Below, one piece after another: positions 1 through 64,000 of a stretch of DNA of 64,000 nt (positions are counted from its first letter, which is position 1; every line of letters begins with the position of its first letter). The notes beneath the pieces are model-generated. The model saw nothing but the letters and a program-made list of their open reading frames with translations. It had not been told where the DNA came from and did not search any database. Position numbers and translations under genes: made by a program. Source of the stretch: Nocardia iowensis (lineage in GTDB: Bacteria > Actinomycetota > Actinomycetes > Mycobacteriales > Mycobacteriaceae); NCBI RefSeq assembly GCF_019222765.1, contig NZ_CP078145.1, positions 5,890,001 through 5,954,000 of the forward strand. The letters are read 5' to 3'.

Positions 1-774
1 CTCTGGCGAATTCGGCTGCTCAGGAAGAACCTCCGGAACATTTCCGATGTCCGGGTCCGCCGCGGCCGCCACCACCCGTGCTTCGACATCGAGTAGTGCC
101 GTGTCCGCGATTCCCGCGTCGATGTCCGGCATTCCGGCGTCGATGTCCGACGAGCCCGTGCCCGATGGATCGGCGTCCGCCGCATTGGCTTCGGCATTGG
201 GCAGCGCCGCCGCGGTGAAGGTGACCCGGATCAGATGCTCCATCGCCGCCGCTACCGTGCGCAGCGGAGCCTCGGTGCGCCGCACCCTGGCCAGAATGGT
301 CGCGCCTTCGTACGCGGCGACGACCGTGGTGGCCAAGTCCCCCGCTTCCTGCGCGGACAGGCCAAGCTCGGCGAGCAGTCCGGCGAACGCCTGCTCCATC
401 GTGTCGAAGGCGGTGTCGCAGGCGGTGCGTACCGCCTCGACGTCGCTGCCGCCGTCCAGCGCGGGAGTGCCGATCGGGCAGCCGTCGACCCATTCCGAAC
501 CAGCCAGCTTGCCGATCATGAAGTCGAACAGGGTTGTCGTGGTGGCGAAAACATCGGTCGGCGCTTGCCGGATCATCCGCCCGGCCATTGTCCCCGTCCC
601 GGTGATGGCGGCGACTGCGATCTCCTCTTTGCCGCCCGGAAAGTGATGGTAGATAGAGCCATACGGCAATCCGGCCGCCTCGCTCAACGCCTTCAAACCG
701 AACCCGTGATACCCGTGTCGAGCGAGCAGCCCGCACGCGGCGACCTCGATCCGCCGCCTGGACTCCGAAACCAT
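1..774 (-). CDS. TetR/AcrR-family transcriptional regulator (3' end outside window)
   Basis: The frame starts at an ATG on the minus strand and stays open for 258 codons to the window edge, so the C-terminus is missing. The N-terminal 45 residues form a TetR DNA-binding domain with a helix-turn-helix reading LKALSEAAGLPYGSIYHHF. The body looks like the LmrA/YxaF-type ligand domain (WVDGCPIGTPAL). The last 50 or so visible residues are Ala/Asp-rich and low in complexity. It is divergent from mptB with at most 95 bp between them, so it may control that operon or itself. The ligand is unknown. M. tuberculosis, as I recall, has sufR at the equivalent position; this protein is not SufR. Confidence 0.85.
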   Translation of the reverse strand, partial: MVSESRRRIEVAACGLLARHGYHGFGLKALSEAAGLPYGSIYHHFPGGKEEIAVAAITGTGTMAGRMIRQAPTDVFATTTTLFDFMIGKLAGSEWVDGCPIGTPALDGGSDVEAVRTACDTAFDTMEQAFAGLLAELGLSAQEAGDLATTVVAAYEGATILARVRRTEAPLRTVAAAMEHLIRVTFTAAALPNAEANAADADPSGTGSSDIDAGMPDIDAGIADTALLDVEARVVAAAADPDIGNVPEVLPEQPNSPE

Positions 775-868
775 GTGTCTGATTGTGCCCCGCTCGGCGA
801 CGCTGCCGATCGGAACGAGCAGGGCTGGTACGTGGTCTGTAGCCGGACTCCGTCCGCCCGCGCCCCTT

Positions 869-2563
869 ATGCTTCGTCTCGTGGCGGTACTGGAGGGCGC
901 GCGGCGCAGAACACTGGCATTCGGGCGCCGGGCACTCGGGTTGGATGTGCCGGCCGCCGATCACACGATCGCGGTCCTGCACCAGGACGAATCCGAGGTA
1001 CCCGGCCTCGACCGCAAGGAACTGGTCCAGCTCGACCGGATCCGGCTGATGGGCGCGACCGGAACGGTGCTGATGGCGATCAGCGCACTTGGCATCGGCG
1101 CGCAGCCGGTACACCAGAACCCGACCTCGGGTGTCCGCGTCCTCGGCATCTTCGCCCGCGCCCACACCGGCTCACTGGCCATGTGTATGACCGGCACCGT
1201 CGTAGTGGTGCTGGCCTGGCTGCTGCTCGGCCGGTTCGCGGTCGGCGGCATCGGCGGCTCGCCGCTGCACCGCCTGACCCGCTCCCAGCTCGATCGCACC
1301 CTGCTGCTCTGGATCATTCCGCTCAGCATCGCGCCGCCGCTGTTCAGCAACGACGTGTATTCCTATCTGGCGCAAAGCGAAATCGCGGCACGCGGCATCG
1401 ACCCTTATCAAGAAGGACCGGTCGCCGGGCTCGGCATCGATAACGTACTGACCAACAATGTGCCGACCATCTGGCGCGACACTCCGGCACCGTACGGGCC
1501 GCTATTCCTCTGGATCGGCCGTGGGATCGCCGAAATAACGGGCGACAACATCATCGCGGGCGTGTGGGTTCATCGGATACTCGCATTGGCCGGTGTCGCG
1601 CTGATCGTCTGGGCGCTGCCCCGGCTCTCGGTGCGCTGCGGGGTGGCCCCGGTGAGCGCGCTGTGGCTGGGTGCCGCGAACCCGCTGGTGCTGTTCCACC
1701 TGGTCGGCGGTGTGCACAACGACGCGCTGATGCTCGGCCTGATGCTGGCGGGAATGGAATTCTGCCTGCGCGCCATCGAGGACATCCATCCGTTCGACGG
1801 GCGGGCCTACGCGTGGTTGATCGGCGGGGCGATCGTCGTCAGCATGTCGTCGGCGGTGAAACTCACCTCGATCGTCGCGCTCGGGTTCGTCGGCATGGCG
1901 CTGGCTCGGCGCTGGGGATTCAGTCTGCGCAATATCGCCGTCGCGGCCGCCATGCTCGGCGCGATCGCCATCGGCACAACACTTTTCATCGGTTCGGCGA
2001 GCGGGCTCGGCTTCGGCTGGATCTACACCCTCAATGTCGCCAACGCGGTGCGAAGCTGGATGTCGGTACCGACCGTGCTCGGGATCGTCACCGGGTTCGG
2101 TGGGGTGCTGCTCGGACTCGGCGACCACACCACCGCTTTGCTGAGCATCACCCGGCCGATCGCCGCGGTGATCGCCGGATTCCTCACCGTGCGCATGCTC
2201 GTCGCCACCGGCACCGGACGCCTGCATCCGGTCGGCGCGCTCGGCGTCGCGCTCGGCGCGATCGTGCTGCTGTTCCCGGTGGTCCAGCCCTGGTATCTGC
2301 TGTGGGCGATCGTGCCGCTGGCCGCGTGGGCGACCCGACCGGTGTTCCGCGTTCCCGCCGTGGCGTTCTCGGCTGTTGTCAGCGTCATTCTCATGCCACG
2401 CGGCGCCGATCTCGAGGTCTTCCAGATCGTCGGCGCCGCCATCGCCACCGTGATCGTGACGGTGCTGTTCATCGTCATCACCCGTAACAAACTGCCGTGG
2501 CGCGGCCAGCAGGGGGTGTCGGCTCCGTCACAAGTGCCCACCTCTTACGGTGTGACATCGTGA
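869..2563 (+). CDS. mptB: alpha-(1->6)-mannosyltransferase MptB-like, GT-C membrane enzyme
   Basis: A polytopic membrane protein of about 564 residues, close to mycobacterial MptB (Rv1459c) along its length as I remember it. Shared stretches include RLMGATGTVLMAI, LLLWIIPL, SNDVYSYLAQSEI, TPAPYGPLFLWIGRGI, NPLVLFHLVGGVHNDALM and VVQPWYLLWAIVPLAAWATRP. The Asp in NDVYSY lies in the first large outer loop, where GT-C enzymes carry their catalytic acid. The family extends the mannan core of lipomannan/lipoarabinomannan from polyprenyl-phosphate mannose. The frame is open back to 773, but that would overlap the divergent TetR start. ATG 869 leaves promoter space; GTG 944 aligns best with the mycobacterial N-terminus. 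Its stop overlaps a micro-ORF. Confidence 0.88.
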   Translation: MLRLVAVLEGARRRTLAFGRRALGLDVPAADHTIAVLHQDESEVPGLDRKELVQLDRIRLMGATGTVLMAISALGIGAQPVHQNPTSGVRVLGIFARAHTGSLAMCMTGTVVVVLAWLLLGRFAVGGIGGSPLHRLTRSQLDRTLLLWIIPLSIAPPLFSNDVYSYLAQSEIAARGIDPYQEGPVAGLGIDNVLTNNVPTIWRDTPAPYGPLFLWIGRGIAEITGDNIIAGVWVHRILALAGVALIVWALPRLSVRCGVAPVSALWLGAANPLVLFHLVGGVHNDALMLGLMLAGMEFCLRAIEDIHPFDGRAYAWLIGGAIVVSMSSAVKLTSIVALGFVGMALARRWGFSLRNIAVAAAMLGAIAIGTTLFIGSASGLGFGWIYTLNVANAVRSWMSVPTVLGIVTGFGGVLLGLGDHTTALLSITRPIAAVIAGFLTVRMLVATGTGRLHPVGALGVALGAIVLLFPVVQPWYLLWAIVPLAAWATRPVFRVPAVAFSAVVSVILMPRGADLEVFQIVGAAIATVIVTVLFIVITRNKLPWRGQQGVSAPSQVPTSYGVTS

Positions 2564-2649
2564 GCGAGCGGAGCGAGCGGAGCGAGCGAACCATAGGCGG
2601 AGCGCCCTCGGGCACGACGGAGCCGAGCGACGGCGAGGCGCTGTCGTGA
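2560..2649 (+). CDS. 29-residue Ser-Glu-Arg-repeat micro-ORF coupling mptB to the ABC ATPase
   Basis: A GTG at 2560 shares the sequence GTGA with the mptB stop. The frame runs 29 codons and ends in a TGA that overlaps the GTG start of the next gene, again as GTGA. The peptide begins MSERSERSERTIGG and is otherwise Gly/Ser/Thr/Glu-rich, with no known domain. The DNA contains repeated GAGCGAGCGG units and belongs to a dispersed element seen again at 39326-39385 and 63626-63708. The double 4-base overlap would let ribosomes pass from mptB to the transporter without a gap. Whether the peptide has any function beyond coupling is unknown. Confidence 0.5.
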   Translation: MSERSERSERTIGGAPSGTTEPSDGEALS

Positions 2650-3578
2650 CGACAACCGCCGGACCCGCCGTTCGCGTCGACGGTGTCGTCAAGCGCTACG
2701 GCGAGACCACGGCGGTCGATGGTCTGAGCTTCGATGTCGAACGGGCGCAGGTGCTCGCGCTGCTCGGTCCGAATGGGGCGGGCAAAACGACGACGGTCGA
2801 AATGTGTGAGGGGTTCGTGACGCCCGACGCGGGGTCGGTGCGGGTGCTCGGGCTCGATCCGATCGCTGATTCGGATCGGTTGCGGCCGCGCATCGGGGTC
2901 ATGTTGCAGGGTGGCGGCGCGTATCCCGGGGCCAAGGCCGGGGAAATGCTCGATCTGGTTGCCGCCTACTCCGCTGATCCGCTCGATCCGGCCTGGTTGT
3001 TGCGGACGCTCGGTTTGCAGGACAACCGTGGGACGCCCTACCGGCGGCTCTCCGGCGGGCAGCAGCAGCGGCTGGCGCTGGCGTGTGCGCTGGTCGGCAA
3101 GCCGGAAATCGTGTTCCTTGACGAACCGACCGCGGGGCTGGACGCGCAAGCCCGGCTCATCGTGTGGGAGTTGATCGACGCGTTGCGCCGCGACGGCGTG
3201 ACCGTTGTGCTCACCACGCACCTGATGGACGAGGCCGAGCAACTCGCGGACCAGTTGGTGATCATCGATCACGGCCGGATCGTCGCCTCCGGCACGCCCG
3301 CCGAGGTGACCGCGCACGGCGCCGCCGGGCAGCTACGTTTCTCCGCCCCACCGAAACTCGATCTGGACCTGCTGAAATCCGCGCTACCGGAAGGCTTCTC
3401 ACCACGCGAGACCACGCCGGGCACGTATCTGGTGGAGGGTGAGATCAATCCGCAGGTGCTCGCCACGGTGACCGCGTGGTGTGCGCGAGTCAACGTGCTT
3501 GCCACCGACATCCGGATCGATCAGCGCAGACTCGAAGACGTCTTCCTGGAACTCACCGGACGGGACCTACGCGGATGA
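2646..3578 (+). CDS. ABC transporter ATP-binding protein (DrrA-like)
   Basis: A 310-residue ABC ATPase with Walker A GPNGAGKTTT near residue 42, signature LSGGQQQRLALA, Walker B IVFLDEPTAGLD and the switch histidine in TTHLMDEAEQ. The C-terminal third resembles the extension of DrrA-type drug-export ATPases. It matches Rv1458c in length and position as I recall. Start is GTG 2646, overlapping the micro-ORF stop; the end overlaps the permease start by ATGA. It would drive the following permease as an exporter. The substrate is unknown; annotations as an antibiotic exporter in relatives are by similarity only. Confidence 0.93.
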   Translation: MTTTAGPAVRVDGVVKRYGETTAVDGLSFDVERAQVLALLGPNGAGKTTTVEMCEGFVTPDAGSVRVLGLDPIADSDRLRPRIGVMLQGGGAYPGAKAGEMLDLVAAYSADPLDPAWLLRTLGLQDNRGTPYRRLSGGQQQRLALACALVGKPEIVFLDEPTAGLDAQARLIVWELIDALRRDGVTVVLTTHLMDEAEQLADQLVIIDHGRIVASGTPAEVTAHGAAGQLRFSAPPKLDLDLLKSALPEGFSPRETTPGTYLVEGEINPQVLATVTAWCARVNVLATDIRIDQRRLEDVFLELTGRDLRG

Positions 3579-4366
3579 CCCAGCCCGACCTGACCGCCAA
3601 CCGCTTCACGCCGGGCACCTTCGCGCCCGATCCCCGGCCGAGTTCGCGCGTCGCGATGATGATCGCGCAAACCCGGCTCGAGCTGATCCTGTTGCTGCGC
3701 AACGGGGAACAGTTGCTGCTCACCATGTTCATTCCGATCACGCTGCTGGTCGGGTTGAGCCTGTTGCCGTTCGGCGACCTCGGCACCGACCGGGTGGACA
3801 AGATCGTGCCCGCGGTGATGATGGTGGCCGTCATGTCGACCGCGTTCACCGGGCAAGCCATCGCGGTCGGCTTCGACCGGCGCTACGGCGCGCTGAAACG
3901 GCTCGGCGCCACCGCATTGCCACGCTGGGGCATCATCGCGGGCAAGAGTGCGGCGGTGCTGATCGTGGTTGTGCTGCAAGCGGTTCTGCTCGGCGCCATC
4001 GGCTTCGCCCTCGGCTGGCGGCCCGAACCCGCCGGACTTGCCGTTGGCGCGGTCGTAATCGCGCTCGGCACGGCCACTTTCGCGGCCATGGGCCTGCTGC
4101 TCGGCGGCACCCTGAAGGCGGAAGTCGTGCTCGCTCTGGCGAACATCTTGTGGTTCGTCATGCTCGGCATCGCCAGCGTTGTGTTCGCCTCCGACGACCT
4201 GCCCACCATCGTGAATGTGCTTGCCCGCCTGGTCCCCTCGGGCGCACTGGCCGTCACTTTGGAGGACGCGATGCGCTCCAGCATCGACTGGTTCGGCATA
4301 GCCGTACTCGCCGCATGGGGCGTCGTCTCCGGCACCCTCGCGGCCCGCTACTTCCGCTTCCAGTAA
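3575..4366 (+). CDS. ABC-2 type transporter permease
   Basis: 263 residues with about six hydrophobic segments and a charged N-terminal tail of about 50 residues, typical of DrrB-like ABC-2 permeases. Features include LELILLLRNGEQLLLTM before the first membrane segment and the RRYGALKRLGAT motif in the following loop. The ATG overlaps the ATPase stop as ATGA, and this decided the start. It is the expected partner of the ATPase and the Rv1457c equivalent by position. The substrate is unknown. Confidence 0.9.
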   Translation: MTQPDLTANRFTPGTFAPDPRPSSRVAMMIAQTRLELILLLRNGEQLLLTMFIPITLLVGLSLLPFGDLGTDRVDKIVPAVMMVAVMSTAFTGQAIAVGFDRRYGALKRLGATALPRWGIIAGKSAAVLIVVVLQAVLLGAIGFALGWRPEPAGLAVGAVVIALGTATFAAMGLLLGGTLKAEVVLALANILWFVMLGIASVVFASDDLPTIVNVLARLVPSGALAVTLEDAMRSSIDWFGIAVLAAWGVVSGTLAARYFRFQ

Positions 4367-4377
4367 CGATCCGGCCC

Positions 4378-4468
4378 GACCGCACACCCCCTTTCCCGAA
4401 CCGCACACCCTGCGTATCAGCCGCGCGCCCGGTGAACTGAGTATGCGGATGACACAGCGGGTGTGCGG
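4378..4468. repeat. CCGCACACC palindromic units between permease and ctaA
   Basis: Two left-hand copies of CCGCACACC (first at about 4380, second at 4401-4410) face one perfect right-hand copy GGGTGTGCGG at 4459-4468. The 10-bp arms are separated by 48 bases. The same unit recurs at 51982-52049 in a tighter hairpin. Here the flanking genes are both on the plus strand, so it could be a terminator or attenuator ahead of ctaA, or simply a dispersed repetitive palindrome. Confidence 0.5.
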
Positions 4469-4540
4469 GTTGGTCGGTGAAGGCGCGGGGAACAGCGGGG
4501 CTGTGAGGGGTGCGGGGGTGGTACCAACGACAGTGTGTAG

Positions 4541-5533
4541 TTGACCGTGCTCTACCATCGTGACGTGCTGTATCGCGCCTTTCTGCGACTCGTCGACAAG
4601 CTGCCGCTGCCCTCGCTGGGGGTGCAGCGTGGGATCGCGATCGCGGTGATCCTCACGCAGGCGGGCATTGCGGTCACCGGTGCCGTCGTCCGGGTTACCG
4701 CCTCCGGTCTCGGCTGCCCGACCTGGCCGGAGTGCTTCCCGGGCAGCTTCACTCCCGTTGGTGTCTCCGAGGTCCCGGTGCTGCACCAGACCGTCGAGTT
4801 CGGCAACCGGCTGCTCACTTTCGTCGTTTCGCTGTGCGCCGCTCTGATCGTGCTGGCGGTCACCCGCGCCCGCCGTCGCCGCGACGTGCTGATCTACGCC
4901 TGGCTGATGCCCGGCGGCACCCTGTTGCAAGGCATCATCGGCGGCATCACCGTGCGCACCGGCCTGCTGTGGTGGACCGTCGCGGTACACCTGCTGGCCT
5001 CCATGCTCATGGTCTGGCTCGCCGTGGTGCTCTACGCGAAGATCAACGAACCCGACGACGGCTTCGAAATCGTGCAGGCCCCCGCGCCGCTGCGCTGGCT
5101 GACGGCATTCAGCGGCGTCGCACTCAGCGGCGTGCTGATCGCCGGCACCCTGGTCACCGCCGCTGGCCCGCACGCAGGCGACAAGAGCATCGAACGCCCG
5201 GTCGCCCGCCTGCAAATCGAGATCGTCACCCTGGTACACCTGCACTCCCAGTTGCTCGTCGGCTACCTGGCACTGCTGGTCGGCCTGGCTTTCGGCCTGT
5301 TCGCAGTCGGCATCACCCCACCGGTCCGCAAACGCCTGTTCGTACTTCTCGCCCTGGTGTGCTCGCAGGCTCTGGTCGGCATAGTGCAGTACTTCACCAA
5401 CGTCCCAGCAGCCCTAGTCGTAATCCACGTAGGCGGAGCCGCAGCATGCGTCGCCGCAACAGCAGCCCTCTGGGCATCCTTACGCACCCGCGAACACGTT
5501 CCGGCATCACAAGCAGCGAAACAATCCGCCTAA
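4541..5533 (+). CDS. ctaA: heme A synthase (COX15/CtaA family)
   Basis: About 330 residues with eight hydrophobic segments. Four family histidines are visible in LHQTVEFGNR, VAVHLLASM, VHLHSQLL and VIHVGGA. The Cys pair of the actinobacterial/Bacillus type is in GLGCPTWPECFPGSF. The enzyme oxidises the C8 methyl of heme O to make heme A for the aa3 oxidase; CtaB upstream in the pathway is encoded at 25381-26370. It matches Rv1456c in order and motifs. The start is uncertain: TTG 4541, GTG 4547 and GTG 4565 are in frame, and family length favours 4565. It is the last core gene before an accessory block. Confidence 0.9.
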   Translation: MTVLYHRDVLYRAFLRLVDKLPLPSLGVQRGIAIAVILTQAGIAVTGAVVRVTASGLGCPTWPECFPGSFTPVGVSEVPVLHQTVEFGNRLLTFVVSLCAALIVLAVTRARRRRDVLIYAWLMPGGTLLQGIIGGITVRTGLLWWTVAVHLLASMLMVWLAVVLYAKINEPDDGFEIVQAPAPLRWLTAFSGVALSGVLIAGTLVTAAGPHAGDKSIERPVARLQIEIVTLVHLHSQLLVGYLALLVGLAFGLFAVGITPPVRKRLFVLLALVCSQALVGIVQYFTNVPAALVVIHVGGAAACVAATAALWASLRTREHVPASQAAKQSA

Positions 5534-6007
5534 AGACGATCGCCCCCAAAGCTTTCCGAATCCCAAAGCCTCTCGAAATCAGCACCACAGCCAGTCGACC
5601 CCGCCGGAGGTGGGAATGCGCGCTGTCCTGGGCTAATACGCCAGAGACGTCCGTAAAGGTGTACCTACCACCGTGTTACTGAGCAGTGCTGGGCGGTCGG
5701 GTGCCGTGCCCGGCCTTCTTTACCGGTCAGGTGCGTGGGGTGGAGGCTCCAGCGTGGCTGCCGGGTATAGCCGGTTGGTCAATGACGCCGATCCCGAGGT
5801 GCGTGCGGCGGCCGCGCGGAGTTGGTGCGCGTGGGAAGACGCCGTGATCGCGCACGAATCTCTCGGCAGCCCAGGGGCATACAGCGACAAACCCTGCATG
5901 CACTCCCCTCGGACTCGGCGCGGCTCGAACGGGCCGCCACCCTCTCCAAGTGGGCGCATTCATCCGGAGCCAGAGCGCCTTGGGCGACCCAATCTGGGCA
6001 CCGCCCA
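5534..6007. other. 474-bp gap after ctaA; only a gene fragment recognised
   Basis: No intact gene is supported here. The middle (5757-5894) holds a relic of a proline iminopeptidase gene; the rest has no recognisable coding homology. It forms the left border of the 16-kb accessory block that separates ctaA from the Rv1455-like gene. Confidence 0.6.
5757..5894 (+). pseudogene. pip: proline iminopeptidase remnant
   Basis: About 46 codons read GYSRLVNDADPEVR, then AAAARSWCAWEDAVIAHES and GSPGAYSDKP. These match the cap-domain segment of prolyl aminopeptidases, which characteristically reads DPAVRARAA-WCAWEDAVVS in actinobacteria. Neither the upstream nucleophile region (GGSWGS) nor the downstream His region of that family follows in any frame, so about 300 codons of a normal protein are absent. 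It is non-functional and looks like a deletion scar at the edge of an inserted block. Confidence 0.7.
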
Positions 6008-6619
6008 TCAAGGTTCGAGTGCCGCACGAACGAACTCGACGAGGTCCGTCCTGACCCGCGTCTGGTCGAGCCCGTCGGCGCCACCGCGAATCGCGGACAG
6101 CATGGCGGACAACAGGATCGAGAGCAGGATCTCGCCGGTGAGTCTCGGATCGAGCGAGGGATCGATGTAACCGAGGGTGATGCCCTTCTTGATTCGAGCA
6201 GTAGCCTCGTCACCGTAGACGCGCAGGTTCTGCAGTGAGCGTTCGGCCACGCGATCATCGATCGACGCCGCCTCGAGCAGGATGAAGCTGACCAAACCGG
6301 GTTCGTCTTCGACCAATTCGTAGCAGTGGTCGACAATGCGGCCGAACAGCGCGCAGAACTCGTCGAGTGTCTGCGGGCGCTGCCCGGTGACCGCCTGACC
6401 GAAGACCCGGTCGCGGATCAGCGCGAAATAGTGGTCGATGACCGCGTCGAGGATGTCACGCTTGTTGTCGAAGTAGTTGTAGAACGTGCCGTGGCTGACT
6501 CCGGCGCGGGTGACGATGTCGGCGACCACGACGGCGCGATATCCCTTGTCGACGAACAGTTCATAGGCCGCAAGGATCAGCTCGGCGCGGCGTCTGGCGC
6601 TGCGATCCGCGGCGTTCAT
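6008..6619 (-). CDS. TetR-family regulator, second of a coupled pair
   Basis: 203 residues. The TetR DNA-binding domain spans about residues 10-56, with helix-turn-helix VVVADIVTRAGVSHGTFYNYF, followed by an all-helical ligand domain (VEDEPGLVSFILLEAASID). The ATG overlaps the stop of the upstream TetR gene by 4 bases, so the two are probably made together. Both domains share the wording EPxxVxxxLLEAxxID and look like duplicates. The gene lies last in the mce transcription unit. Two TetR modules in series recall Mce3R, a single tandem-TetR protein that represses mce3; here they are two genes. That link is inference. Confidence 0.87.
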   Translation of the reverse strand: MNAADRSARRRAELILAAYELFVDKGYRAVVVADIVTRAGVSHGTFYNYFDNKRDILDAVIDHYFALIRDRVFGQAVTGQRPQTLDEFCALFGRIVDHCYELVEDEPGLVSFILLEAASIDDRVAERSLQNLRVYGDEATARIKKGITLGYIDPSLDPRLTGEILLSILLSAMLSAIRGGADGLDQTRVRTDLVEFVRAALEP

Positions 6620-7290
6620 GAAGCGGATCCGGCCGCGGTGGAATCACGTGGCCGCAATGCCTTTTCGAGCAGCGTGAGCACACCGGCTGTGGCCCGTTCC
6701 CGGGCCTGCGGCGTGTTATCGCCGCGCATCTCTTGCAGCAGTCCGGGTACCACCAGGGTCAGCACAGCGTGCGCGGTGACCTCCGGATCGATGCCCGCGC
6801 GGATCCAGCCCGCCGCGATACCGCGGCGAAGTTCTTGCGCCACAAAGGTACTGACGAGCAGCTCCAGGCTGAACAGGCGATCGCTGAGCTCCCTGTCGAT
6901 GGCACTGGCCTCGACCAGCAACAGCCGCACGAAGTCCGGCTCGTGCTCCAGCATCGCGTACAGCCGGTCGATGGCCCCGTGCACGCCCGCGAGCAGCTCG
7001 TCGGCCGACGTCGGCCGACTCAGCAACGTATGCGGCTGCAACGCGTCGACGAGCTTCTCGATGCCGAAATCGACTACGTGGTCGAGTATTTCACGTTTGC
7101 TGGTGAAGTACCGGTACACGGTCCCCTGCCCGATACCGGCGTGCGCGGCCACATCGGAGATCGCGGTCCCCTCGTAACCGCGGTCGACGAATACGGCATA
7201 CGCCGATTCGATGATCTGCTGCCTGCGCCGTTCCGGCAGACCGGCAAGCGGTGGCCGACCGCGGCGGGCCGCGCGGGGCTGGTCCGGCAC
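6616..7290 (-). CDS. TetR-family regulator, first of a coupled pair
   Basis: 224 residues. A basic N-terminal arm (RAARRGRPP) precedes a TetR domain with helix-turn-helix TAISDVAAHAGIGQGTVYRYF at about residues 40-60. The ligand domain contains LEHEPDFVRLLLVEASAIDREL, closely echoing the partner gene downstream. It starts 38 bp after the mce-associated gene with no obvious terminator, so it is likely on the same transcript. It may repress the mce operon promoter near 15.8 kb. The ligand is unknown; lipids or acyl-CoAs are plausible from context only. Confidence 0.87.
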   Translation of the reverse strand: MPDQPRAARRGRPPLAGLPERRRQQIIESAYAVFVDRGYEGTAISDVAAHAGIGQGTVYRYFTSKREILDHVVDFGIEKLVDALQPHTLLSRPTSADELLAGVHGAIDRLYAMLEHEPDFVRLLLVEASAIDRELSDRLFSLELLVSTFVAQELRRGIAAGWIRAGIDPEVTAHAVLTLVVPGLLQEMRGDNTPQARERATAGVLTLLEKALRPRDSTAAGSAS

Positions 7291-7328
7291 AGCACTCCTT
7301 CTCGACGCAACCAGGACTTGTCAGCTTA

Positions 7329-7901
7329 TCAACGCCCCTGCGCCTCGCCCTTCGGGCCGTAGTCCACCACCTGCCAGCTGCCGCCGTTCTTCGCCACCGT
7401 CACCACCAGTAGGTTCGGCACGGTCGCCGGCGTGGGCTGCTGGACGTTCTGGGTCTTCTGCGTCGCGAATACCGTCACCGAATACTGGCCGTTGCCCTGC
7501 GGGTCCACCGCCGTGCCGAGCACCTGGCCGGTGGCCACAACCTGCGCTTCGGTCATGATCTTCGCCAGCGTGTCGTGCACCTCGTCGTAGCGCTTGCGCA
7601 GGGCGTCGGAGGTGTCGCGCTGCACGCCGTCGAAGAAGGCGGGCAGGTTCTTGTGGTCGTAGGTGAGCGAGCGCAGCGTGTAGTCCTTCGCTACCTCTGC
7701 CGCCTTGTCGCGGTCGGCGTTCTGTTGCCGCAGCGCGTCGAGGTCGTCGGAAGTGGACTGCCAGGAGAGGCCGAGCGCGACGCTGAGCACCGTCAGCAGG
7801 ACGGTGAGGCCACCGAGAATATAGCCGATGCTGCTGCGCTGCAGTACTTTCGGTGGGTCGGTTACGGTTTCGGTCGCGTCGGCGGGCTCGGTCGTTGTCA
7901 T
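7329..7901 (-). CDS. Mce-associated membrane protein (Mas type)
   Basis: 190 residues: an acidic cytoplasmic start, one transmembrane segment (SIGYILGGLTVLLTVLSVAL), then an extracytoplasmic domain with the mce-associated pattern (AAEVAKDYTLRSLTYDHKN, VSVFAT-like strand, SWQVVDYGP end). Proteins of this kind follow mce genes and stabilise or assist the transporter (known for Mam/Mas proteins of mycobacterial mce operons). It lies 15 bp downstream of mceF on the same strand. Confidence 0.82.
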   Translation of the reverse strand: MTTTEPADATETVTDPPKVLQRSSIGYILGGLTVLLTVLSVALGLSWQSTSDDLDALRQQNADRDKAAEVAKDYTLRSLTYDHKNLPAFFDGVQRDTSDALRKRYDEVHDTLAKIMTEAQVVATGQVLGTAVDPQGNGQYSVTVFATQKTQNVQQPTPATVPNLLVVTVAKNGGSWQVVDYGPKGEAQGR

Positions 7902-7916
7902 GATGTCCTCAACTCT

Positions 7917-8861
7917 CTACTTCGGAACGTCGAGCGTGATACGGGCGGTCCCGCTCTCCGGGAACGTCGCCGACAACAAGTCGATGATCGAACCCGCGTC
8001 CACCCGAACGGGTTTCAGCACACTGGTGGCGGGTTTCAACGCGGTGGCGATATGCGCCAAGTCCGGTCCCAGCACCGCGAGATATTGATCGATCTGCCGC
8101 ACCAGCGGCCCGAGCGGCTCGTCCCAGACATGTTCACCCGCATAGGAATAACTCCGAAATCCTTCGATGAGGTGCACGACCTCGGGTAGCACCCTGGTGA
8201 AATCGTCGGCCCAGTCGCCGATCACCGGTCCGTACCCGTCGAAGTTTTCGGCGAGCTCCTGCCCCGTCAGATAGAGCCGGGTGATCGCGTCCCGCTTGTC
8301 GTGCAGCAGTTGCGCTGTCATCCGCAGTGTCCTGGTGAGGTTGGCGATCTCCTTTTCGCGCCCGGCGTAACCCTGGGACAGGATGGCGGCGAGTTGTTCG
8401 ATCTTCACCGGGTCGATCTGCGAGTTCAGCACATCCATCTTGGCCAGCGCCTCGCTCACCGTCGTCGCGATGCGCACCTGATGCGCGGGGATGACGCTGC
8501 CGTCGGTGAGATATGGGCCCGCCGAGCCGGTGGGGCGGAAATCCATGAACTGCTCCCCCGCCGCCGACAGGTTGCGCACGTGCACCTCGCTGCCGATCGG
8601 TACCCGATATTTCGCGTCCAGCTCGATCCGCACCGCGAGCCCGGTGCCGGTCGCGGTAATGGCGCGCACCTTGCCGATGCGCATACCGCGCAGGTCCACC
8701 TGGGAGGTCTGCATCAGCCCACCGGACGAATCCATCAGCACGGTAACGGTATTCGTCGTGCGCCGCGGATCGATGTCGAGCACCCCGACGGCCATATAAG
8801 CCGCGCACACCACCGTCATCACCAGCAGCAGTACCAGCGAGACCGGACCGGAGAGCTTCAT
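7917..8861 (-). CDS. mceF: MCE-family protein MceF
   Basis: 314 residues with an N-terminal membrane anchor (VSLVLLLVMTVVCAAYMAVGV) and an MCE/MlaD domain at about residues 35-115 (TVTVLMDSSGGLMQTSQVDLRGMRIGKVRAI). A long helical C-terminal half follows. In the family the Mce subunits form a hexameric tunnel crossing the periplasm and passing lipids to the YrbE permeases. The start overlaps the mceE stop as ATGA. The sixth Mce gene of the operon, hence F. Confidence 0.92.
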   Translation of the reverse strand: MKLSGPVSLVLLLVMTVVCAAYMAVGVLDIDPRRTTNTVTVLMDSSGGLMQTSQVDLRGMRIGKVRAITATGTGLAVRIELDAKYRVPIGSEVHVRNLSAAGEQFMDFRPTGSAGPYLTDGSVIPAHQVRIATTVSEALAKMDVLNSQIDPVKIEQLAAILSQGYAGREKEIANLTRTLRMTAQLLHDKRDAITRLYLTGQELAENFDGYGPVIGDWADDFTRVLPEVVHLIEGFRSYSYAGEHVWDEPLGPLVRQIDQYLAVLGPDLAHIATALKPATSVLKPVRVDAGSIIDLLSATFPESGTARITLDVPK

Positions 8862-9877
8862 CGGACCATTCCTATCGACCGCAGCACCTGGATCATCTCG
8901 TCCGAGCGCGCCGAGGCGTCGGTGGCGATCGCCTCCGCCGTCACTCGCTGCACCCGAATGTTCGGTGGTGCACTGAAGAAGGGGATCAGCTTGTCGCGCA
9001 ACAACCGGTTCATCACGTCGACGTTCATCGGGACCGTGCTGTCGGCGCTGGCGATGGTGAGCGCCGCGGGGGCGAGGATGGAGATGATGTCATGCAGGTC
9101 GCCCCGGATCGGCAGCGCGAGATCGGCCACGTAGCTGGCCAATTCACCGCCGTCGATGATCAGCTGGACCAAGCCGAACAGCACCTCGGACAGGCCTGCG
9201 GCGCGACTGGGTCCGAGGGTGAGGGTGCGGTCGACGTTGTCGTTGTTCGCCTCCAGCGTTGTCGTCACGCTGGCGGCCGCGGCGAGGATCCGGTCGAGAT
9301 CGTCGGTGTGCGTGGCGAGATCGTGCAGGGCGTTGCGCCCACCGGCCAGGATCCGCGCCAGATCGGCGGGGTCGGTCGGGAACGAGGCGTTGACACTGGC
9401 GACGAGCTCCTGCATTTCGCCGAACCGGCCGCCGGTGACAATATTCGACATCGCCCGCAGGATGTCTTCCACATTCGCGGCGGGCACGGTACGCGCACGC
9501 GGGATGACATCACCGTTCCCCAAGAACGGCGGACCGGTGTCGGGTGGTGCCTGCAACGCGATGTGAATGTCACCGAGGATCGTGCTCTGCCGCAGCTCCG
9601 CCGTCGCCGACTTGGGCAGTCGCACATCGGCTTTCAGATCAACGGTGGCGACAGCGGTATCGCCGATCAGCTCGATGCGGTCGAGCATGCCGACCTCGAC
9701 GCCCTCGGCGATGACCTTGGCCCGGTCGGGCAGGTTGAGTACGGACCCGAATTCGATCCTGATCGAGAAGGTGTCCCCCGCCAGGTAGGTACCGGGAATC
9801 GGGACGTCGGTCGCGCGGATACCGCAGCCGGTCAGCAGCAGGGCCACGGCGGCGAGCACGAGGAGCACACGCTTCAC
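8858..9877 (-). CDS. mceE: MCE-family lipoprotein MceE
   Basis: 339 residues. The signal peptide ends in a lipobox (ALLLTGC at about residues 13-19), as in LprK-type MceE proteins, so the protein is probably acylated and surface-held. The MCE domain follows (FSIRIEFGSVLNLPDRAKVIAEGVEVGML), then long helices. GTG 9877 was chosen because it puts the lipobox at the right depth and overlaps the mceD stop as GTGA. The same frame is open much further upstream, but that part is inside mceD. Confidence 0.93.
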   Translation of the reverse strand: MKRVLLVLAAVALLLTGCGIRATDVPIPGTYLAGDTFSIRIEFGSVLNLPDRAKVIAEGVEVGMLDRIELIGDTAVATVDLKADVRLPKSATAELRQSTILGDIHIALQAPPDTGPPFLGNGDVIPRARTVPAANVEDILRAMSNIVTGGRFGEMQELVASVNASFPTDPADLARILAGGRNALHDLATHTDDLDRILAAAASVTTTLEANNDNVDRTLTLGPSRAAGLSEVLFGLVQLIIDGGELASYVADLALPIRGDLHDIISILAPAALTIASADSTVPMNVDVMNRLLRDKLIPFFSAPPNIRVQRVTAEAIATDASARSDEMIQVLRSIGMVR

Positions 9878-10923
9878 GGCGCCCCCAACGATCCGAGGAT
9901 CACCTGGACCAGCCCCGGCTGGCTCCCGTCCGCCGACTCGTAGTGCGGCGGCCGATAGTTCACCCGCACCGCACCCGTAGCGGGGTCGAACATCTGAACC
10001 AGTTGCCCGGCCAGCGGCGGCAGCTGCACCAGCAGATCCACGATGCTGCCCGCCAGCACCGCGTAGCGGTGTACTTGCGGCACTATCCCGTCGAGGAACT
10101 CGTAGGACTGCTGGTCGTACTTGTCGACATTCCGAGCGATCACCGGCAAGAACTCGAGCCCGAGATCGACCGCCCTCGACAGTTGCGCGGAGAAGCCCTC
10201 CACCAGATGTATGCCGTTCTTCAGGTTGTCCAGCAGCACTTGCATATCCGGCCAGTTGGTAATGAACATCGTGGTGAGCAGATCCAAGTTGTCGATGAGC
10301 CTGCGGATCACCACATCTCGGTCGGCCGGATCGCCGATCACCTGAGACAAGCGCTGCAGCAGGGCATTCCACTGCGGACCGGTGCCGTCGAGGGTGCGGA
10401 CCGCGCCGGTGATCGTCTGGTCGAGCAAGGTGTCGGACGGCGCGCCCGGTGTCGGCGACTGCTGTGCGCCGAGCAGGTCGCCGGATAGTCGCCCGAGCGC
10501 ATCGAGTGCGTCGCTGATGCCGACCGGTGTCCTGGTGCGCTCCAGCGGAAGGCACCGCGCGGTATCGAATTTCGGTCCGCCGGTGTAGGTCTTGGTCAGC
10601 TCGACGTGCCGGTCGGTGACGATCGAGCTCGACATGGTCACCGCTTCGACATCCGCGGGCAGCTCGAGCTTGCCGTCGATAGTCAACGTCACCCGCATGC
10701 GGTCGCCGCGCGCCTCGATCCCCGAGACGGTGCCGATCTCGACGCCCAGCATGGTGACGCTGTTGCCTTCGTAAAGCCCGACGGTGTCGGTGAATTCGGC
10801 GCACATGGTCTGTTCGACAGGCTGCACACGGTCGATCCAGGTCGCGCCGCTCACCCCGACAACCACCGCCACGGTGACCAACACAGCGCCGACGATCAAC
10901 CCGGTTTTGCCCCAGCCCCGCAT
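9874..10923 (-). CDS. mceD: MCE-family protein MceD
   Basis: 349 residues: membrane anchor GLIVGAVLVTVAVVVGV, MCE domain (CAEFTDTVGLYEGNSVTMLGVEIGTVSGI), helical middle and a Pro-rich tail. ATG 10923 overlaps the mceC stop as ATGA and is preferred over an in-frame GTG at 10953. Fourth Mce subunit; predicted part of the lipid-import tunnel. Confidence 0.92.
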   Translation of the reverse strand: MRGWGKTGLIVGAVLVTVAVVVGVSGATWIDRVQPVEQTMCAEFTDTVGLYEGNSVTMLGVEIGTVSGIEARGDRMRVTLTIDGKLELPADVEAVTMSSSIVTDRHVELTKTYTGGPKFDTARCLPLERTRTPVGISDALDALGRLSGDLLGAQQSPTPGAPSDTLLDQTITGAVRTLDGTGPQWNALLQRLSQVIGDPADRDVVIRRLIDNLDLLTTMFITNWPDMQVLLDNLKNGIHLVEGFSAQLSRAVDLGLEFLPVIARNVDKYDQQSYEFLDGIVPQVHRYAVLAGSIVDLLVQLPPLAGQLVQMFDPATGAVRVNYRPPHYESADGSQPGLVQVILGSLGAP

Positions 10924-11969
10924 CAGCACGCCCTCCCCTCGAACGGAATGCACAGTGCCGGACCGCGTACCACGCTGGCGGACTGATCGATGGTCACCCC
11001 ATCGGCGCCGAGCATGGCCGAGATCTTCCCGATGAAGTCCTTGATCCCCGCGACGACCGTGTCGAGCCGCCCGGGGTCTTGCACGAGCTTGTTGAACAGC
11101 TCCTCGAATTCGGCCACCGACGGTTCGATCGAGTCACCGTAGGCCATTACCGGTCGATGGATCACCGCGAACAACCGTTTGAGCAGTTCGAAGACCTGGA
11201 TCACCTCGCCCCGGCGCTGCCCGAGCACCAAGGCGACACCACCGAGTTCACGCACGAAGTCGGCGAGCACCGCCCGGTCGGTCGCGATCGCGCCGACGTA
11301 TTCATCGGATACCCGCACCGCCGAGTCCAGTTGCTCGGACCGGTCGGCCAGCACACCGGACAAGTCGTTGAAGTTACCGATGATCGACCGCACCGCGTCC
11401 GGCTGACCGGCCAGCGCGGCGTTCACCTCGGCAATGGTGCTGCGCAGGGTGGTGCCGTCGACTTGGCTCAGCACCGGGGTGGCGACGTCGATGATGTCGG
11501 TCAGCTCGAACGGGGTGGTGGTGCGTTCCGGCGGAATGTGCTTGCCGCCCAGCGCTCGCTCCCCCTGCGGAGCGAGCGACAGGTAGTGCCCACCGATCGG
11601 CGTCAGCATCTTCACCTCGACCGACGAACTCTCACCGACGTGCACCTCGCGATCCACCCCGAAACGCACCTCCACGTGGTCACCGACCAACTCCACCGAG
11701 CGGACCTGCCCTACCTTGATGCCCGCGATCCGCACCTCGTCGCCGGTGCGGGCGCCACCCGAGGTGCGGAAGTCCGCGATATAGGACTGCTCCCCGAACG
11801 GCACGACATACAGCACCGCGGCGGCGAGCAGGCCGAGCACGCTCAACAGCACACCGGCGATCCCCCACCGCAATTGCGACCAGGAGTCCGATTTCTCGGC
11901 CCGCAGCTGTTTGATCGCACCGAGCAACCGAACCGGTATTCCGGCCAGTTGTGTTGCCGCACCGGTCAT
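10923..11969 (-). CDS. mceC: MCE-family protein MceC
   Basis: 348 residues. An unusually long cytoplasmic N-terminus of about 40 residues precedes the membrane anchor (GIAGVLLSVLGLLAAAVLYVV) and the MCE domain (YIADFRTSGGARTGDEVRIAGIKVGQVRSV). The C-terminal helices end in ALCIPFEGRAC. The ATG at 11969 overlaps the mceB stop as ATGA; a GTG six bases upstream is less likely. Third Mce subunit of the operon. Confidence 0.92.
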   Translation of the reverse strand: MTGAATQLAGIPVRLLGAIKQLRAEKSDSWSQLRWGIAGVLLSVLGLLAAAVLYVVPFGEQSYIADFRTSGGARTGDEVRIAGIKVGQVRSVELVGDHVEVRFGVDREVHVGESSSVEVKMLTPIGGHYLSLAPQGERALGGKHIPPERTTTPFELTDIIDVATPVLSQVDGTTLRSTIAEVNAALAGQPDAVRSIIGNFNDLSGVLADRSEQLDSAVRVSDEYVGAIATDRAVLADFVRELGGVALVLGQRRGEVIQVFELLKRLFAVIHRPVMAYGDSIEPSVAEFEELFNKLVQDPGRLDTVVAGIKDFIGKISAMLGADGVTIDQSASVVRGPALCIPFEGRAC

Positions 11970-12973
11970 TTGCACACCACCAGCTTCTGATTGCCGAGCA
12001 CGACATTGCCGATGCCAGGGACGCCGAGCTCACCGCCCGCACACGAATACGTCTTCGCCTCGCCACTGGCCGGGAGGTTCTGGTTGAGCCCCGAAATCAA
12101 AGACGGCATCAGCGATAGGATTTCGACCAGCTGATCGGTCTGCGGCAGCAGCCTGCGCAACAACCCGTCCAAGGGCAGATAGCTGTCGTCGTAGGCTGCC
12201 TGCACCTCTTCGATCAGCGGGATGATCGGCACCAACGTGCGGTTCGCCTGCTCGATGGCTTTGATGATCGTCGCGGTGCGGCTGCCGAACTGGTTCAGCA
12301 CTCCGTTGAGCTGTTTGACGAGATCGCCCACCGCCGCGGACTTGCCACCGATCGAGCGAGAAATCTCGCCGAGGTTGTGGATCAGCAACACGATCACCGC
12401 CTCGCTGCTCTTCGCGTGTTCGGTGAGCTGGTCCAGATCGGCGAGCGCGGGGCCGATTCCACTGCCGTCGCCCTGCAGCACGCGCAACATGTTCATGCCG
12501 AACTGGTTGAGCTGGGCCGTGTCCAGGGTCTCGAACAATGGTTTGAAGCCGTTGAAGAGTTTGGATACGTCGAAACTCGGGATGGTACGTTCCACCGGAA
12601 TCGTGGCGCCCGCCGCGAGGCGCGTGCCGCCGGACTTCGCGGTCAACAGTTCGATGTAGCGCTGCCCGATCAGATCCTGGTATCGCACCGCCGCTTCGGT
12701 GTTGTCGTATACCGGACGCTGCCGATCGACGGTGAACCGGACCCGGGCATGGGTGCCGTCCAACTCGACATTTTCGACCTTCCCGACGGCCACCCCCGAC
12801 ATCCGAACCGTATCTCCGGCGTACAGCCCCGAGATATCGGTGAAGACAGCGTCATACGAGACCTTGTCCTCCGGCACCGGCGTATTCAGCGCGGCGACAA
12901 TGAAAGCCGAGCACACCGCGACGATCGCGACGAAGACACCGAGCTTGATGGCGGCGGCGGTGACACTGTTCAT
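11966..12973 (-). CDS. mceB: MCE-family protein MceB
   Basis: 335 residues with an N-terminal anchor (IKLGVFVAIVAVCSAFIVAAL) and an MCE domain (YDAVFTDISGLYAGDTVRMSGVAVGKVENVEL). Long amphipathic helices follow, and the tail carries two Cys (TYSCAGG, LVVCK). It overlaps mceA by ATGA and mceC by ATGA, so translation of the subunits is coupled. Second Mce subunit. Confidence 0.92.
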   Translation of the reverse strand: MNSVTAAAIKLGVFVAIVAVCSAFIVAALNTPVPEDKVSYDAVFTDISGLYAGDTVRMSGVAVGKVENVELDGTHARVRFTVDRQRPVYDNTEAAVRYQDLIGQRYIELLTAKSGGTRLAAGATIPVERTIPSFDVSKLFNGFKPLFETLDTAQLNQFGMNMLRVLQGDGSGIGPALADLDQLTEHAKSSEAVIVLLIHNLGEISRSIGGKSAAVGDLVKQLNGVLNQFGSRTATIIKAIEQANRTLVPIIPLIEEVQAAYDDSYLPLDGLLRRLLPQTDQLVEILSLMPSLISGLNQNLPASGEAKTYSCAGGELGVPGIGNVVLGNQKLVVCK

Positions 12974-13998
12974 CGCGGCACTCCAATGATCGAATCCGCG
13001 AGGTAGGGCATGTTCTTCACGATCACCTCGAGTTGGAGCTGCACCCGGCCGTCGATCACCGGGAACGCGCTGTCGATGCGGGCAAGCAAGGCGGGCAGCC
13101 GGTTGTACGCGGGCGCGACCGTGCCGATCGACGCGCTGATCGGCACGACCAGATCCAGCACTCCGCCGATGATGGCGGCCAACTCCGGGTTGTCCCTGCG
13201 CAAGATATCGGTCACGGGCAGCAGCAGAGCGGTGTCCAACGCCGACAGCGCATGCTTCGTCCGCTCCCGGTTCTCGACGGTGCCGAAATACTCACTGTTG
13301 TCGAGCACTCCGAGGATCACGTCGATGACCGGCGGCGTCGTCTCCGCGACACCCGTGCCGACGTCGGCGCCGATACCCAGGTAATGACCAAGTGGCGCAC
13401 GCTGATTCACGGCGAGCACCCTGGCGGTGGCGAAGAACGACTGCACCGCGGGCCCGAGCGAGGCGGTGTTGTCCAGTAGTAGATCGAACAGTGCGCGCAC
13501 GGTGTCGGAATCGAGTACCTGGGTCAGCCGCGCCGCCCTGCGGAACACGCTCGACACGGTCGCGTTGCTCGCGTTGGCGCCGATGAACAGGGTGGTGTTC
13601 TCCGGCAACCGGCCGCCCTTGCCGGTGTTCACCAATTCGATTGCGCTGGAACCGAAGATGTTCGACGAGGTGAACCGCGCCGACACGTCGTCGGTCAGCG
13701 CCGCGGCCTGGGTGCGATCCAATTCCAGCTCGATGCGCTGGTGCCCGTAGCCGACGGTATCGACCGCGCGCACGGTGCCGATCGCGAAGCCGCGGAACTT
13801 CACCTCCGCGCCCGGCGCGAGGCCCTCGCCCAGAGTGGCGGCGTCGATGGTGAGGGTGAACCGGTCGGCGAACTTGCCTTGCGCGTACTGCGTGGTGAAC
13901 ACCGCCACCACCACGATGACCGCGGCGACAACCACCCCGCGCAGCCGTAGCATCCACCGCCCCGCGGTCCGTCCCGAATGATCAACGAATATCGGCAT
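12970..13998 (-). CDS. mceA: MCE-family protein MceA
   Basis: 342 residues: N-terminal anchor (VVVAAVIVVVAVFTTQYA), MCE domain (FTLTIDAATLGEGLAPGAEVKFRGFAIGTVRAV) and a helical C-terminal half. It begins 3 bp after yrbEB. First Mce subunit. The cluster lacks an Mkl/MceG ATPase, as is usual for mce loci, so the ATPase must be encoded elsewhere. The imported lipid cannot be deduced; no KstR-like site was found upstream, so a sterol (Mce4-like) role is not supported. Confidence 0.92.
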   Translation of the reverse strand: MPIFVDHSGRTAGRWMLRLRGVVVAAVIVVVAVFTTQYAQGKFADRFTLTIDAATLGEGLAPGAEVKFRGFAIGTVRAVDTVGYGHQRIELELDRTQAAALTDDVSARFTSSNIFGSSAIELVNTGKGGRLPENTTLFIGANASNATVSSVFRRAARLTQVLDSDTVRALFDLLLDNTASLGPAVQSFFATARVLAVNQRAPLGHYLGIGADVGTGVAETTPPVIDVILGVLDNSEYFGTVENRERTKHALSALDTALLLPVTDILRRDNPELAAIIGGVLDLVVPISASIGTVAPAYNRLPALLARIDSAFPVIDGRVQLQLEVIVKNMPYLADSIIGVPR

Positions 13999-14001
13999 GC
14001 G

Positions 14002-14871
14002 TCACCCCGAGATCTTGATTCCGACGTCGAGACCCCAGAAGACGATCGTCATGATCATGTCCGCGACCACCACGAGCACGAGGCTCGCTCGGATCGCCCG
14101 GCCGGACGCGCGGCCGACGCCCTCAGGCCCGCCGGTCGCGTAGAACCCTTGGTAGCCGTGGATCAGGATGATCATCACCACGAAGACCGTCGCCTTGATC
14201 AGCGACGCGATCACGTCGCCGGGTTGCAGAAAGGCGTCGAAATAGTGATAGTAGGTGCCCGAGGACTGTCCGTGCAGCACGTTGACGACCACCGCACAGG
14301 AGAGGTAACTCAGGATCAGCGTCAGCAGGTAGAGCGGGACAATGGTGATCATGCCCGCGATCACCCTGGTGGTCACCACGAACGGAATCGGCCGGATGCC
14401 AATGGCTTCCAGCGCGTCGATCTCCTCGGAGATGCGCATCGCGCCGATCTCGGCGGTCATCCGGCACCCTGCCTGGGCCGCGAAGCCGATCGCGGCGACC
14501 ATGGGCGCCATCTCTCTGGTGTTCGCGTAGGCGGAGACGAAGCCGGTGAGCGGACCCATGCCGACCATGTTCAGCGCGGTGAATCCCTCGACGCCGATCG
14601 AGCCGCCGACCGCGATGCCCAGGAAGATCAGCACCGCCACCGTGCCGCCGCCGACGATGATATTGCCGCTACCCCAGGTGATGTCGGTGAGGGTGAGCAT
14701 CGTCTGCCTGCGGTAGGCGCGCAGCGTGTGCGGCACCGCGGCGAGCACATGAACGACGAAAGTCAGCTGGTGACCGAGCGATTCGAAGAGGGCCAGCGGC
14801 CCGCGCGTGCCGCGCTCGACGAGGCGACCGGCCCGGCCGAACGGCCGATACTGGGCGGGAACTTCCGTCAT
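14002..14871 (-). CDS. yrbEB: YrbE/MlaE-family permease B
   Basis: 289 residues, about six membrane segments, MlaE fold. The conserved coupling-helix motif ISEEIDALEAIGIRP sits near residue 145, and ALNMVGMGPL and AGCRMTAEIGAMR are family stretches. ATG 14871 overlaps the last base of the yrbEA stop (TGATG). The frame is open further upstream, but that would lie inside yrbEA. With YrbEA it forms the inner-membrane lipid permease fed by the Mce tunnel. Confidence 0.93.
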   Translation of the reverse strand: MTEVPAQYRPFGRAGRLVERGTRGPLALFESLGHQLTFVVHVLAAVPHTLRAYRRQTMLTLTDITWGSGNIIVGGGTVAVLIFLGIAVGGSIGVEGFTALNMVGMGPLTGFVSAYANTREMAPMVAAIGFAAQAGCRMTAEIGAMRISEEIDALEAIGIRPIPFVVTTRVIAGMITIVPLYLLTLILSYLSCAVVVNVLHGQSSGTYYHYFDAFLQPGDVIASLIKATVFVVMIILIHGYQGFYATGGPEGVGRASGRAIRASLVLVVVADMIMTIVFWGLDVGIKISG

Positions 14872-15680
14872 CAGCCCACCTTTTGCGGCAGGAACATCGA
14901 AACCAGCTGGGTGATCACGAGATTCACGCCGAAGGCGGCGATCACCCCGATCACCACGGCCGCGTTCACCGCGTTCGCGACGCCCTTCGGCCCATGCGTC
15001 GCTTCCAATCCACGCTGACACGCGACGATCAGCACGATCACCCCGAAGATGACCGACTTCACGATCGCCACCGCGAGATCGGCCATCGTCGCGAATGCCG
15101 CGAAGGAAGACAGGTAGCTGCCCGGAGTCACGCCTTGGAACCCGACCGCCACCACATAACCGGTGAACACCCCCATGAAAATGACCAGCAGGCACAGCAG
15201 CGGCGTCAGCACGATCATCGCCGCCAACCGCGGCGCGACCAGCCGGCGCACGGGATCGATCCCCATGGTGCGCAACGCATCCACCTCCTCGCGGATCGTG
15301 CGCGCGCCCAAATCAGACGCGATCGCCGACCCGGCCGCACCGCCGAGCAGCAGCGCGGTGACCATCGGCGCACCCTGCCGGATGACACCGAGCCCGCCCG
15401 CCGCACCGGCCACCGAGGTGGCTCCCACCTGCTGAGTCAGACTTCCGACCTGCACCGAGACGATCACGCCGAATGGAATCGCCACCAGCACAGCGGGAAT
15501 CGCGGTTACGCTGACGATGAACCAGCCCTGCTGCAGGGTGTCCCGCCAGGGATGGCGCAGCTTGATGATGTCGGTGACGAGGTAGTTGAACGCGGCGACC
15601 GCGAGTTGCAGTGTCCGGCCGAAGGTCCGCAGACTAGTGAGAACCAGATCAAATCCCCAGCGCGCCAGTGGCTCGGACAT
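14871..15680 (-). CDS. yrbEA: YrbE/MlaE-family permease A
   Basis: About 269 residues from ATG 15680. MlaE permease fold with GWFIVSVTAIPAVLVAIPFGVIVSVQ, SAIASDLGARTIREEVDALRTMGIDP (coupling motif) and RRLVAPRLAAMIV. An in-frame GTG at 15767 would add 29 residues unlike YrbE N-termini (Gly-rich), so the ATG is preferred; this is not certain. First gene of the yrbEAB-mceABCDEF-mas operon. The divergent dehydrogenase gene lies about 220 bp away, with a palindrome between them. Confidence 0.88.
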   Translation of the reverse strand: MSEPLARWGFDLVLTSLRTFGRTLQLAVAAFNYLVTDIIKLRHPWRDTLQQGWFIVSVTAIPAVLVAIPFGVIVSVQVGSLTQQVGATSVAGAAGGLGVIRQGAPMVTALLLGGAAGSAIASDLGARTIREEVDALRTMGIDPVRRLVAPRLAAMIVLTPLLCLLVIFMGVFTGYVVAVGFQGVTPGSYLSSFAAFATMADLAVAIVKSVIFGVIVLIVACQRGLEATHGPKGVANAVNAAVVIGVIAAFGVNLVITQLVSMFLPQKVG

Positions 15681-15776
15681 CCGCGCGACCCTGTCCACGA
15701 CCACCGCTACCTCGATTCCGCCGGCTCCACCCCCGACGCCGCACAATTTAGCCGACTGATATGTCACTCTGTGGTG

Positions 15777-15790
15777 GATTCGACCGAATC
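15777..15790. promoter_or_regulatory. palindrome upstream of the mce operon
   Basis: GATTCGACCGAATC: two perfect 6-bp arms with a 2-bp centre, in the divergent gap between the mce operon and the 2-hydroxyacid dehydrogenase gene. The symmetry fits a TetR-type operator. The paired TetR regulators at the end of the mce operon are natural candidates, by context only. Confidence 0.45.
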
Positions 15791-15903
15791 ATTCCACTGA
15801 CTGAGACAGCCGGGCAGCGGAATGAACAAATACGTGCCACTCGGTCGGTTTGCCGGAAAATGTCCGGACGGAAGCCGTGGACGAGACCGCTAACCTGGCC
15901 TGC

Positions 15904-16815
15904 ATGGCGGTCATTGTTCTGGTGCCGGACGACTACGGCATCACGGCCATGTCCGGAATCGACGGCGTGCGCCCGATGCGATACCACCCGGGCGAGCCGC
16001 TGCCGGACGGGTCCGAGCACGCGGAAGTGCTGGTACCGCAGCTCCTTTCCCGCGCCGACACGGTCGACCTGAACCGACTGCCGAAACTGCGGCTGGTGCA
16101 GCTGCTCACTGCGGGCGCCGACGGCTGGATCGGCAAGCTTCCCGACGGAGTTCGGGTGTCCACCGGTCGCGGCGCGCACGGCGCCAGCTCGGCCGAATGG
16201 GTAATGGCCGCGCTGCTGCATATCTATCGCGAGCTCGGCAGGTTCGTCGACGCCCAGCGCGCGCAGCATTGGCTGTCGCACCAATCGGATACCCTCGTGG
16301 GCAAGCGGATTCTCGTGGTCGGCGCGGGCGACCTGGCCGGCGAACTCGTCCGTAGGCTCGCCGGTTTCGACACCGTGGTGACGCTCGTCGGCACGCGAGC
16401 CCGCGACGGGGTGCGCAGCATCGATGAACTACCCGGCCTGCTCGGCGGCCAGGACGTCGTGGTGCTGACCGTCCCGGTCACCAGCCGCACCACTGGCATG
16501 GTCGACGCCGCCTTCCTCGCCGCGATGAAGGACAACGCCGTCCTGGTGAACATCGCCCGCGGCCCCATTGTCAACACGAATGCCCTACTGGCCGAATTGA
16601 ATTCGGGCCGCTTACGTGCCGCCCTCGACGTCACCGACCCCGAACCGCTGCCGCCGGGCCATCCGCTGTGGACGGCCCCCAACCTCCTGCTCACCCCGCA
16701 CGTCGGCGGCAACAGCTCCGGCAGGCGCGAACGCGGCTATGCCGTCGCTCGCGCCGAGATCACCCGCTTCGTCGCAGGCGAGGATCCGAAAAACCTGGTC
16801 CGCGGCGAGTATTGA
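15904..16815 (+). CDS. D-isomer-specific 2-hydroxyacid dehydrogenase, NAD-binding
   Basis: 303 residues. The Rossmann dinucleotide motif is VVGAGDLAGELVRRL (about residues 139-153). The family signature region is DNAVLVNIARGPIVNTNALLAELNSG and the catalytic His is in LTPHVGGNSSG. The Arg of ARG fits the substrate-binding position. It is shorter than the typical 320-330 residues but complete. ATG 15904 is preferred over an upstream in-frame ATG at 15850 because the protein then opens directly with the first beta strand (AVIVLVPDDYGI). Substrate unknown; members reduce 2-oxoacids. It is transcribed away from the mce operon. Confidence 0.87.
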   Translation: MAVIVLVPDDYGITAMSGIDGVRPMRYHPGEPLPDGSEHAEVLVPQLLSRADTVDLNRLPKLRLVQLLTAGADGWIGKLPDGVRVSTGRGAHGASSAEWVMAALLHIYRELGRFVDAQRAQHWLSHQSDTLVGKRILVVGAGDLAGELVRRLAGFDTVVTLVGTRARDGVRSIDELPGLLGGQDVVVLTVPVTSRTTGMVDAAFLAAMKDNAVLVNIARGPIVNTNALLAELNSGRLRAALDVTDPEPLPPGHPLWTAPNLLLTPHVGGNSSGRRERGYAVARAEITRFVAGEDPKNLVRGEY

Positions 16816-16898
16816 GTCGGGCACGGCCCCCGCGCGGGTGATCGCTCCATCACGTTCGACGAGGGTTGACCGAGTCCGAGCCGGGGCGTACCGTCGGT

Positions 16899-16925
16899 TT
16901 TGACACTTTCACAAATCTTGTCAAA
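16899..16925. promoter_or_regulatory. putative operator/promoter of the TetR-RPH-like cassette
   Basis: TTTGACA at 16899-16905 and TGTCAAA at 16919-16925 form a 7-bp inverted repeat. The left arm contains a consensus -35 hexamer TTGACA. It ends 18 bp before the chosen TetR start, which fits autorepression. Also visible is GTCAAACTGAC just downstream, a second small palindrome. Confidence 0.4.
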
Positions 16926-16943
16926 CTGACGAATGTCGAGGCT

Positions 16944-17648
16944 ATGAGCGTCAATGAGGTCGAGCGCGAACAAGCGATTCTCGATGCGGCCGCCGAACTG
17001 CTGTGCCGGATCGGCTATCAGAAGCTGACGATGGGCGATGTCGCCGAGGCAGTTGCGCTGCATCGAGGTCTGGTCTATCTACAGTTCAAGTCCAAAGACG
17101 AGCTCGTCGAAGCGACTGTGCTCCGCGAACTGGGCCGGTACGCGCAGGTATGGCGGGCGCATCTGGAGGCGGATCCGCACGCGGGCAGCGTGGCCAGCGT
17201 CTATCGGGCGATGGTGCACACGCTGACGCGGCTGCCCCTGGCCGCGGCGATCGTCGCACGGGACGAGGACGTCTTCGGTAGGTACCTCCGCAAGCCGGGC
17301 ACCGTCTTCGAACGGCTACCGCAGGTCAGCACGCGCGAATTCCTGCTCCGCATGCAGGAGGCGGGCACCGTGCGTCCCGACGTCGATACCCGCACGACCG
17401 CTTACCTTCTCGACGCGTTGACGCCCGCCATCCGGGCCACCTTGCCGACGGAGGGGGCGCTGCCAGCCGATCCCGATCGGCCGTCCGCGGACGAACTACT
17501 CGCGACGCTTGCCGACTTGCTCGAGCGTGCCCTGACCCCACCGGACGGCGCCGACCTCAACCGAGGCAAAACGCTACTGCTCGCCGGACTCGACCAAGCC
17601 CGCGCCGACATGTCCACCGAAACCGTTACGCAGGAAGAAGTCTCATGA
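16944..17648 (+). CDS. TetR-family regulator of the adjacent phosphotransferase-like gene
   Basis: 234 residues from ATG 16944. TetR domain at residues 5-55 with helix-turn-helix LTMGDVAEAVALHRGLVYLQF, then a helical ligand domain. A TTG start at 16866 would place the inverted repeat inside the gene, so the ATG is preferred. The stop overlaps the next gene's ATG by 4 bases, implying one transcript with the RPH-like enzyme and probably the esterase. Most likely a repressor of this cassette; the inducer is unknown. Confidence 0.85.
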   Translation: MSVNEVEREQAILDAAAELLCRIGYQKLTMGDVAEAVALHRGLVYLQFKSKDELVEATVLRELGRYAQVWRAHLEADPHAGSVASVYRAMVHTLTRLPLAAAIVARDEDVFGRYLRKPGTVFERLPQVSTREFLLRMQEAGTVRPDVDTRTTAYLLDALTPAIRATLPTEGALPADPDRPSADELLATLADLLERALTPPDGADLNRGKTLLLAGLDQARADMSTETVTQEEVS

Positions 17649-20263
17649 TCACCTCCGCAGATCCACTCGTCCTGCCCTTGGCCGACTCGGCCGCCACCCT
17701 GGAACTCGTCGGTGGCAAGGGTGCGTCGCTGGCCCGCCTGGCCGCGGCGAAGCTGCCGGTGCCGCCCGGATTCCACGTGACAACAGCCGCATACCGGCAG
17801 TTCGTACGCGGGGCGGGCTTGCACGAGCGGATTCTCGACTCAGCCGCGATGGCCGACCCTGATCGGCCGGCCACGGTGGACACGGTGGCCGACGAAATCG
17901 CCGCGTGGTTCGCCGAACAGCCGGTGCCGGAGGACATCTCGGCCGCACTGCGATCGGCCTACGCCGAACTCGGTCCCGACGTCGCGGTCGCGGTCCGCTC
18001 CTCCGCCACCGCCGAGGACCTACCGGAGATGTCCTTCGCCGGGCAACAGGAGACCTACCTGAACATCCGCGGCGCCGACGACGTCGTGGCGGCGGTGAAA
18101 CGGTGCTGGGCCTCCCTGTGGACGGCCAGAGCCATCGGCTACCGGGCTCGCCAGGGCGTTGCGGCCGACGACGTGAACCTGGCCGTCGTCGTCCAAGAAC
18201 TCGTGCCCGCGGACGCGGCAGGCGTCCTGTTCACCGCCGATCCGGTTACCGGCGCACGCGATCAGGTGCTGATCAACGCGGCCTGGGGCCTGGGCGAGGC
18301 GATCGTGAGCGGAAACGTCACGCCCGACACGATTCTCGTCGCAAAAGCCGACGCGGCGATCGTCCGGCAGGAGATCAGCGACAAACAGGTCATGACGGTG
18401 CGGACCGCCACTGGCACGCACGAGGAGCCGGTGCCCGCCGCCAAACGGCACCAGCCGGTGCTCGGCCCGGACCAGGCGGCCGAGCTGTCCCGCATCGCGA
18501 TACGGATCGAGGAGCTGTACGGCACGCCGATGGATATCGAGTGGGCGATGCACGGCACGAGCCTGTTCATCGTGCAAGCACGGCCGATCACCGCACTACC
18601 CGACCCGCCTGAGCATCGGCAGCCGGTCGAGTGGGAGCTGCCCGACCCGCACGGAAAATACATGCGGGCCAGCGTCATGGAGCTACTGCCCGATCCGTTG
18701 TCGCCGTTGTTCGCGACGCTCGGCATCCCGGCACTGGCCCGTGCCACCGTCGATCGCTATCACGACCTCGGGCTGCCGTATTTCGACGACCCGCTGGCCG
18801 TCATCAATGGATACGGCTATTACGACGTTGATTACACGCCCGGACTGCTCGGCCGAATGGCGTTGGCACAGCCGCGGTTTCTCGCGTCGACGCTGCCGCG
18901 CGCACTGCGGACGTCACCGCAGCGCTGGCGCACGGCGCACGAACGGTACGCCGAGCTCACCGCGCGTTGGCAGGCGACGGACCCGGTCGCCGCGACAGCC
19001 GCCGAATTGCTCGATGGCGTGCGTGCGATCGTCGACGAAGCGGCGCGCTATTACCTGACCTTGCAGAGTGGCGTGCTGCCCGCGGCATACATCAGTGAGG
19101 CCATGTTCACCGCGGTGTACAAAAGCATGCGCCGCCATAACGATCCACCGGCACTGACATTTCTCCTCGGTTTCGACAGCAAGCCGGTGCGTGCGGAGAA
19201 GTCCCTCTACGATCTTGCGCGGTGGTTGCGTGAACACCCGAAACTCGCTGATCGCATCGAAACACTTTCCGGTGCCGACGTTCTCGAATTGCTTCGAGGC
19301 GAGGACAACTCCGCCGACGAGGAGGCGCTGGCGGAGTTCCGTTCTCGGTTCACGCAACATCTGACTGCCTACGGCAACACGGTTTACGACCTCGACTTCG
19401 CCAAACCGCTGCCCGCCGAGAACCCGGCACCGATGCTGCAGACACTGGCATTCTTCCGAACCGATAATGCGCCGGACCCCTACGCACGGCAGCGCACCGC
19501 GAAGACCGCTCGCGAGCAGGCGGCCCGCGACCTCGCGGCACGCAGGCTCGGCGTGCGGCGTGGCCTGGCGCTACGACTGTTGCGCTGGGCGCAGACCATG
19601 GCTCCGTTGCGCGAGGACGCTCTCGCCGACGTCGGCCTCGGCTGGCCTGCCGTCCGCACATTGCTGCACGAACTGGGCAGGCGGCTCGTCGCCACCGAAG
19701 CCATCACCGCGATCGACGAGGTGTTCCTGTTGCAACTCGATGAGCTCGAAGAGGCGGTGCGCGCCCTGGATTCCGGGCGCGGGCCCGCGGATTCGCGTGC
19801 CGTCGTGGCGGAGCGGGAAGCGACCTGGCGTGCACAGCAGAAGGTCGCGCCACCGCCTGTCCTACCGGTCTCGGGTGGCTCGAAATTGCTCGGCATCGAC
19901 TTCGGCAAGCTCATGCCGTCGCACGCGCAGCAGGACTCGGCGGTCGTCAAGGGTGTGCCGGGAAGTCCGGGGCGGATCACGGCTCCCGCGCGAATCATCC
20001 ACGGACCCAGCGAGTTCGATCGCATGCGTCCCGGCGACGTGCTGGTCGCCAAGATCACGACACCGGCCTGGACGCCGTTGTTCGCGCTGGCCGCCGCAGT
20101 CGTCACCGATGTCGGCGGCTCGCTCAGTCACAGTTCGATCGTCGCCCGCGAGTACCACATTCCCGCCGTGCTCGGCACGGGTGTGGCGACCGAGCGGCTG
20201 CGCGACGGCGCCCCGGTCACCGTCGATGGTGACGCGGGAACAGTGACCCCCGCTACCGCCTGA
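17645..20263 (+). CDS. rifampin-phosphotransferase-like dikinase (ATP-grasp plus swivelling His domain)
   Basis: 872 residues. The N-terminal PPDK-type ATP-grasp domain (about 1-320) shows LVGGKGASLARL, VAVRSSATAEDLPEMSFAGQ and FIVQARPIT. The central region (about 330-770) has a family segment MELLPDPLSPL. The C-terminal swivelling domain carries the phospho-histidine in TDVGGSLSHSSIVAREYHIP. The protein ends there and lacks the PEP/pyruvate TIM barrel, so it cannot be a normal PEP synthase or PPDK. Length and domain order equal those of rifampin phosphotransferase (about 865 residues). Homologues with other or unknown substrates exist, so the substrate is not proven. Coupled to an upstream TetR gene. 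Confidence 0.78.
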   Translation: MITSADPLVLPLADSAATLELVGGKGASLARLAAAKLPVPPGFHVTTAAYRQFVRGAGLHERILDSAAMADPDRPATVDTVADEIAAWFAEQPVPEDISAALRSAYAELGPDVAVAVRSSATAEDLPEMSFAGQQETYLNIRGADDVVAAVKRCWASLWTARAIGYRARQGVAADDVNLAVVVQELVPADAAGVLFTADPVTGARDQVLINAAWGLGEAIVSGNVTPDTILVAKADAAIVRQEISDKQVMTVRTATGTHEEPVPAAKRHQPVLGPDQAAELSRIAIRIEELYGTPMDIEWAMHGTSLFIVQARPITALPDPPEHRQPVEWELPDPHGKYMRASVMELLPDPLSPLFATLGIPALARATVDRYHDLGLPYFDDPLAVINGYGYYDVDYTPGLLGRMALAQPRFLASTLPRALRTSPQRWRTAHERYAELTARWQATDPVAATAAELLDGVRAIVDEAARYYLTLQSGVLPAAYISEAMFTAVYKSMRRHNDPPALTFLLGFDSKPVRAEKSLYDLARWLREHPKLADRIETLSGADVLELLRGEDNSADEEALAEFRSRFTQHLTAYGNTVYDLDFAKPLPAENPAPMLQTLAFFRTDNAPDPYARQRTAKTAREQAARDLAARRLGVRRGLALRLLRWAQTMAPLREDALADVGLGWPAVRTLLHELGRRLVATEAITAIDEVFLLQLDELEEAVRALDSGRGPADSRAVVAEREATWRAQQKVAPPPVLPVSGGSKLLGIDFGKLMPSHAQQDSAVVKGVPGSPGRITAPARIIHGPSEFDRMRPGDVLVAKITTPAWTPLFALAAAVVTDVGGSLSHSSIVAREYHIPAVLGTGVATERLRDGAPVTVDGDAGTVTPATA

Positions 20264-20292
20264 CCCGAATCACCGCGAGAGGCACGATCAAC

Positions 20293-21096
20293 ATGACCGA
20301 AGAGATCATCCCGCTATGGCCCGAATCGGCTGCGGGCAAACCGAATCCGTATGGCCAGGAGACCACCGTTCCCGCGGTCGTCGGCCACAAGGACGTCACC
20401 CTCATCCGCAATGTCACCGAACCCGCGCTGACGGTCCACCGTCCTGATCCGTCGCGCGCTACCGGCACCGCTGTCATCGTTTGTCCAGGAGGCAGTTTCG
20501 TCACTCTGACGAACGGCACCGGCACGGCCATCGCGAAAGCGCTTGCCGCGTACGGTTTCACCGCGTTCGTGCTCAGGTATCGGCTGCTGCCCTCGGCTCC
20601 CCGCGACGAGGACTTCGCGAAACAGTGGGCGACGGACTACCGCATGGACGAGATCAAGTCGCAGTCCCGCGTCGCAGGGGCGGACGCGGTGCGCGCGGTG
20701 CAAGTGGTCCGGGAACAGGCATCGACCTGGGACCTCGATCCGCACCGAATCGGCGTCCTCGGCTTCTCCGCTGGCGGCCTGCTGACCATCGGCGCCGCAA
20801 CGACATACGACGAGCACAGCCGTCCCGATTTCGCCGCGGCGATCTACGGCCCACCGTGGCACGAGTATGTCGTCCCGCCGGACGCGCCTCCGCTGTTCAT
20901 CGCTTTCGCCAGTGACGACACCGGTGAGAACGTGGTGAACGGAAACCTGGCCCTGTACCAGGCCTGGCAAGCCGCGGGCCACGACGTCGAGATGCACGTC
21001 TACGCACGGGGCGGCCATGGTTTCGCAATGGAACCACAAGGGCTGCCGTGCGATACCTGGATGGACCGATTCCTCGACTGGGTGCGCGCGGGCTAG
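20293..21096 (+). CDS. alpha/beta-hydrolase (esterase, acetyl-xylan-esterase/BD-FAE-like)
   Basis: 267 residues. The strand and oxyanion loop AVIVCPGGSFVTLT, nucleophile elbow GFSAGG (Ser near residue 160) and catalytic His in GGHGFAME are visible; an acid is expected near PLFIAFASDDTGEN. No signal peptide, so cytoplasmic. It follows the RPH-like gene by 29 bp on the same strand and is probably in the same operon. Substrate unknown. Its last 4 bases overlap the 3' end of the convergent pheC-like gene. Confidence 0.83.
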   Translation: MTEEIIPLWPESAAGKPNPYGQETTVPAVVGHKDVTLIRNVTEPALTVHRPDPSRATGTAVIVCPGGSFVTLTNGTGTAIAKALAAYGFTAFVLRYRLLPSAPRDEDFAKQWATDYRMDEIKSQSRVAGADAVRAVQVVREQASTWDLDPHRIGVLGFSAGGLLTIGAATTYDEHSRPDFAAAIYGPPWHEYVVPPDAPPLFIAFASDDTGENVVNGNLALYQAWQAAGHDVEMHVYARGGHGFAMEPQGLPCDTWMDRFLDWVRAG

Positions 21097-21878
21097 TTCT
21101 CGGTGGCGTCGGGGCCGATCCAGCGGTCGAACAACCGGTCCACCGCGCCGGTGGCGAGTTGGCTGGCCAGCCACCCGTTGAGGGCGGTAGCCAGGACCGG
21201 GTCGTTCTTGCGGATCAGGAAAACCTTGCCGAACGAGTCGAAAGACTTGTCGGGGTGCAGGACCTGGAGACCGGGGTGCTGGCGGACGCGGTAGCGGCCC
21301 TCGACGGCGTCGGTGACGAAGACGTCGGCGCGGCCCTGTTCGACCTCGTCGAAGATGGTCAGATTCTCGGGCCAGAGGGTGAGTTGGGCGTCGGGGAAGT
21401 TCTTGCGCGCGAATTCCTCGTTGGTGCCACCGCGATTCGCGATCACGCGCACCTCGGGACGGTTGATCTGCTCGATGGTCGAGTAGTCGGTGTCGTTCCC
21501 GCGGCGTGTGACGGGCGTCTTGCCATCGGTCCCGTAGGTGATCGAGAAGTCGGCGAAGGCGCGGCGGGCAGGCGAGTCGGAGATGCCGCCGACGGCGATA
21601 TCGCAGTGCCGCTCAGCGAAATCGGTCTTCAGGGTCGCCCAGGTGACCGGAACGAAGTGGGTTGGCCGGCGCAAGAGATCGGCGAAGCCGCGAGCCAACT
21701 CGATATCGACGCCGCGGTAGCCGCCCTCGGCGACCGAATACGGCGGATAGTCCCCCGGCGTGCACACGCGCAGGGCGTTGATCTCGTCGGCTCCCGCCGG
21801 AATCGCCGGTGCCGCAAGGACCGTCATACCGGCAAGCAGTACCGCACCGAGGCGACCGGTCAGCCGCGCGAGTCGCAT
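21093..21878 (-). CDS. secreted PheC-like periplasmic-binding-fold protein (possible cyclohexadienyl dehydratase)
   Basis: 261 residues with a signal peptide ending near IPAGADE. The type II solute-binding fold has the PheC-like segments LRVCTPGDYPPYSV, ISYGTDGKTPVTR-like, IEQINRPEVRVIANRGGTN, WPENLTIFDEVEQGRADVFVTDAVEGR and HPDKSFDSFGKVFLI. These follow exported Pseudomonas cyclohexadienyl dehydratase closely, including the Glu of the DAVEGR segment thought to be the catalytic acid. It may therefore convert prephenate or arogenate outside the cytoplasm. It could instead be an orphan amino-acid-binding protein; no transporter genes are adjacent. It lies 4 bp after the small upstream gene. Confidence 0.68.
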   Translation of the reverse strand: MRLARLTGRLGAVLLAGMTVLAAPAIPAGADEINALRVCTPGDYPPYSVAEGGYRGVDIELARGFADLLRRPTHFVPVTWATLKTDFAERHCDIAVGGISDSPARRAFADFSITYGTDGKTPVTRRGNDTDYSTIEQINRPEVRVIANRGGTNEEFARKNFPDAQLTLWPENLTIFDEVEQGRADVFVTDAVEGRYRVRQHPGLQVLHPDKSFDSFGKVFLIRKNDPVLATALNGWLASQLATGAVDRLFDRWIGPDATEN

Positions 21879-21882
21879 GTGC

Positions 21883-22233
21883 TCAGTTCTCGTTGCGCGC
21901 CTTGGGGAATCGCTTCTGCCGGGCCACCCAGCCCGCCATCTGTGCCCAGTGCGACTTGCGCGGGGTGACGACGGAGGTCAGCTCGCGGTCCCACTCGTCG
22001 GCCTCGGTGAGGCCCTCGACGGCGGCGACGAGTTCCTTCGCGGCAGGCAGGTCTGCGACGACCCGGTCGCCAAGGATGCCATCGGAACCCACCAGCGTCA
22101 CTCGGACGCCGATGCGGCCGAGCGGTTGCAGCACGGCCGTGGCCGAGCCGCCGTGATCGGCGACGAATCCCTTGACTGACTCCACGAGGGTGCCCGACAA
22201 CTTCACTGGAGCCGTGGCGGCATGAGCACTCAT
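21883..22233 (-). CDS. conserved actinobacterial protein, Rv1455-like
   Basis: 116 residues from ATG 22233 (MSAHAATAPVKLSGTLVES). The N-terminal two thirds look like a compact alpha/beta domain (LGRIGVRVTLVGSDGILGDRVVADL). The tail is conserved and basic (KSHWAQMAGWVARQKRFPKARNEN). Its position, divergent from qor and next to the ctaA block, matches Rv1455 in M. tuberculosis as I recall. Function unknown. Upstream in-frame starts would run into the qor promoter region. Confidence 0.72.
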   Translation of the reverse strand: MSAHAATAPVKLSGTLVESVKGFVADHGGSATAVLQPLGRIGVRVTLVGSDGILGDRVVADLPAAKELVAAVEGLTEADEWDRELTSVVTPRKSHWAQMAGWVARQKRFPKARNEN

Positions 22234-22294
22234 GCCAGCGAGTTTACCGACCAGTAGGAAACGGTCCAGTCCCCTCGGGTGTAGAACAGATCTC

Positions 22295-23260
22295 ATGCGC
22301 GCGATTCAGGTATCCGAACACGGCGGTCCCGAAGTCCTGAAGTACGTCGAGGTGCCCGATCCGCAGATCGGATCCGATCAACTGCTGGTCGACATTCAAG
22401 CGATCGGGATCAATTTCATCGATACCTACATCCGCACCGGACGCTACCCGCAGGCGGTGCCCTACATCCCGGGCTCCGAGGCGACCGGCGTGGTCGCCGA
22501 GGTCGGCGCGAACGTGACCGAGTTCGCGGTCGGCGACCGGGTCGCCTGGGCGGGCGGGCCCGGCAGCTACGCCCAGCGGATCGCGGTGAACGCAGCGGTC
22601 GCGATCAAGGTCCCCGACGGTGTCGACCCGCCGGTCGCCGCCTCGGCGCTGCTGCAGGGCATGACCGCGCACTACCTGCTCGAATCGATCTACACCCCGC
22701 AGCCGGGCGAGTCCGTGCTGGTCCACGCGGGCGCGGGTGGCGTGGGCCTGATCCTCACCCAGCTCGCCGCGGCCCGGGGTGCCCGCGTGATCACCACGGT
22801 GTCCTCCGACGCCAAGGAAAAGCTGTCCCGCGAGGCGGGCGCGGCCGAAGTGTTGCGCTACGACGACGACCTCGCCTCTCAGGTACGTGCGCACACCGAC
22901 GGGGTCGGTGTCGCGGCTGCCTACGACGGCGTCGGCGCCGCCACCTTCGAGGCAAGCCTCGCCTCGCTGCGCGTCCGTGGCACGCTCGCCCTCTTCGGCG
23001 CCGCAAGCGGCCCCGTCCCCCCGTTCGACCTTCAGCGCCTCAATACTGCGGGCTCCCTGTTCGTCACCCGGCCCAGCCTCGCCCACTACACTCGCGACCG
23101 CGCCGAACTCCTCTGGCGCGCAACAGACATCCTCACCGCCATCGCCGATGGCACCCTGCGGATCCGCATCGGCGCCACCTACCCCCTCGCCGACGCCGAA
23201 CAGGCCCACCGCGACCTCGAAGCTCGCAAAACCACCGGGTCCATCGTCCTGCTCCCCTGA
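22295..23260 (+). CDS. qor: quinone oxidoreductase-type zinc-free MDR dehydrogenase
   Basis: 321 residues. Quinone-reductase branch of the MDR family: MRAIQVSEHGGPEVLKYVEV, NFIDTYIRTGRYP, PGSEATGVV, and the NADPH-binding motif HAGAGGVGLILTQLAAARG near residues 148-166, with VTRPSLAHY late in the protein. No zinc-ligand Cys cluster is seen. Members reduce quinones or enones with NADPH. Equivalent to Rv1454c by order. ATG 22295 fits the family start. Confidence 0.9.
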   Translation: MRAIQVSEHGGPEVLKYVEVPDPQIGSDQLLVDIQAIGINFIDTYIRTGRYPQAVPYIPGSEATGVVAEVGANVTEFAVGDRVAWAGGPGSYAQRIAVNAAVAIKVPDGVDPPVAASALLQGMTAHYLLESIYTPQPGESVLVHAGAGGVGLILTQLAAARGARVITTVSSDAKEKLSREAGAAEVLRYDDDLASQVRAHTDGVGVAAAYDGVGAATFEASLASLRVRGTLALFGAASGPVPPFDLQRLNTAGSLFVTRPSLAHYTRDRAELLWRATDILTAIADGTLRIRIGATYPLADAEQAHRDLEARKTTGSIVLLP

Positions 23261-23267
23261 GCGAAGG

Positions 23268-23864
23268 TCAGTAGTCCTGACCGGTCAAGCCTCGGTAGAT
23301 GAAGCGGGTCAGGCCGTCGACGGCTTGCCGGTCGGTGAGTTCGACCGTGCCGTCCTCGACCGCCTGGAGCAGGCTCGTCGTGAGGAGGAACATCATGGCG
23401 AGGCTGGCGTCGGGGGTGCTGGGTAGCGTCAATCCGCTGGGTCCGAAGCCGTCCAGGTGATCGGCGATATCGCGGCGTTGCTGGATCGCGAATTGCCCTG
23501 CCTGCCTGGCGAACTCGTCGTTGACGAGGGCGGCCTGCTGGATCGAGCGGTAGACGGCCCAGTGCTGCCGGGCGGAGATCCAGTACTGCTCGACATGGAA
23601 GCGGATCGCGTCCGGATCGGTGAAGTCCGGGTTGTGGTCCGGCCCTTCCGCCGTGATGTCGCCCTGGGCGGCGACGTCGTTCAGCAGTGCTTGGAGTAGC
23701 TCCTCCTTGCCCGCGAAATGGTTGTAGAACGACCCGGCCGCGCGACCGGCCGCCGTCGTGATGTCGGCGATCTTGGTGTTCAGGTAGCCGCGCTCGGCGA
23801 ACAGCCGCAGGGCCGCCGCCTTCAGCGCGTGCTCGGTCTCGGCCGACTTCTCCTTGCGACTCAT
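23268..23864 (-). CDS. TetR-family regulator of the flavin monooxygenase
   Basis: 198 residues beginning MSRKEKSAETEHALKAAALRL. TetR domain with helix-turn-helix TKIADITTAAGRAAGSFYNHF at residues 32-52, then a ligand domain with WISARQHWAVYRSIQQAAL. The frame extends upstream but would run through the divergent promoter, so ATG 23864 was chosen. Two TGAAT-N4-ATTCA palindromes lie in the 91-bp gap to the monooxygenase, which it probably represses together with itself. Inducer unknown, likely an aromatic or phenolic compound. Confidence 0.88.
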   Translation of the reverse strand: MSRKEKSAETEHALKAAALRLFAERGYLNTKIADITTAAGRAAGSFYNHFAGKEELLQALLNDVAAQGDITAEGPDHNPDFTDPDAIRFHVEQYWISARQHWAVYRSIQQAALVNDEFARQAGQFAIQQRRDIADHLDGFGPSGLTLPSTPDASLAMMFLLTTSLLQAVEDGTVELTDRQAVDGLTRFIYRGLTGQDY

Positions 23865-23884
23865 CGACACCCGCACCCACCTCC

Positions 23885-23913
23885 TTGACAGGCAAACTAC
23901 CAACTTCCATACT
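23885..23913 (+). promoter_or_regulatory. promoter of the flavin monooxygenase gene
   Basis: Consensus -35 TTGACA at 23885-23890, 17-bp spacer, and -10 CATACT at 23908-23913. Transcription would begin near 23920, inside the first operator palindrome. The gene's GTG is 43 bp beyond the -10 and has the Shine-Dalgarno GGAGGA. Confidence 0.55.
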
Positions 23914-23941
23914 GAATTAGCATTCACTGAATATAGATTCA
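23913..23941. promoter_or_regulatory. tandem palindromic operators for the divergent TetR gene
   Basis: Two 14-bp palindromes, TGAATTAGCATTCA at 23913-23926 and TGAATATAGATTCA at 23928-23941, share the form TGAAT-N4-ATTCA. Their centres are 15 bp apart. They cover the expected transcription start of the monooxygenase and lie between it and the divergent TetR gene, as expected for paired TetR dimers. Confidence 0.75.
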
Positions 23942-23955
23942 TAATTGGAGGAACA

Positions 23956-25377
23956 GTGCAAGACCAGGTACTCATCGCAGGCGCCGGGCCCACCGGCCTG
24001 ACCCTCGCCCTAGATCTCGCCCGCCGCGACATCCCGGTGCGCATCGTCGACCAGGCGACCGCGTTCTTCGCCGGGTCGCGCGGTGACGGCATCCAGCCCC
24101 GCACCTTGGAGGTATTCGACGACCTAGGGGTGCTCGAAGCGGTGCGAGCCGCGGGCGCGCCGACGCCGGTGCTGCGCGCCTACTTCGATGGCGAGTTCGT
24201 CGGCGAACGCAGGATGAGCGAGCCGGTCGAGCCGACGCCCGCGGTCCCCTACCCCAATACCTGGGTGCTCGGGCAGTCCGGCACCGAGGCGATCCTGCGC
24301 GATCGTCTCGCGGAATTCGGCGTGCGGGTCGAACTCGGCACCGCGCTGTCGGCGTTCACTCAGGACGCCACCGGCGTCACCGCCACTCTGACGCGCGACG
24401 GCGCCGAGGAGATCGTGCGCGCTGTCTACCTGGTCGGCGCCGACGGCGGCCGCAGCACGGTGCGCAAGGCGCTCGGCATCGCGTTCGAGGGCACAACGGA
24501 CGAATCGCTGCGGATGCTGCTCGGCGACGTCCGGGCCGACGCCCTCGATCACGAAGTCGGCTACTGGTTCGCGACGGCGGAGCGGCCGATGGAGGGAATC
24601 GCCCTGTCCCCCTTGCCGGGTGGGCGCCAATTCCAGTTCGCGGCGCCGCTGACCGGCGACGCCGAACCGACACTCGTGGTCCTACAGGAGTACGTAAACC
24701 GGTACTCCGGCCGCACCGACATCACCTTGACCGAGCTCACCTGGGTGACAGTCTGGCGCCCGAATGTCCGGCTGGCCGAACGGTTCCGGGACGGCCGGGT
24801 CTTCCTTGCCGGTGACGCGGCTCACGTGCATCCGCCGACCGGCGGCCAGGGGATGAACACCGGCATCCAGGACGCGTACAACCTCGCCTGGAAACTGGCC
24901 GCCGCCGTCCACGGGGACGAATCACTGTTGGACAGCTACGAATCCGAACGCAGAACAGTCGCCGCCCGCGTGCTCGGCATCAGCTCCGCATTGCTCGACA
25001 AACTGGTCGACGGCGCCGAGGACGCGATGGCACGCGGCCCGGAGACCCAGCAGCTGGACATCAGCTACCGCGATCCGGCCGACCCGAGGCCGCTCGCGCC
25101 GGGCGATCGTGCCCCCGACGCGCCGTTGAAGGACATGGCAGGCAACCCGATTCGCTTGTTCGACCTGTTCCGCGGCCCGCACGCGACGCTGCTGTGCTTC
25201 GGCGAAACCGGAGAACTACCAGCCGAACCCGAGGCGTACGCGGTGGTCCGGCCCGGCACGCAAGCATCCGGACGGCACGTCATCGACGTCGAAGGTCACG
25301 CGTTCGCCGTGTATCACGCGACGGACGGGACCCGGGTCACTGTCCGACCGGACGGATACGTCGGCGGATGCGACTGA
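23956..25377 (+). CDS. FAD-dependent aromatic-ring monooxygenase (PHBH-type hydroxylase)
   Basis: 473 residues from GTG 23956, placed by Shine-Dalgarno GGAGGA 6 bp upstream. N-terminal FAD motif VLIAGAGPTGLTLALDLARR (GxGxxG), the DG motif YLVGADGGRSTVRKALGI near residue 165, and the GD motif FLAGDAAHVHPPTGGQGMNTGIQDAYNLAWKL near residue 285. The C-terminus is a thioredoxin-like domain common in phenol and polyketide hydroxylases (PGDRAPDAPL, GHAFAVYHATDGTRVTVRPDGYVG). It hydroxylates an aromatic substrate with NAD(P)H and O2; which one is not evident. Under likely TetR control. Confidence 0.9.
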   Translation: MQDQVLIAGAGPTGLTLALDLARRDIPVRIVDQATAFFAGSRGDGIQPRTLEVFDDLGVLEAVRAAGAPTPVLRAYFDGEFVGERRMSEPVEPTPAVPYPNTWVLGQSGTEAILRDRLAEFGVRVELGTALSAFTQDATGVTATLTRDGAEEIVRAVYLVGADGGRSTVRKALGIAFEGTTDESLRMLLGDVRADALDHEVGYWFATAERPMEGIALSPLPGGRQFQFAAPLTGDAEPTLVVLQEYVNRYSGRTDITLTELTWVTVWRPNVRLAERFRDGRVFLAGDAAHVHPPTGGQGMNTGIQDAYNLAWKLAAAVHGDESLLDSYESERRTVAARVLGISSALLDKLVDGAEDAMARGPETQQLDISYRDPADPRPLAPGDRAPDAPLKDMAGNPIRLFDLFRGPHATLLCFGETGELPAEPEAYAVVRPGTQASGRHVIDVEGHAFAVYHATDGTRVTVRPDGYVGGCD

Positions 25378-25380
25378 CGG

Positions 25381-26370
25381 TCAGCCGAAGAAGCTGCCGA
25401 TGGTGTCCCAGCCGAGCACGGAATCGACCGCGAGACCGCAGAACACCACGGCGAGATAGTTGTTCGACTGCAGGAACAGCCGCAGCGGCTTCACCGATTC
25501 GCCCCGCCGCACACCCGAGTACAGCTGGTGCGCCATGAGCAGGAACCAGGCTCCGGCCACCAGCGCCACGGCGGTGTAGACCACGCCGGTCGCGGGGGCC
25601 AAGGCCAGTGTGGTGAGCACGGTGAGCCAGGTGTAGATGACGATCTGCTTGGTCACCACCTGCTCGGTGGCCACCACCGGCAGCATCGGCACGCCCGCCG
25701 CGCGGTAGTCCTCCTTATAGCGCATGGCCAGCGCCCAGGTGTGCGGCGGCGTCCAGAAGAAGATGACACCGAACAGCGCGATCGCTGGCCAGCCGATGCC
25801 ACCGGTCGCCGCGGACCAGCCGACCAGCGCGGGCATGCAACCCGCGGCGCCGCCCCACACCACGTTCTGCGAGGTGCGACGCTTCAGGCCGAGGGTGTAG
25901 ACGAAGACGTAGAACAAGATCGTCGCGACCACGAGCAGGCCGCTGAGCAGGTTCGCCTGCCACCACAGCCAGGCGAACGAGGCCAGACCGAGCAGCACAC
26001 CGAACACGAAGGCGTGCGAAGTGGGCACCGCCTCCCTGGCCAGCGGTCGCTTCGCGGTCCGCTTCATCACCTTGTCGATATCGGCGTCGGCGACACAGTT
26101 GAGCGTGTTCGCGCTCGCCGCGCCCATCCACCCACCGAAGAGGGTCACCAGAATGAGCCGGATGTCGATGTGGCCACGATCGGCGAGCAGCATTGTCGGA
26201 ATCGTGGCAACGAGCAGCAGTTCGATGACCCGAGGTTTGGTGAGCGCGATATACGCCAGCACCCGTCGCATCAGTTTGGACGGCAGGCCAGGCCCGGTGA
26301 ACCGGTCGGCCAGCGCCGTCGGAGAGGAGCCGTGCGCGCCATTGCCACCCGGCTGTTGCCCAATCCGCAC
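25381..26370 (-). CDS. ctaB: protoheme IX farnesyltransferase (heme O synthase)
   Basis: 329 residues from GTG 26370, which has the Shine-Dalgarno GAGGAG 6-10 bp upstream. UbiA prenyltransferase with nine or so membrane segments. First Asp-rich motif [20 protein letters not shown] and [18 protein letters not shown] near the N-terminus; [21 protein letters not shown] and [27 protein letters not shown] are CtaB signatures. It adds the farnesyl group to heme B, giving heme O for CtaA. Divergent from tkt as in M. tuberculosis (Rv1451/Rv1449c), and 3 bp from the convergent monooxygenase stop. Confidence 0.94.
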
Positions 26371-26931
26371 TGTTTCTCCTCGCACGCTGTGCATCGCCTC
26401 CGGCATGGACCAAGCAGCACGCTCGGTCCCACTGAGCTGGATGCGCGAGAGCTGGACCTTCGCCCGCCTCGGCGCCCCTTCAGCCGGTGCGGCGCGGCTA
26501 CTACTACAGAGGATGGTAGACCCCGCCAACCCCCGTCCTCACATAGCCCCACACAACAACATTGAGAATGTGATCCATCAGACCAAGCCGTCCGACCCCA
26601 GCTACGGCAAACCCTCCTCGCCCCATACCCACCCAACCCAACCCCCACAAAGCGAGTCTTACGAGCGCGTTCGCGGCCCGTCTCGCGCCCGAGCGGTCGA
26701 AGCGCACGCGACGAAGTCGCAAGTCTCGACCGCTCGGACGCGAGACTTCCCGGGGCCGCGAACACGCCGCGGCCACGCGGCCAATAAACACAGGGTTCCT
26801 ATGTTGCCGCTCAGCGGGCACATCTAGGGTGGTTGGGTACACACCCGGTATGCACGCCGTCGCTGTTGTGCGTTCATCGCCGCCAGTAAAAGCCGCCGTC
26901 GACGAAACCAAATGTCAGGAGAACCTCGGTC
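26371..26931. other. 561-bp divergent gap between ctaB and tkt
   Basis: No gene is supported. It contains a 100-bp imperfect hairpin (26667-26767), and near tkt a possible -10 hexamer TAGGGT (26825-26830). The remainder (26371-26660) has no coding signature that I trust, though it is C-rich on the plus strand. Confidence 0.55.
26667..26767. repeat. large imperfect inverted repeat between ctaB and tkt
   Basis: The arms pair over 12 + 8 + 11 bp with one mismatch and a 6-base bulge. Innermost, CCGAGCGGTCGA (26689-26700) faces TCGACCGCTCGG (26726-26737). Next, GTCTCGCG (26680-26687) faces CGCGAGAC (26739-26746). Outermost, GTTCGCGGCCC (26669-26679) faces GGGCCGCGAAC (26753-26763). The 25-base loop contains its own palindrome GCGACGAAGTCGC (26708-26720). 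Both neighbours point away from it, so it does not terminate either. Confidence 0.65.
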
Positions 26932-29091
26932 GTGTCAGTCACAGACGACATCCGCGCCCTCACTCAGCCGAATCACCCGGACGACTGGACGGATCTGGAC
27001 ACCAAGGCCGTCGACACGATACGGGTGCTCGCCGCCGACGCGGTGCAGAACGCCGGAAACGGTCACCCTGGCACCGCGATGAGCCTGGCCCCGTTGGCGT
27101 ATTCCCTGTACCAGCGGACCATGCGGATCGACCCGAGTGATCCGAGCTGGGTCGGCCGGGACCGGTTCGTGCTGTCCTGCGGTCACTCCAGCATCACCCA
27201 GTACATCCAGCTCTACTTGGCGGGTTTCGGTCTGGAGCTGGACGATCTGAAGAACCTGCGCAAGTGGGGTTCGCTGACCCCGGGCCACCCCGAGTTCCGG
27301 CACACCGACGGCGTCGAGATCACCACCGGCCCGCTCGGCCAGGGTCTGGCCTCCGCGGTCGGTATGGCGATGGCCGCGCGCCGCGAGCGCGGGTTGTTCG
27401 ATCCGGACGCCGCGCCAGGCGCCAGCCCGTTCGACCACTTCATCTACGTGATCGCCTCCGACGGCGACATGGAGGAGGGCGTCACCTCCGAGGCATCGTC
27501 GCTGGCGGGCACCCAGCAGCTCGGCAACCTCGTGCTGATCTACGACGACAACAAGATTTCCATCGAGGACGACACCACCATCGCGTTCAACGAGGATGTC
27601 GCCAAGCGTTACGAGGCGTACGGCTGGCATGTCCAGGTGGTCGAGGGCGGCGAGGATGTCGTCGCCATCGAGTCGGCGCTGGCCGCCGCCAAGGCGGAGA
27701 CCGGCAAGCCGTCGATCATCGTGCTGCGCACCATCATCGGCTACCCGGCGCCCAACAAGATGAACACCGGCGCCGCGCACGGTGCCGCGCTCGGCGCCGA
27801 CGAGGTGGCCGCCACCAAGAAGATCCTCGGCTTCGACCCGGAACAGTCCTTCCAGGTCGACTCCGAGGTGATCGGGCATACCCGTAAGGCCATCGACCGT
27901 GGCAAGCAGGCGCATGCCGCCTGGCAGGAGCAGTTCGACGGGTGGGCGCAGGCCAACCCGGAGCGCAAGCAGCTGTTCGATCGTCTCGCCAAGCGCGATC
28001 TGCCGCAGGGCTGGGCCGCCAATCTGCCCACCTGGGAAGCCGATCCGAAGGGCATGGCGACCCGCAAGGCGTCCGGCAAGGTGCTCGCCGCGCTGGCGCC
28101 GGTGCTGCCGGAACTGTGGGGCGGCTCGGCCGACCTCGCCGAGTCGAACAACACCACCATGCCCGACACCCCGAGCTTCGGCCCCGAGTCGATCTCCACG
28201 GGCATGTGGAAGGCCAACCCGTACGGCCGCACCCTGCACTTCGGTGTGCGCGAGCACGCCATGGGCGCGATCCTCAACGGCATCGCGTTGCACGGCCCGA
28301 CCCGCCCGTACGGCGGCACCTTCCTGGTGTTCAGCGACTACATGCGCCCGGCGGTGCGGCTGGCCGCGCTGATGCGCGTGCCCGCCATCTACGTGTGGAC
28401 GCACGACTCCATCGGCCTCGGTGAGGACGGCCCGACGCACCAGCCGATCGAGCACCTCGCGGCGCTGCGCGCGATCCCTGGTCTGAACGTGGTGCGCCCC
28501 GGTGACGCCAACGAGACCAGCTACGCGTGGCGGACCATCCTGGAGCGTGACAGCGCCGAGCACACCTCGCACTTCTCCGTCTCCGAGATGCCGCACCAGG
28601 ACGGCCCGTCGGCGCTGGCGCTGACCCGCCAGGATCTGCCGATCCAGCAGGGCACCAGCTTCGAGGGCGTCAAGAAGGGCGGCTACATTCTGGCCGAATC
28701 CTCCACCGACACTCCGCAAGTGATCCTCATCGCTACCGGCTCGGAGCTCCAGCTGGCCGTCGAGGCCCGCACTACGCTGGAGGAGCGGGGCATCGGAACC
28801 CGGGTGGTGTCGATGCCGTGTGTGGAATGGTTCGACGCGCAGGATCAGGCTTACCGCAACGAGGTCCTTCCGCCGACCGTCACCGCACGCGTCGTCGTCG
28901 AGGCCGGTATCGCGATGCCGTGGCACCGGTTCGCCGGTGACGCGGGCCAGATCGTCTCGATCGAGCACTTCGGTGCTTCCGCCGACTACAAGACCCTCTT
29001 CCGCGAGTTCGGATTCACTACCGAAGCCGTGGTCGCCGCCGCGCTCACCACCTTCGAGAACAGCGGCGCAGTCGAAAACGTGAAGGGATAA
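26932..29091 (+). CDS. tkt: transketolase
   Basis: 719 residues, full length. Thiamine-diphosphate region GDGDMEEGVTSEASSLAGTQQLGNLVLIYDDNKISIEDDT, N-terminal GNGHPGTAMSLAPLAYSLYQ, pyrimidine-domain DSIGLGEDGPTHQPIEHLAALRAIP and C-terminal ASADYKTLFREFGFT. It moves two-carbon ketol units between sugar phosphates in the non-oxidative pentose phosphate pathway. GTG 26932 with AGGAGA upstream fits the family N-terminus. First gene of tkt-tal-zwf-opcA-pgl, all closely spaced. Equivalent to Rv1449c. Confidence 0.97.
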   Translation: MSVTDDIRALTQPNHPDDWTDLDTKAVDTIRVLAADAVQNAGNGHPGTAMSLAPLAYSLYQRTMRIDPSDPSWVGRDRFVLSCGHSSITQYIQLYLAGFGLELDDLKNLRKWGSLTPGHPEFRHTDGVEITTGPLGQGLASAVGMAMAARRERGLFDPDAAPGASPFDHFIYVIASDGDMEEGVTSEASSLAGTQQLGNLVLIYDDNKISIEDDTTIAFNEDVAKRYEAYGWHVQVVEGGEDVVAIESALAAAKAETGKPSIIVLRTIIGYPAPNKMNTGAAHGAALGADEVAATKKILGFDPEQSFQVDSEVIGHTRKAIDRGKQAHAAWQEQFDGWAQANPERKQLFDRLAKRDLPQGWAANLPTWEADPKGMATRKASGKVLAALAPVLPELWGGSADLAESNNTTMPDTPSFGPESISTGMWKANPYGRTLHFGVREHAMGAILNGIALHGPTRPYGGTFLVFSDYMRPAVRLAALMRVPAIYVWTHDSIGLGEDGPTHQPIEHLAALRAIPGLNVVRPGDANETSYAWRTILERDSAEHTSHFSVSEMPHQDGPSALALTRQDLPIQQGTSFEGVKKGGYILAESSTDTPQVILIATGSELQLAVEARTTLEERGIGTRVVSMPCVEWFDAQDQAYRNEVLPPTVTARVVVEAGIAMPWHRFAGDAGQIVSIEHFGASADYKTLFREFGFTTEAVVAAALTTFENSGAVENVKG

Positions 29092-29097
29092 GCGCTC

Positions 29098-30228
29098 ATG
29101 ACACAGAACGCGAATACCGCCGCCCTCACCGCGGCAGGCGTTTCCGTATGGCTCGACGACCTGTCCAGGGACCGCATCCAGTCCGGCAACCTGGCCGAGC
29201 TGATCGACACCCGCGGCGTTGTCGGGGTGACCACCAACCCGACGATCTTCCAGGGTGCGCTGAGCAAGGGCCACGCCTACGACGGACAGCTCAAAGAGCT
29301 TGCCGCCCAGGGCGCTGACGCCGACGCCGCGATCCGCACCATCACCACCGATGACGTGCGCGCCGCCTGCGACGTCTTCGCCGGCGTGTACGAGGCGTCC
29401 AACGGCGTGGACGGCCGCGTCTCCATCGAGGTCGATCCCCGCTTCGCGTTCGACGCGGAGAAGACCATCGCGCAGGCCATCGACCTGTGGAAGACCGTCG
29501 ACCGGCCGAACCTGTTCATCAAGATCCCGGCCACCGAGGCGGGTCTGCCCGCGATCACCAAGGTGATCGCCGAGGGCATCAGCGTGAACGTCACGCTGAT
29601 CTTCTCCGTCCAGCGCTACCTTTCGGTGATGGGCGCCTACCTGGACGGTCTGCGCAGCGCCAAGACCGCGGGCCACGACCTGGCCAAGATCCATTCGGTC
29701 GCTTCGTTCTTCGTGTCCCGGGTGGACACCGAGATCGATAAGCGGCTCGAGGCGATCGGCTCCGACGAAGCCCTCGCGCTGCGCGGGCAGGCCGGTATCG
29801 CCAACGCCCGGCTGGCCTACGCCGCGTACCAGGACGTCTTCGACGGCGGCGCGCACACCTCCACCTACGCCCACCTCGGCGCCGCGGGCGCGAATCGGCA
29901 ACGGCCACTGTGGGCTTCGACCGGTGTGAAGAACCCGGAGTACTCCGACGTCATGTACGTCACCGAGCTGGTGGCGCCGAACACGGTGAACACGTTGCCG
30001 GAGAAGACCCTCGAAGCCGTCGCCGACCACGCCGAGATCCGCGGCGACACCGTCAGCGGCACCGCCGCGGCGGCCCAGGAGGTCTTCGACAAGCTCGCCG
30101 CCGTCGGCATCGACCTGGACGACGTGTTCCAGGTGCTCGAGCGCGAGGGCGTGGACAAGTTCGAGAAGTCGTGGGCGGAACTGCTTTCCGCCACCGCGGA
30201 GGAATTGACCGCGGCCGGGAACAACTGA
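29098..30228 (+). CDS. tal: transaldolase
   Basis: 376 residues, the actinobacterial long type. [20 protein letters not shown], the Schiff-base Lys in [16 protein letters not shown] (near residue 143), and [38 protein letters not shown]. It transfers a dihydroxyacetone unit between sedoheptulose 7-phosphate and glyceraldehyde 3-phosphate. Six bases after tkt; operon member. Equivalent to Rv1448c. Confidence 0.97.
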
Positions 30229-30233
30229 CGACG

Positions 30234-31793
30234 ATGGCCGGCCCCAAAACCCCGACCTGGCAGAACCCGCTGCGCGACGAGCGGGACAAGCGGGTGCCGC
30301 GCATCGCGGGCCCGTGCAGCATGGTGATCTTCGGAGTCACCGGTGACCTGTCCCGGAAGAAGTTGATGCCGGCCATCTACGACCTGGCGAACCGGGGGCT
30401 GCTGCCCCCGGGTTTCGCGCTGGTCGGCTTCGCGCGGCGCGACTACGCCGACGAGGACTTCGCCAAGGTCGTGCTCGACTCGGTGAAGGCGCACGCGCGC
30501 ACGCCCTTCCGGCAAGAGGTCTGGGACCACCTTGCCGAGGGAATTCGGTTCGTGCAGGGCAGTTTCGACGACGACACCGCCTTCGCCACGCTCGCCGACA
30601 CCCTGGCGAAGCTGGACAAGGATCGCGGCACCGGCAGCAATCACGCCTTCTACCTGTCGATTCCGCCGAACATGTTCCCGGTGGTGCTCGATCAGCTGTC
30701 CGAGCACGGGCTCGCTCAGCCGAACGTCACCGACGCCGCGGGCCGTAAGCCGTGGCGGCGGGTGGTGATCGAGAAGCCGTTCGGCCACGACCTGGAGAGC
30801 GCGCAGGAGCTCAACGCGCTGGTCAACCGGGTGTTCCCGGAAGAGACGGTGTTCCGCATCGACCACTATCTCGGCAAGGAGACGGTGCAGAACATCCTGG
30901 CGCTGCGCTTCGCCAACCAGCTCTACGACCCGATCTTCAACGCCAACTACGTCGACCATGTTCAGATCACCATGGCCGAGGACATCGGATTGGGCGGTCG
31001 CGCGGGCTATTACGACGGCATCGGCGCGGCCCGCGACGTGATCCAGAACCACCTGCTGCAGCTGCTCGCGCTCACCGCGATGGAAGAGCCGATCAGCTTC
31101 CAGCCCAAGCAGTTGCAGGCCGAGAAGATCAAGGTGCTCTCGGCTACGAAACTCGTTGAGCCGCTGGATGAAACCACCGCGCGCGGACAGTACGCGGAGG
31201 GCTGGCAGGGCGGCGAGCATGTGGTCGGCCTGCTCGACGAGGAGGGTTTCGACCCCGAGTCGCGCACCGAAACCTATGCCGCGATCACCCTGGCGGTCGA
31301 CACGCGCCGCTGGGCCGGTGTGCCGTTCTATCTGCGCACCGGAAAACGGCTTGGCCGCAGGGTCACCGAGATCGCGGTGATCTTCAAGCGCGCTCCGCAC
31401 CTGCCGTTCGACCAGACCATGACCGAGGATCTCGGGCAGAACGCGCTGGTCATCCGGGTGCAGCCGGACGAGGGCATCACCACCCGGTTCGGGTCTAAGG
31501 TGCCGGGGTCCAGCATGGAAGTGCGCGACGTCAACATGGATTTCAGCTACGGCGAGGCGTTCACCGAGTCTTCCCCCGAGGCCTACGAGCGCCTGATCCT
31601 CGACGTGCTGCTCGGGGTGCCGTCGCTGTTCCCGGTGAACGCGGAGGTCGAATTGTCCTGGGGCATCCTGGATCCGGTGATCGAATACTGGGCGACCGAA
31701 GGTAAACCCGAACCCTATGAGGCGGGCACCTGGGGTCCGGCCTCGGCCGACGAGATGCTCACCCGCACCGGGCGCGAATGGCGGCGGCCATGA
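30234..31793 (+). CDS. zwf: glucose-6-phosphate 1-dehydrogenase
   Basis: 519 residues. Nucleotide motif VIFGVTGDLSRKKLMPAIYDLANR near residue 30, active-site segment RIDHYLGKETVQNILALRFAN near residue 208, and IEKPFGHDLESAQELN. Catalyses the first, NADPH-forming step of the oxidative pentose phosphate pathway. ATG 30234 lies 5 bp after tal; the long upstream open frame lies within tal and is not used. The stop overlaps opcA by ATGA. Equivalent to zwf2 (Rv1447c). Confidence 0.97.
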   Translation: MAGPKTPTWQNPLRDERDKRVPRIAGPCSMVIFGVTGDLSRKKLMPAIYDLANRGLLPPGFALVGFARRDYADEDFAKVVLDSVKAHARTPFRQEVWDHLAEGIRFVQGSFDDDTAFATLADTLAKLDKDRGTGSNHAFYLSIPPNMFPVVLDQLSEHGLAQPNVTDAAGRKPWRRVVIEKPFGHDLESAQELNALVNRVFPEETVFRIDHYLGKETVQNILALRFANQLYDPIFNANYVDHVQITMAEDIGLGGRAGYYDGIGAARDVIQNHLLQLLALTAMEEPISFQPKQLQAEKIKVLSATKLVEPLDETTARGQYAEGWQGGEHVVGLLDEEGFDPESRTETYAAITLAVDTRRWAGVPFYLRTGKRLGRRVTEIAVIFKRAPHLPFDQTMTEDLGQNALVIRVQPDEGITTRFGSKVPGSSMEVRDVNMDFSYGEAFTESSPEAYERLILDVLLGVPSLFPVNAEVELSWGILDPVIEYWATEGKPEPYEAGTWGPASADEMLTRTGREWRRP

Positions 31794-32698
31794 TCATCGA
31801 CATTCCACAGACCACCACCGGCGAGGTCACCAAGCGCATCGTGCAGTTGCGCGAAAGCAACGGCGTGATCACCATGGGCCGGGTGCTCACCCTGGTGGTG
31901 TGCACGCTGGACAGCTCCGAGGCCGAGGACGCGATCGACGCCGCCAATGACGCGAGCCGCGAACACCCTTGCCGGGTGGTCGTTCTGGCCCGCGGCGACC
32001 GGGAGGCCGAGACTCGGCTCGACGCACAGATCCGGGTCGGCGGTGACGCGGGTGCGGCCGAGGTGATCGTGCTGCGGTTGCAGGGCGAGCTGGTGAACCA
32101 CGAAAGCAGCGTCGTCATCCCGTTCCTGCTGCCGGACACCCCCGTGGTCGCCTGGTGGCCGCGCGGCGCACCGGAGTTCCCGTCCAAGGACTCCGTGGGG
32201 CGCTTGGCAACTCGGCGCATCACCGACGCCACCTACGCGGCCGACCCGCAAGCCGCGATCAAGAAGCGGCTCGACTCCTACGCGTCCGGTGACACCGATC
32301 TGGCCTGGAGCCGGATCACCTACTGGCGTGCGCTACTCGCCGCCGCGTTGGACGAACCGCCGTTCGAGCCGGTGAAATCGGCGCTGGTCTCCGGGCTGCG
32401 CGACGAGCCCGCGCTGGACATCCTGGCGGGCTGGCTCGCCATCCGCCTCGACTGCCCGGTGACGCGCCGGACCGGTGCGCTGAAGGTGGAACTGCATCGA
32501 CCGTCGGTGTCGGTCGCGATCGAACGGCCGCAGACCGGCCGCACCGCGACGCTGACCCGCACCGGCGACCCGGACCAGCGAATCGCGCTGGCCCGCCGGG
32601 AAACTCGCGACTGCCTGGCCGAGGAGCTGCGCAGGCTCGACGCCGATGAGATCTACGCCGAGGCACTCGCCGGAATCGAGAAGGTGACGTATGAGTGA
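31790..32698 (+). CDS. opcA: glucose-6-phosphate dehydrogenase assembly protein OpcA
   Basis: 302 residues beginning MIIDIPQTTTGEVTKRIVQLRE, typical of OpcA. VLTLVVCTLDSSEAEDAIDAANDASREHPCRVVVLARG and LPDTPVVAWWPRGAPEFPS are family stretches. In actinobacteria and cyanobacteria OpcA is an allosteric partner that assembles and activates G6PDH. The start overlaps the zwf stop by 4 bases, so the two proteins are probably co-translated. Equivalent to Rv1446c. Confidence 0.95.
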   Translation: MIIDIPQTTTGEVTKRIVQLRESNGVITMGRVLTLVVCTLDSSEAEDAIDAANDASREHPCRVVVLARGDREAETRLDAQIRVGGDAGAAEVIVLRLQGELVNHESSVVIPFLLPDTPVVAWWPRGAPEFPSKDSVGRLATRRITDATYAADPQAAIKKRLDSYASGDTDLAWSRITYWRALLAAALDEPPFEPVKSALVSGLRDEPALDILAGWLAIRLDCPVTRRTGALKVELHRPSVSVAIERPQTGRTATLTRTGDPDQRIALARRETRDCLAEELRRLDADEIYAEALAGIEKVTYE

Positions 32699-33458
32699 GC
32701 GCAGCGCCGCCGAGTTCCCTACCGACTTCCCCAGCGACACAGTCGAAGTCCACCTCGACACCGAATCGCTGGTTACCGCCGCGGCGACCCGGTTCGTCAG
32801 CGTTGTCGTTGCCGCCCAGGCCGAACGCGGATCCGCGTCGGTCGTGCTGACCGGCGGCGGCACCGGCATCGGCCTGCTCGAGCAGGTTCGCAAGGCACCC
32901 GGCGACATCGACTGGTCTCGCCTCGACGTCTTCTGGGGCGATGAGCGCTTCGTTCCCGCTGGCGACGCGGAACGCAACGACCGGCAGGCCCGCCAGGCCC
33001 TGCTCGACCATGTCCCGGTGGACCCGGCCCGGGTGCACCCGGTAGCCACCTCCGACGGCGAATACCCCGACCCGATCGAGGCCGCCGCCGAATACTCCGC
33101 CGCCGTGCACGCCTACCTCGCCGAACACGGCGCCTTCGACCTGCACCTGCTCGGCATGGGCGGCGAAGGGCACATCAACTCGCTGTTCCCGCATACCGAC
33201 GCGGTTCGCGAAGACCACGAACTCGTTGTCGCTGTGACCAATTCGCCGAAGCCACCGCCGGTCCGGGTGACCCTCACCATCCCCGCCATCCGCCGCACCC
33301 GCCACGTGGTGCTCGTCGTCGGTGGGGCGGCCAAGGCCGAGGCGGTCGCTTCGGCGATCGCGGGTGCGGACCCGGTCGACATTCCCGCCGCGGGCGCGGT
33401 CGGCCTCGAATCCACCACCTGGCTGCTCGACCAAGAGGCGGCCAGCGCGGTGAAGTAG
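32691..33458 (+). CDS. pgl: 6-phosphogluconolactonase
   Basis: 255 residues, DevB/Pgl type. VVLTGGGTGIGLLEQV, WSRLDVFWGDERFVPAGDAERNDRQARQALLDHV, FDLHLLGMGGEGHINSLFPHTDAV and ILVVGGAAKAEAV-like segments are typical. It hydrolyses 6-phosphogluconolactone after Zwf. The ATG lies 8 bp inside the end of opcA; the N-terminus reads MSERSAAEF, echoing the MSER wording found in the micro-ORF elements. Last gene of the pentose phosphate operon. Equivalent to Rv1445c. Confidence 0.95.
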   Translation: MSERSAAEFPTDFPSDTVEVHLDTESLVTAAATRFVSVVVAAQAERGSASVVLTGGGTGIGLLEQVRKAPGDIDWSRLDVFWGDERFVPAGDAERNDRQARQALLDHVPVDPARVHPVATSDGEYPDPIEAAAEYSAAVHAYLAEHGAFDLHLLGMGGEGHINSLFPHTDAVREDHELVVAVTNSPKPPPVRVTLTIPAIRRTRHVVLVVGGAAKAEAVASAIAGADPVDIPAAGAVGLESTTWLLDQEAASAVK

Positions 33459-33561
33459 CCGTGCCGACCATTCAGACGGAATGAGATCGTCGGACGGAAA
33501 ATAGTCCGGTCAGATCGGCGATGGCGCGCAAAATCATCGGACGACCGATAAGCTGGCGCGA

Positions 33562-35853
<2,292 letters not shown>

Positions 35854-35856
35854 TTG

Positions 35857-37089
35857 TCAGCCGAGGTGGACGGGGAAGGCGGCCAAGTCGTTTTGGGTGA
35901 GGACGGGGAGGTTGCGGATTTCCTCGACCGGGACTGCCAGGCGGAGATCGGGGAAGCGTTCGAAGAGGGCGGGGAGGGCGATTCCGGCTTCCAGGCGGGA
36001 GAGGGCGGCGCCGGGGCAGATGTGCGGGCCGTAGCCGAAGGTCAGGTGGCGGTGCGAGGTCGAGCGGGTGATGTCGAAGTTGTCGGAGTCTTCGCCGTGA
36101 ATGGCGGTGTCCCTGCCGATCGCCCGGTAGGACATGACCACGCCCTCACCCTTTTCGATGACGGTCTCGCCGATGGCGATGTCTTCGGTGGCGAAGCGCA
36201 TGAGCAGGTGGGTGACGGGGCTGTCCCACCGCAGCGTTTCCTCGACTGCTTGTTTCCACTCGATGTCGCCGCTGCGAATCTTGCTCAGCTGTTCGGGTTT
36301 GGTCAGCAGGGCACGGACGGCGTTGAGGATCAGACCGACCGTGGTTTCGTGGCCCGCCGCCACGAGGGCCTTCAGGTTGCCGACGACCTCTTCTTCGGTG
36401 AGCGGCTCGCCGCCGTCGGTGGCGTGGATGAGAGCGGTGGTGAGGTCGTCGGTCGGATCGGCGGTCTTCTTCCGCACCAGATCGGTGTAGTAGACGTCCA
36501 TTTCGTCGATGACGCGTAGTCGCTCATCCTGCGGGGTGAGCAGCGAGAAGAACGCCTTGTACCAGGCGAGGAGCATCGGGTGGTCGGCGCGGTCGACGCC
36601 CATCAGCTCGCTGACGACGCGCATGGGCAGCGGGTAGGCGAAGATTTCTTTGAGGTCGACGACAGCACCACCGCTGCCCGCGACGCTGAGATCGTCCAGG
36701 AGTTCGGCGGTCAGGCGCTCGATCGCCGGGCGGATATCGGCCAGTCGGCGCGGCGACAGGGCCTGCGTGGTCTTGATCCGCAGCCGCCGATGCTCGGCGC
36801 CGTCGACGGTGAACATAGACCGGCCCGCGTCGATCATCCCGATCAGCGGCCACTGCCGCGTCACCACGCCGGACGTCCACAACGACCAGCCGTTGATGTC
36901 CTTGATCAGCCGGGGATCGACGAGCAGTTGCCTGGCCAGTGCGTGCTCGGTGACCGTCCAGGCGGGAACGCCCAGCAGTTCGATCCGGGCGAGCGGACCG
37001 GCGGCGCGCAGTCGGGCGGTCTCCCCGGCGAGGTCACCGACCATCGGGTCGATCGCGATGGGCTCGGCGAATGGACATGTTTCAGTCAC
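35857..37089 (-). CDS. cvnE2: cytochrome P450, conservon type (CvnE-like), second copy
   Basis: 410 residues from GTG 37089, chosen by the strong Shine-Dalgarno GGAGG and a GTGA overlap with the preceding P450. All P450 landmarks are intact: I-helix ALVAAGHETTVGLI with the acid/Thr pair, K-helix EETLRW, and heme-binding loop FGYGPHICPGAALSRLE with the Cys thiolate. GWSLWTSGVVTRQWPLIGMIDAGRSMFT resembles CvnE proteins. Soluble bacterial class needing ferredoxin and reductase from elsewhere. Last gene of the conservon; substrate unknown. It converges on the E1 fusion gene with 3 bp between stops. Confidence 0.87.
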   Translation of the reverse strand: MTETCPFAEPIAIDPMVGDLAGETARLRAAGPLARIELLGVPAWTVTEHALARQLLVDPRLIKDINGWSLWTSGVVTRQWPLIGMIDAGRSMFTVDGAEHRRLRIKTTQALSPRRLADIRPAIERLTAELLDDLSVAGSGGAVVDLKEIFAYPLPMRVVSELMGVDRADHPMLLAWYKAFFSLLTPQDERLRVIDEMDVYYTDLVRKKTADPTDDLTTALIHATDGGEPLTEEEVVGNLKALVAAGHETTVGLILNAVRALLTKPEQLSKIRSGDIEWKQAVEETLRWDSPVTHLLMRFATEDIAIGETVIEKGEGVVMSYRAIGRDTAIHGEDSDNFDITRSTSHRHLTFGYGPHICPGAALSRLEAGIALPALFERFPDLRLAVPVEEIRNLPVLTQNDLAAFPVHLG

Positions 37090-38369
37090 GGGGTACCTCC
37101 GACTGCACGAACTGGGCTGAAATGAACCGGCAAGGACGTCATGCCGCGCAAGAATGCCGACGGCCGCCGGACCAGGTTCTGCGCGGGAACCATGAGATCG
37201 ATATCGGGCAGCCGGTCCAGCAGCACCTCGATGCTGGTCCGCGCGATGATCTCGGCCAGTTGCTGCGCGGGGAACGGGCACCGGTACTCGCCGTAACTGA
37301 ACGCGAAGTGCGCGCTGTTACCGGTGTGCGCCGGTTCGGCACCGTCGACCAGATGCTGGCGCACATGCGGATCGGCGTTGGCGGCCGCCAAGCCGAGCAG
37401 CAGCATGTCACCTGCCCGGATCACCTTGTCGCCCAATCGCGTATCGCGGGCCGCCCAGCGTCCCGCGAGGATCTGCGTGGGTGTGTCCTCCCACAACACC
37501 TCGTTCATCGCCTCGCCGACACTGCGCCGCCCACCGCCGAGTGCCGCGGCGAACCGGTCGTCGGTGAGCATCAGCCGCACCGAGTTCCCGATCCAGTCGG
37601 CGGTCGGCAGATGCCCGGCGGCGGTGACCGCCATCAGGTCCTGCACGTACTCCTCGTCGGTGAACTGACCGGGGTGCGCCAGCATCCGCGATACCAGATC
37701 CGTACCGGGCCTTGCCTTTTTGCTGGCGAGCACGTGCTGCATCTGCTCGTAGAAACGCCCGTACGCCGCCTGCGCGTCGGCGCCACCGTCAGCGAGCGCC
37801 TTCATACTCCAAGCCAGCCGCGCGCCGTCCTCGTCGGGAAAGCCGAGCACCCAGGCGAGCGCGAGCACTGGCATCGGCACGGCGAACTCGGCGACCAGGT
37901 CGGCCTCGCCCCGGCCACAGAAGCCGTCGATCAGCCGATCGGCCAATTCCTCACAGGTGCGGCGCAATTCGAAGGGATCGACCGATTCCAGCGCGGGCTC
38001 GACCATCGCCACGTGCCTGCGATGCTCGGCGCCCGCGGTGAAGTAGATCGACGGTCGCGGCTGCCCGACCATCGGCAGCAGCGGCCAGTCCTCGGGGATG
38101 TTGGGCCACTGGTTCCACAGGCCGACGTCGCGCGGGAACAGCTCGGGATCGCTGGTGACCTGGTGCAATTCGCGGTACCCGATGACCAACCAAGCCGGAA
38201 CATTGCCCGGCAGTTCGACGGCGACGACGGGCCCGTGTTCACGACGCATCTCGCGATAGAGATGTTGTGGATCGGTGTGGAAGCGCGGGCCGCTCAACGG
38301 CACCGCTCGGGCGTCCGGATGGACCGGGCAGCCGCCCGTGGCGTCCGACATGGCGCTCGAGGTGGTCAT
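37086..38369 (-). CDS. cvnE1: cytochrome P450, conservon type (CvnE-like), first copy, degenerate I-helix
   Basis: 427 residues from ATG 38369, which overlaps the GTPase stop as ATGA. The heme loop is FSYGEYRCPFPAQQLAE, keeping the Cys but with Pro where Gly is normal. The I-helix reads AVTAAGHLPTADWIGN and lacks the usual acid/alcohol pair after AG. The K-helix is also atypical (NEVLWED). Such changes are known in P450s with non-standard oxygen activation and in conservon members, and may mean a sensory or structural heme role rather than ordinary hydroxylation. Overlaps the second P450 by GTGA. Confidence 0.83.
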   Translation of the reverse strand: MTTSSAMSDATGGCPVHPDARAVPLSGPRFHTDPQHLYREMRREHGPVVAVELPGNVPAWLVIGYRELHQVTSDPELFPRDVGLWNQWPNIPEDWPLLPMVGQPRPSIYFTAGAEHRRHVAMVEPALESVDPFELRRTCEELADRLIDGFCGRGEADLVAEFAVPMPVLALAWVLGFPDEDGARLAWSMKALADGGADAQAAYGRFYEQMQHVLASKKARPGTDLVSRMLAHPGQFTDEEYVQDLMAVTAAGHLPTADWIGNSVRLMLTDDRFAAALGGGRRSVGEAMNEVLWEDTPTQILAGRWAARDTRLGDKVIRAGDMLLLGLAAANADPHVRQHLVDGAEPAHTGNSAHFAFSYGEYRCPFPAQQLAEIIARTSIEVLLDRLPDIDLMVPAQNLVRRPSAFLRGMTSLPVHFSPVRAVGGTP

Positions 38370-38980
38370 GAAGCGGTCTCCGCTCGCGGGGCATCGGCGT
38401 AGATGTGCTCGACCAGGCTGATCAGAACGCGCTTGCCGGATTCGCGCGATCGAGCGTCGCAGTCGACCAGGGGTACGTGGGGATCGAGATCGAGGGCCTC
38501 GCGGACCTCGGCGGGCCGGTACGGTGCGCCGAAGTTGTTGCAGGCCACGATGAATGGGGTGCGCTGCGCTTCGAGCCGATCGATGGCGTACCACGAGTCG
38601 GCGATCCTGCGCTGGTCGACCAGCACGATCGCGCCGAGCGCGCCGCTGAACAAGCGGTCCCAGAGGAAGAAGAACCGCTCCTGCCCTGGCGCACCGAAGA
38701 GGTAGAGCACGTTTTCGGCGTCGATGGTGATCCGGCCGAAATCGAAGGCGACCGTTGTCGTGGACTTGCCCGGCGCACCGCTCGGATCATCGATCCCGAT
38801 GCCCGCGTTGGTCATTGTCGCCTCGGTGTCGAGCGGGCGGATCTCGCTGACCGCGCGCACCATGGTGGTTTTGCCGACGCCGAAGCCGCCGACGATGACG
38901 ATCTTCAGGCCGTGGCGGGTGGCGCTGTTCAGTGGTGCGTCGGCTCGGGTGGGCCGAGCGTCAAAGGTTGCGGAGTCCAA
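38366..38980 (-). CDS. cvnD: conservon small GTPase (CvnD-like)
   Basis: About 204 residues. P-loop GGFGVGKTTMVRAVSEI near residue 31, switch region TEATMTNAGIGID, G3 LFGAPGQERF, and NKxD-like site replaced by ACNNFG. It belongs to the MglA/Ras-like ATP/GTP-binding group of conservons, acting with the roadblock and DUF742 partners at the membrane. TTG 38980 is the best start (product would begin MDSATFDARP), since no ATG or GTG precedes the P-loop in frame at a sensible distance. It overlaps the DUF742 gene by 20 bp. Confidence 0.87.
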   Translation of the reverse strand: MDSATFDARPTRADAPLNSATRHGLKIVIVGGFGVGKTTMVRAVSEIRPLDTEATMTNAGIGIDDPSGAPGKSTTTVAFDFGRITIDAENVLYLFGAPGQERFFFLWDRLFSGALGAIVLVDQRRIADSWYAIDRLEAQRTPFIVACNNFGAPYRPAEVREALDLDPHVPLVDCDARSRESGKRVLISLVEHIYADAPRAETAS

Positions 38981-39329
38981 CGAGCACCTTCTCGAGGGTG
39001 GTTGAGTCGGGCACCGAATTCCACGGCGCGTCGGGATCGAGGCCGACATTGGGATGCCGGACGGTGATCTTGCCCGCGTGCAGCAGGTCCGACAGCAGGA
39101 TCGTGGCGATGCCGACCGGTATGCGCAGTTCGGCGGCGATCTCGACGACGGCGGTCGGGGCCCGGCACATGTCGAGGATCGCCACATGCTCGGACTGCAT
39201 GCCCTGCGTCGGCGCGCACTCGCTGACCACCAGGGTGACCAGGTCGAAGCTGTCCGAGTCCGGTTTGCTGCGTCCGCCGGTCAGTGTGTAGAGGCGGTCG
39301 GGGGTGTCGTCGCGGCCTGGCCTGTTCAC
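38961..39329 (-). CDS. cvnC: conservon DUF742 protein (CvnC-like)
   Basis: 122 residues from GTG 39329. The DUF742 pattern is clear: RLYTLTGGRSKPDSDSFDLVTLV, a winged-helix-like middle (LDMCRAPTAVVEIAAELRIPVGIATILLSDLLHAGKITV) and the ending STTLEKVLVGLRNL. In Streptomyces conservons CvnC interacts with the kinase and roadblock proteins. The start codon overlaps the stop of a 19-residue micro-ORF by GTGA. Confidence 0.9.
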   Translation of the reverse strand: MNRPGRDDTPDRLYTLTGGRSKPDSDSFDLVTLVVSECAPTQGMQSEHVAILDMCRAPTAVVEIAAELRIPVGIATILLSDLLHAGKITVRHPNVGLDPDAPWNSVPDSTTLEKVLVGLRNL

Positions 39330-39385
39330 GGCTGTGCCTCGCTGACGTTCGGCAAAGCCGTGGTTCGCTCGCTGCGCTCTGTCAC
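39326..39385 (-). CDS. 19-residue Ser-Glu-Arg micro-ORF coupling cvnB to cvnC
   Basis: GTG at 39385 shares GTGA with the cvnB stop, and its own TGA shares GTGA with the cvnC start, exactly the design of the micro-ORF at 2560-2649. The peptide reads MTERSERTTALPNVSEAQP. The DNA core GAGCGCAGCGAGCGAACCA is shared with the other copies. It fills what would otherwise be a 52-bp gap in the conservon. It probably serves ribosome hand-over; peptide function unknown. Confidence 0.5.
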   Translation of the reverse strand: MTERSERTTALPNVSEAQP

Positions 39386-39798
39386 GGCACGCTCGCTCCC
39401 CCGACGCGCGGGGTGGACGCGAGATGATGGCCCAGCTGTTCCACCAGTTCCCGCATGTTGTGGCCGACCAGGCCCGCGTCGGCGTCCTCGGCGGCGACAA
39501 CCGCGATGTGTGCCGCGAGACCTGCCTCGACGATGAACAGGATGCCGCCGTAGAACTCCGTCATCGACTGGCGCACACCGCCTCTACCGTCACCGAACTC
39601 GACGGAAGCACCGTGCGACAGGCTCTGGATGCCCGCGGCGATGGCGGCGAGCTGATCGGCCTTGTCCATGCCGAGTTCCGGTGTGTGGCAGATCTTGAGA
39701 CCGTCACCGGAGAGCAGCAGCGCGTGGCGGGTGCGTGGGGTACGGGCGAGCAGTTGCTCCAACAGCCAGCTCAGCTGCGACGGCACAGACGTGGTCAT
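39382..39798 (-). CDS. cvnB: conservon roadblock/LC7 protein (CvnB-like)
   Basis: 138 residues. Roadblock/LC7 fold: LSWLLEQLLARTPRTRHALLLSGDGLKICHTPEL, DQLAAIAAGIQSLSHGAS, and GGILFIVEAGLAAHIAVVAAEDADAGLVGHNM. In conservons this partner links the sensor kinase to the GTPase. The ATG overlaps the kinase stop by 4 bases, and the stop overlaps the micro-ORF start. Confidence 0.92.
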   Translation of the reverse strand: MTTSVPSQLSWLLEQLLARTPRTRHALLLSGDGLKICHTPELGMDKADQLAAIAAGIQSLSHGASVEFGDGRGGVRQSMTEFYGGILFIVEAGLAAHIAVVAAEDADAGLVGHNMRELVEQLGHHLASTPRVGGASVP

Positions 39799-41825
39799 CG
39801 ATCATTCTCCACGGCAACGGTAGGGGACGGGGAAGGTGTTGCGGCAGCGGGACTCTCGGGATCCCGGCCCGCCAACGCGCGCTGAAACGCGCCGAAGGAG
39901 GCAGCGGTCACCACCGGCGGGGTCGCCGCGGGCGCGTCGGGCTTGGGTAGGGAAAGGCCCGCAGGGTGGACGGCGGCCAGTGTGCTGCCGCGGCGCCGCT
40001 TCGGTAGCCCCATGCTGGTGACCTCGACGGTCGGCGCCGGTTGAGAAACGGGCTGCGACTGGTGAGCGGCAGGCGGCGTGGCAGCTGTGGGCGGCGTGGC
40101 GACGGGCGTGACGACAGCAGCAGGCAGGGTGGCCGAGACAGGCGACGCAGCAGCAGGTCTGGGGGCGGGCTCCGCGGCAGTGGCGGGGTTGGCGGCCGCA
40201 GCAGACTTGGCGGCAGCCGGCGACGCGGCGTCAGTAGACATGGCAGCGGCTGCGCGCAGCGTGGCGGCACCCGGCGATACGGAGGCATCAGACGTGGCGG
40301 CGGGCGGCGTGGCAGCCGTAGGTGACCCAGGGGGCGTGGTGGCAGCAGCGGCCTCGGCGGCCCCAGGCGACGCTGCGGCAGCGGGCGACGCAGCAGCAGG
40401 TGTGGCGGCGGGCAGCGTGGCGGCGGCAGGCGACGCGGGGGCAGCGTGCGTAGCGGCGGGCAGGGTGGCGGCTGCGGGCAGCGTGGTGGTGGTGGTGGGC
40501 GACGCAGCGGCAGCAGACGTGGCGGCGGCAGCAGGCTTCGCGGCAGCAGCAGGGTCCGCGGCGGCGCCAGGGTTCGCGGCGGCACCAGGGTTCGCGGCAG
40601 CAGCAGGGTTGGCGGCGGCAGGGTTGGTGGCAGCGGCTGGGTTGGGGGCGGTTGCCGGTGCGGTGGCAACTGACGCGTTGGGGGTGGGTAGCGAGGCCGA
40701 GGGGGGTGATGCGATGCGCAGCGACGGGCTTGTCGCGAGCGAGGCCGGTTGCGAACGATCAAGGCGGGCGGTGAGATCGCGGGGCACGACCACGACCACT
40801 GCGGTTCCGCCGATGGCGGAGGGGCGGTAGGACACGGTGAGGCCGTGCTTGCGGGCGAGGTGTCCGACGACGGCGAGACCGAGCCGGGTGCCGCTGAGCG
40901 AGGACAGGTCCGCGGAATGCTGGCGGCGACCGTCCGGGCCCGCGCTCGATACCGTCTGTTCGGCGCGGCGCAGCGCCGATTCGCTCATCACCAGTCCGCT
41001 GTCCTCGATGGTAATCACCACACCGGCGGGCACCTCGGCGGCGTAGACGTGCACCTCGGTGGTGGGCGGGGAGAAATTGCAGGCGTTGTCGAGGAGTTCG
41101 GCCAGCGTGTGCATCACGCCTTCGGCCGCGTGACCGGCGATGGCGATTTCGGCGACGGCGCGCAGCCGGACCCGCTGATAGCCCGCGACCCGGCCCATGG
41201 CGCCACGCAGGATCGATTCCATGGCAATGGGTTTGGCCCAGCGCCGCCCGGATCGGGCACCGCTGAGCACCGCGATGCTGTCGGCGAGACGACCGGCCTG
41301 CGCGGTGCGATGGTCCAGCAGCAGCAGGTCGGCGAGCACCTTGGGGTCGGCGTGCCGGTGCTCCATCTCGCGCAGCTCGGCGAGCATGCTGGTGGTCATC
41401 GCCTGCATGCGGCCGGCGGCACCGGCGAAGGCGGCCATCGCCGCGGACCGGCGGCTCTCGCTGTTCTTCGACTCCCACGCCTGCGCGGCCGCGGCCTCAC
41501 TCGCGGCCGCAATCCGGGCGCTCGCCTCAGCGGTCACGGCCGCAGCCGCTCGTCGGGCCCGCACGGCTTCGCCGCGGTAGTACACCGCCGCGGTCACCGT
41601 GGCGCACAACGCAATCGCCGATAGCACGGCACCCAATGTCAGCGGGACGCGGAAGTCGGTCGGGGCGAGGAACACCGCGATCACCACCCCAACGGAGGTG
41701 ATGGCAGCGCAGGTCAGCAGGGCTAGCAGAGGTATTCGCAGACGGCGAAAGAGGGGTTCCCGAGGCTCGCCTTCCGGCGCGTTCAATGACTGTGACAAGT
41801 TCCGTACTTCCGCACTCACGTTCAC
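39795..41825 (-). CDS. cvnA: conservon sensor histidine kinase-like ATPase (CvnA-like)
   Basis: About 676 residues. Two closely spaced membrane segments (about residues 27-80), a helical region, then an HATPase domain with N-box TLAELLDNACNFSPPTTEVHV, DSGLVMS and GTRLGLAVVGHLARKHGL. A tail of over 200 residues is almost entirely Ala/Pro/Thr (units such as NPGAAANPGAAADP), followed by a short conserved end (MGLPKRRRGSTLAAV). CvnA proteins sense envelope signals. The start is uncertain: GTG 41825 and 41819 are in frame, and an ATG at 41993 lies upstream of a promoter-like AT-rich stretch, so it was not chosen. Confidence 0.85.
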   Translation of the reverse strand: MNVSAEVRNLSQSLNAPEGEPREPLFRRLRIPLLALLTCAAITSVGVVIAVFLAPTDFRVPLTLGAVLSAIALCATVTAAVYYRGEAVRARRAAAAVTAEASARIAAASEAAAAQAWESKNSESRRSAAMAAFAGAAGRMQAMTTSMLAELREMEHRHADPKVLADLLLLDHRTAQAGRLADSIAVLSGARSGRRWAKPIAMESILRGAMGRVAGYQRVRLRAVAEIAIAGHAAEGVMHTLAELLDNACNFSPPTTEVHVYAAEVPAGVVITIEDSGLVMSESALRRAEQTVSSAGPDGRRQHSADLSSLSGTRLGLAVVGHLARKHGLTVSYRPSAIGGTAVVVVVPRDLTARLDRSQPASLATSPSLRIASPPSASLPTPNASVATAPATAPNPAAATNPAAANPAAAANPGAAANPGAAADPAAAAKPAAAATSAAAASPTTTTTLPAAATLPAATHAAPASPAAATLPAATPAAASPAAAASPGAAEAAAATTPPGSPTAATPPAATSDASVSPGAATLRAAAAMSTDAASPAAAKSAAAANPATAAEPAPRPAAASPVSATLPAAVVTPVATPPTAATPPAAHQSQPVSQPAPTVEVTSMGLPKRRRGSTLAAVHPAGLSLPKPDAPAATPPVVTAASFGAFQRALAGRDPESPAAATPSPSPTVAVENDR
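40090..40660 (-). repeat. low-complexity Ala/Pro/Thr-coding repeats in cvnA
   Basis: GC-rich degenerate repeats encoding the A-A-x-P tail of the kinase. Near-identical tandem copies such as GTTCGCGGCGGCACCAGG occur around 40560-40600. Prone to length variation by slippage; also the source of long but false open frames on the opposite strand. Confidence 0.7.
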
Positions 41826-42174
41826 CAAGAAGGCATTCCGCCGATCCCCCGGCCCCTCCTGCCTGTTCGGGCTGCACACAATGTACAGATCGCCGAGCAG
41901 TTCCGCATCTCGGCAGCACGCATCCTCCGCGAGCCACGCGATAGTTGTATTGTATTGCGCTACTTTATTTTTCAATGACTCCCGGCAGCGCATCGGCTAC
42001 TCGCCGGTAGCTCTCGAACGCCGCTCCGCCGCACCCCGCGGCCGGGCCGCCGCCGTCGTCCGCAACCCGCTCGCCGAGCGCCGCGCCGTACCGGGATTCC
42101 AGCGATTCGGATTCGGCCGAGGAATACTGGAAATACAGTGGCAATGACGGTGACCAGCAGCGAAGGGCACGGCG
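41826..42174. other. divergent gap upstream of the conservon, with AT-rich promoter-like stretch
   Basis: No gene is supported. On the minus strand TTGAAA (41970-41975) and TACAAT (41949-41954) form a promoter-like pair with a short 15-bp spacer, in an AT-rich patch unlike its surroundings. It would transcribe the conservon starting about 115 bp before the GTG at 41825. Confidence 0.35.
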
Positions 42175-42654
42175 ATGACCATGATGTCCATGCTCGGTGA
42201 GGTTCGGCCGGAGCACGACCACCCGGATGACGGCGGTTTGGTGCTATTGCACTATTTGCGCTCTTTCCGCAAGCCGGTGCTCGAGGTGTGGTCGGCGGCG
42301 ACCGAGCGCGGGCAGTTGGCGCGGTGGTTCGGCACGGTGTCCGGCGGCAACGGCAATTTGACGATCGAACCGATCGACGGACCCGTACCGGGTCCCCTCG
42401 CGGTCCGCGTCGACCATTGCCAGGCGCCGCACGAGCTCGTCGTGCACATCGACGGTTGCCTGCTGGAGATCCAAATGACCCAGGTCGGCGTTGTCACCAC
42501 CGTGGAACTGGTGCGCCGCCACGTGTGCCCGGATGAGGCGGGTGCGATCGGTCCCCGCTGGCAATACCTCCTTGATCGGCTGACCGCGTATTTGGACTTC
42601 CAGCCGCTGCCGCAGTGGGCCGACTACCCGAAACTGGCCGACGAATACCGCTGA
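42175..42654 (+). CDS. SRPBCC/AHSA1-domain protein
   Basis: 159 residues. START-like SRPBCC fold: LHYLRSFRKPVLEVWSAATERGQLARWFGTVSGG, then alternating strands and the final long helix (WQYLLDRLTAYLDFQPLPQW). The family forms a hydrophobic pocket for small ligands; the role is unknown. It is transcribed away from the conservon and converges with the next gene. Confidence 0.75.
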   Translation: MTMMSMLGEVRPEHDHPDDGGLVLLHYLRSFRKPVLEVWSAATERGQLARWFGTVSGGNGNLTIEPIDGPVPGPLAVRVDHCQAPHELVVHIDGCLLEIQMTQVGVVTTVELVRRHVCPDEAGAIGPRWQYLLDRLTAYLDFQPLPQWADYPKLADEYR

Positions 42655-42740
42655 GGCGTCCGCGTTCGCTCCCGATAGGCGCGGTCTCTAGACGGACGAC
42701 CGTCCGCACGCGCCGTTCACATGCTTGCGCCGCACCAGCT

Positions 42741-43343
42741 TCAGAAGAAGAACCCCGCGATCCCCCAGCCCGGCCGCGCCTGCGCCTCGCGGATCCACTC
42801 CATGCACGATTCGATGGCCGCGAGCACCTCGTGGTCGATCTCCTCGCGGTCCTTCGGAGTGGTGGATTCCCACTGCACCAACGCTTCCGCGCATTGTTCC
42901 GGGGTCCATTCGCCGTAGCCGGGGAGCTCGTCGGGTTCGGGTAGTGCGGCTGGTAAGGCATGGTAGACGAAGTCGGCGAGGCTGATCGCCTTGATGCCGA
43001 GTTCGGCGAGGCCCTCGTCGACCTGTTCCAGCCAGCTGCCGCGGAACGGCGAGAAGTAGCGGTTATCCAGGAATCTGCCGTAGAACTGGCAGATCGTTTG
43101 GTACGCATAGGCGTACTGAAAGCCGTGCGACGGATCGAACGGGCCGCCGTCGACGACGGCACGCACCGCGTCGTAGCGGGTCGGAGCGCCGTTGCCGATC
43201 TCGTCGGCGAACCAGTCGTCGGCATGCGCGAGCTGGGCCTTGAACCGGCCGCCGATCATCCGCCGGAGCTTGTCGTCCCGCGAGCCGACGGCGGCCCTGA
43301 CCCTATCCAGTTCGACGACGTAAACGCTCAGGCTGTAACTCAT
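42741..43343 (-). CDS. uncharacterised actinobacterial protein
   Basis: 200 residues, soluble and acidic, beginning MSYSLSVYVVELDRVRAAVGSRDDKL. I remember related Streptomyces proteins with the same opening and the APTRYDAVRAVVDGGPFD segment, all of unknown function. The conserved middle has FQYAYAYQTICQFYGRFLDN. No signal peptide or membrane segment; the end is hydrophobic (GWGIAGFFF). No clue from neighbours. Confidence 0.7.
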   Translation of the reverse strand: MSYSLSVYVVELDRVRAAVGSRDDKLRRMIGGRFKAQLAHADDWFADEIGNGAPTRYDAVRAVVDGGPFDPSHGFQYAYAYQTICQFYGRFLDNRYFSPFRGSWLEQVDEGLAELGIKAISLADFVYHALPAALPEPDELPGYGEWTPEQCAEALVQWESTTPKDREEIDHEVLAAIESCMEWIREAQARPGWGIAGFFF

Positions 43344-43403
43344 GAGCGAACATTAGCGGTGCCCACCGACAATGAACGCCACACCGGCGGAAGGCGTTTG
43401 ACG

Positions 43404-44393
43404 CTACGCGGGCACGTCGGACGGGTTCGGGACGAGTTGGCGCAGGTGGGCCGTGAGCAATGCGTCGACCTCCGCCGCGCGCTCCAGCTGAACCAGGTGA
43501 CCGGCGTCGGCGATCTTCGTCACCTCACGCAACTCGGGGACGTAGCGGCGCAACGTCGCCAGGGGGTCGCGGCCGCTGAATCCCTCCATGTCCGGGTCGC
43601 GATCGCCGTAGAGGAAGTAGGCGGGGACCGTGACGGACGCGTCGGTGTAATCCGCCGTGAGCTCCCAGTTGCGGTCGAGTGCCCGATACCAGTTCAGGCC
43701 GCCGGTGAACCCCGTGCGTTCGAAATCCTGTGCCAGAACGTCGAATTCGTTCTGGGAAAGCCAACGCCACGGCAGCGGCGGGGCTGCCGGCAGCACATCG
43801 AGGTATCCGGTGCCCTCCGCCGGAAACTGCCAGGTGTCGAGGTAGTGGTAGTCGGCGCTCAGCGAGTAGTACACCCGCGCCAGGAACTCCCTCGGTCGCG
43901 CACCCAGTTCCGCGTCGGCCACGCCGGGGGCCTGAAAGTAGTGCAGGTGCAGGAAGTGTCGCGCGGCAGCCTTGGCCCACAGCTGCGACGGAGCCCGCGG
44001 CGGCCGCGGCGCGAAGGGGTTGTTCAACACGATGACGCCGCGCACCCGCTCCGGTGCGCGCAAGGCCAACTCCCACACCAGCGCCGCGCCGAAATCGAGG
44101 CCGACGAACACCGCCTGCTCGGCGCCGATGTCGTCGAGCAGGCCGAGCAGATCACCGATCACCGCCTCGTTCGTATACGAATCGACTTCGGCCGGTATGT
44201 CGGTCTGCCCGTAGCCGCGCAGGTCGGGAGCGATCGCCCGGTACCCGGCCGCGGCGACCGCGGCCAGCTGGTGGTGCCAGATGAACCAGGTGTGCGGGAA
44301 GCCATGGCAGAAGATCACCGGATACCCCGCACCCTGTTCGGCGACGTGCATCCGGACGCCGTTGGTCGTCACGAACCGATGCGTCAACTCCAC
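43404..44393 (-). CDS. epoxide hydrolase-type alpha/beta-hydrolase
   Basis: 329 residues from GTG 44393, which has Shine-Dalgarno GGAGG 5 bp upstream. HGFPHTW oxyanion motif (HGxP) near residue 30, nucleophile Asp in VGLDFGAALVW (residue 100), a cap-domain Tyr in GGLNWYRAL, the acid in YGDRDPD, and the catalytic His in AGHLVQLE. Asp as nucleophile with HGxP indicates epoxide hydrolase rather than esterase. Shares a promoter gap with the divergent SDR, where a KstR-like box lies, suggesting a role in sterol or lipid breakdown. Confidence 0.85.
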   Translation of the reverse strand: MELTHRFVTTNGVRMHVAEQGAGYPVIFCHGFPHTWFIWHHQLAAVAAAGYRAIAPDLRGYGQTDIPAEVDSYTNEAVIGDLLGLLDDIGAEQAVFVGLDFGAALVWELALRAPERVRGVIVLNNPFAPRPPRAPSQLWAKAAARHFLHLHYFQAPGVADAELGARPREFLARVYYSLSADYHYLDTWQFPAEGTGYLDVLPAAPPLPWRWLSQNEFDVLAQDFERTGFTGGLNWYRALDRNWELTADYTDASVTVPAYFLYGDRDPDMEGFSGRDPLATLRRYVPELREVTKIADAGHLVQLERAAEVDALLTAHLRQLVPNPSDVPA

Positions 44394-44409
44394 TGCGGCC
44401 TCCAAGACC

Positions 44410-44423
44410 TAGAACGTGTTCTC
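44410..44423. promoter_or_regulatory. KstR-like operator between epoxide hydrolase and SDR
   Basis: TAGAACGTGTTCTC fits the known KstR motif TNNAACNNGTTNNA at every fixed base except the last (C for A). The AGAAC and GTTCT arms are a perfect inverted repeat. KstR is the TetR repressor of cholesterol-catabolism genes in Mycobacterium and Rhodococcus. The site is 16 bp upstream of the hydrolase start and 24 bp upstream of the SDR start, so it could control both. Confidence 0.65.
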
Positions 44424-44447
44424 GTTTCACGGTAGTGTCCCGAAGTC

Positions 44448-45296
44448 GTGAGCGGAATACCAAAGGCACTCGATGGCAAGATCGCGGTGGTCACCGGCGC
44501 GAGCCGCGGCATCGGCAAGGGCATCGCGCTGGAGCTCGGGGCGGCCGGTGCGACGGTGTACGTCACCGGCCGCTCGGCAACGCCCGGTCGCTTGCCGGGC
44601 ACGGTGCACGAGACCGCGGCCGCGATCGACGCGGCGGGCGGTGTCGGCATCCCGTTCGTCTGCGACCACCGCGACGACGACGCGGTGCAGCGGCTGTTCC
44701 AGCTGATCCGCGACGAGCGCGGCCGCCTCGACGTGCTGGTGAACAATGTCTACAACTCCCCCGCCGCGGCCCGCTGGCTCGGCAAGCCGTTCTGGGAGGT
44801 GCCGCCGAAGGCATGGGACGAGACGTTCGATATCGGCGTCCGATCGCATTATGTGGCAAGCGTTTTCGCGGCTCCGCTGTTGATCGAGTCGGGCGGTCTG
44901 ATCGTCAACATTTCCTCGCCGGGCGCGCGCCGGTACATGCACAACGCGGTGTACGGCGTCGCCAAGTCCGCACTGGACCGGCTCACCGCCGACATGGCAC
45001 ACAACCTGTCCGACACCGAGGTCACCGTGGTCTCACTGTGGCCCGGCATCGTGGATACCGAACTGCTGCAACTGGTTCCGGCCGACGCACAGGGTCAGCG
45101 CCTGGTCACCCTGCCGGGCGAGGGCACCTTCGACCTAGCCGCGGCGGAAACACCCCGCTTTCCCGGCCGGGCGGTCGTCGCGCTGGCCACCGACCCCGAC
45201 CGCCGCTCCCGCACCGGATCGGCCTGGCGCGTCGCGGATCTCGCCGAGTCCTACGCCTTCACCGACGTCGACGGCCGCGTCCCGCGCGCGGACTGA
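44448..45296 (+). CDS. short-chain dehydrogenase/reductase
   Basis: 282 residues. Cofactor motif TGASRGIGKGIALELG near residue 17, an NNVYNSP segment in place of NNAG, catalytic Ser in VNISSPGARRY and YxxxK as YGVAKSALDRL near residue 168. The layout resembles DHRS1-type SDRs. Start GTG 44448. Substrate unknown; the KstR-like box and the divergent epoxide hydrolase suggest lipid or sterol metabolism. Confidence 0.88.
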   Translation: MSGIPKALDGKIAVVTGASRGIGKGIALELGAAGATVYVTGRSATPGRLPGTVHETAAAIDAAGGVGIPFVCDHRDDDAVQRLFQLIRDERGRLDVLVNNVYNSPAAARWLGKPFWEVPPKAWDETFDIGVRSHYVASVFAAPLLIESGGLIVNISSPGARRYMHNAVYGVAKSALDRLTADMAHNLSDTEVTVVSLWPGIVDTELLQLVPADAQGQRLVTLPGEGTFDLAAAETPRFPGRAVVALATDPDRRSRTGSAWRVADLAESYAFTDVDGRVPRAD

Positions 45297-45363
45297 GCTG
45301 GTCGGATGAGCACGGGGAACCGGTGGCCGAGTCGCGCGAGAGCCCACCGCCACCAGTTTCCCC

Positions 45364-46197
45364 TCACGCGACGCCGAGGAAGCGCTGCACCGTGCGCGAC
45401 GGCGCGGGCTTGGAGTGCCACGCGAGGTAAACGTGGGAAGGTGGGGCGTCCGGAATGTCCAGGTAGACAACGCCAGGGTGGGGTGCGCGGCTGCGTGCCA
45501 ACGCGGGTACGCCGCCGATCCCCCGGTTCGCCGCGACCAGTTCGATCCACTCGTCGAAGTTCCGGCAGGTGATGATCGGCCGATCCGGGTCGGCCTGTTC
45601 CCACGAACCGGCGTGGGTAGTGCCGGACACCACATTCACCACCAGGGGATAGTCGGCCAGATCGGCCCAGCGCAGGTCGGTGGCCTCGGCGAGGGGGGAA
45701 TTCGCGGCGACGGCGAGCACCCGCTGTTCGGTCGCGATGACCCGGGATTCGAGATGGCTCGGTAGCCGGGTCGCCCTGCGGAACAGCGCAATATCGATCG
45801 ATCTGGCCTCGAGTGCGGCCAGCGGATCATCGATGCGGCGCAGCGTGATCCGACCGCCGATGGCCTCATAGCGACGGCGGGTGGCCGCCAACCAGGTGGC
45901 GGGTAGTAGCCACGCGAAGCCCACCTCGATGGCGGCCCGCGAGCGCAGCTGCGCGGTGACCGTGTCGACGTCGGCGAGGATCCGCCGCGCGTGTGTCAGC
46001 AGCTCCGCACCCTCGTCGGTCAGTTCGAAGCGGCGCGAGGTGCGTTCGATCAACCTGCACTCGACCAGCCGCTCCAACTGCTGAATCGTCCTGGTCAGCG
46101 CGGGCTGACTCAGGTGGAGGCGGGCCGCTGCACGGGTGTAGTTCGCCTCCTCGCACAGCACGAGGTACGCCCGCAGGTGCCGCAGCTCAACGTCCAT
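45364..46197 (-). CDS. LysR-family transcriptional regulator
   Basis: 277 residues from ATG 46197. Winged helix at the N-terminus: MDVELRHLRAYLVLCEEANYTRAAARLHLSQPALTRTIQQLERLVECRLIERTSRRFELTDEG. A LysR effector domain follows (IGGRITLRRIDDPLAALEARSIDIALFR). Divergent from the MFS gene with 69 bp between, where TATACATGGTGCATA is the most LysR-box-like stretch. It most likely controls the transporter. Confidence 0.9.
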   Translation of the reverse strand: MDVELRHLRAYLVLCEEANYTRAAARLHLSQPALTRTIQQLERLVECRLIERTSRRFELTDEGAELLTHARRILADVDTVTAQLRSRAAIEVGFAWLLPATWLAATRRRYEAIGGRITLRRIDDPLAALEARSIDIALFRRATRLPSHLESRVIATEQRVLAVAANSPLAEATDLRWADLADYPLVVNVVSGTTHAGSWEQADPDRPIITCRNFDEWIELVAANRGIGGVPALARSRAPHPGVVYLDIPDAPPSHVYLAWHSKPAPSRTVQRFLGVA

Positions 46198-46266
46198 GCG
46201 TCCAGCGTATACATGGTGCATAGAAAGCATTTCACAGGTGCGGCGAAGGTCCGTACGGTCGCTGGG

Positions 46267-47400
46267 GTGACCGCTACCCTCGCTCCCGCACCACGCAGCA
46301 GTCTCGCCCCCGCCTTCGCGGCCGCCGCCGGATTGGCCGCCGCGGTTGGCGTCGGCCGTTTCATCTACACGCCGCTGCTGCCGATCATGGCGGACGCGCA
46401 CCGGATCAGCGCGCACGACGGTGCGGTAATCGCGACCGCCAATTACGCGGGTTACCTGCTCGGCGCGATTCTGCTCACTCGATGGCCGGAACTGAACAGC
46501 CGCAATATCTTTCGTCTTTCAGCCGCGCTGCTGATCGTCAGCGAGGCGCTGATGGCCGTGCCCGCGCCCGCGCTGTTCGGTGCCGCGTTGCGCCTGATCG
46601 CCGGTGTCACCAGCGCGGTCGTGTTCGTCGCGTGCGCCGGGGTGGCCGCACGACACGGCAGCAGTCGGGACGCGGCCGGAATCGCCTTCAGCGGAGTCGG
46701 ATTCGGGATCGCGCTCACCGGGTTGCTGGTGCTGGCGGTGCGGCCGTTCCTGGGTTGGCAGAGCATGTGGCTCGTTTCGGCGGTGCTGACGGCGGTGTTG
46801 CTGCTGCCCACGGTGGGTTTGGATATCCAGCCGGGTCGTCGCGCTGGCAAGGCCACCATCCGCTCGACGGGCGCGTGGCGGGCGCTGCTCGTCGCCTACT
46901 TCCTGGAAGGCCTCGGCTACATCGTGATCGGAACGTTCCTGGTAGCGGCGGTCAGTGATCAGCGGGGGCAGGTGGTCGGCTCGGCGATCTGGGTGGTGGT
47001 CGGCGCGGTCGCGGTGCCGACAACTGTGCTGTGGGGCGTTGCCGCGCGCCGCTGGGCGCCGGCCGTGGCCTTGCCGATCGCGTTACTGGCGCAATGCGTT
47101 TCGGCGGTGCTGCCCGCCGTCTCGACCGCGGTCTGGCCTGCCGTGCTCTCGGCGACACTGTTCGGCGCGACCTTCATGGGCATCGTCATGCTGGCGATAC
47201 GGGTCGGCGGCGAGCTGTCGGACAGCGGCGCGGCCGCACCACTCACCGCCGTCTATGGCGCGGGGCAGATGTTGGGTCCGTTGGTGGTGGCGCCGGTGAT
47301 CGGCGACAGCTATCCGGCCGCGTTCGCCATCGCCGCCGTCGTGCTGGCGGCTGCGACGATCGCGGCCGGTATGGTGACGCGCCTGATCAGGCGAACTTGA
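46267..47400 (+). CDS. MFS transporter, YbfB/YjiJ type
   Basis: 377 residues, about 12 membrane segments. The first helix reads GLAAAVGVGRFIYTPLLPIMADAHRIS, the hallmark of the YbfB/YjiJ family, and ATANYAGYLLGAI follows. GTG 46267 with GGGG upstream was chosen so that the protein starts just before helix 1. Substrate unknown. Its last 14 bases overlap the 3' end of secG on the other strand. Confidence 0.86.
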   Translation: MTATLAPAPRSSLAPAFAAAAGLAAAVGVGRFIYTPLLPIMADAHRISAHDGAVIATANYAGYLLGAILLTRWPELNSRNIFRLSAALLIVSEALMAVPAPALFGAALRLIAGVTSAVVFVACAGVAARHGSSRDAAGIAFSGVGFGIALTGLLVLAVRPFLGWQSMWLVSAVLTAVLLLPTVGLDIQPGRRAGKATIRSTGAWRALLVAYFLEGLGYIVIGTFLVAAVSDQRGQVVGSAIWVVVGAVAVPTTVLWGVAARRWAPAVALPIALLAQCVSAVLPAVSTAVWPAVLSATLFGATFMGIVMLAIRVGGELSDSGAAAPLTAVYGAGQMLGPLVVAPVIGDSYPAAFAIAAVVLAAATIAAGMVTRLIRRT

Positions 47401-47620
47401 TCTCCAGGCCGATGCCGAGGATGGCGATGACCCACACCAGCCCGGTGAAGACGGTGAGGCGGTCGAGGTTCTTCTCCACGACGGTCGAGCCAGAGAGGCT
47501 GGACTGCACACCGCCACCGAACAGGCTGGACAGACCTCCACCCTTGGCGCGGTGCAGCAGCACCAGCAGCACCAGCAGCACGCTGGTGATGATCAGGAGG
47601 ATATCCAGAAACATCCGCAT
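47387..47620 (-). CDS. secG: preprotein translocase subunit SecG
   Basis: 77 residues, two membrane segments joined by the conserved loop LVLLHRAKGGGLSSLFGGGVQSSLSGSTVVEKNLDRLTV, nearly identical to mycobacterial SecG (Rv1440) as I recall. It assists SecYEG protein export. ATG 47620 gives the family length. In M. tuberculosis secG lies near tpi; here an accessory block separates them by 9 kb. Confidence 0.96.
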   Translation of the reverse strand: MRMFLDILLIITSVLLVLLVLLHRAKGGGLSSLFGGGVQSSLSGSTVVEKNLDRLTVFTGLVWVIAILGIGLEIKFA

Positions 47621-47762
47621 GCCCGACAGTGTATGCGGGCGATCGAATCCCACCGAATCAGGCACCACGGACGGTCACCACGACCGATTCGTTCAAGCCG
47701 ATACGGCGCGGTTCCGCCGACAATGGGGCGTTCGGATGATCATGAAGAACGGAGCGCGTGAC

Positions 47763-48539
47763 ATGGATGTCGTGGCGGAAGCGGTACGGACGATGGCTCG
47801 CAGGTTCGCCGATCTGGCGTCGTCGGCACCGGACCAGCCGGTCACCGCCACGCCGGACTGGTCGATCGTCGACGTCCTCGGTCACGTCGCGATGGAGCCG
47901 TCACGCTATCGGGAACTGGCGCTCGGCGGAGGTCGGTGGCCAGCCCGCGCGGCCGACCTGCCCGCGTTCAATGCCGAGCAGATCGCGACCTTGCCGACCC
48001 GCGACCCGCGCGAACTGGCCGCGAAGCTGGTGGCCGACACCGATGAGTTCCTCGCGACGGTTGCCGACGCCGACGCCGATCGCACGATGATGTTCGACGG
48101 CGACCAGCGTATTCGCGTCGACCGGTCGCGCGGCACGTTGCTCGGCGAATTCGTCGTGCACGGGTACGACATCGCGCGCACGCTCGGCCGGAGCTGGCCG
48201 ATCGAGCCGTCGCACGTACCGATCATTCTGGACGGGCTGAACCAGGTGGTGCCGGGTTGGGTCGACGCGGCCAAAGCCGATGGTCACACCGCCACCTACG
48301 AACTGCGGTTACGCGGTCTGACGCGATACGTGTACCGATTCACCGACGGACAGTTGACAATCAACCCGGCCGAGCCCGGTCCCGTCGACGTGCACATCAG
48401 CGCCGACCCGGTGGTCGCGCTGCTGCTCAACTACGGCCGGATCGGACCGTGGCGTCCCGCACTGACCGGACGGGTGATCACCTGGGGGCGCAAGCCGTGG
48501 CTCGGACTCGGCTTCAGCGGGCGCTTTCTGCCTGCCTAA
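47763..48539 (+). CDS. MDMPI-type (maleylpyruvate isomerase family) mycothiol-dependent protein
   Basis: 258 residues from ATG 47763, with GGAG 8 bp upstream; two in-frame ATGs just before are less likely. The DinB-like N-terminal four-helix domain has metal-ligand positions in VDVLGHVAMEPSRY and EFVVHGYDIARTLGRSWPI. The C-terminal SCP2-like half includes YRFTDGQLTINPAEPGPVDVHISADPVVALLLNYGRIG. The family includes mycothiol-dependent isomerases and unknowns; the substrate is not deducible. Tail overlaps the convergent MFS gene by 4 bp. Confidence 0.84.
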   Translation: MDVVAEAVRTMARRFADLASSAPDQPVTATPDWSIVDVLGHVAMEPSRYRELALGGGRWPARAADLPAFNAEQIATLPTRDPRELAAKLVADTDEFLATVADADADRTMMFDGDQRIRVDRSRGTLLGEFVVHGYDIARTLGRSWPIEPSHVPIILDGLNQVVPGWVDAAKADGHTATYELRLRGLTRYVYRFTDGQLTINPAEPGPVDVHISADPVVALLLNYGRIGPWRPALTGRVITWGRKPWLGLGFSGRFLPA

Positions 48540-50131
48540 CGTGGCGAGATCGCGACCAGGTGGGTGACCTGGTCGTCGCCGATGGTGAATTTCGACGCCT
48601 CCTGCTCGCGGATCTGGTCCTGCGCGGTGAGCCGGACCTGGTGCTGGTGCATGTGCTCGGCCCAGGACCGGACGACGAACGCCTCGACGTAGCGGTCGAG
48701 CACGCCGACGTCGCGATACAGCCGCCACTCCATCGCGCCGGTGCGTTGCCGGGACCGGCCGACGAACGCCATCGCGGTCATGAACTCGTCCACGTTTTCG
48801 GGCGGCACGTCGTAGGTGCGCAGCACCAGCACCGGCCCGTCCGCCGGATCTGGTTCGACCACCAGCTGCGGTTCCGGCCAGAACGCCGAGGGCGTCTGGT
48901 CCAGGTTCTCCGCATTGTGACTGATCGGCAGCCACACCGTGCTGACCGCGCACAGCGCGAGCAGCGCCGCGGCGATCAGCAGCGCGGACACCGGCCCGGC
49001 CGCACCGGCGACCACGCCCCACACCACTGAGCCGATCGCCTGCCCACCCATGAACACCAGCAGATACACCGAAAGGCCGCGGGCGCGCACCCACGCGGGC
49101 AACAGCAACTGCATGGTCGAGTTCATCGTGGACATCGCGAGCAGCCAGGCGAAACCGGCGAAGACCAGCAATACCAGCACGACCGGCACGACGTGCAGCA
49201 CCGCGGTAGCCGCCGTAGCGAGCCCGAAGAGCACCGCCGCTGTGGTCAACCGCTGGGTGGGTGTCAGGAGCGTGCGCAGCCGCGATAGCCCGACGGCGCC
49301 GAGTACCGCGCCGAGACCGAGTGCGGCAAGCATGAGCCCGTAGCCGGACGAGGACAGCCCCAGTTCGTCGCGCGCGATCACCGGCAGCAGCGCCCACAGC
49401 GCGCTGGCCGGGGCGATGAACAGAATCGAACGCAGCAGTACCCGTCGGATCGCCGGGGCCGCTCGAATGAATCGGGTTCCGGCCTGCAATGCCGCCAACG
49501 GACGTTCGCTCGGCAGCTGCCGGTCCGTCGCGGGCCTGCGCCACAGGCCGAGCACCACGACAATGCCAACGAACGACACCGCGTTCAGGGTGAACACCAA
49601 GGTCGGCCCGGACAGCGACACCAGCACCCCCGCGATCGCGGGACCCACCGCGCGCCCGATGTTGATGCTCATGCTGCCCAGTGCCGCCGCCGACGGAATC
49701 TGCTCGCGCGGTACGAGTTCCGGCTGAATCGCCTGCCACGCGGGCCCGGTGAGCGCTTGCCCACAGCCGAGCAGGAACAGGAGGGTGAGCAACACGGCCG
49801 GAGTGGTGTGCCCGGTCGCCGTCGACACCGCAAGCACCGCGGCGAGCACCGCCATCGTCGACTGCGCACCGAGCAGCAGCCTTCGTCGATCGACCAGATC
49901 GGCGATCACGCCGGACGGTATAGCGAGCAGCATCACCGGCAGCGTGATCGCGGTCTGCACGAAGGAGACGAGGACGGCCGCATTCGGCTCGTCGACCAGG
50001 ATCCACTGCGCGCCGACGGTCTGCATCCAGGTGCCGAGGTTGGATACCAGCTGCGCGATCCACAATGCGCGATACACCTTCGACCGCAGTGGCGCCCAAG
50101 TGGAGATCGGGGTGGAGGCGGCAATGGTCAC
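48536..50131 (-). CDS. MFS exporter with C-terminal extension (MFS_3 type)
   Basis: 531 residues from GTG 50131. Residues about 10-410 are a 12-segment MFS domain of the EntS-like type (YRALWIAQLVSNLGTWMQTVGAQWILV, LVDRRRLLLGAQSTMAV, GRAVGPAIAGVLVS). A soluble C-terminal domain of about 110 residues follows (VLVLRTYDVPPENVDEFMTAM, GAMEWRLYRDVGVLDRYVEAFVVRSWAEHMHQHQ), resembling the dimeric alpha/beta barrel of monooxygenase-like domains. Such fusions occur in this exporter group. Substrate unknown. Confidence 0.86.
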   Translation of the reverse strand: MTIAASTPISTWAPLRSKVYRALWIAQLVSNLGTWMQTVGAQWILVDEPNAAVLVSFVQTAITLPVMLLAIPSGVIADLVDRRRLLLGAQSTMAVLAAVLAVSTATGHTTPAVLLTLLFLLGCGQALTGPAWQAIQPELVPREQIPSAAALGSMSINIGRAVGPAIAGVLVSLSGPTLVFTLNAVSFVGIVVVLGLWRRPATDRQLPSERPLAALQAGTRFIRAAPAIRRVLLRSILFIAPASALWALLPVIARDELGLSSSGYGLMLAALGLGAVLGAVGLSRLRTLLTPTQRLTTAAVLFGLATAATAVLHVVPVVLVLLVFAGFAWLLAMSTMNSTMQLLLPAWVRARGLSVYLLVFMGGQAIGSVVWGVVAGAAGPVSALLIAAALLALCAVSTVWLPISHNAENLDQTPSAFWPEPQLVVEPDPADGPVLVLRTYDVPPENVDEFMTAMAFVGRSRQRTGAMEWRLYRDVGVLDRYVEAFVVRSWAEHMHQHQVRLTAQDQIREQEASKFTIGDDQVTHLVAISPR

Positions 50132-50258
50132 TCGCCGAAGCTTAGCTAGTCGAGGTGTGCACGCCGCGGATGCTGGAGCAACGGCCACGCCGCTGCCCGA
50201 CAGCCTCCACCAGCAGGCCGAGCGGCAACGTATCGGAGATTCCCGCCGCCCACTTGGC

Positions 50259-51470
50259 TCAGGGCGCCAGCCCCAAGACGGACGCGAGCCGCTTGGCGTC
50301 GGGCCGCACGGTTGCGCCGCCGTGCGCGACGAGGTCCGGCACAGCCGACCGGGCGAACAGTGAGAAGCCGAAGGTATCGGGTGATTCCTTGTGCGCCTTG
50401 CCGAGTAGCGCCACCGCTGCCATCGGCTCGTCCCGCATATGGTGTGCGCGCGCTATCTCGGCGGTGTGGAAGCTGCGGCGCGTGGCTGACGGCATCTTGG
50501 TCAGATCGACCTTGCTTGCTTGCCGGATCGCGTATCCGCTGTGCATCAGGTCGAGCTGGACCGTGATCGCGTACGCCTGGACCATCTGCCGTCCGAAGAT
50601 CAACCACGGATGGCAGTAGGCATCGCCGAGGGAGCGGGCGGCCCTGTCCGCGTTGTCCCAATACCGCAGGGCGTCCCCTTCACGTCCGACCTTCGCATAG
50701 GACAGCGACATTGCGAGTTGCAGCAGCCCCCACAGCGCGCGGTCGTTGTCGGATTGCTCGGGCGCCAACAGATCGGACACCTCGCGCGCCAATTCCACGC
50801 GCGCCTCGTGCTGTTCGCCCGCGTCCCGGTAGATGTGGTTCACATACCAGGCGGCAGCGGCCATCGCATGCGGGTCGTCGGCGTCCTGCGCGGCGGTCAT
50901 CGCACGATCGCCGGACATCAGCACCAGCGCGGCCGCGGGTTGGAACGACAGATACAACTGGGTCAAGTGGTAGACCTGAGCCAAGGTGGACAGTGCCATT
51001 CGACGCTCGTTCCCATCGAGCTGACGCACGCCGATGCGAGCGTCACACAGCAGGCCGGGCAAAACCGTTGCCACGGCTGAACGCTGGCAGGCGGCACCAT
51101 GCCACAGCGCCCACGCTTGTCGGGTGCGGGCCGCCAGCGCCGCTGCGGACAGGTCGGGGTCATTGCTGCTCGCCGCCACCGGGTAGGAAACCAACGCCTC
51201 CGACACCTTCGCCAGGGCCGGATGAACGGTCTTGCCGTAGCTGGCTCGCGACAGCGCCTGCTCCCCGGTCAGCTCCCTGAGGTCGCCGATGTCGAGGATC
51301 TCCGCCAGTCGGATCAGCATCGGCAACCGTGGCTGCTGAAGCCGTCCCGTCTCAACGGCTTTCACCCAGCTCGCCGAACGACCAGCGAGCTCCCCCAGTA
51401 CCGAACGCGTCATGCCCGCTCGCCGGCGCAAACGCTGCAATCGCTGACCGAAGTCTCCGGGGTGAACCAT
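50259..51470 (-). CDS. XRE-type helix-turn-helix regulator with TPR-like body
   Basis: 403 residues. N-terminal HTH: FGQRLQRLRRRAGMTRSVLGELAGRSASWVKAVETGR (about residues 7-43). The remaining 330 residues are helical repeats of the kind seen in large actinobacterial XRE regulators (AAAALVLMSGDRAMTAAQDADDPHAMAAAAWYVNHIYRDAG). Probably senses a peptide or small ligand. Divergent from the small gene at 51658 with 187 bp between, which it may control. Confidence 0.85.
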   Translation of the reverse strand: MVHPGDFGQRLQRLRRRAGMTRSVLGELAGRSASWVKAVETGRLQQPRLPMLIRLAEILDIGDLRELTGEQALSRASYGKTVHPALAKVSEALVSYPVAASSNDPDLSAAALAARTRQAWALWHGAACQRSAVATVLPGLLCDARIGVRQLDGNERRMALSTLAQVYHLTQLYLSFQPAAALVLMSGDRAMTAAQDADDPHAMAAAAWYVNHIYRDAGEQHEARVELAREVSDLLAPEQSDNDRALWGLLQLAMSLSYAKVGREGDALRYWDNADRAARSLGDAYCHPWLIFGRQMVQAYAITVQLDLMHSGYAIRQASKVDLTKMPSATRRSFHTAEIARAHHMRDEPMAAVALLGKAHKESPDTFGFSLFARSAVPDLVAHGGATVRPDAKRLASVLGLAP

Positions 51471-51657
51471 GACGGGCTCCCTAACCCACTGTCGAACAGA
51501 CGTTCTTTGTCCAGATTACTCGGCAGCGCGGAATTTCGAATTCCGAACAGGGACACATTGTGTGCCTCTGCGCTGGCTGATGTGGGTCAACGTCAACGGC
51601 AGCACCGCCTCGGGCGGCGGGTGCCACCAACGACAGCGAAACGGCAGGGGTGAAGCG

Positions 51658-51957
51658 GTGGGGTTCAACTGGTGGCGAGACAGCGAGTCGGATGGCACGT
51701 CGGTTCAGGACATTGTGGACCGGGTGCAGGCTGAATGGCGAGCTGAGCGCCGAAGCGTTCGGGCCGAGGATGCTGGACTATGGCCGCATCGGTGGCCGCA
51801 CGCGGCACCCGAGTATCCGCTGAGCGTGTCTGAAGCGCACCGAATCATGCAGCAGCACCGCGGGTGTCGAGTATCGGACTGCCCGCGCAAGGCGGCGGCG
51901 CGGCAAGCCCTGATCGATGCGGGCCGGATGCGACCGGATCCATCACGAGAGCGCTGA
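51658..51957 (+). CDS. small protein divergent from XRE regulator
   Basis: 99 residues from GTG 51658 (AGGGGTGAAG upstream). Acidic and basic helices (VQDIVDRVQAEWRAERRSVRAEDAGLWP) precede a terminal HRGCRVSDCPRKAAARQALIDAGRM with two Cys. No family recognised. Small genes divergent from XRE/TPR regulators are common in actinobacteria, so a regulator-linked pair is plausible. Longer in-frame starts lack coding character. Confidence 0.6.
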   Translation: MGFNWWRDSESDGTSVQDIVDRVQAEWRAERRSVRAEDAGLWPHRWPHAAPEYPLSVSEAHRIMQQHRGCRVSDCPRKAAARQALIDAGRMRPDPSRER

Positions 51958-51981
51958 GCGCTGCGGATCGCTACCGCACGA

Positions 51982-52049
51982 CCGCACACTCCGGCCCTCA
52001 GCCGCACACCCGGAGTACTGGGTGTGCGGCTGTGACAACCGGTGTGCGG
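51982..52049. terminator. nested CCGCACACC hairpin between convergent genes
   Basis: Inner stem AGCCGCACACCC (52000-52011) and GGGTGTGCGGCT (52020-52031): perfect 12 bp with an 8-base loop. An outer, bulged pair CCGCACACTCCGG (51982-51994) and CCGGTGTGCGG (52039-52049) encloses it. It sits between convergent stops, suiting a bidirectional terminator, and uses the same unit as 4378-4468. Confidence 0.65.
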
Positions 52050-52096
52050 ATTCGGTCGATCAGTGCGCGCGGGCGCTGAAAGGTGCGATTCCGGTG

Positions 52097-53005
52097 CTAC
52101 GCCCGGTCCCCGGTGCGCGGCTGGGTGCTGGCGAGGATCAGCGCCAAGCTGAGGAGCCCGCCGCCCATCATGCCCAGGGGTGTGAGGCGTTCGCCGAGTA
52201 CGAAGGCGGCGAGGACAGCACCGGTCAGCGGCTCGAGCAGGGCGAGGACGGCGGCGGTACCCGCGGCGGTGTCGGAGAGCCCGTGGAAGTACAGCGTGTA
52301 CGCGATGGCGGTCGGGATCAGGCCAAGCGTCAGCAGCAGGGCGATGCTGACGGCGTTCGGCTGGAAGGTGATTCCGGTCGTCAGGGCCAGCGGCGCCAGC
52401 AGCAGTGCGCCGCCGGTGAAGCCCAGAGCCGTCGTGGTCATCGGGTCGAGGCCGGTGACCGGCCGCGAGCCGATGACGGTGAGTGTCGCGAACGCGCTGG
52501 CGGACAAGGCCGCAAGGGCAGCCCCGACGAGCAGGCCAGTGGTGCCCACGTCGCCGGACGGGACCCCGACCAACAAGGCCAGCCCGGCCAGTGCGAGCCC
52601 GATCGTCCCGGCCCGCCGCCGGTCCAGCGCCCGGCGCCCGGTGACCTGCTCCAACAACGCGACCACCACCGGCGACATCCCGATGGTGATCAAGGTGGCG
52701 ACGCTCACCGACGACGCGGCGACCGCACCGAAGTAGCTCGCCTGGAAGATCGCGGCGAGGGCAGCGACCGCACCGATTCGCCGCCACGCCAACGGATTCC
52801 GTGGCAGCGGCCGTCGGGTCGCCGCCAGCAACGCGACGAGCAGCAGACCGCCGACAGCGAGTCGGCAGGTGGCCACCGCAACGGGTGACAAACCGGTGGC
52901 ACGGCCGAGCAGGGTGCCGAGCAAACCGCCGGTGCCCCAGAGCATTCCGGCGCCGACGAGATAGACCAGGCCGGACCGGCCCGCGGTGGACAGAGTTGTA
53001 GACAT
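52097..53005 (-). CDS. EamA/DMT-family transporter
   Basis: 302 residues from ATG 53005, ten membrane segments in two EamA repeats (GLVYLVGAGMLWGTGGLLGTLLGRATGL; FATLTVIGSRPVTGLDPMTTTALGF). The second repeat has the typical ending ALLEPLTGAVLAAFVLGERLTPLGMMGGGLLSLALIL. Probable exporter of amino acids or other metabolites; substrate unknown. About 220 bp of non-coding sequence lies upstream, presumably carrying its promoter. Confidence 0.88.
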   Translation of the reverse strand: MSTTLSTAGRSGLVYLVGAGMLWGTGGLLGTLLGRATGLSPVAVATCRLAVGGLLLVALLAATRRPLPRNPLAWRRIGAVAALAAIFQASYFGAVAASSVSVATLITIGMSPVVVALLEQVTGRRALDRRRAGTIGLALAGLALLVGVPSGDVGTTGLLVGAALAALSASAFATLTVIGSRPVTGLDPMTTTALGFTGGALLLAPLALTTGITFQPNAVSIALLLTLGLIPTAIAYTLYFHGLSDTAAGTAAVLALLEPLTGAVLAAFVLGERLTPLGMMGGGLLSLALILASTQPRTGDRA

Positions 53006-53225
53006 GAAGGTTCGCGCTCCTGCGACAGAGAGGGATGGGGTCGCGGAAGCGAGGTGCACAACGAATGCCGAAGGGGCGCGCTCACCCGATGGATGGCGCG
53101 CTGACTGTTACACCTCGCTCAGGAGGCGGGCGGCGGTGTGATCGGAAAGCATCGGTGCACGCGGCCGATCTTAATGTCCGGTGGCATGATCTGTCGCCCC
53201 GGTTACCGGCGAGCGCGTACCTCCG

Positions 53226-53789
53226 TCACGGCCACGCGCCGCCTCCGGACGGGCTCCGCCCGGCGGCGCTCAGTGCGCGCAGGGCCGGATCGGCCGCGAT
53301 GCGGGCGGCGGTCTCGGCATCGGGCTGATAGGGCTTGGCGCGAATGATCCACTCGCGACGCAGCTCGGGCACCGTCACCTGCAGTTCGTCCCACTCGGAG
53401 GTCAGCTGACCGGACCAATCCATCTGTTCCGGTCCGTCGAGGAAGCCGCCGGTGTAGCCGAGATAGTCGTTCCACACCGCATACGACGTGGCGAAGGTAA
53501 CCGCGTCCGGCACATCGAGTTTCAACAACCACCTGCCGTGCGCCCATTCATGGTCTCCCAGAAGGGCATTCGCCGTACGACGAACGGTGGAGCCGCGCAG
53601 CCCGCGCCCCGGCCAGCACCACACCGGCGGCGCGTCCCCGCAGTCGATGCCGCGCCGCGTCATCTCGGCGGCCATGGTCCGGAAGGCCGGGTGCCAGTTC
53701 GGCGAAATGAGATCCCACCTCGCGCGGTACAACCCGCTCGACCGCACCGCGGCGACCACCTCGGGCGCCTGTAGCGTCCACAACCGCAT
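53226..53789 (-). CDS. DUF3841-like protein
   Basis: 187 residues beginning MRLWTLQAPEVVAAVRSSGLYRARWDLI, with PPVWCWPGRGLRGSTVRRTANALLGDHEW, LLKLDVPDAVTFATSYAVWNDYLGY and WDELQVTVPELRREWII. This pattern matches DUF3841 as I remember it: small proteins predicted to act on or bind an unknown ligand. It starts 9 bp after the TetR gene stop and is probably co-transcribed. Confidence 0.75.
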   Translation of the reverse strand: MRLWTLQAPEVVAAVRSSGLYRARWDLISPNWHPAFRTMAAEMTRRGIDCGDAPPVWCWPGRGLRGSTVRRTANALLGDHEWAHGRWLLKLDVPDAVTFATSYAVWNDYLGYTGGFLDGPEQMDWSGQLTSEWDELQVTVPELRREWIIRAKPYQPDAETAARIAADPALRALSAAGRSPSGGGAWP

Positions 53790-53798
53790 CCGCCCGGC

Positions 53799-54428
53799 CT
53801 ATCCGTCGACCGCGTCGGCGTACGTCTGCAGCATGTCCTCGATCAACATGAGGACCGCATCATCGAGCTCGGGCCGCTGATACACGCCACGGACCACCGC
53901 CTGCCCCGAAAACAGGTGCAGCACAAGGAAGAACAGCGGCTCGCGCAATCGCTGCGGATAGCGGTGCAGCACACCGGTGCGCTCGACGGCGGCGACGATC
54001 TCGTCGTAGTAGTTCTCGACCGTCGGCGCGATCCTGGTGCGCAGCTCCGCATCCGAGCGCGCCGCGAGGTAGATCTCGCGCAGCGCGTGGGTAATGTTGT
54101 CGGACTGGGCCGCGCGCAGGAAGCGCAGCGCGGTGTCGAGCGGATTCGCTTGGTCCCCAAGATGTTCCATGATCACGGTGAAAGCGGCGAGCTGCCGCGT
54201 GACGATCTCCTCGGCGGTCCGCACGATCAGATCGAGCCTGCTGTCGAACTGCCGGAACATGGCCCCGACGGACAGTCCGGCGCGTCCGCAGATCTCCTGC
54301 ACGGTGGTGCGCTGGTAGCCGACCTCGCCGATCGCGGCGATGGTCGCGTCGATCAGCTTCGCGACGGTGGCGGCGCGGCGTTCCTGTTGCGTCCGGCGTG
54401 GACGCGATGTTTCGGCGCTCCCGGTCAT
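53799..54428 (-). CDS. TetR-family regulator divergent from the secreted lipase
   Basis: 209 residues. A basic arm (RPRRTQQERRAATVAKLIDAT) leads into a TetR domain with helix-turn-helix TTVQEICGRAGLSVGAMFRQFDSRLDLI at residues 41-68. The ligand domain has FLVLHLFSGQAVVRGVYQRPELDDAVLMLI. Divergent from the lipase by 170 bp, and followed by the DUF3841 gene. It may regulate either side. Confidence 0.87.
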   Translation of the reverse strand: MTGSAETSRPRRTQQERRAATVAKLIDATIAAIGEVGYQRTTVQEICGRAGLSVGAMFRQFDSRLDLIVRTAEEIVTRQLAAFTVIMEHLGDQANPLDTALRFLRAAQSDNITHALREIYLAARSDAELRTRIAPTVENYYDEIVAAVERTGVLHRYPQRLREPLFFLVLHLFSGQAVVRGVYQRPELDDAVLMLIEDMLQTYADAVDG

Positions 54429-54485
54429 GATTCCCCATCCTGCCCGGTCGGTCCCGCACCAGTGGTCATCGGGTCAGCGTGATCG

Positions 54486-54514
54486 TTGACACAGCGGCGG
54501 GACGCACTTTACAG
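54486..54514 (+). promoter_or_regulatory. promoter-like site of the secreted lipase
   Basis: -35 TTGACA (54486-54491), 17-bp spacer, -10 TTACAG (54509-54514). GTTGAC at 54485 and GTCAAC ending at 54519 form 6-bp inverted arms around it, so a repressor may bind here. The lipase start lies about 85 bp downstream. Confidence 0.4.
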
Positions 54515-54598
54515 TCAACGCGCCAATTAGGAAACAATCGCTCTCTTTTTGCCCGAGGGCCGTGGCGCGCAGCGTTGCGTAGATGTCGAGGAGTCGCT

Positions 54599-56017
54599 AT
54601 GAAGATGGGCACTGTCGGGGGCACCAAGAGGGTGGTCGCGCAAACTTGCCTGGCACTGACCGCGGGTTTGACCGTCGCGGTGTGCCCCGTGCTGGTGGGG
54701 GCGGCGCACGCGGAACCCGTGCCGGTGGCGCCGCCGCTACCGTTCCCCCTTCCGCCCGCCCCGCCGTACCTGGACCAGGGGTTCTACCACCCCGATCCAG
54801 CCAAGGTGGCCGCGGCGCAGCCCGGCGAGATCCTGGCCGCACGGCAGGTGAACCTCGCGAACTTCTTCTTGATCCCGCTCAACGTGCGGGCCTGGCAACT
54901 GTCCTTCCGCAGCACCAATACTCGCGGCGAGGCGATACCCGCGGTGGCCACCGTGATCGTGCCGTACCGGCCCTCTCCGACGCCCGACCGCAGCCTGGTC
55001 TCCTTCCAGTTCGCCGAGGACTCCCTGTCGCAGAACTGCGCACCGTCCTACGTGTTGCAGATGGGTTCACTGCCCAACCCGACCAATACCGTCATCGGGC
55101 TGGAGTTCGTCGAGGCCCAGGCCATGCTGCAACTCGGCCACGCGGTCGTCGTGCCCGACCATCAGGGACCGAACGCGGCCTACGCCGTCGGCCCGCTCGG
55201 CGGCCGGATCACCCTGGACGCCATCCGCGCCGCCCAGAACTTCGAACCGGCAAACCTCCCTGGAGCCGCCACCCGGACCGCCCTGTGGGGCTATTCGGGC
55301 GGCGCCATCCCCACCGCGCACGCCGCCGAACTGCAACCCGAGTACGCGCCGGAGCTGAACCTGATCGGCTCCGCCACCGGCGGCCTGATGGCCGACATCC
55401 GTACGGCGGTCGACTACAACAACGGCACCTCGACCTTCGGCGGTGCGGTGCTCGGCGGATTGTTCGGTGTGGCAAGGGAATACCCGGAGGTCGCGCGGTT
55501 CATCGATCAGTACATGAACCCGTTCGGCAAGGCGATCCGGGTCGTTCACGAAGGGCAATGTGTCGCTTTGCAATTCGCGGGCTTCCCGTTCGTGAACATC
55601 AAGGGGTTGTTCGACTATCCCGGCGATCCGATGCGCGCACCCGAAATGCAGCCGGTACTGGACGAATTGAGCCTCGGCCGCCGGGGCGTACCCAAGGCCC
55701 CGCTGTTCATCTACGAGGCGCCACTCGACGAGGTGATGCCGATCAACGCGGTCAACAAGCTCTACGACACCTACTGCAAGGACCCGAACGCCAAGGTCTT
55801 CTACACCCGTGACCTGCTCAGCGAGCACGGCATCGCCGCCGTCTCCGGGGCCGGTTCGACCGCGATGTGGCTGAACGACCGGCTGAACGGGATTCCCGCG
55901 GCGGAAGGATGCAGCAACCGCGACGTGCCGTCGCAGATCCTCGACCCCGGCGCGTTCGCCACCTTCGCCAACGCCATCGGCCAGACCCTCGCCTCCGCCC
56001 TCGGCATGCCGGTCTGA
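54599..56017 (+). CDS. secreted lipase, LIP family
   Basis: 472 residues from ATG 54599 (Shine-Dalgarno GAGGAG). A Sec signal peptide ends after VGAAHA. The mature protein starts in a Pro-rich stretch, then NVRAWQLSFRSTNTRGEAIPAVATVIVP. Nucleophile elbow WGYSGGAIPT (Ser near residue 232), the acid in YEAPLDEVMP and the His in LLSEHGIAAV complete the triad of PF03583-type lipases. Secreted triacylglycerol or wax-ester hydrolysis is likely; substrate range unknown. Four Cys positions could form disulfides. Confidence 0.9.
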   Translation: MKMGTVGGTKRVVAQTCLALTAGLTVAVCPVLVGAAHAEPVPVAPPLPFPLPPAPPYLDQGFYHPDPAKVAAAQPGEILAARQVNLANFFLIPLNVRAWQLSFRSTNTRGEAIPAVATVIVPYRPSPTPDRSLVSFQFAEDSLSQNCAPSYVLQMGSLPNPTNTVIGLEFVEAQAMLQLGHAVVVPDHQGPNAAYAVGPLGGRITLDAIRAAQNFEPANLPGAATRTALWGYSGGAIPTAHAAELQPEYAPELNLIGSATGGLMADIRTAVDYNNGTSTFGGAVLGGLFGVAREYPEVARFIDQYMNPFGKAIRVVHEGQCVALQFAGFPFVNIKGLFDYPGDPMRAPEMQPVLDELSLGRRGVPKAPLFIYEAPLDEVMPINAVNKLYDTYCKDPNAKVFYTRDLLSEHGIAAVSGAGSTAMWLNDRLNGIPAAEGCSNRDVPSQILDPGAFATFANAIGQTLASALGMPV

Positions 56018-56065
56018 CCGGCCGAAAACCCGGCCGGGCCGCACGACGTCGGTAGCATCGCCCTC

Positions 56066-56848
56066 ATGTCGGCTAAATTCGTGCGGTTCGGCCCGATCAT
56101 TCTGTTGGCGCTCCTCGCGGTCACGGCCTGCTCGAACGGCGACTCGAATTCGAACTCGACCGAGCAGACCTTGATGGGCCGCACCTTCGTCTCCACCGGC
56201 GTCGAGGGTGCGCCGATTCCCGGCGGCGGGCCGCTGACCTTGACGTTCAAGGACGGCCGCGTCGCCGCGGACGCAGGCTGCAATTCGCATTCGGGATCGG
56301 TCGAGCTCGACGACCACAAGGTGCATGTGTCCGGCCTGGCGAGCACCCTGATGGCGTGCCCGGGTGACCGCCAGGGCGCCGACGAATGGCTCAGTGCGCT
56401 ACTGAATTCCGAGCCGAGCTGGCAGCTCGACGGCGCGAAGCTGACCTTGAAGAGTGCCAAGCTGACGGTGTCCATGCTGGACAAGAAGGTCGCCAAGCCT
56501 GACAAGCCGATCAAGGGCACCACCTGGATCGTCACCGCTCTCATCACCCCGGACGCGCAAATCCGGTCGCAGACCCTCGACGAGGTGAAACCCACCCTCA
56601 CCATCGCCGACGACGGCAGCGTCTCCGGCAGTGCGGGCTGCAACCGGATGACCGGCAAGGCCACCGGCAGCGACGCCGAACTCACCTTCCAGGTGGGCAC
56701 CACCAAGATGATGTGCGCCCCCGAGGTGATGGAGGTCGAGCAGGCGGTGCTGAAAGCCTTGGACGGCAAGACAACCGCCAGCGTCGACGCGGACACCCTC
56801 ACCCTGCGCAACACCAACGGCAGCGGCCTGACCCTGCATGCGGAGTGA
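56066..56848 (+). CDS. META-domain (HslJ-like) lipoprotein
   Basis: 260 residues. Signal peptide with lipobox LAVTAC (Cys near residue 22), then an Asn/Ser-rich linker. Two META domains: LMGRTFVSTGVEGAPIPGGG with ADAGCNSHSGSVEL, and IKGTTWIVTALITPDAQ with GSAGCNRMTGKATGSD. The GCN segments are the family hallmark. META proteins are surface proteins linked to stress or inhibitor binding; exact role unknown. Follows the lipase by 48 bp and may share its transcript. Confidence 0.88.
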   Translation: MSAKFVRFGPIILLALLAVTACSNGDSNSNSTEQTLMGRTFVSTGVEGAPIPGGGPLTLTFKDGRVAADAGCNSHSGSVELDDHKVHVSGLASTLMACPGDRQGADEWLSALLNSEPSWQLDGAKLTLKSAKLTVSMLDKKVAKPDKPIKGTTWIVTALITPDAQIRSQTLDEVKPTLTIADDGSVSGSAGCNRMTGKATGSDAELTFQVGTTKMMCAPEVMEVEQAVLKALDGKTTASVDADTLTLRNTNGSGLTLHAE

Positions 56849-56886
56849 ATCCCGCGGGCCATGTGCGCGCAGAGCCCCGCAACAAA

Positions 56887-56924
56887 GAAGGGCCGGACAT
56901 CGCTGGTGCGACATCCGGCCCTTC
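56887..56924. terminator. bidirectional terminator between META gene and tpiA
   Basis: GAAGGGCCGGA (56887-56897) and TCCGGCCCTTC (56914-56924) form a perfect 11-bp stem with a 16-base loop that can itself pair (CGC with GCG). It lies between the two convergent stops. Confidence 0.85.
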
Positions 56925-56937
56925 GTCATGAAAACCG

Positions 56938-57738
56938 TTACGGCAGTGGACCGCCCGCGGCAATCGCGGACAGGGTGGCGAACTCGTCACCCTTGAGCGA
57001 GGCGCCACCGACGAGTGCGCCGTCGATGTCGGTTTGCCCGACGAGCTCACCGACGTTCTTGGCGTTGACCGAGCCGCCGTAGAGCACGCGGACGCCCGCC
57101 GCAACCTCCGGTGAGGCGAGCACGCCGAGCTCCGCACGGATCGCACCGCAGACTTCCTGCGCGTCCGCGGGGGTGGCGACCTTGCCGGTGCCGATGGCCC
57201 AGACCGGCTCGTAGGCGATGACGATCTTCGAGATCTCCTCCGCCGTCAGGCCTTTCAGCGATCCACGCAGTTGCTCGAGGTTGTACTCGACGTGCGTCTG
57301 CGCCTCGCGGACGTTCAGGCCCTCGCCGATGCAGACGATCGGGGTGAGCCCATGCTTGAGCGCCTGCTTGGCCTTGGCGAGCACGGTGGCGTCGTCCTCG
57401 TGGTGGTACTGCCGCCGCTCAGAGTGACCGACGGTCACGAAGGTGCAGCCCAGCTTCGCCAGCATGGCACCACTGATCTCACCGGTGTAGGCGCCCGAGT
57501 CGTACCTCGAGACATCCTGCGCACCATAGGTGAGCAGGAGCTTGTCGCCCTCCACCAGCGTCTGCACGCTGCGCAGGTCGGTGAACGGCGGCAGCACCGC
57601 CACGTCCACCTTGGCGAAGTACTTCTCCGGCAACGCGAACGCGATCTTCTGCACCAGGGCGATGGCCTCGAGGTGGTTGAGGTTCATCTTCCAGTTGCCC
57701 GCGATGAGCGGCTTCCTGGCAGCGAAGGACTTTGTCAC
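56938..57738 (-). CDS. tpiA: triosephosphate isomerase
   Basis: 266 residues from GTG 57738. Substrate loop [13 protein letters not shown], catalytic His in [12 protein letters not shown], catalytic Glu in [14 protein letters not shown], and phosphate loop YGGSVNAKN with ALVGGASL. Interconverts dihydroxyacetone phosphate and glyceraldehyde 3-phosphate. A TTG at 57756 would overlap pgk; GTG matches the family start ([11 protein letters not shown]). It lies 14 bp after pgk in the gapA-pgk-tpiA operon. Confidence 0.97.
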
Positions 57739-57752
57739 AGCCGTACCACTCC

Positions 57753-58967
57753 TCAATCTTCCAGCACCGCGATGCCCGGAAGTTCCTTGCCCTCCAGGTA
57801 TTCCAGCGACGCGCCGCCGCCGGTGGAGATATGCGAGAAACCGTCATCGGGCAGACCGAGCGCACGCACGGCCGCGGCCGAGTCGCCACCGCCGACGACG
57901 GTGAACGCGCCCTTACCGGTCGCGGTGACGATGGCCTCGGCCACCCCGCGGGTACCGGCCGCGAAGTTCTCGAACTCGAACACGCCCATCGGGCCGTTCC
58001 AGAACACCGTCTTCGCTTCGGTCAACAGCGCCGCGAACCGGTTGGCCGACTCGGGGCCGATGTCCAGGCCCATCCAGCCGTCCGGAATCTGGTGCGCGGG
58101 AACAACCTTCGAGTCGGCATCGGCCGCGAACTTGTTCGCTGCCACGATGTCGCGCGGCAGGTGGATGACGTCCGCGTACCGGTCGAGCAGGTCCTTGCAG
58201 GTGTCGATCATTTCTTCCTGCAACAGCGAGGTGCCTACCGAAAGACCCTGTGCGGCAAGGAAGGTGAAGCACATCCCGCCACCGATGACCAGCGTGTCGA
58301 CCTTCGGGGCGAGCGCCTCGATGACCGCGAGCTTGTCGGAGACCTTCGAACCGCCGAGCACCACCGCGTACGGCCGCTCGGGGTCCTTGGTCAGCTTGGC
58401 CAGCACCTCGACCTCGGCGGCGACCAGCGTGCCCGCGTAGTGCGGCAGCAGCTTCGCCACGTCGTACACCGAAGCCTGCTTGCGGTGCACCACACCGAAT
58501 CCGTCGGACACGAACGCGCCATCGTCACCGACCAGCTCGACCAAGGCGGCGGCGAGCTTGCCACGCTGCGCGTCGTCCTTGCTGGTCTCGCGCGGATCGA
58601 AGCGGATGTTCTCCAGCAGGAGCACATCGCCGTCGGTCAGCCCCTCGGACCGCGCGAGCGCGTCCTGGCCGACCACGTCACCGGCGAGCTGGACATTGCG
58701 GCCCAGCTCTTCGGCGAGCTTCGCGGCGACGGGCGCCAGCGAAAGCTTGGCCTCCGGCTCGCCTTTCGGTCGGCCGAGGTGCGCGGTGACGACCACCTTC
58801 GCGCCGGCCTCGACCAGCGCTTTGATGGTGGGCACCGACGCGATGATGCGACCGGGGTCGGTGATCTGTCCGCTGTCGTCGAGGGGGACGTTCAGGTCGG
58901 AGCGCACGAGCACGCACCGACCCTCGACACCCTCGTTCAGCAGATCCTGGAGTGTCTTGACTGTCAT
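57753..58967 (-). CDS. pgk: phosphoglycerate kinase
   Basis: 404 residues from ATG 58967. [23 protein letters not shown] near the N-terminus, [33 protein letters not shown] and the nucleotide loop [16 protein letters not shown] with [17 protein letters not shown]. Transfers phosphate between 1,3-bisphosphoglycerate and ADP. Begins 4 bp after the gapA stop, in the usual order. Confidence 0.97.
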
Positions 58968-58971
58968 GGCC

Positions 58972-60009
<1,038 letters not shown>

Positions 60010-60110
60010 TCAAGCGGATCATTCCGATGTCTAGTAACAGTAGTGCCCGCCTGTAACCCCACCGACATGCACCTGTCCGTTGTGAACTGGCGGTCTCGCT
60101 GCGGTTATCA

Positions 60111-60163
60111 GGTCACCAGGGTGCGAACGTTCCCGAGTCACCACATCACTACGGTAACCAGGG
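60111..60163. promoter_or_regulatory. direct repeat GGTNACCAGGG upstream of gapA
   Basis: GGTCACCAGGG (60111-60121) and GGTAACCAGGG (60153-60163) differ in one base and lie 42 bp apart, about four helical turns, so a regulator could bind both on the same face. They are 120-170 bp upstream of the gapA start. Confidence 0.35.
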
Positions 60164-60322
60164 AAATCAATCACCGACTGGTCTGTTTCCTCACAGTCCG
60201 GCGCGCCGACCAGCGCAGGAACATCGTCAAGAGTCCTGGCAATCCGACACACCGGTCATTCCGACGCATTCGCCGGTGGGGTTACCCCGCTGTTGTTCCG
60301 GCACACACGCGCCGGTTCGAAC

Positions 60323-60437
60323 TTTCCCTCGGACGCCGAACAGGATCCATTCAGCCGTCCAACAGGCTTTCACTCGGCCATCTAGCAGGCTTTCACTCGG
60401 CCGTCTAACAAGCTTTCACTCAGCCCTCGTTCCGATA
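60323..60437. repeat. degenerate 23-bp tandem repeat upstream of gapA
   Basis: Five consecutive 23-bp units. The third and fourth (60369-60391, 60392-60414) differ at only a few bases around the core TTCACTCGGCC. The first, second and fifth are weaker. The 23-bp spacing returns at CGTCAGCCGGGAGGAC (60486-60501 and 60509-60524) and more faintly to about 60577. 23 is not a multiple of 3, so it is not coding. Confidence 0.65.
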
Positions 60438-60553
60438 TGCGCCGGAATCGAGTGGCGAGTTCGCGCTGGAAGCTCCGGCTCTACGCGTCAGCCGGGAGGA
60501 CTCTCCGACGTCAGCCGGGAGGACGCGCGGTGACATCCAGCCGACAACCGGGA

Positions 60554-60593
60554 TCATCCGGCCGGTGGACGCGGTGGCCCACCGGCCGGATGA
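60554..60593 (-). terminator. whiA terminator hairpin
   Basis: TCATCCGGCCGGTGG (60554-60568) and CCACCGGCCGGATGA (60579-60593) form a perfect 15-bp GC-rich stem with a 10-base loop, starting 16 bp after the whiA stop. No T-run follows, as is common in actinobacteria. Confidence 0.8.
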
Positions 60594-60609
60594 CAGCTTC
60601 CCGGGTCGA

Positions 60610-61593
60610 TCAGGCTTCGTCGAGCAGTTCCGCCGTGACCGCCGATTCGGTGTCGGGCACGCCGAGCTCCTTGGCCCGCCGGTCCGCCATCGACAGCAAT
60701 CGCCGAATCCGTCCCGCCACAGCGTCTTTCGTCATCGGCGGTTCGGCGAGCTGGCCGAGTTCCTCCAGCGACGCCTGGCGATGCTGCACCCGCAGCTTGC
60801 CTGCCGCGGCGAGATGGTCCGGCACGTCGTCGCTGAGGATCTCCAGCGCCCGCTCCACCCTGGCCGCCGCGGCGACCGCGGCCCTGGCCGAACGGCGCAG
60901 GTTGGCGTCGTCGAAGTTGGCGAGCCGGTTGGCGGTGGCCCGCACCTCGCGGCGCAGCCTGCGCTCCTCCCAGACGATGCGGGTGCCGTGCGCCCCCATC
61001 CTGGTGAGCAGCGCGCCGATGGCCTCGCCGTCGCGGACCACGACCCGGTCGGTGCCGCGCACCTCGCGCGCCTTCGCGGTGATGCCCAGCCTGCGGGCCG
61101 CACCGACGAGCGCGAGCGCCGCCTCCGGACCGGGGCAGCTGACCTCCAAGGCGGAGGAGCGACCTGGTTCGGTGAGCGAGCCGTGCGCGAGAAACGCTCC
61201 GCGCCAAGCGGCTTCGGCGTCGGCGATGCTGCCGCCGACCACCTGGGCGGGCAGGCCGCGCACCGGACGACCACGCACGTCGAGCAGCCCGGTCTGCCGG
61301 GCCAGCGCCTCGCCCTCCTTGGACACGCGCACCACGTAGCGGGAGGTCTTGCGCAGACCGCCCGCGCCGAGCACGTGCACATCGGAGCCGTAGCCGTATA
61401 GCTCGAAGATCTCCCGGCGCAGCCTGCGCGCGATGGAACCCATGTCCACCTCGGCCTCGACGATCACCCGCCCGCCGACGATGTGCAGGCCGCCCGCGAA
61501 CCGCAGCAGCGCGGACAGTTCGGCCTTGCGGGAACTCACCTGTGACACGGTGAGCCTGCTCAGCTCGTCTTTCACATCGGCTGTCATCGCCAC
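60610..61593 (-). CDS. whiA: sporulation/cell-division regulator WhiA
   Basis: 327 residues. N-terminal LAGLIDADG-like domain ([61 protein letters not shown]). C-terminal helix-turn-helix is near [32 protein letters not shown]. WhiA regulates division and sporulation genes with WhiB in Streptomyces; it is conserved in non-sporulating actinobacteria too. GTG 61593 or ATG 61587 are possible starts; the former overlaps the yvcK stop by 10 bp. Equivalent to Rv1423. Confidence 0.96.
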
Positions 61594-62630
61594 GAGACGC
61601 GCTCCTTTCCACCCAACCCGGAACGCACATCCTGACCCATGTGCCGTCCCTCGACTCGAAGCCCTGCCATTTGCGGCCGAGGTTGCCGGATCAATTGATC
61701 CAGTGCGGCGGCAAGCTTTCCGGGATGATGCCGGTCCGTTCCCGCTTCGGCGACATCGGAGAAGGTTACCCGTGCCCGCAACTGTTCGGCAGCTCTCGCC
61801 ACATGTTCTCTTTCGCGACCCTCGGGCACCGACCCCGAATCGACCAATACTTCGTCGACCACGAATTCCGGTGCGTGCTGGGACAATACATGCAGGTGCC
61901 GTTCGGCGGAGAAACCCGCCGTTTCGCCGGGCTCGGCGGCGAGGTTCAGCACGAGGACTTTCCTGGCTCGGGTGTACACCAGCGCCTCTCGTAGTTCGGG
62001 GACGAGCACATGGGGGATGACGCTGGTGAACCAGGAACCTGGTCCGAGAACGACCACATCGGCGTGTTCGATGGCCGAGGTGGCTTCCGGACTGGCCGGC
62101 GGGTCGGACGGAATCAACCGCACCCGCCTGACCTTTCCCGGAGTGGTCGCGATGGCGACCTGGCCGCGAATACAGCGGCTGACCCGCGGATCTGCTTCCA
62201 GCCCAGCCACATCCGCTTCGATATCGAGCGCGATGGGGGACATCGGAAGCACCCGCCCGGTGATGCGCAACATCTTCGCGACCTCGTCGAGCGCGGCAAC
62301 GGGGTCACCGAGCACCTCGGCCAGTCCGGCCAGGATGAGGTTGCCGACCGAATGTCCGGCCAGCGCGCCGGTGCCGCCGAAGCGGTGCTGCACGGTCTTC
62401 GTCCACACTCCGTCGGCGTCCGCGGCCAGCGCGGCCAGCGCCATCCGTAGATCGCCGGGCGGCAGTACGCCGAGTTCGGCGCGTAGCCGACCGGACGAAC
62501 CGCCGTCGTCCGCGACGGTGACGACCGCGCAGATCTTTCTGGTCAGCCGCCGGACGGCGGTCAATGTCGCGTATAGGCCGTGCCCGCCACCCAGCGCGAC
62601 AATGCCGGGATCGGATTCCCAACCTGTCAT
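61584..62630 (-). CDS. yvcK: YvcK/CofD-like gluconeogenesis factor
   Basis: 348 residues. [19 protein letters not shown] near the N-terminus, [44 protein letters not shown] and [25 protein letters not shown] are family stretches. YvcK (CuvA in M. tuberculosis, Rv1422) binds UDP-sugars and helps coordinate cell-wall growth with carbon source. The ATG overlaps the rapZ stop by 4 bases. Confidence 0.95.
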
Positions 62631-63607
62631 TCGCGCCCCAGATCCCGGTGGACGACCCGCACCACATCGGCTGGTTCCTCGGTCACGTCGGTGACCTCGC
62701 TCATCAGTTCACCAAGAGCCTCGGCTATCGCCACGCTGCGGTGCCTGCCTCCGGTGCAGCCCACTGCCACGGTCATGTATCGCTTCCCCTCTTGGCGGTA
62801 ACCGTTCATCGTCAGTTCGACCAGGTGGTGGCAGGTACGCAGGTAATCGTCCGCGCCGGGGCGCGACAGCACGTACTCGCTCACCACTGATTCCTGACCA
62901 GTGTGTTCCCGCAATTCTGGAATCCAATGTGGATTAGGTAGAAAACGCACATCCAACACCATGTCGGCGTCCAGTGGAACCCCATGCTTGAAGCCGAAGG
63001 ATTGCACGGTCAGCTGCAGCGCGCTCGGCGCGCCGTCGCCGTACGCCTCCTCCAGCTTGCGGTGCAGCTGGTGGATGGAGAGCTCGGTGGTGTCGATGAC
63101 CAGATCGGCCGCCGCTTTCACGGCCGAGAGCCGGACCCGTTCAGCGGCGATGCCCGCCGAGAGGGTGCCGTCCTTGCTCTCGCTCTGCAGCGGATGGCGG
63201 CGCCGGGCGAAGCCGAAGCGCCGGATCAGCACGTCATCGGATGCCTCGAGAAACAGCACCCTGGTCTTGATGCCGAGTTTGCGCAGCTGTTCGGTGACCA
63301 CCGAGAGGTCACCGGTGAAGAACCTGCTGCGCACGTCCATCACCAGGGCAAGACTGCGGATCGGCGGGTCGGCCGAGGCGCCCAGTTCAACCATCCGGCC
63401 GATCAGCTCCGGCGGCAGGTTGTCCGTGACGTACCAGCCGAGGTCCTCCAGCACCCGGGCGGCGGTGCCGCGGCCCGCGCCGGATAGTCCGGTCACGATT
63501 ACAACCTCGACCTGCGGGTTCGCCGCTGAGACAGCGCTCGAGGGGCCGGCCCGCCCCTCGGTCTGTCGCGGATTGCCCGCAGTGTTGTTCGATTCGACGC
63601 GTGTCAT
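62627..63607 (-). CDS. rapZ: RapZ/YvcJ-family nucleotide-binding protein
   Basis: 326 residues. A disordered start of about 30 residues precedes the P-loop VTGLSGAGRGTAARVLEDLGWYVTDNLPPELI; Arg replaces the usual Lys of GAGKS, as I also recall for Rv1421. Then VMDVRSRFF, RRRHPL and the C-terminal GCTGGRHRSVAIAEAL. In E. coli RapZ controls glmS through small RNAs; in actinobacteria the role is unclear. First of the coupled rapZ-yvcK-whiA set. Confidence 0.95.
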   Translation of the reverse strand: MTRVESNNTAGNPRQTEGRAGPSSAVSAANPQVEVVIVTGLSGAGRGTAARVLEDLGWYVTDNLPPELIGRMVELGASADPPIRSLALVMDVRSRFFTGDLSVVTEQLRKLGIKTRVLFLEASDDVLIRRFGFARRRHPLQSESKDGTLSAGIAAERVRLSAVKAAADLVIDTTELSIHQLHRKLEEAYGDGAPSALQLTVQSFGFKHGVPLDADMVLDVRFLPNPHWIPELREHTGQESVVSEYVLSRPGADDYLRTCHHLVELTMNGYRQEGKRYMTVAVGCTGGRHRSVAIAEALGELMSEVTDVTEEPADVVRVVHRDLGRE

Positions 63608-63625
63608 GTCCTACCGGATCCGTCA

Positions 63626-63708
63626 CACGACTGCGCCGCGCTGGCGCTCGGCTCCGCCGTGTGCCGTGGCACGCTGTGTCGTTGGTTCACTCGCTGCGCT
63701 CGCTCTCT
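63626..63708 (-). repeat. decayed copy of the SER micro-ORF element upstream of rapZ
   Basis: On the minus strand it reads GAGCGAGCGCAGCGAG then TGAACCA, later CGGAGCCGAGCG, and ends GCGCAGTCGTG. The same blocks in the same order make up 2560-2649. Here the frame is broken by a TGA and there is no GTG at the front, so no micro-ORF is formed. It ends 18 bp before the rapZ ATG. Confidence 0.6.
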
Positions 63709-63860
63709 GGTACCTCTCGAATCATCCCGCACCGGCTCCGGTATCGGGCGCAGACATGCGCGATGACCCTCCGTGGTGACAAGGACGGGTCACAAACATG
63801 TGTTGGAACGGTACCGAGGATATAGGTGGAAGGGAGCAAAGCCGACGATTCCGATGTACC

Positions 63861-64000
63861 TCAGTCCTCCCGTAGGGCAGCGAGCACTGCCTTGGCGGTC
63901 GCCAGGCCGATGCCGGGGACCTCGGTGATCTCGTCCACCGTGGCCTGCTTCAGTTTGGCGACGGAACCGAAATGGGTAACCAGCGCGGTTCGGCGCGCCG
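63861..64000 (-). CDS. uvrC: excinuclease ABC subunit C, C-terminal end
   Basis: Only the last 46 codons are inside the window. They encode the terminal helix-hairpin-helix region: [20 protein letters not shown] then [21 protein letters not shown] and a TGA. This is the UvrC C-terminus, needed for the 5' incision in nucleotide excision repair. Position upstream of rapZ matches Rv1420. About 220 bp of non-coding sequence separates it from the repeat and rapZ. Confidence 0.9.

Follow-up and report, generated by a model that had tools for sequence, protein, structure and literature searches.

The micro-ORF that lies between mptB and an ABC exporter in Nocardia iowensis is very probably one copy of a family of short non-autonomous repeats that works like the mycobacterial MIRUs. 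It was studied in a window of 64,000 nucleotides (contig NZ_CP078145.1, positions 5,890,001 to 5,954,000), and all coordinates given here are those of this whole stretch. According to this explanation, a unit of about 77 bp would insert at the ATGA or GTGA of a start codon, and the tetranucleotide would then flank it left and right. What lay upstream before the insertion, in this case the stop of mptB and elsewhere a Shine-Dalgarno site, would bring ribosomes to the left tetranucleotide; after reading about 17-30 codons, these would terminate at the TGA of the right tetranucleotide and restart on its RTG with the aid of a GAGG belonging to the element. The downstream gene would then stay translated after the insertion. 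Both ends would also fold into hairpins that include the ATGA or GTGA, whose first base would be paired with a matching inner base. Actual translation of the frame and restart at its end are thus predictions drawn from sequence. In our view, the main role of the hairpins is in the spread of the element, and coupling is a secondary one.

The initial annotation had proposed a spreading element that keeps the relay between genes by bringing its own start, frame and stop, an idea supported by exact insertion at start tetranucleotides and by the open relay. It had also seen in it a new kind of genetic part, whereas the concept is already known from mycobacterial MIRUs (PMC12548453). What looks new is the presence of such a family in Nocardia and in many genera of a second family, f15 (which we infer to be Pseudonocardiaceae), together with covarying hairpins at both ends.

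The repeat in the window and in the genome

The frame of 29 codons has exactly the GTGA overlaps initially described at both its ends, and the names given to the flanking genes, mptB and an ABC exporter, hold (Table 1). The GTG at 2560 is singled out only by these overlaps, because the micro-ORF frame is also open in the 5' direction as far as a GTG at 2497. The 9-bp duplication of GAGCGGAGC in this copy leaves its length at 2 modulo 3. A search of positions 2300-2900 against Rfam gave nothing above gathering score. Since the RNA fold of the mptB-ABC copy, taken as a single sequence, is not unusual when compared with shuffles (z -0.88), the case for structure is made from covariation only.

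Table 1. Features of the mptB-ABC exporter junction and further copies of the repeat in the window
Feature	Positions	Strand	Match or remark
mptB, polyprenol-phosphomannose-dependent alpha-1,6-mannosyltransferase, upstream gene	773..2563	+	NF038066 8e-151
Left GTGA	2560..2563	+	mptB stop overlaps micro-ORF start; the tetranucleotide of the empty site in relatives
Left-end hairpin, extended form with two GAGCGGAGC blocks	2560..2591	+	first G of GTGA pairs with C2591
Extra 9-bp unit GAGCGGAGC	2566..2574	+	repeated at 2575-2583; copy thus 86 bp, not 77
Micro-ORF, 29 codons	2560..2649	+	VSERSERSERTIGGAPSGTTEPSDGEALS, then stop
Right-end hairpin CACGAC..GTCGTG around GAGG and restart codon	2613..2649	+	first base of GTGA pairs with C2615
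GAGG, Shine-Dalgarno-like	2635..2638	+	7 nt 5' of restart GTG
Right GTGA	2646..2649	+	micro-ORF stop overlaps ABC ATPase start
ABC transporter ATP-binding subunit (DrrA-type), downstream gene	2646..3578	+	TIGR01188 3.5e-68, below its cut-off; PF00005 1.2e-26
ABC efflux permease, DrrB family	3476..4366	+	TIGR00025 above its cut-off
Second copy, 56 bp, GTGA..GTGA	39326..39385	-	relay kept; from roadblock/LC7 gene (39382-39798) to DUF742 gene
Third copy, both terminal tetranucleotides decayed	63626..63705	-	18 nt upstream of ORF 62627-63607

The DNA of the micro-ORF had been described as a repeat found elsewhere in the window, and two further copies confirm this. At no more than 2 mismatches, the core of the repeat occurs at 4 sites of the window, against 0.08 expected by shuffling: two registers of the duplicated 9-bp unit in the mptB-ABC copy, and the two minus-strand copies. 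The right GTGA of the second copy is the start of the DUF742 gene, and this copy couples two genes. In the whole genome (8.95 Mb, one contig), the core is found at 11 sites exactly and at 55 sites with up to 2 mismatches, against 3 for the same pattern read backwards.

A sequence-only model built from 25 copies, R1, finds at least 88 copies in this genome at E<1e-3, 45 of them on the plus strand, a floor since 150 of 16536 candidates were scored. These 88 hits fall in 69 clusters, 17 of which hold two or three hits side by side. The repeat is dispersed and intergenic, with many copies per genome; counted from one ATGA or GTGA to the next, the unit is usually 77 bp long, and measured lengths range from 48 to 98 bp, mostly 77 and 80. 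The terminal tetranucleotide is missing at one end in 12 of the 88 hits, a proportion that, like the others, leans towards intact copies because R1 was built from such copies.

Operon overlaps such as the one between mptB and the ABC exporter make up only part of the targets of the element. Among the 76 genome copies that could be measured, 17 overlap the stop of the upstream gene according to a rough GC3 rule, and others lie at a plain start codon. The same rough rule gives a split of 17 overlapping, 21 tandem and 38 other copies, in which a few single copies are misfiled as tandem.

Insertion at start codons and retention of the relay

MptB was searched in 118 genomes of the genus, and the junction with the ABC gene was read in the best 30 loci, that of the window genome included. 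In 12 of these, the TGA of mptB and the GTG of the ABC gene share a bare GTGA; in the 18 others, 1-3 units lie between two ATGA or GTGA tetranucleotides (one unit in 14 loci, two units in three loci and three units in one, where the tetranucleotide at the far end is ATGA). Three other sites were compared in the same way, each in the best 30 loci of its own search. The MFS gene shows a bare GTGA overlap in 18 loci and an insertion in 12, and the Mce-type gene a bare ATGA overlap in 28 and an insertion in 2. For the carboxyl-transferase gene (pccB-like; PF01039), the window genome alone is filled, 28 loci are empty with ATGA and 1 is off register. These 28 loci start plainly at ATGA; an A-type unit therefore landed in the start codon. 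Since filled and empty alleles agree at the four sites, insertion hits the start-codon tetranucleotide precisely, and the unit comes to lie between two such tetranucleotides. The present data do not distinguish a duplicated tetranucleotide from an insertion next to one that matches.

A tree of the 3' part of mptB (IQ-TREE) reveals at least four gains or losses of the filled state over well-supported branches. For example, filled genome G071 stands beside empty ones, and the window genome groups with G017 and G120 (support 81/75). The pairing of empty genomes G102 and G066 with filled G076 (98/92) implies that the insert was precisely lost, that recombination brought in an empty allele or that one more insertion took place. 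With empty and filled alleles of the same site in related species, the family offers a natural experiment outside the tuberculosis group.

The relay is counted as kept when the length of a unit is 2 modulo 3 and no stop lies inside it. This holds for 166 of the 193 de-duplicated copies measured in the final parse: 62/73 in the window genome, 41/47 in other species of the genus and 63/73 in f15 (a further 9, 0 and 3 parsed copies, respectively, were not measurable). This parse supersedes an earlier one, which gave 59 of 76 measurable genome copies with four left ends mis-set. The initial annotation had expected copies to preserve a frame with GTGA or ATGA ends; overall they do so, and this retention is mostly carried by three common, inherited length classes of 74, 77 and 80 bp, all of them 2 modulo 3 (n=24, 20 and 17 in f15). 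The 39 copies of other lengths are distributed as 15, 15 and 9 at 2, 0 and 1 modulo 3, not above chance for 2 modulo 3, and in other species of the genus none of the 5 lengths outside 77 and 80 is 2 modulo 3. Independent length changes were dropped as a proof of frame selection, the lengths outside the three classes not being enriched for 2 modulo 3.

Frame selection shows instead in the stops inside the units, which are much scarcer than a neutral simulation predicts. Within the first 25 codons of 77-bp copies, a stop occurs in 1 of 63 copies in the genus and in 0 of 20 in f15, where the simulation expects 19-20 and 5 copies, respectively, and none of its 400 runs is as low. The simulation applies random substitution at the observed divergence (15 changes per copy in the genus and 24 in f15) and assumes a star of copies around the consensus; its outcome is alike whether sites are drawn evenly or by variability. 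The 17 copies with a length of 0 modulo 3, two of which are units of the mptB site, are all stop-free and fused in frame to the following sequence. The frame into which they shift costs little, however, frame 2 being free of stops in 51 of 102 copies of length 77. Nine copies are 1 modulo 3, five of them with a stop, and three copies at 2 modulo 3 have an early stop.

At the mptB site, stop and restart land on the ABC start in all 18 filled loci, tandem and frameshifted units included; in 4 of the 18, the start extrapolated from tblastn was set by hand, by 3 or 9 nt, to the junction GTG. Two of the 18 filled genomes, G005 and G145, have a +1 shift in one unit that is absorbed by fusion to the next. 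In the same way, a codon walk at the MFS gene ends in RTGA in 9/9 filled loci, from the 9 of 12 that were walked (L333, L350 and L354 were left out). A GAGG stands 7-8 nt 5' of the restart codon in 170 of the 193 measured copies (66/73 in the window genome, 44/47 elsewhere in the genus, 60/73 in f15), and any Shine-Dalgarno-like word precedes the right start in 68/73, 45/47 and 68/73, compared with 10-14% of background RTGA.

The evidence strongly favours conservation of the reading frame over that of the peptide. Over nine orthologous copies, the micro-ORF has a pN/pS of 0.81, against 0.07 for mptB; the value for the ABC gene was out of register and was discarded. The synonymous rate is itself slowed in the element (0.137 versus 0.204 for mptB). 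Some constraint, of the peptide or of the hairpin, thus remains, the nonsynonymous rate of 0.112 being about half the neutral one when measured against the synonymous rate of mptB.

These data bear on two simpler views of the open frame. It could be that of a neutral, drifting repeat, inherited from one open master copy without any selection for translation. The copies do share ancestry, lengths outside the three classes are no richer in 2 modulo 3 than chance would have it, and the element is so poor in T that one other frame is often open. However, the scarcity of inner stops relative to the simulation, the relay kept at every filled mptB site and every walked MFS site, the three f15 length classes that are all 2 modulo 3 and the GAGG retained at the right place make this origin quite improbable. 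A functional Ser-Glu-Arg small protein spread as a gene would account for the open frame, for the SERSER start that recurs in many copies and for the constraint that remains on nonsynonymous sites, but the pN/pS is far from that of mptB and the middle of the peptide varies freely. Besides, the hairpin accounts just as well for the constraint on the first part, a Pfam search with the peptide gave no match and the copies span about 17-30 codons, all of which makes a protein gene very hard to credit. The MIRU-like element preferred here may be the source of Ser-Glu-Arg-rich micro-ORFs and N-terminal extensions found across these genomes, features that gene-calling programs might take for small proteins or true N-termini.

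Paired bases at the ends and the spread of the element

Hairpins lie close to both ends of the unit, and in both of them the first base of the tetranucleotide pairs and covaries with an inner base. The 23 nt of the left end follow the pattern R T [GA] G N [GA] G C (GNA) G C [GA] G C [GA] A Y and the right end the pattern CAYGAC..GCC [GA] G C (GNNA) G C [GA] GGC..GTCRTG, where R stands for the base that opens ATGA or GTGA. Once the copies had been clustered at 85% identity, Watson-Crick pairing between R and Y was seen in 82 of 95 left ends (shuffled mean 47.3) and 79 of 96 right ends (shuffled mean 44.1), values reached in none of 5000 shuffles in either case. Neighbouring control columns show no such pairing with R, except left column 24 in the genus (28 versus 23.9; 23/5000).

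Because the shuffles do not remove the relatedness of the copies, most weight is put on bases that switch together locally and on the Mce-type site. When copies at least 80% alike are compared two by two, a difference in R goes with a difference in Y in 113 of 141 pairs, whereas Y differs in 22 of the 380 pairs that have the same R; these pairs are not independent. In units with unlike first bases at their two ends, pairing is local at both ends in 15 of 25 and not in the 10 others. At the Mce-type site, what seems to be one and the same insertion carries A-T as its left R-Y pair in G065 but G-C in the first unit of the window genome, where the second unit has A.C.

Inner positions covary as well. 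The left pair 9-15 is G-C in 169 ends, A-T in 7 and mixed in 3, of 181. On the right, y+4, y+5 and y+7 covary in f15, where the choice of offset gives no bias; more generally, the right-hairpin counts from y-2 to y+3 except y+0 are biased, the offset having been chosen by those pairs, and y+0, y+4, y+5 and y+7 are unbiased. Mismatches of the right stem are more often G.T than A.C (for example 20 versus 1 at y+7 in the window genome), as would be expected if the coding strand folds, although one side of the stem is often fixed by the tetranucleotide or by the code. The left R-Y pair is an exception to this excess, with A-C in 13 and G-T in 3 of the copies with a GNA loop.

Could these hairpins serve the host? 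The right mRNA hairpin would then hide the GAGG and the start until the micro-ORF is read, and the covariation would reflect this gating. Such a role is plausible, though its chances are somewhat below even. The right hairpin does enclose the GAGG and the RTG, its G.T excess is what a folding coding strand would leave, and the A-T and G-C pairs found at the Mce-type site in G065 and in the first unit of the window genome agree with it, but the second tandem unit at the same site has A.C. Furthermore, in insertions shared between species at the mptB and MFS sites, pairs are often missing from the right stem although relay and GAGG are still present, which suggests that this stem may matter more for movement than for the host. 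It is the left hairpin, lying over a start that must be used, that is better conserved. Stable DNA loops follow the rule c(GNA)g or c(GNNA)g, the RNA counterpart being GNRA. The loops of the repeat fit the DNA rule and not the RNA one, which also speaks against gating.

A role in movement could go as far as the choice of the target by base pairing. The end hairpins, with their c(GNA)g or c(GNNA)g loop and tandem GA mismatches, would match the first base of the start codon during a single-stranded DNA step, A-type units going to ATG and G-type units to GTG under the action of an outside enzyme. On this scheme the family would be a mobile element directed at start codons that makes up for its insertion by bringing a ribosome relay of its own. 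We regard this scheme as tentative and rather unlikely in this precise form; the covariation of the hairpins with the start codon makes target choice directly testable. Movement of the element by any particular enzyme is putative. REP/BIME sequences, which are associated with RAYT (Y1) transposases related to IS200/IS605, are also short, present in many copies and bounded by hairpins and a fixed tetranucleotide. The repeat resembles them in all these features, and hairpins at both ends with the first base of the tetranucleotide paired inside the element, as well as insertion beside a fixed tetranucleotide, would suit a Y1 transposase encoded in the same genomes. Unlike them, it sits at start codons with a coupled frame. 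Moreover, PF01797 (Y1 transposase) has no hit in the one-contig window genome, and 9 of the 60 genomes searched contain it; the 16 loci surrounding those Y1 hits gave no R1 match, and 1.22 Mb of fetched loci yielded no convincing long or autonomous form enclosing a gene, the "long" candidates there being tandem arrays. A Y1/RAYT mobiliser is therefore improbable and was rejected.

Distribution and comparison with MIRUs

The repeat occurs in 54 of the 59 sampled genomes of Nocardia, with 0 to at least 48 copies per genome (floors, 46 candidates being scored in each). In f15, 38 of 61 genomes and 27 of 44 genera carry it at E<=0.01, and 22 of 24 parsed loci have a length of 2 modulo 3, one of these with an early stop. 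An order-wide draw gave R1 matches at E<=1e-4 under strict filters in 101 of 298 genomes. None of these 101 belongs to g72, a genus of the same family as Nocardia that we infer to be Mycobacterium, and at least 15 g72 genomes were unmatched. A distant blastn with one 83-nt consensus found no copies in plasmids or phages.

MIRUs are described as short, apparently mobile repeats of many mycobacteria that insert at start codons (PMC12548453, citing Supply et al. 1997). An ORF inside the MIRU is coupled to the gene at -4 nt, probably limiting damage (PMC12548453). Other reports give units of 77 and 53 bp between senX3 and regX3 (PMC4213456, PMC2453075) and units of 40-100 bp at 41 places in M. tuberculosis (PMC2734929). 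The Nocardia/f15 repeat is likewise short, dispersed, intergenic and present in many copies per genome, with head-to-tail tandem units whose number varies (0-3 at one site between species). It also shares with MIRUs a small ORF that overlaps the neighbouring stop and start at -4 nt and an insertion at start codons, attested here by the empty sites of relatives at four sites. As in ordinary -4 (NTGA) translational coupling, it uses the stop-restart overlap of operons, but this overlap is doubled by the inserted repeat, which adds one more coupled step.

Unlike MIRUs, the repeat has a second hairpin at its right end and pairs that covary with ATGA or GTGA. It also lives in Nocardia and f15, and the 101 genomes matched by R1 in the order-wide draw include no presumed Mycobacterium genome; for this reason it is called MIRU-like and not a MIRU. 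No description of such a repeat in other genera, or of its paired ends, was found in the open-access literature searched.

A core of the mycobacterial MIRU type was present at no more than 3 mismatches in 186 of 396 g72 genomes, and the reversed pattern gave 0 hits. Neighbouring MIRU-type units lie 50-53 bp apart in g72 loci (n=22). When the frame running through GAG CGN AGC is followed in 44 of these units, NTGA is met within 60 nt in 18 and TGATG in 3, NTGA at 61-120 nt in 8, and neither in 15. Judged against these g72 repeats, only an 11-nt hairpin core, GAGCGNAGCGA, is common to them and to the Nocardia/f15 repeat, and it stands in the same codon phase in both.

Copies within the window

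The two additional copies of the MIRU-like repeat seen in the window differ in the state of their ends. The left GTGA of the 56-bp copy is the stop of the roadblock/LC7 gene (PF03259) and the DUF742 gene (PF05331) begins at its right GTGA, which is the gene order of a conservon operon. The other copy lies upstream of an ORF whose ATG is 18 nt beyond it and whose product is presumably RapZ-like.

Features of the window around the additional repeat copies
Feature	Position	Strand	Remarks
Second repeat copy	39326-39385	-	56 bp; between roadblock/LC7 and DUF742 genes
Repeat copy	63626-63705	-	both tetranucleotides decayed
ORF	62627-63607		

Reading frame and left-end pairing

Five N. iowensis copies (L099, L108 and L143, 81 bp each, together with L119 and L125) have a length that is a multiple of three and are fused in frame with the next gene, which thereby gains an N-terminal extension, starting with MSERSE or VSERQR for the 81-bp copies. 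Tandem units can also be joined: in G005 and G145 (L194, L195), a +1 shift in one unit is offset by fusion with the next one, giving a 51-codon ORF that leaves the relay to the gene start intact. Longer arrays contain five units in G193 (L207/L237) and three in G003 (L390).

Among all copies with a GNA loop, mismatches at the left R-Y pair, formed by the first base of ATGA/GTGA and the inner base of the left-end hairpin, are more often A-C (13) than G-T (3), a bias opposite to that of the right stem.

Filled and empty sites, and MIRU-type repeats in another genus

At L111 (G000:C1:4437820), a unit is inserted in the start codon of a carboxyl-transferase gene. As this site is filled only in the N. 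iowensis genome among the 30 loci read, the insertion is probably recent. The mptB-ABC junction is empty in L189 (G102) and L190 (G066), both of which pair with the filled G076 in the tree. This could be due to precise loss, to recombination with an empty allele or to further insertion.

In g72, a genus of the same family, presumed to be Mycobacterium, MIRU-type repeats found with a core pattern at up to 3 mismatches occur in 186 of 396 genomes (loci L413-L434 come from this genus), with up to 83 copies per genome. Those with GAAC..AGTG, in G651, G705 and G721, show the double change that is also seen at left pair 9-15 in the N. iowensis repeat family.
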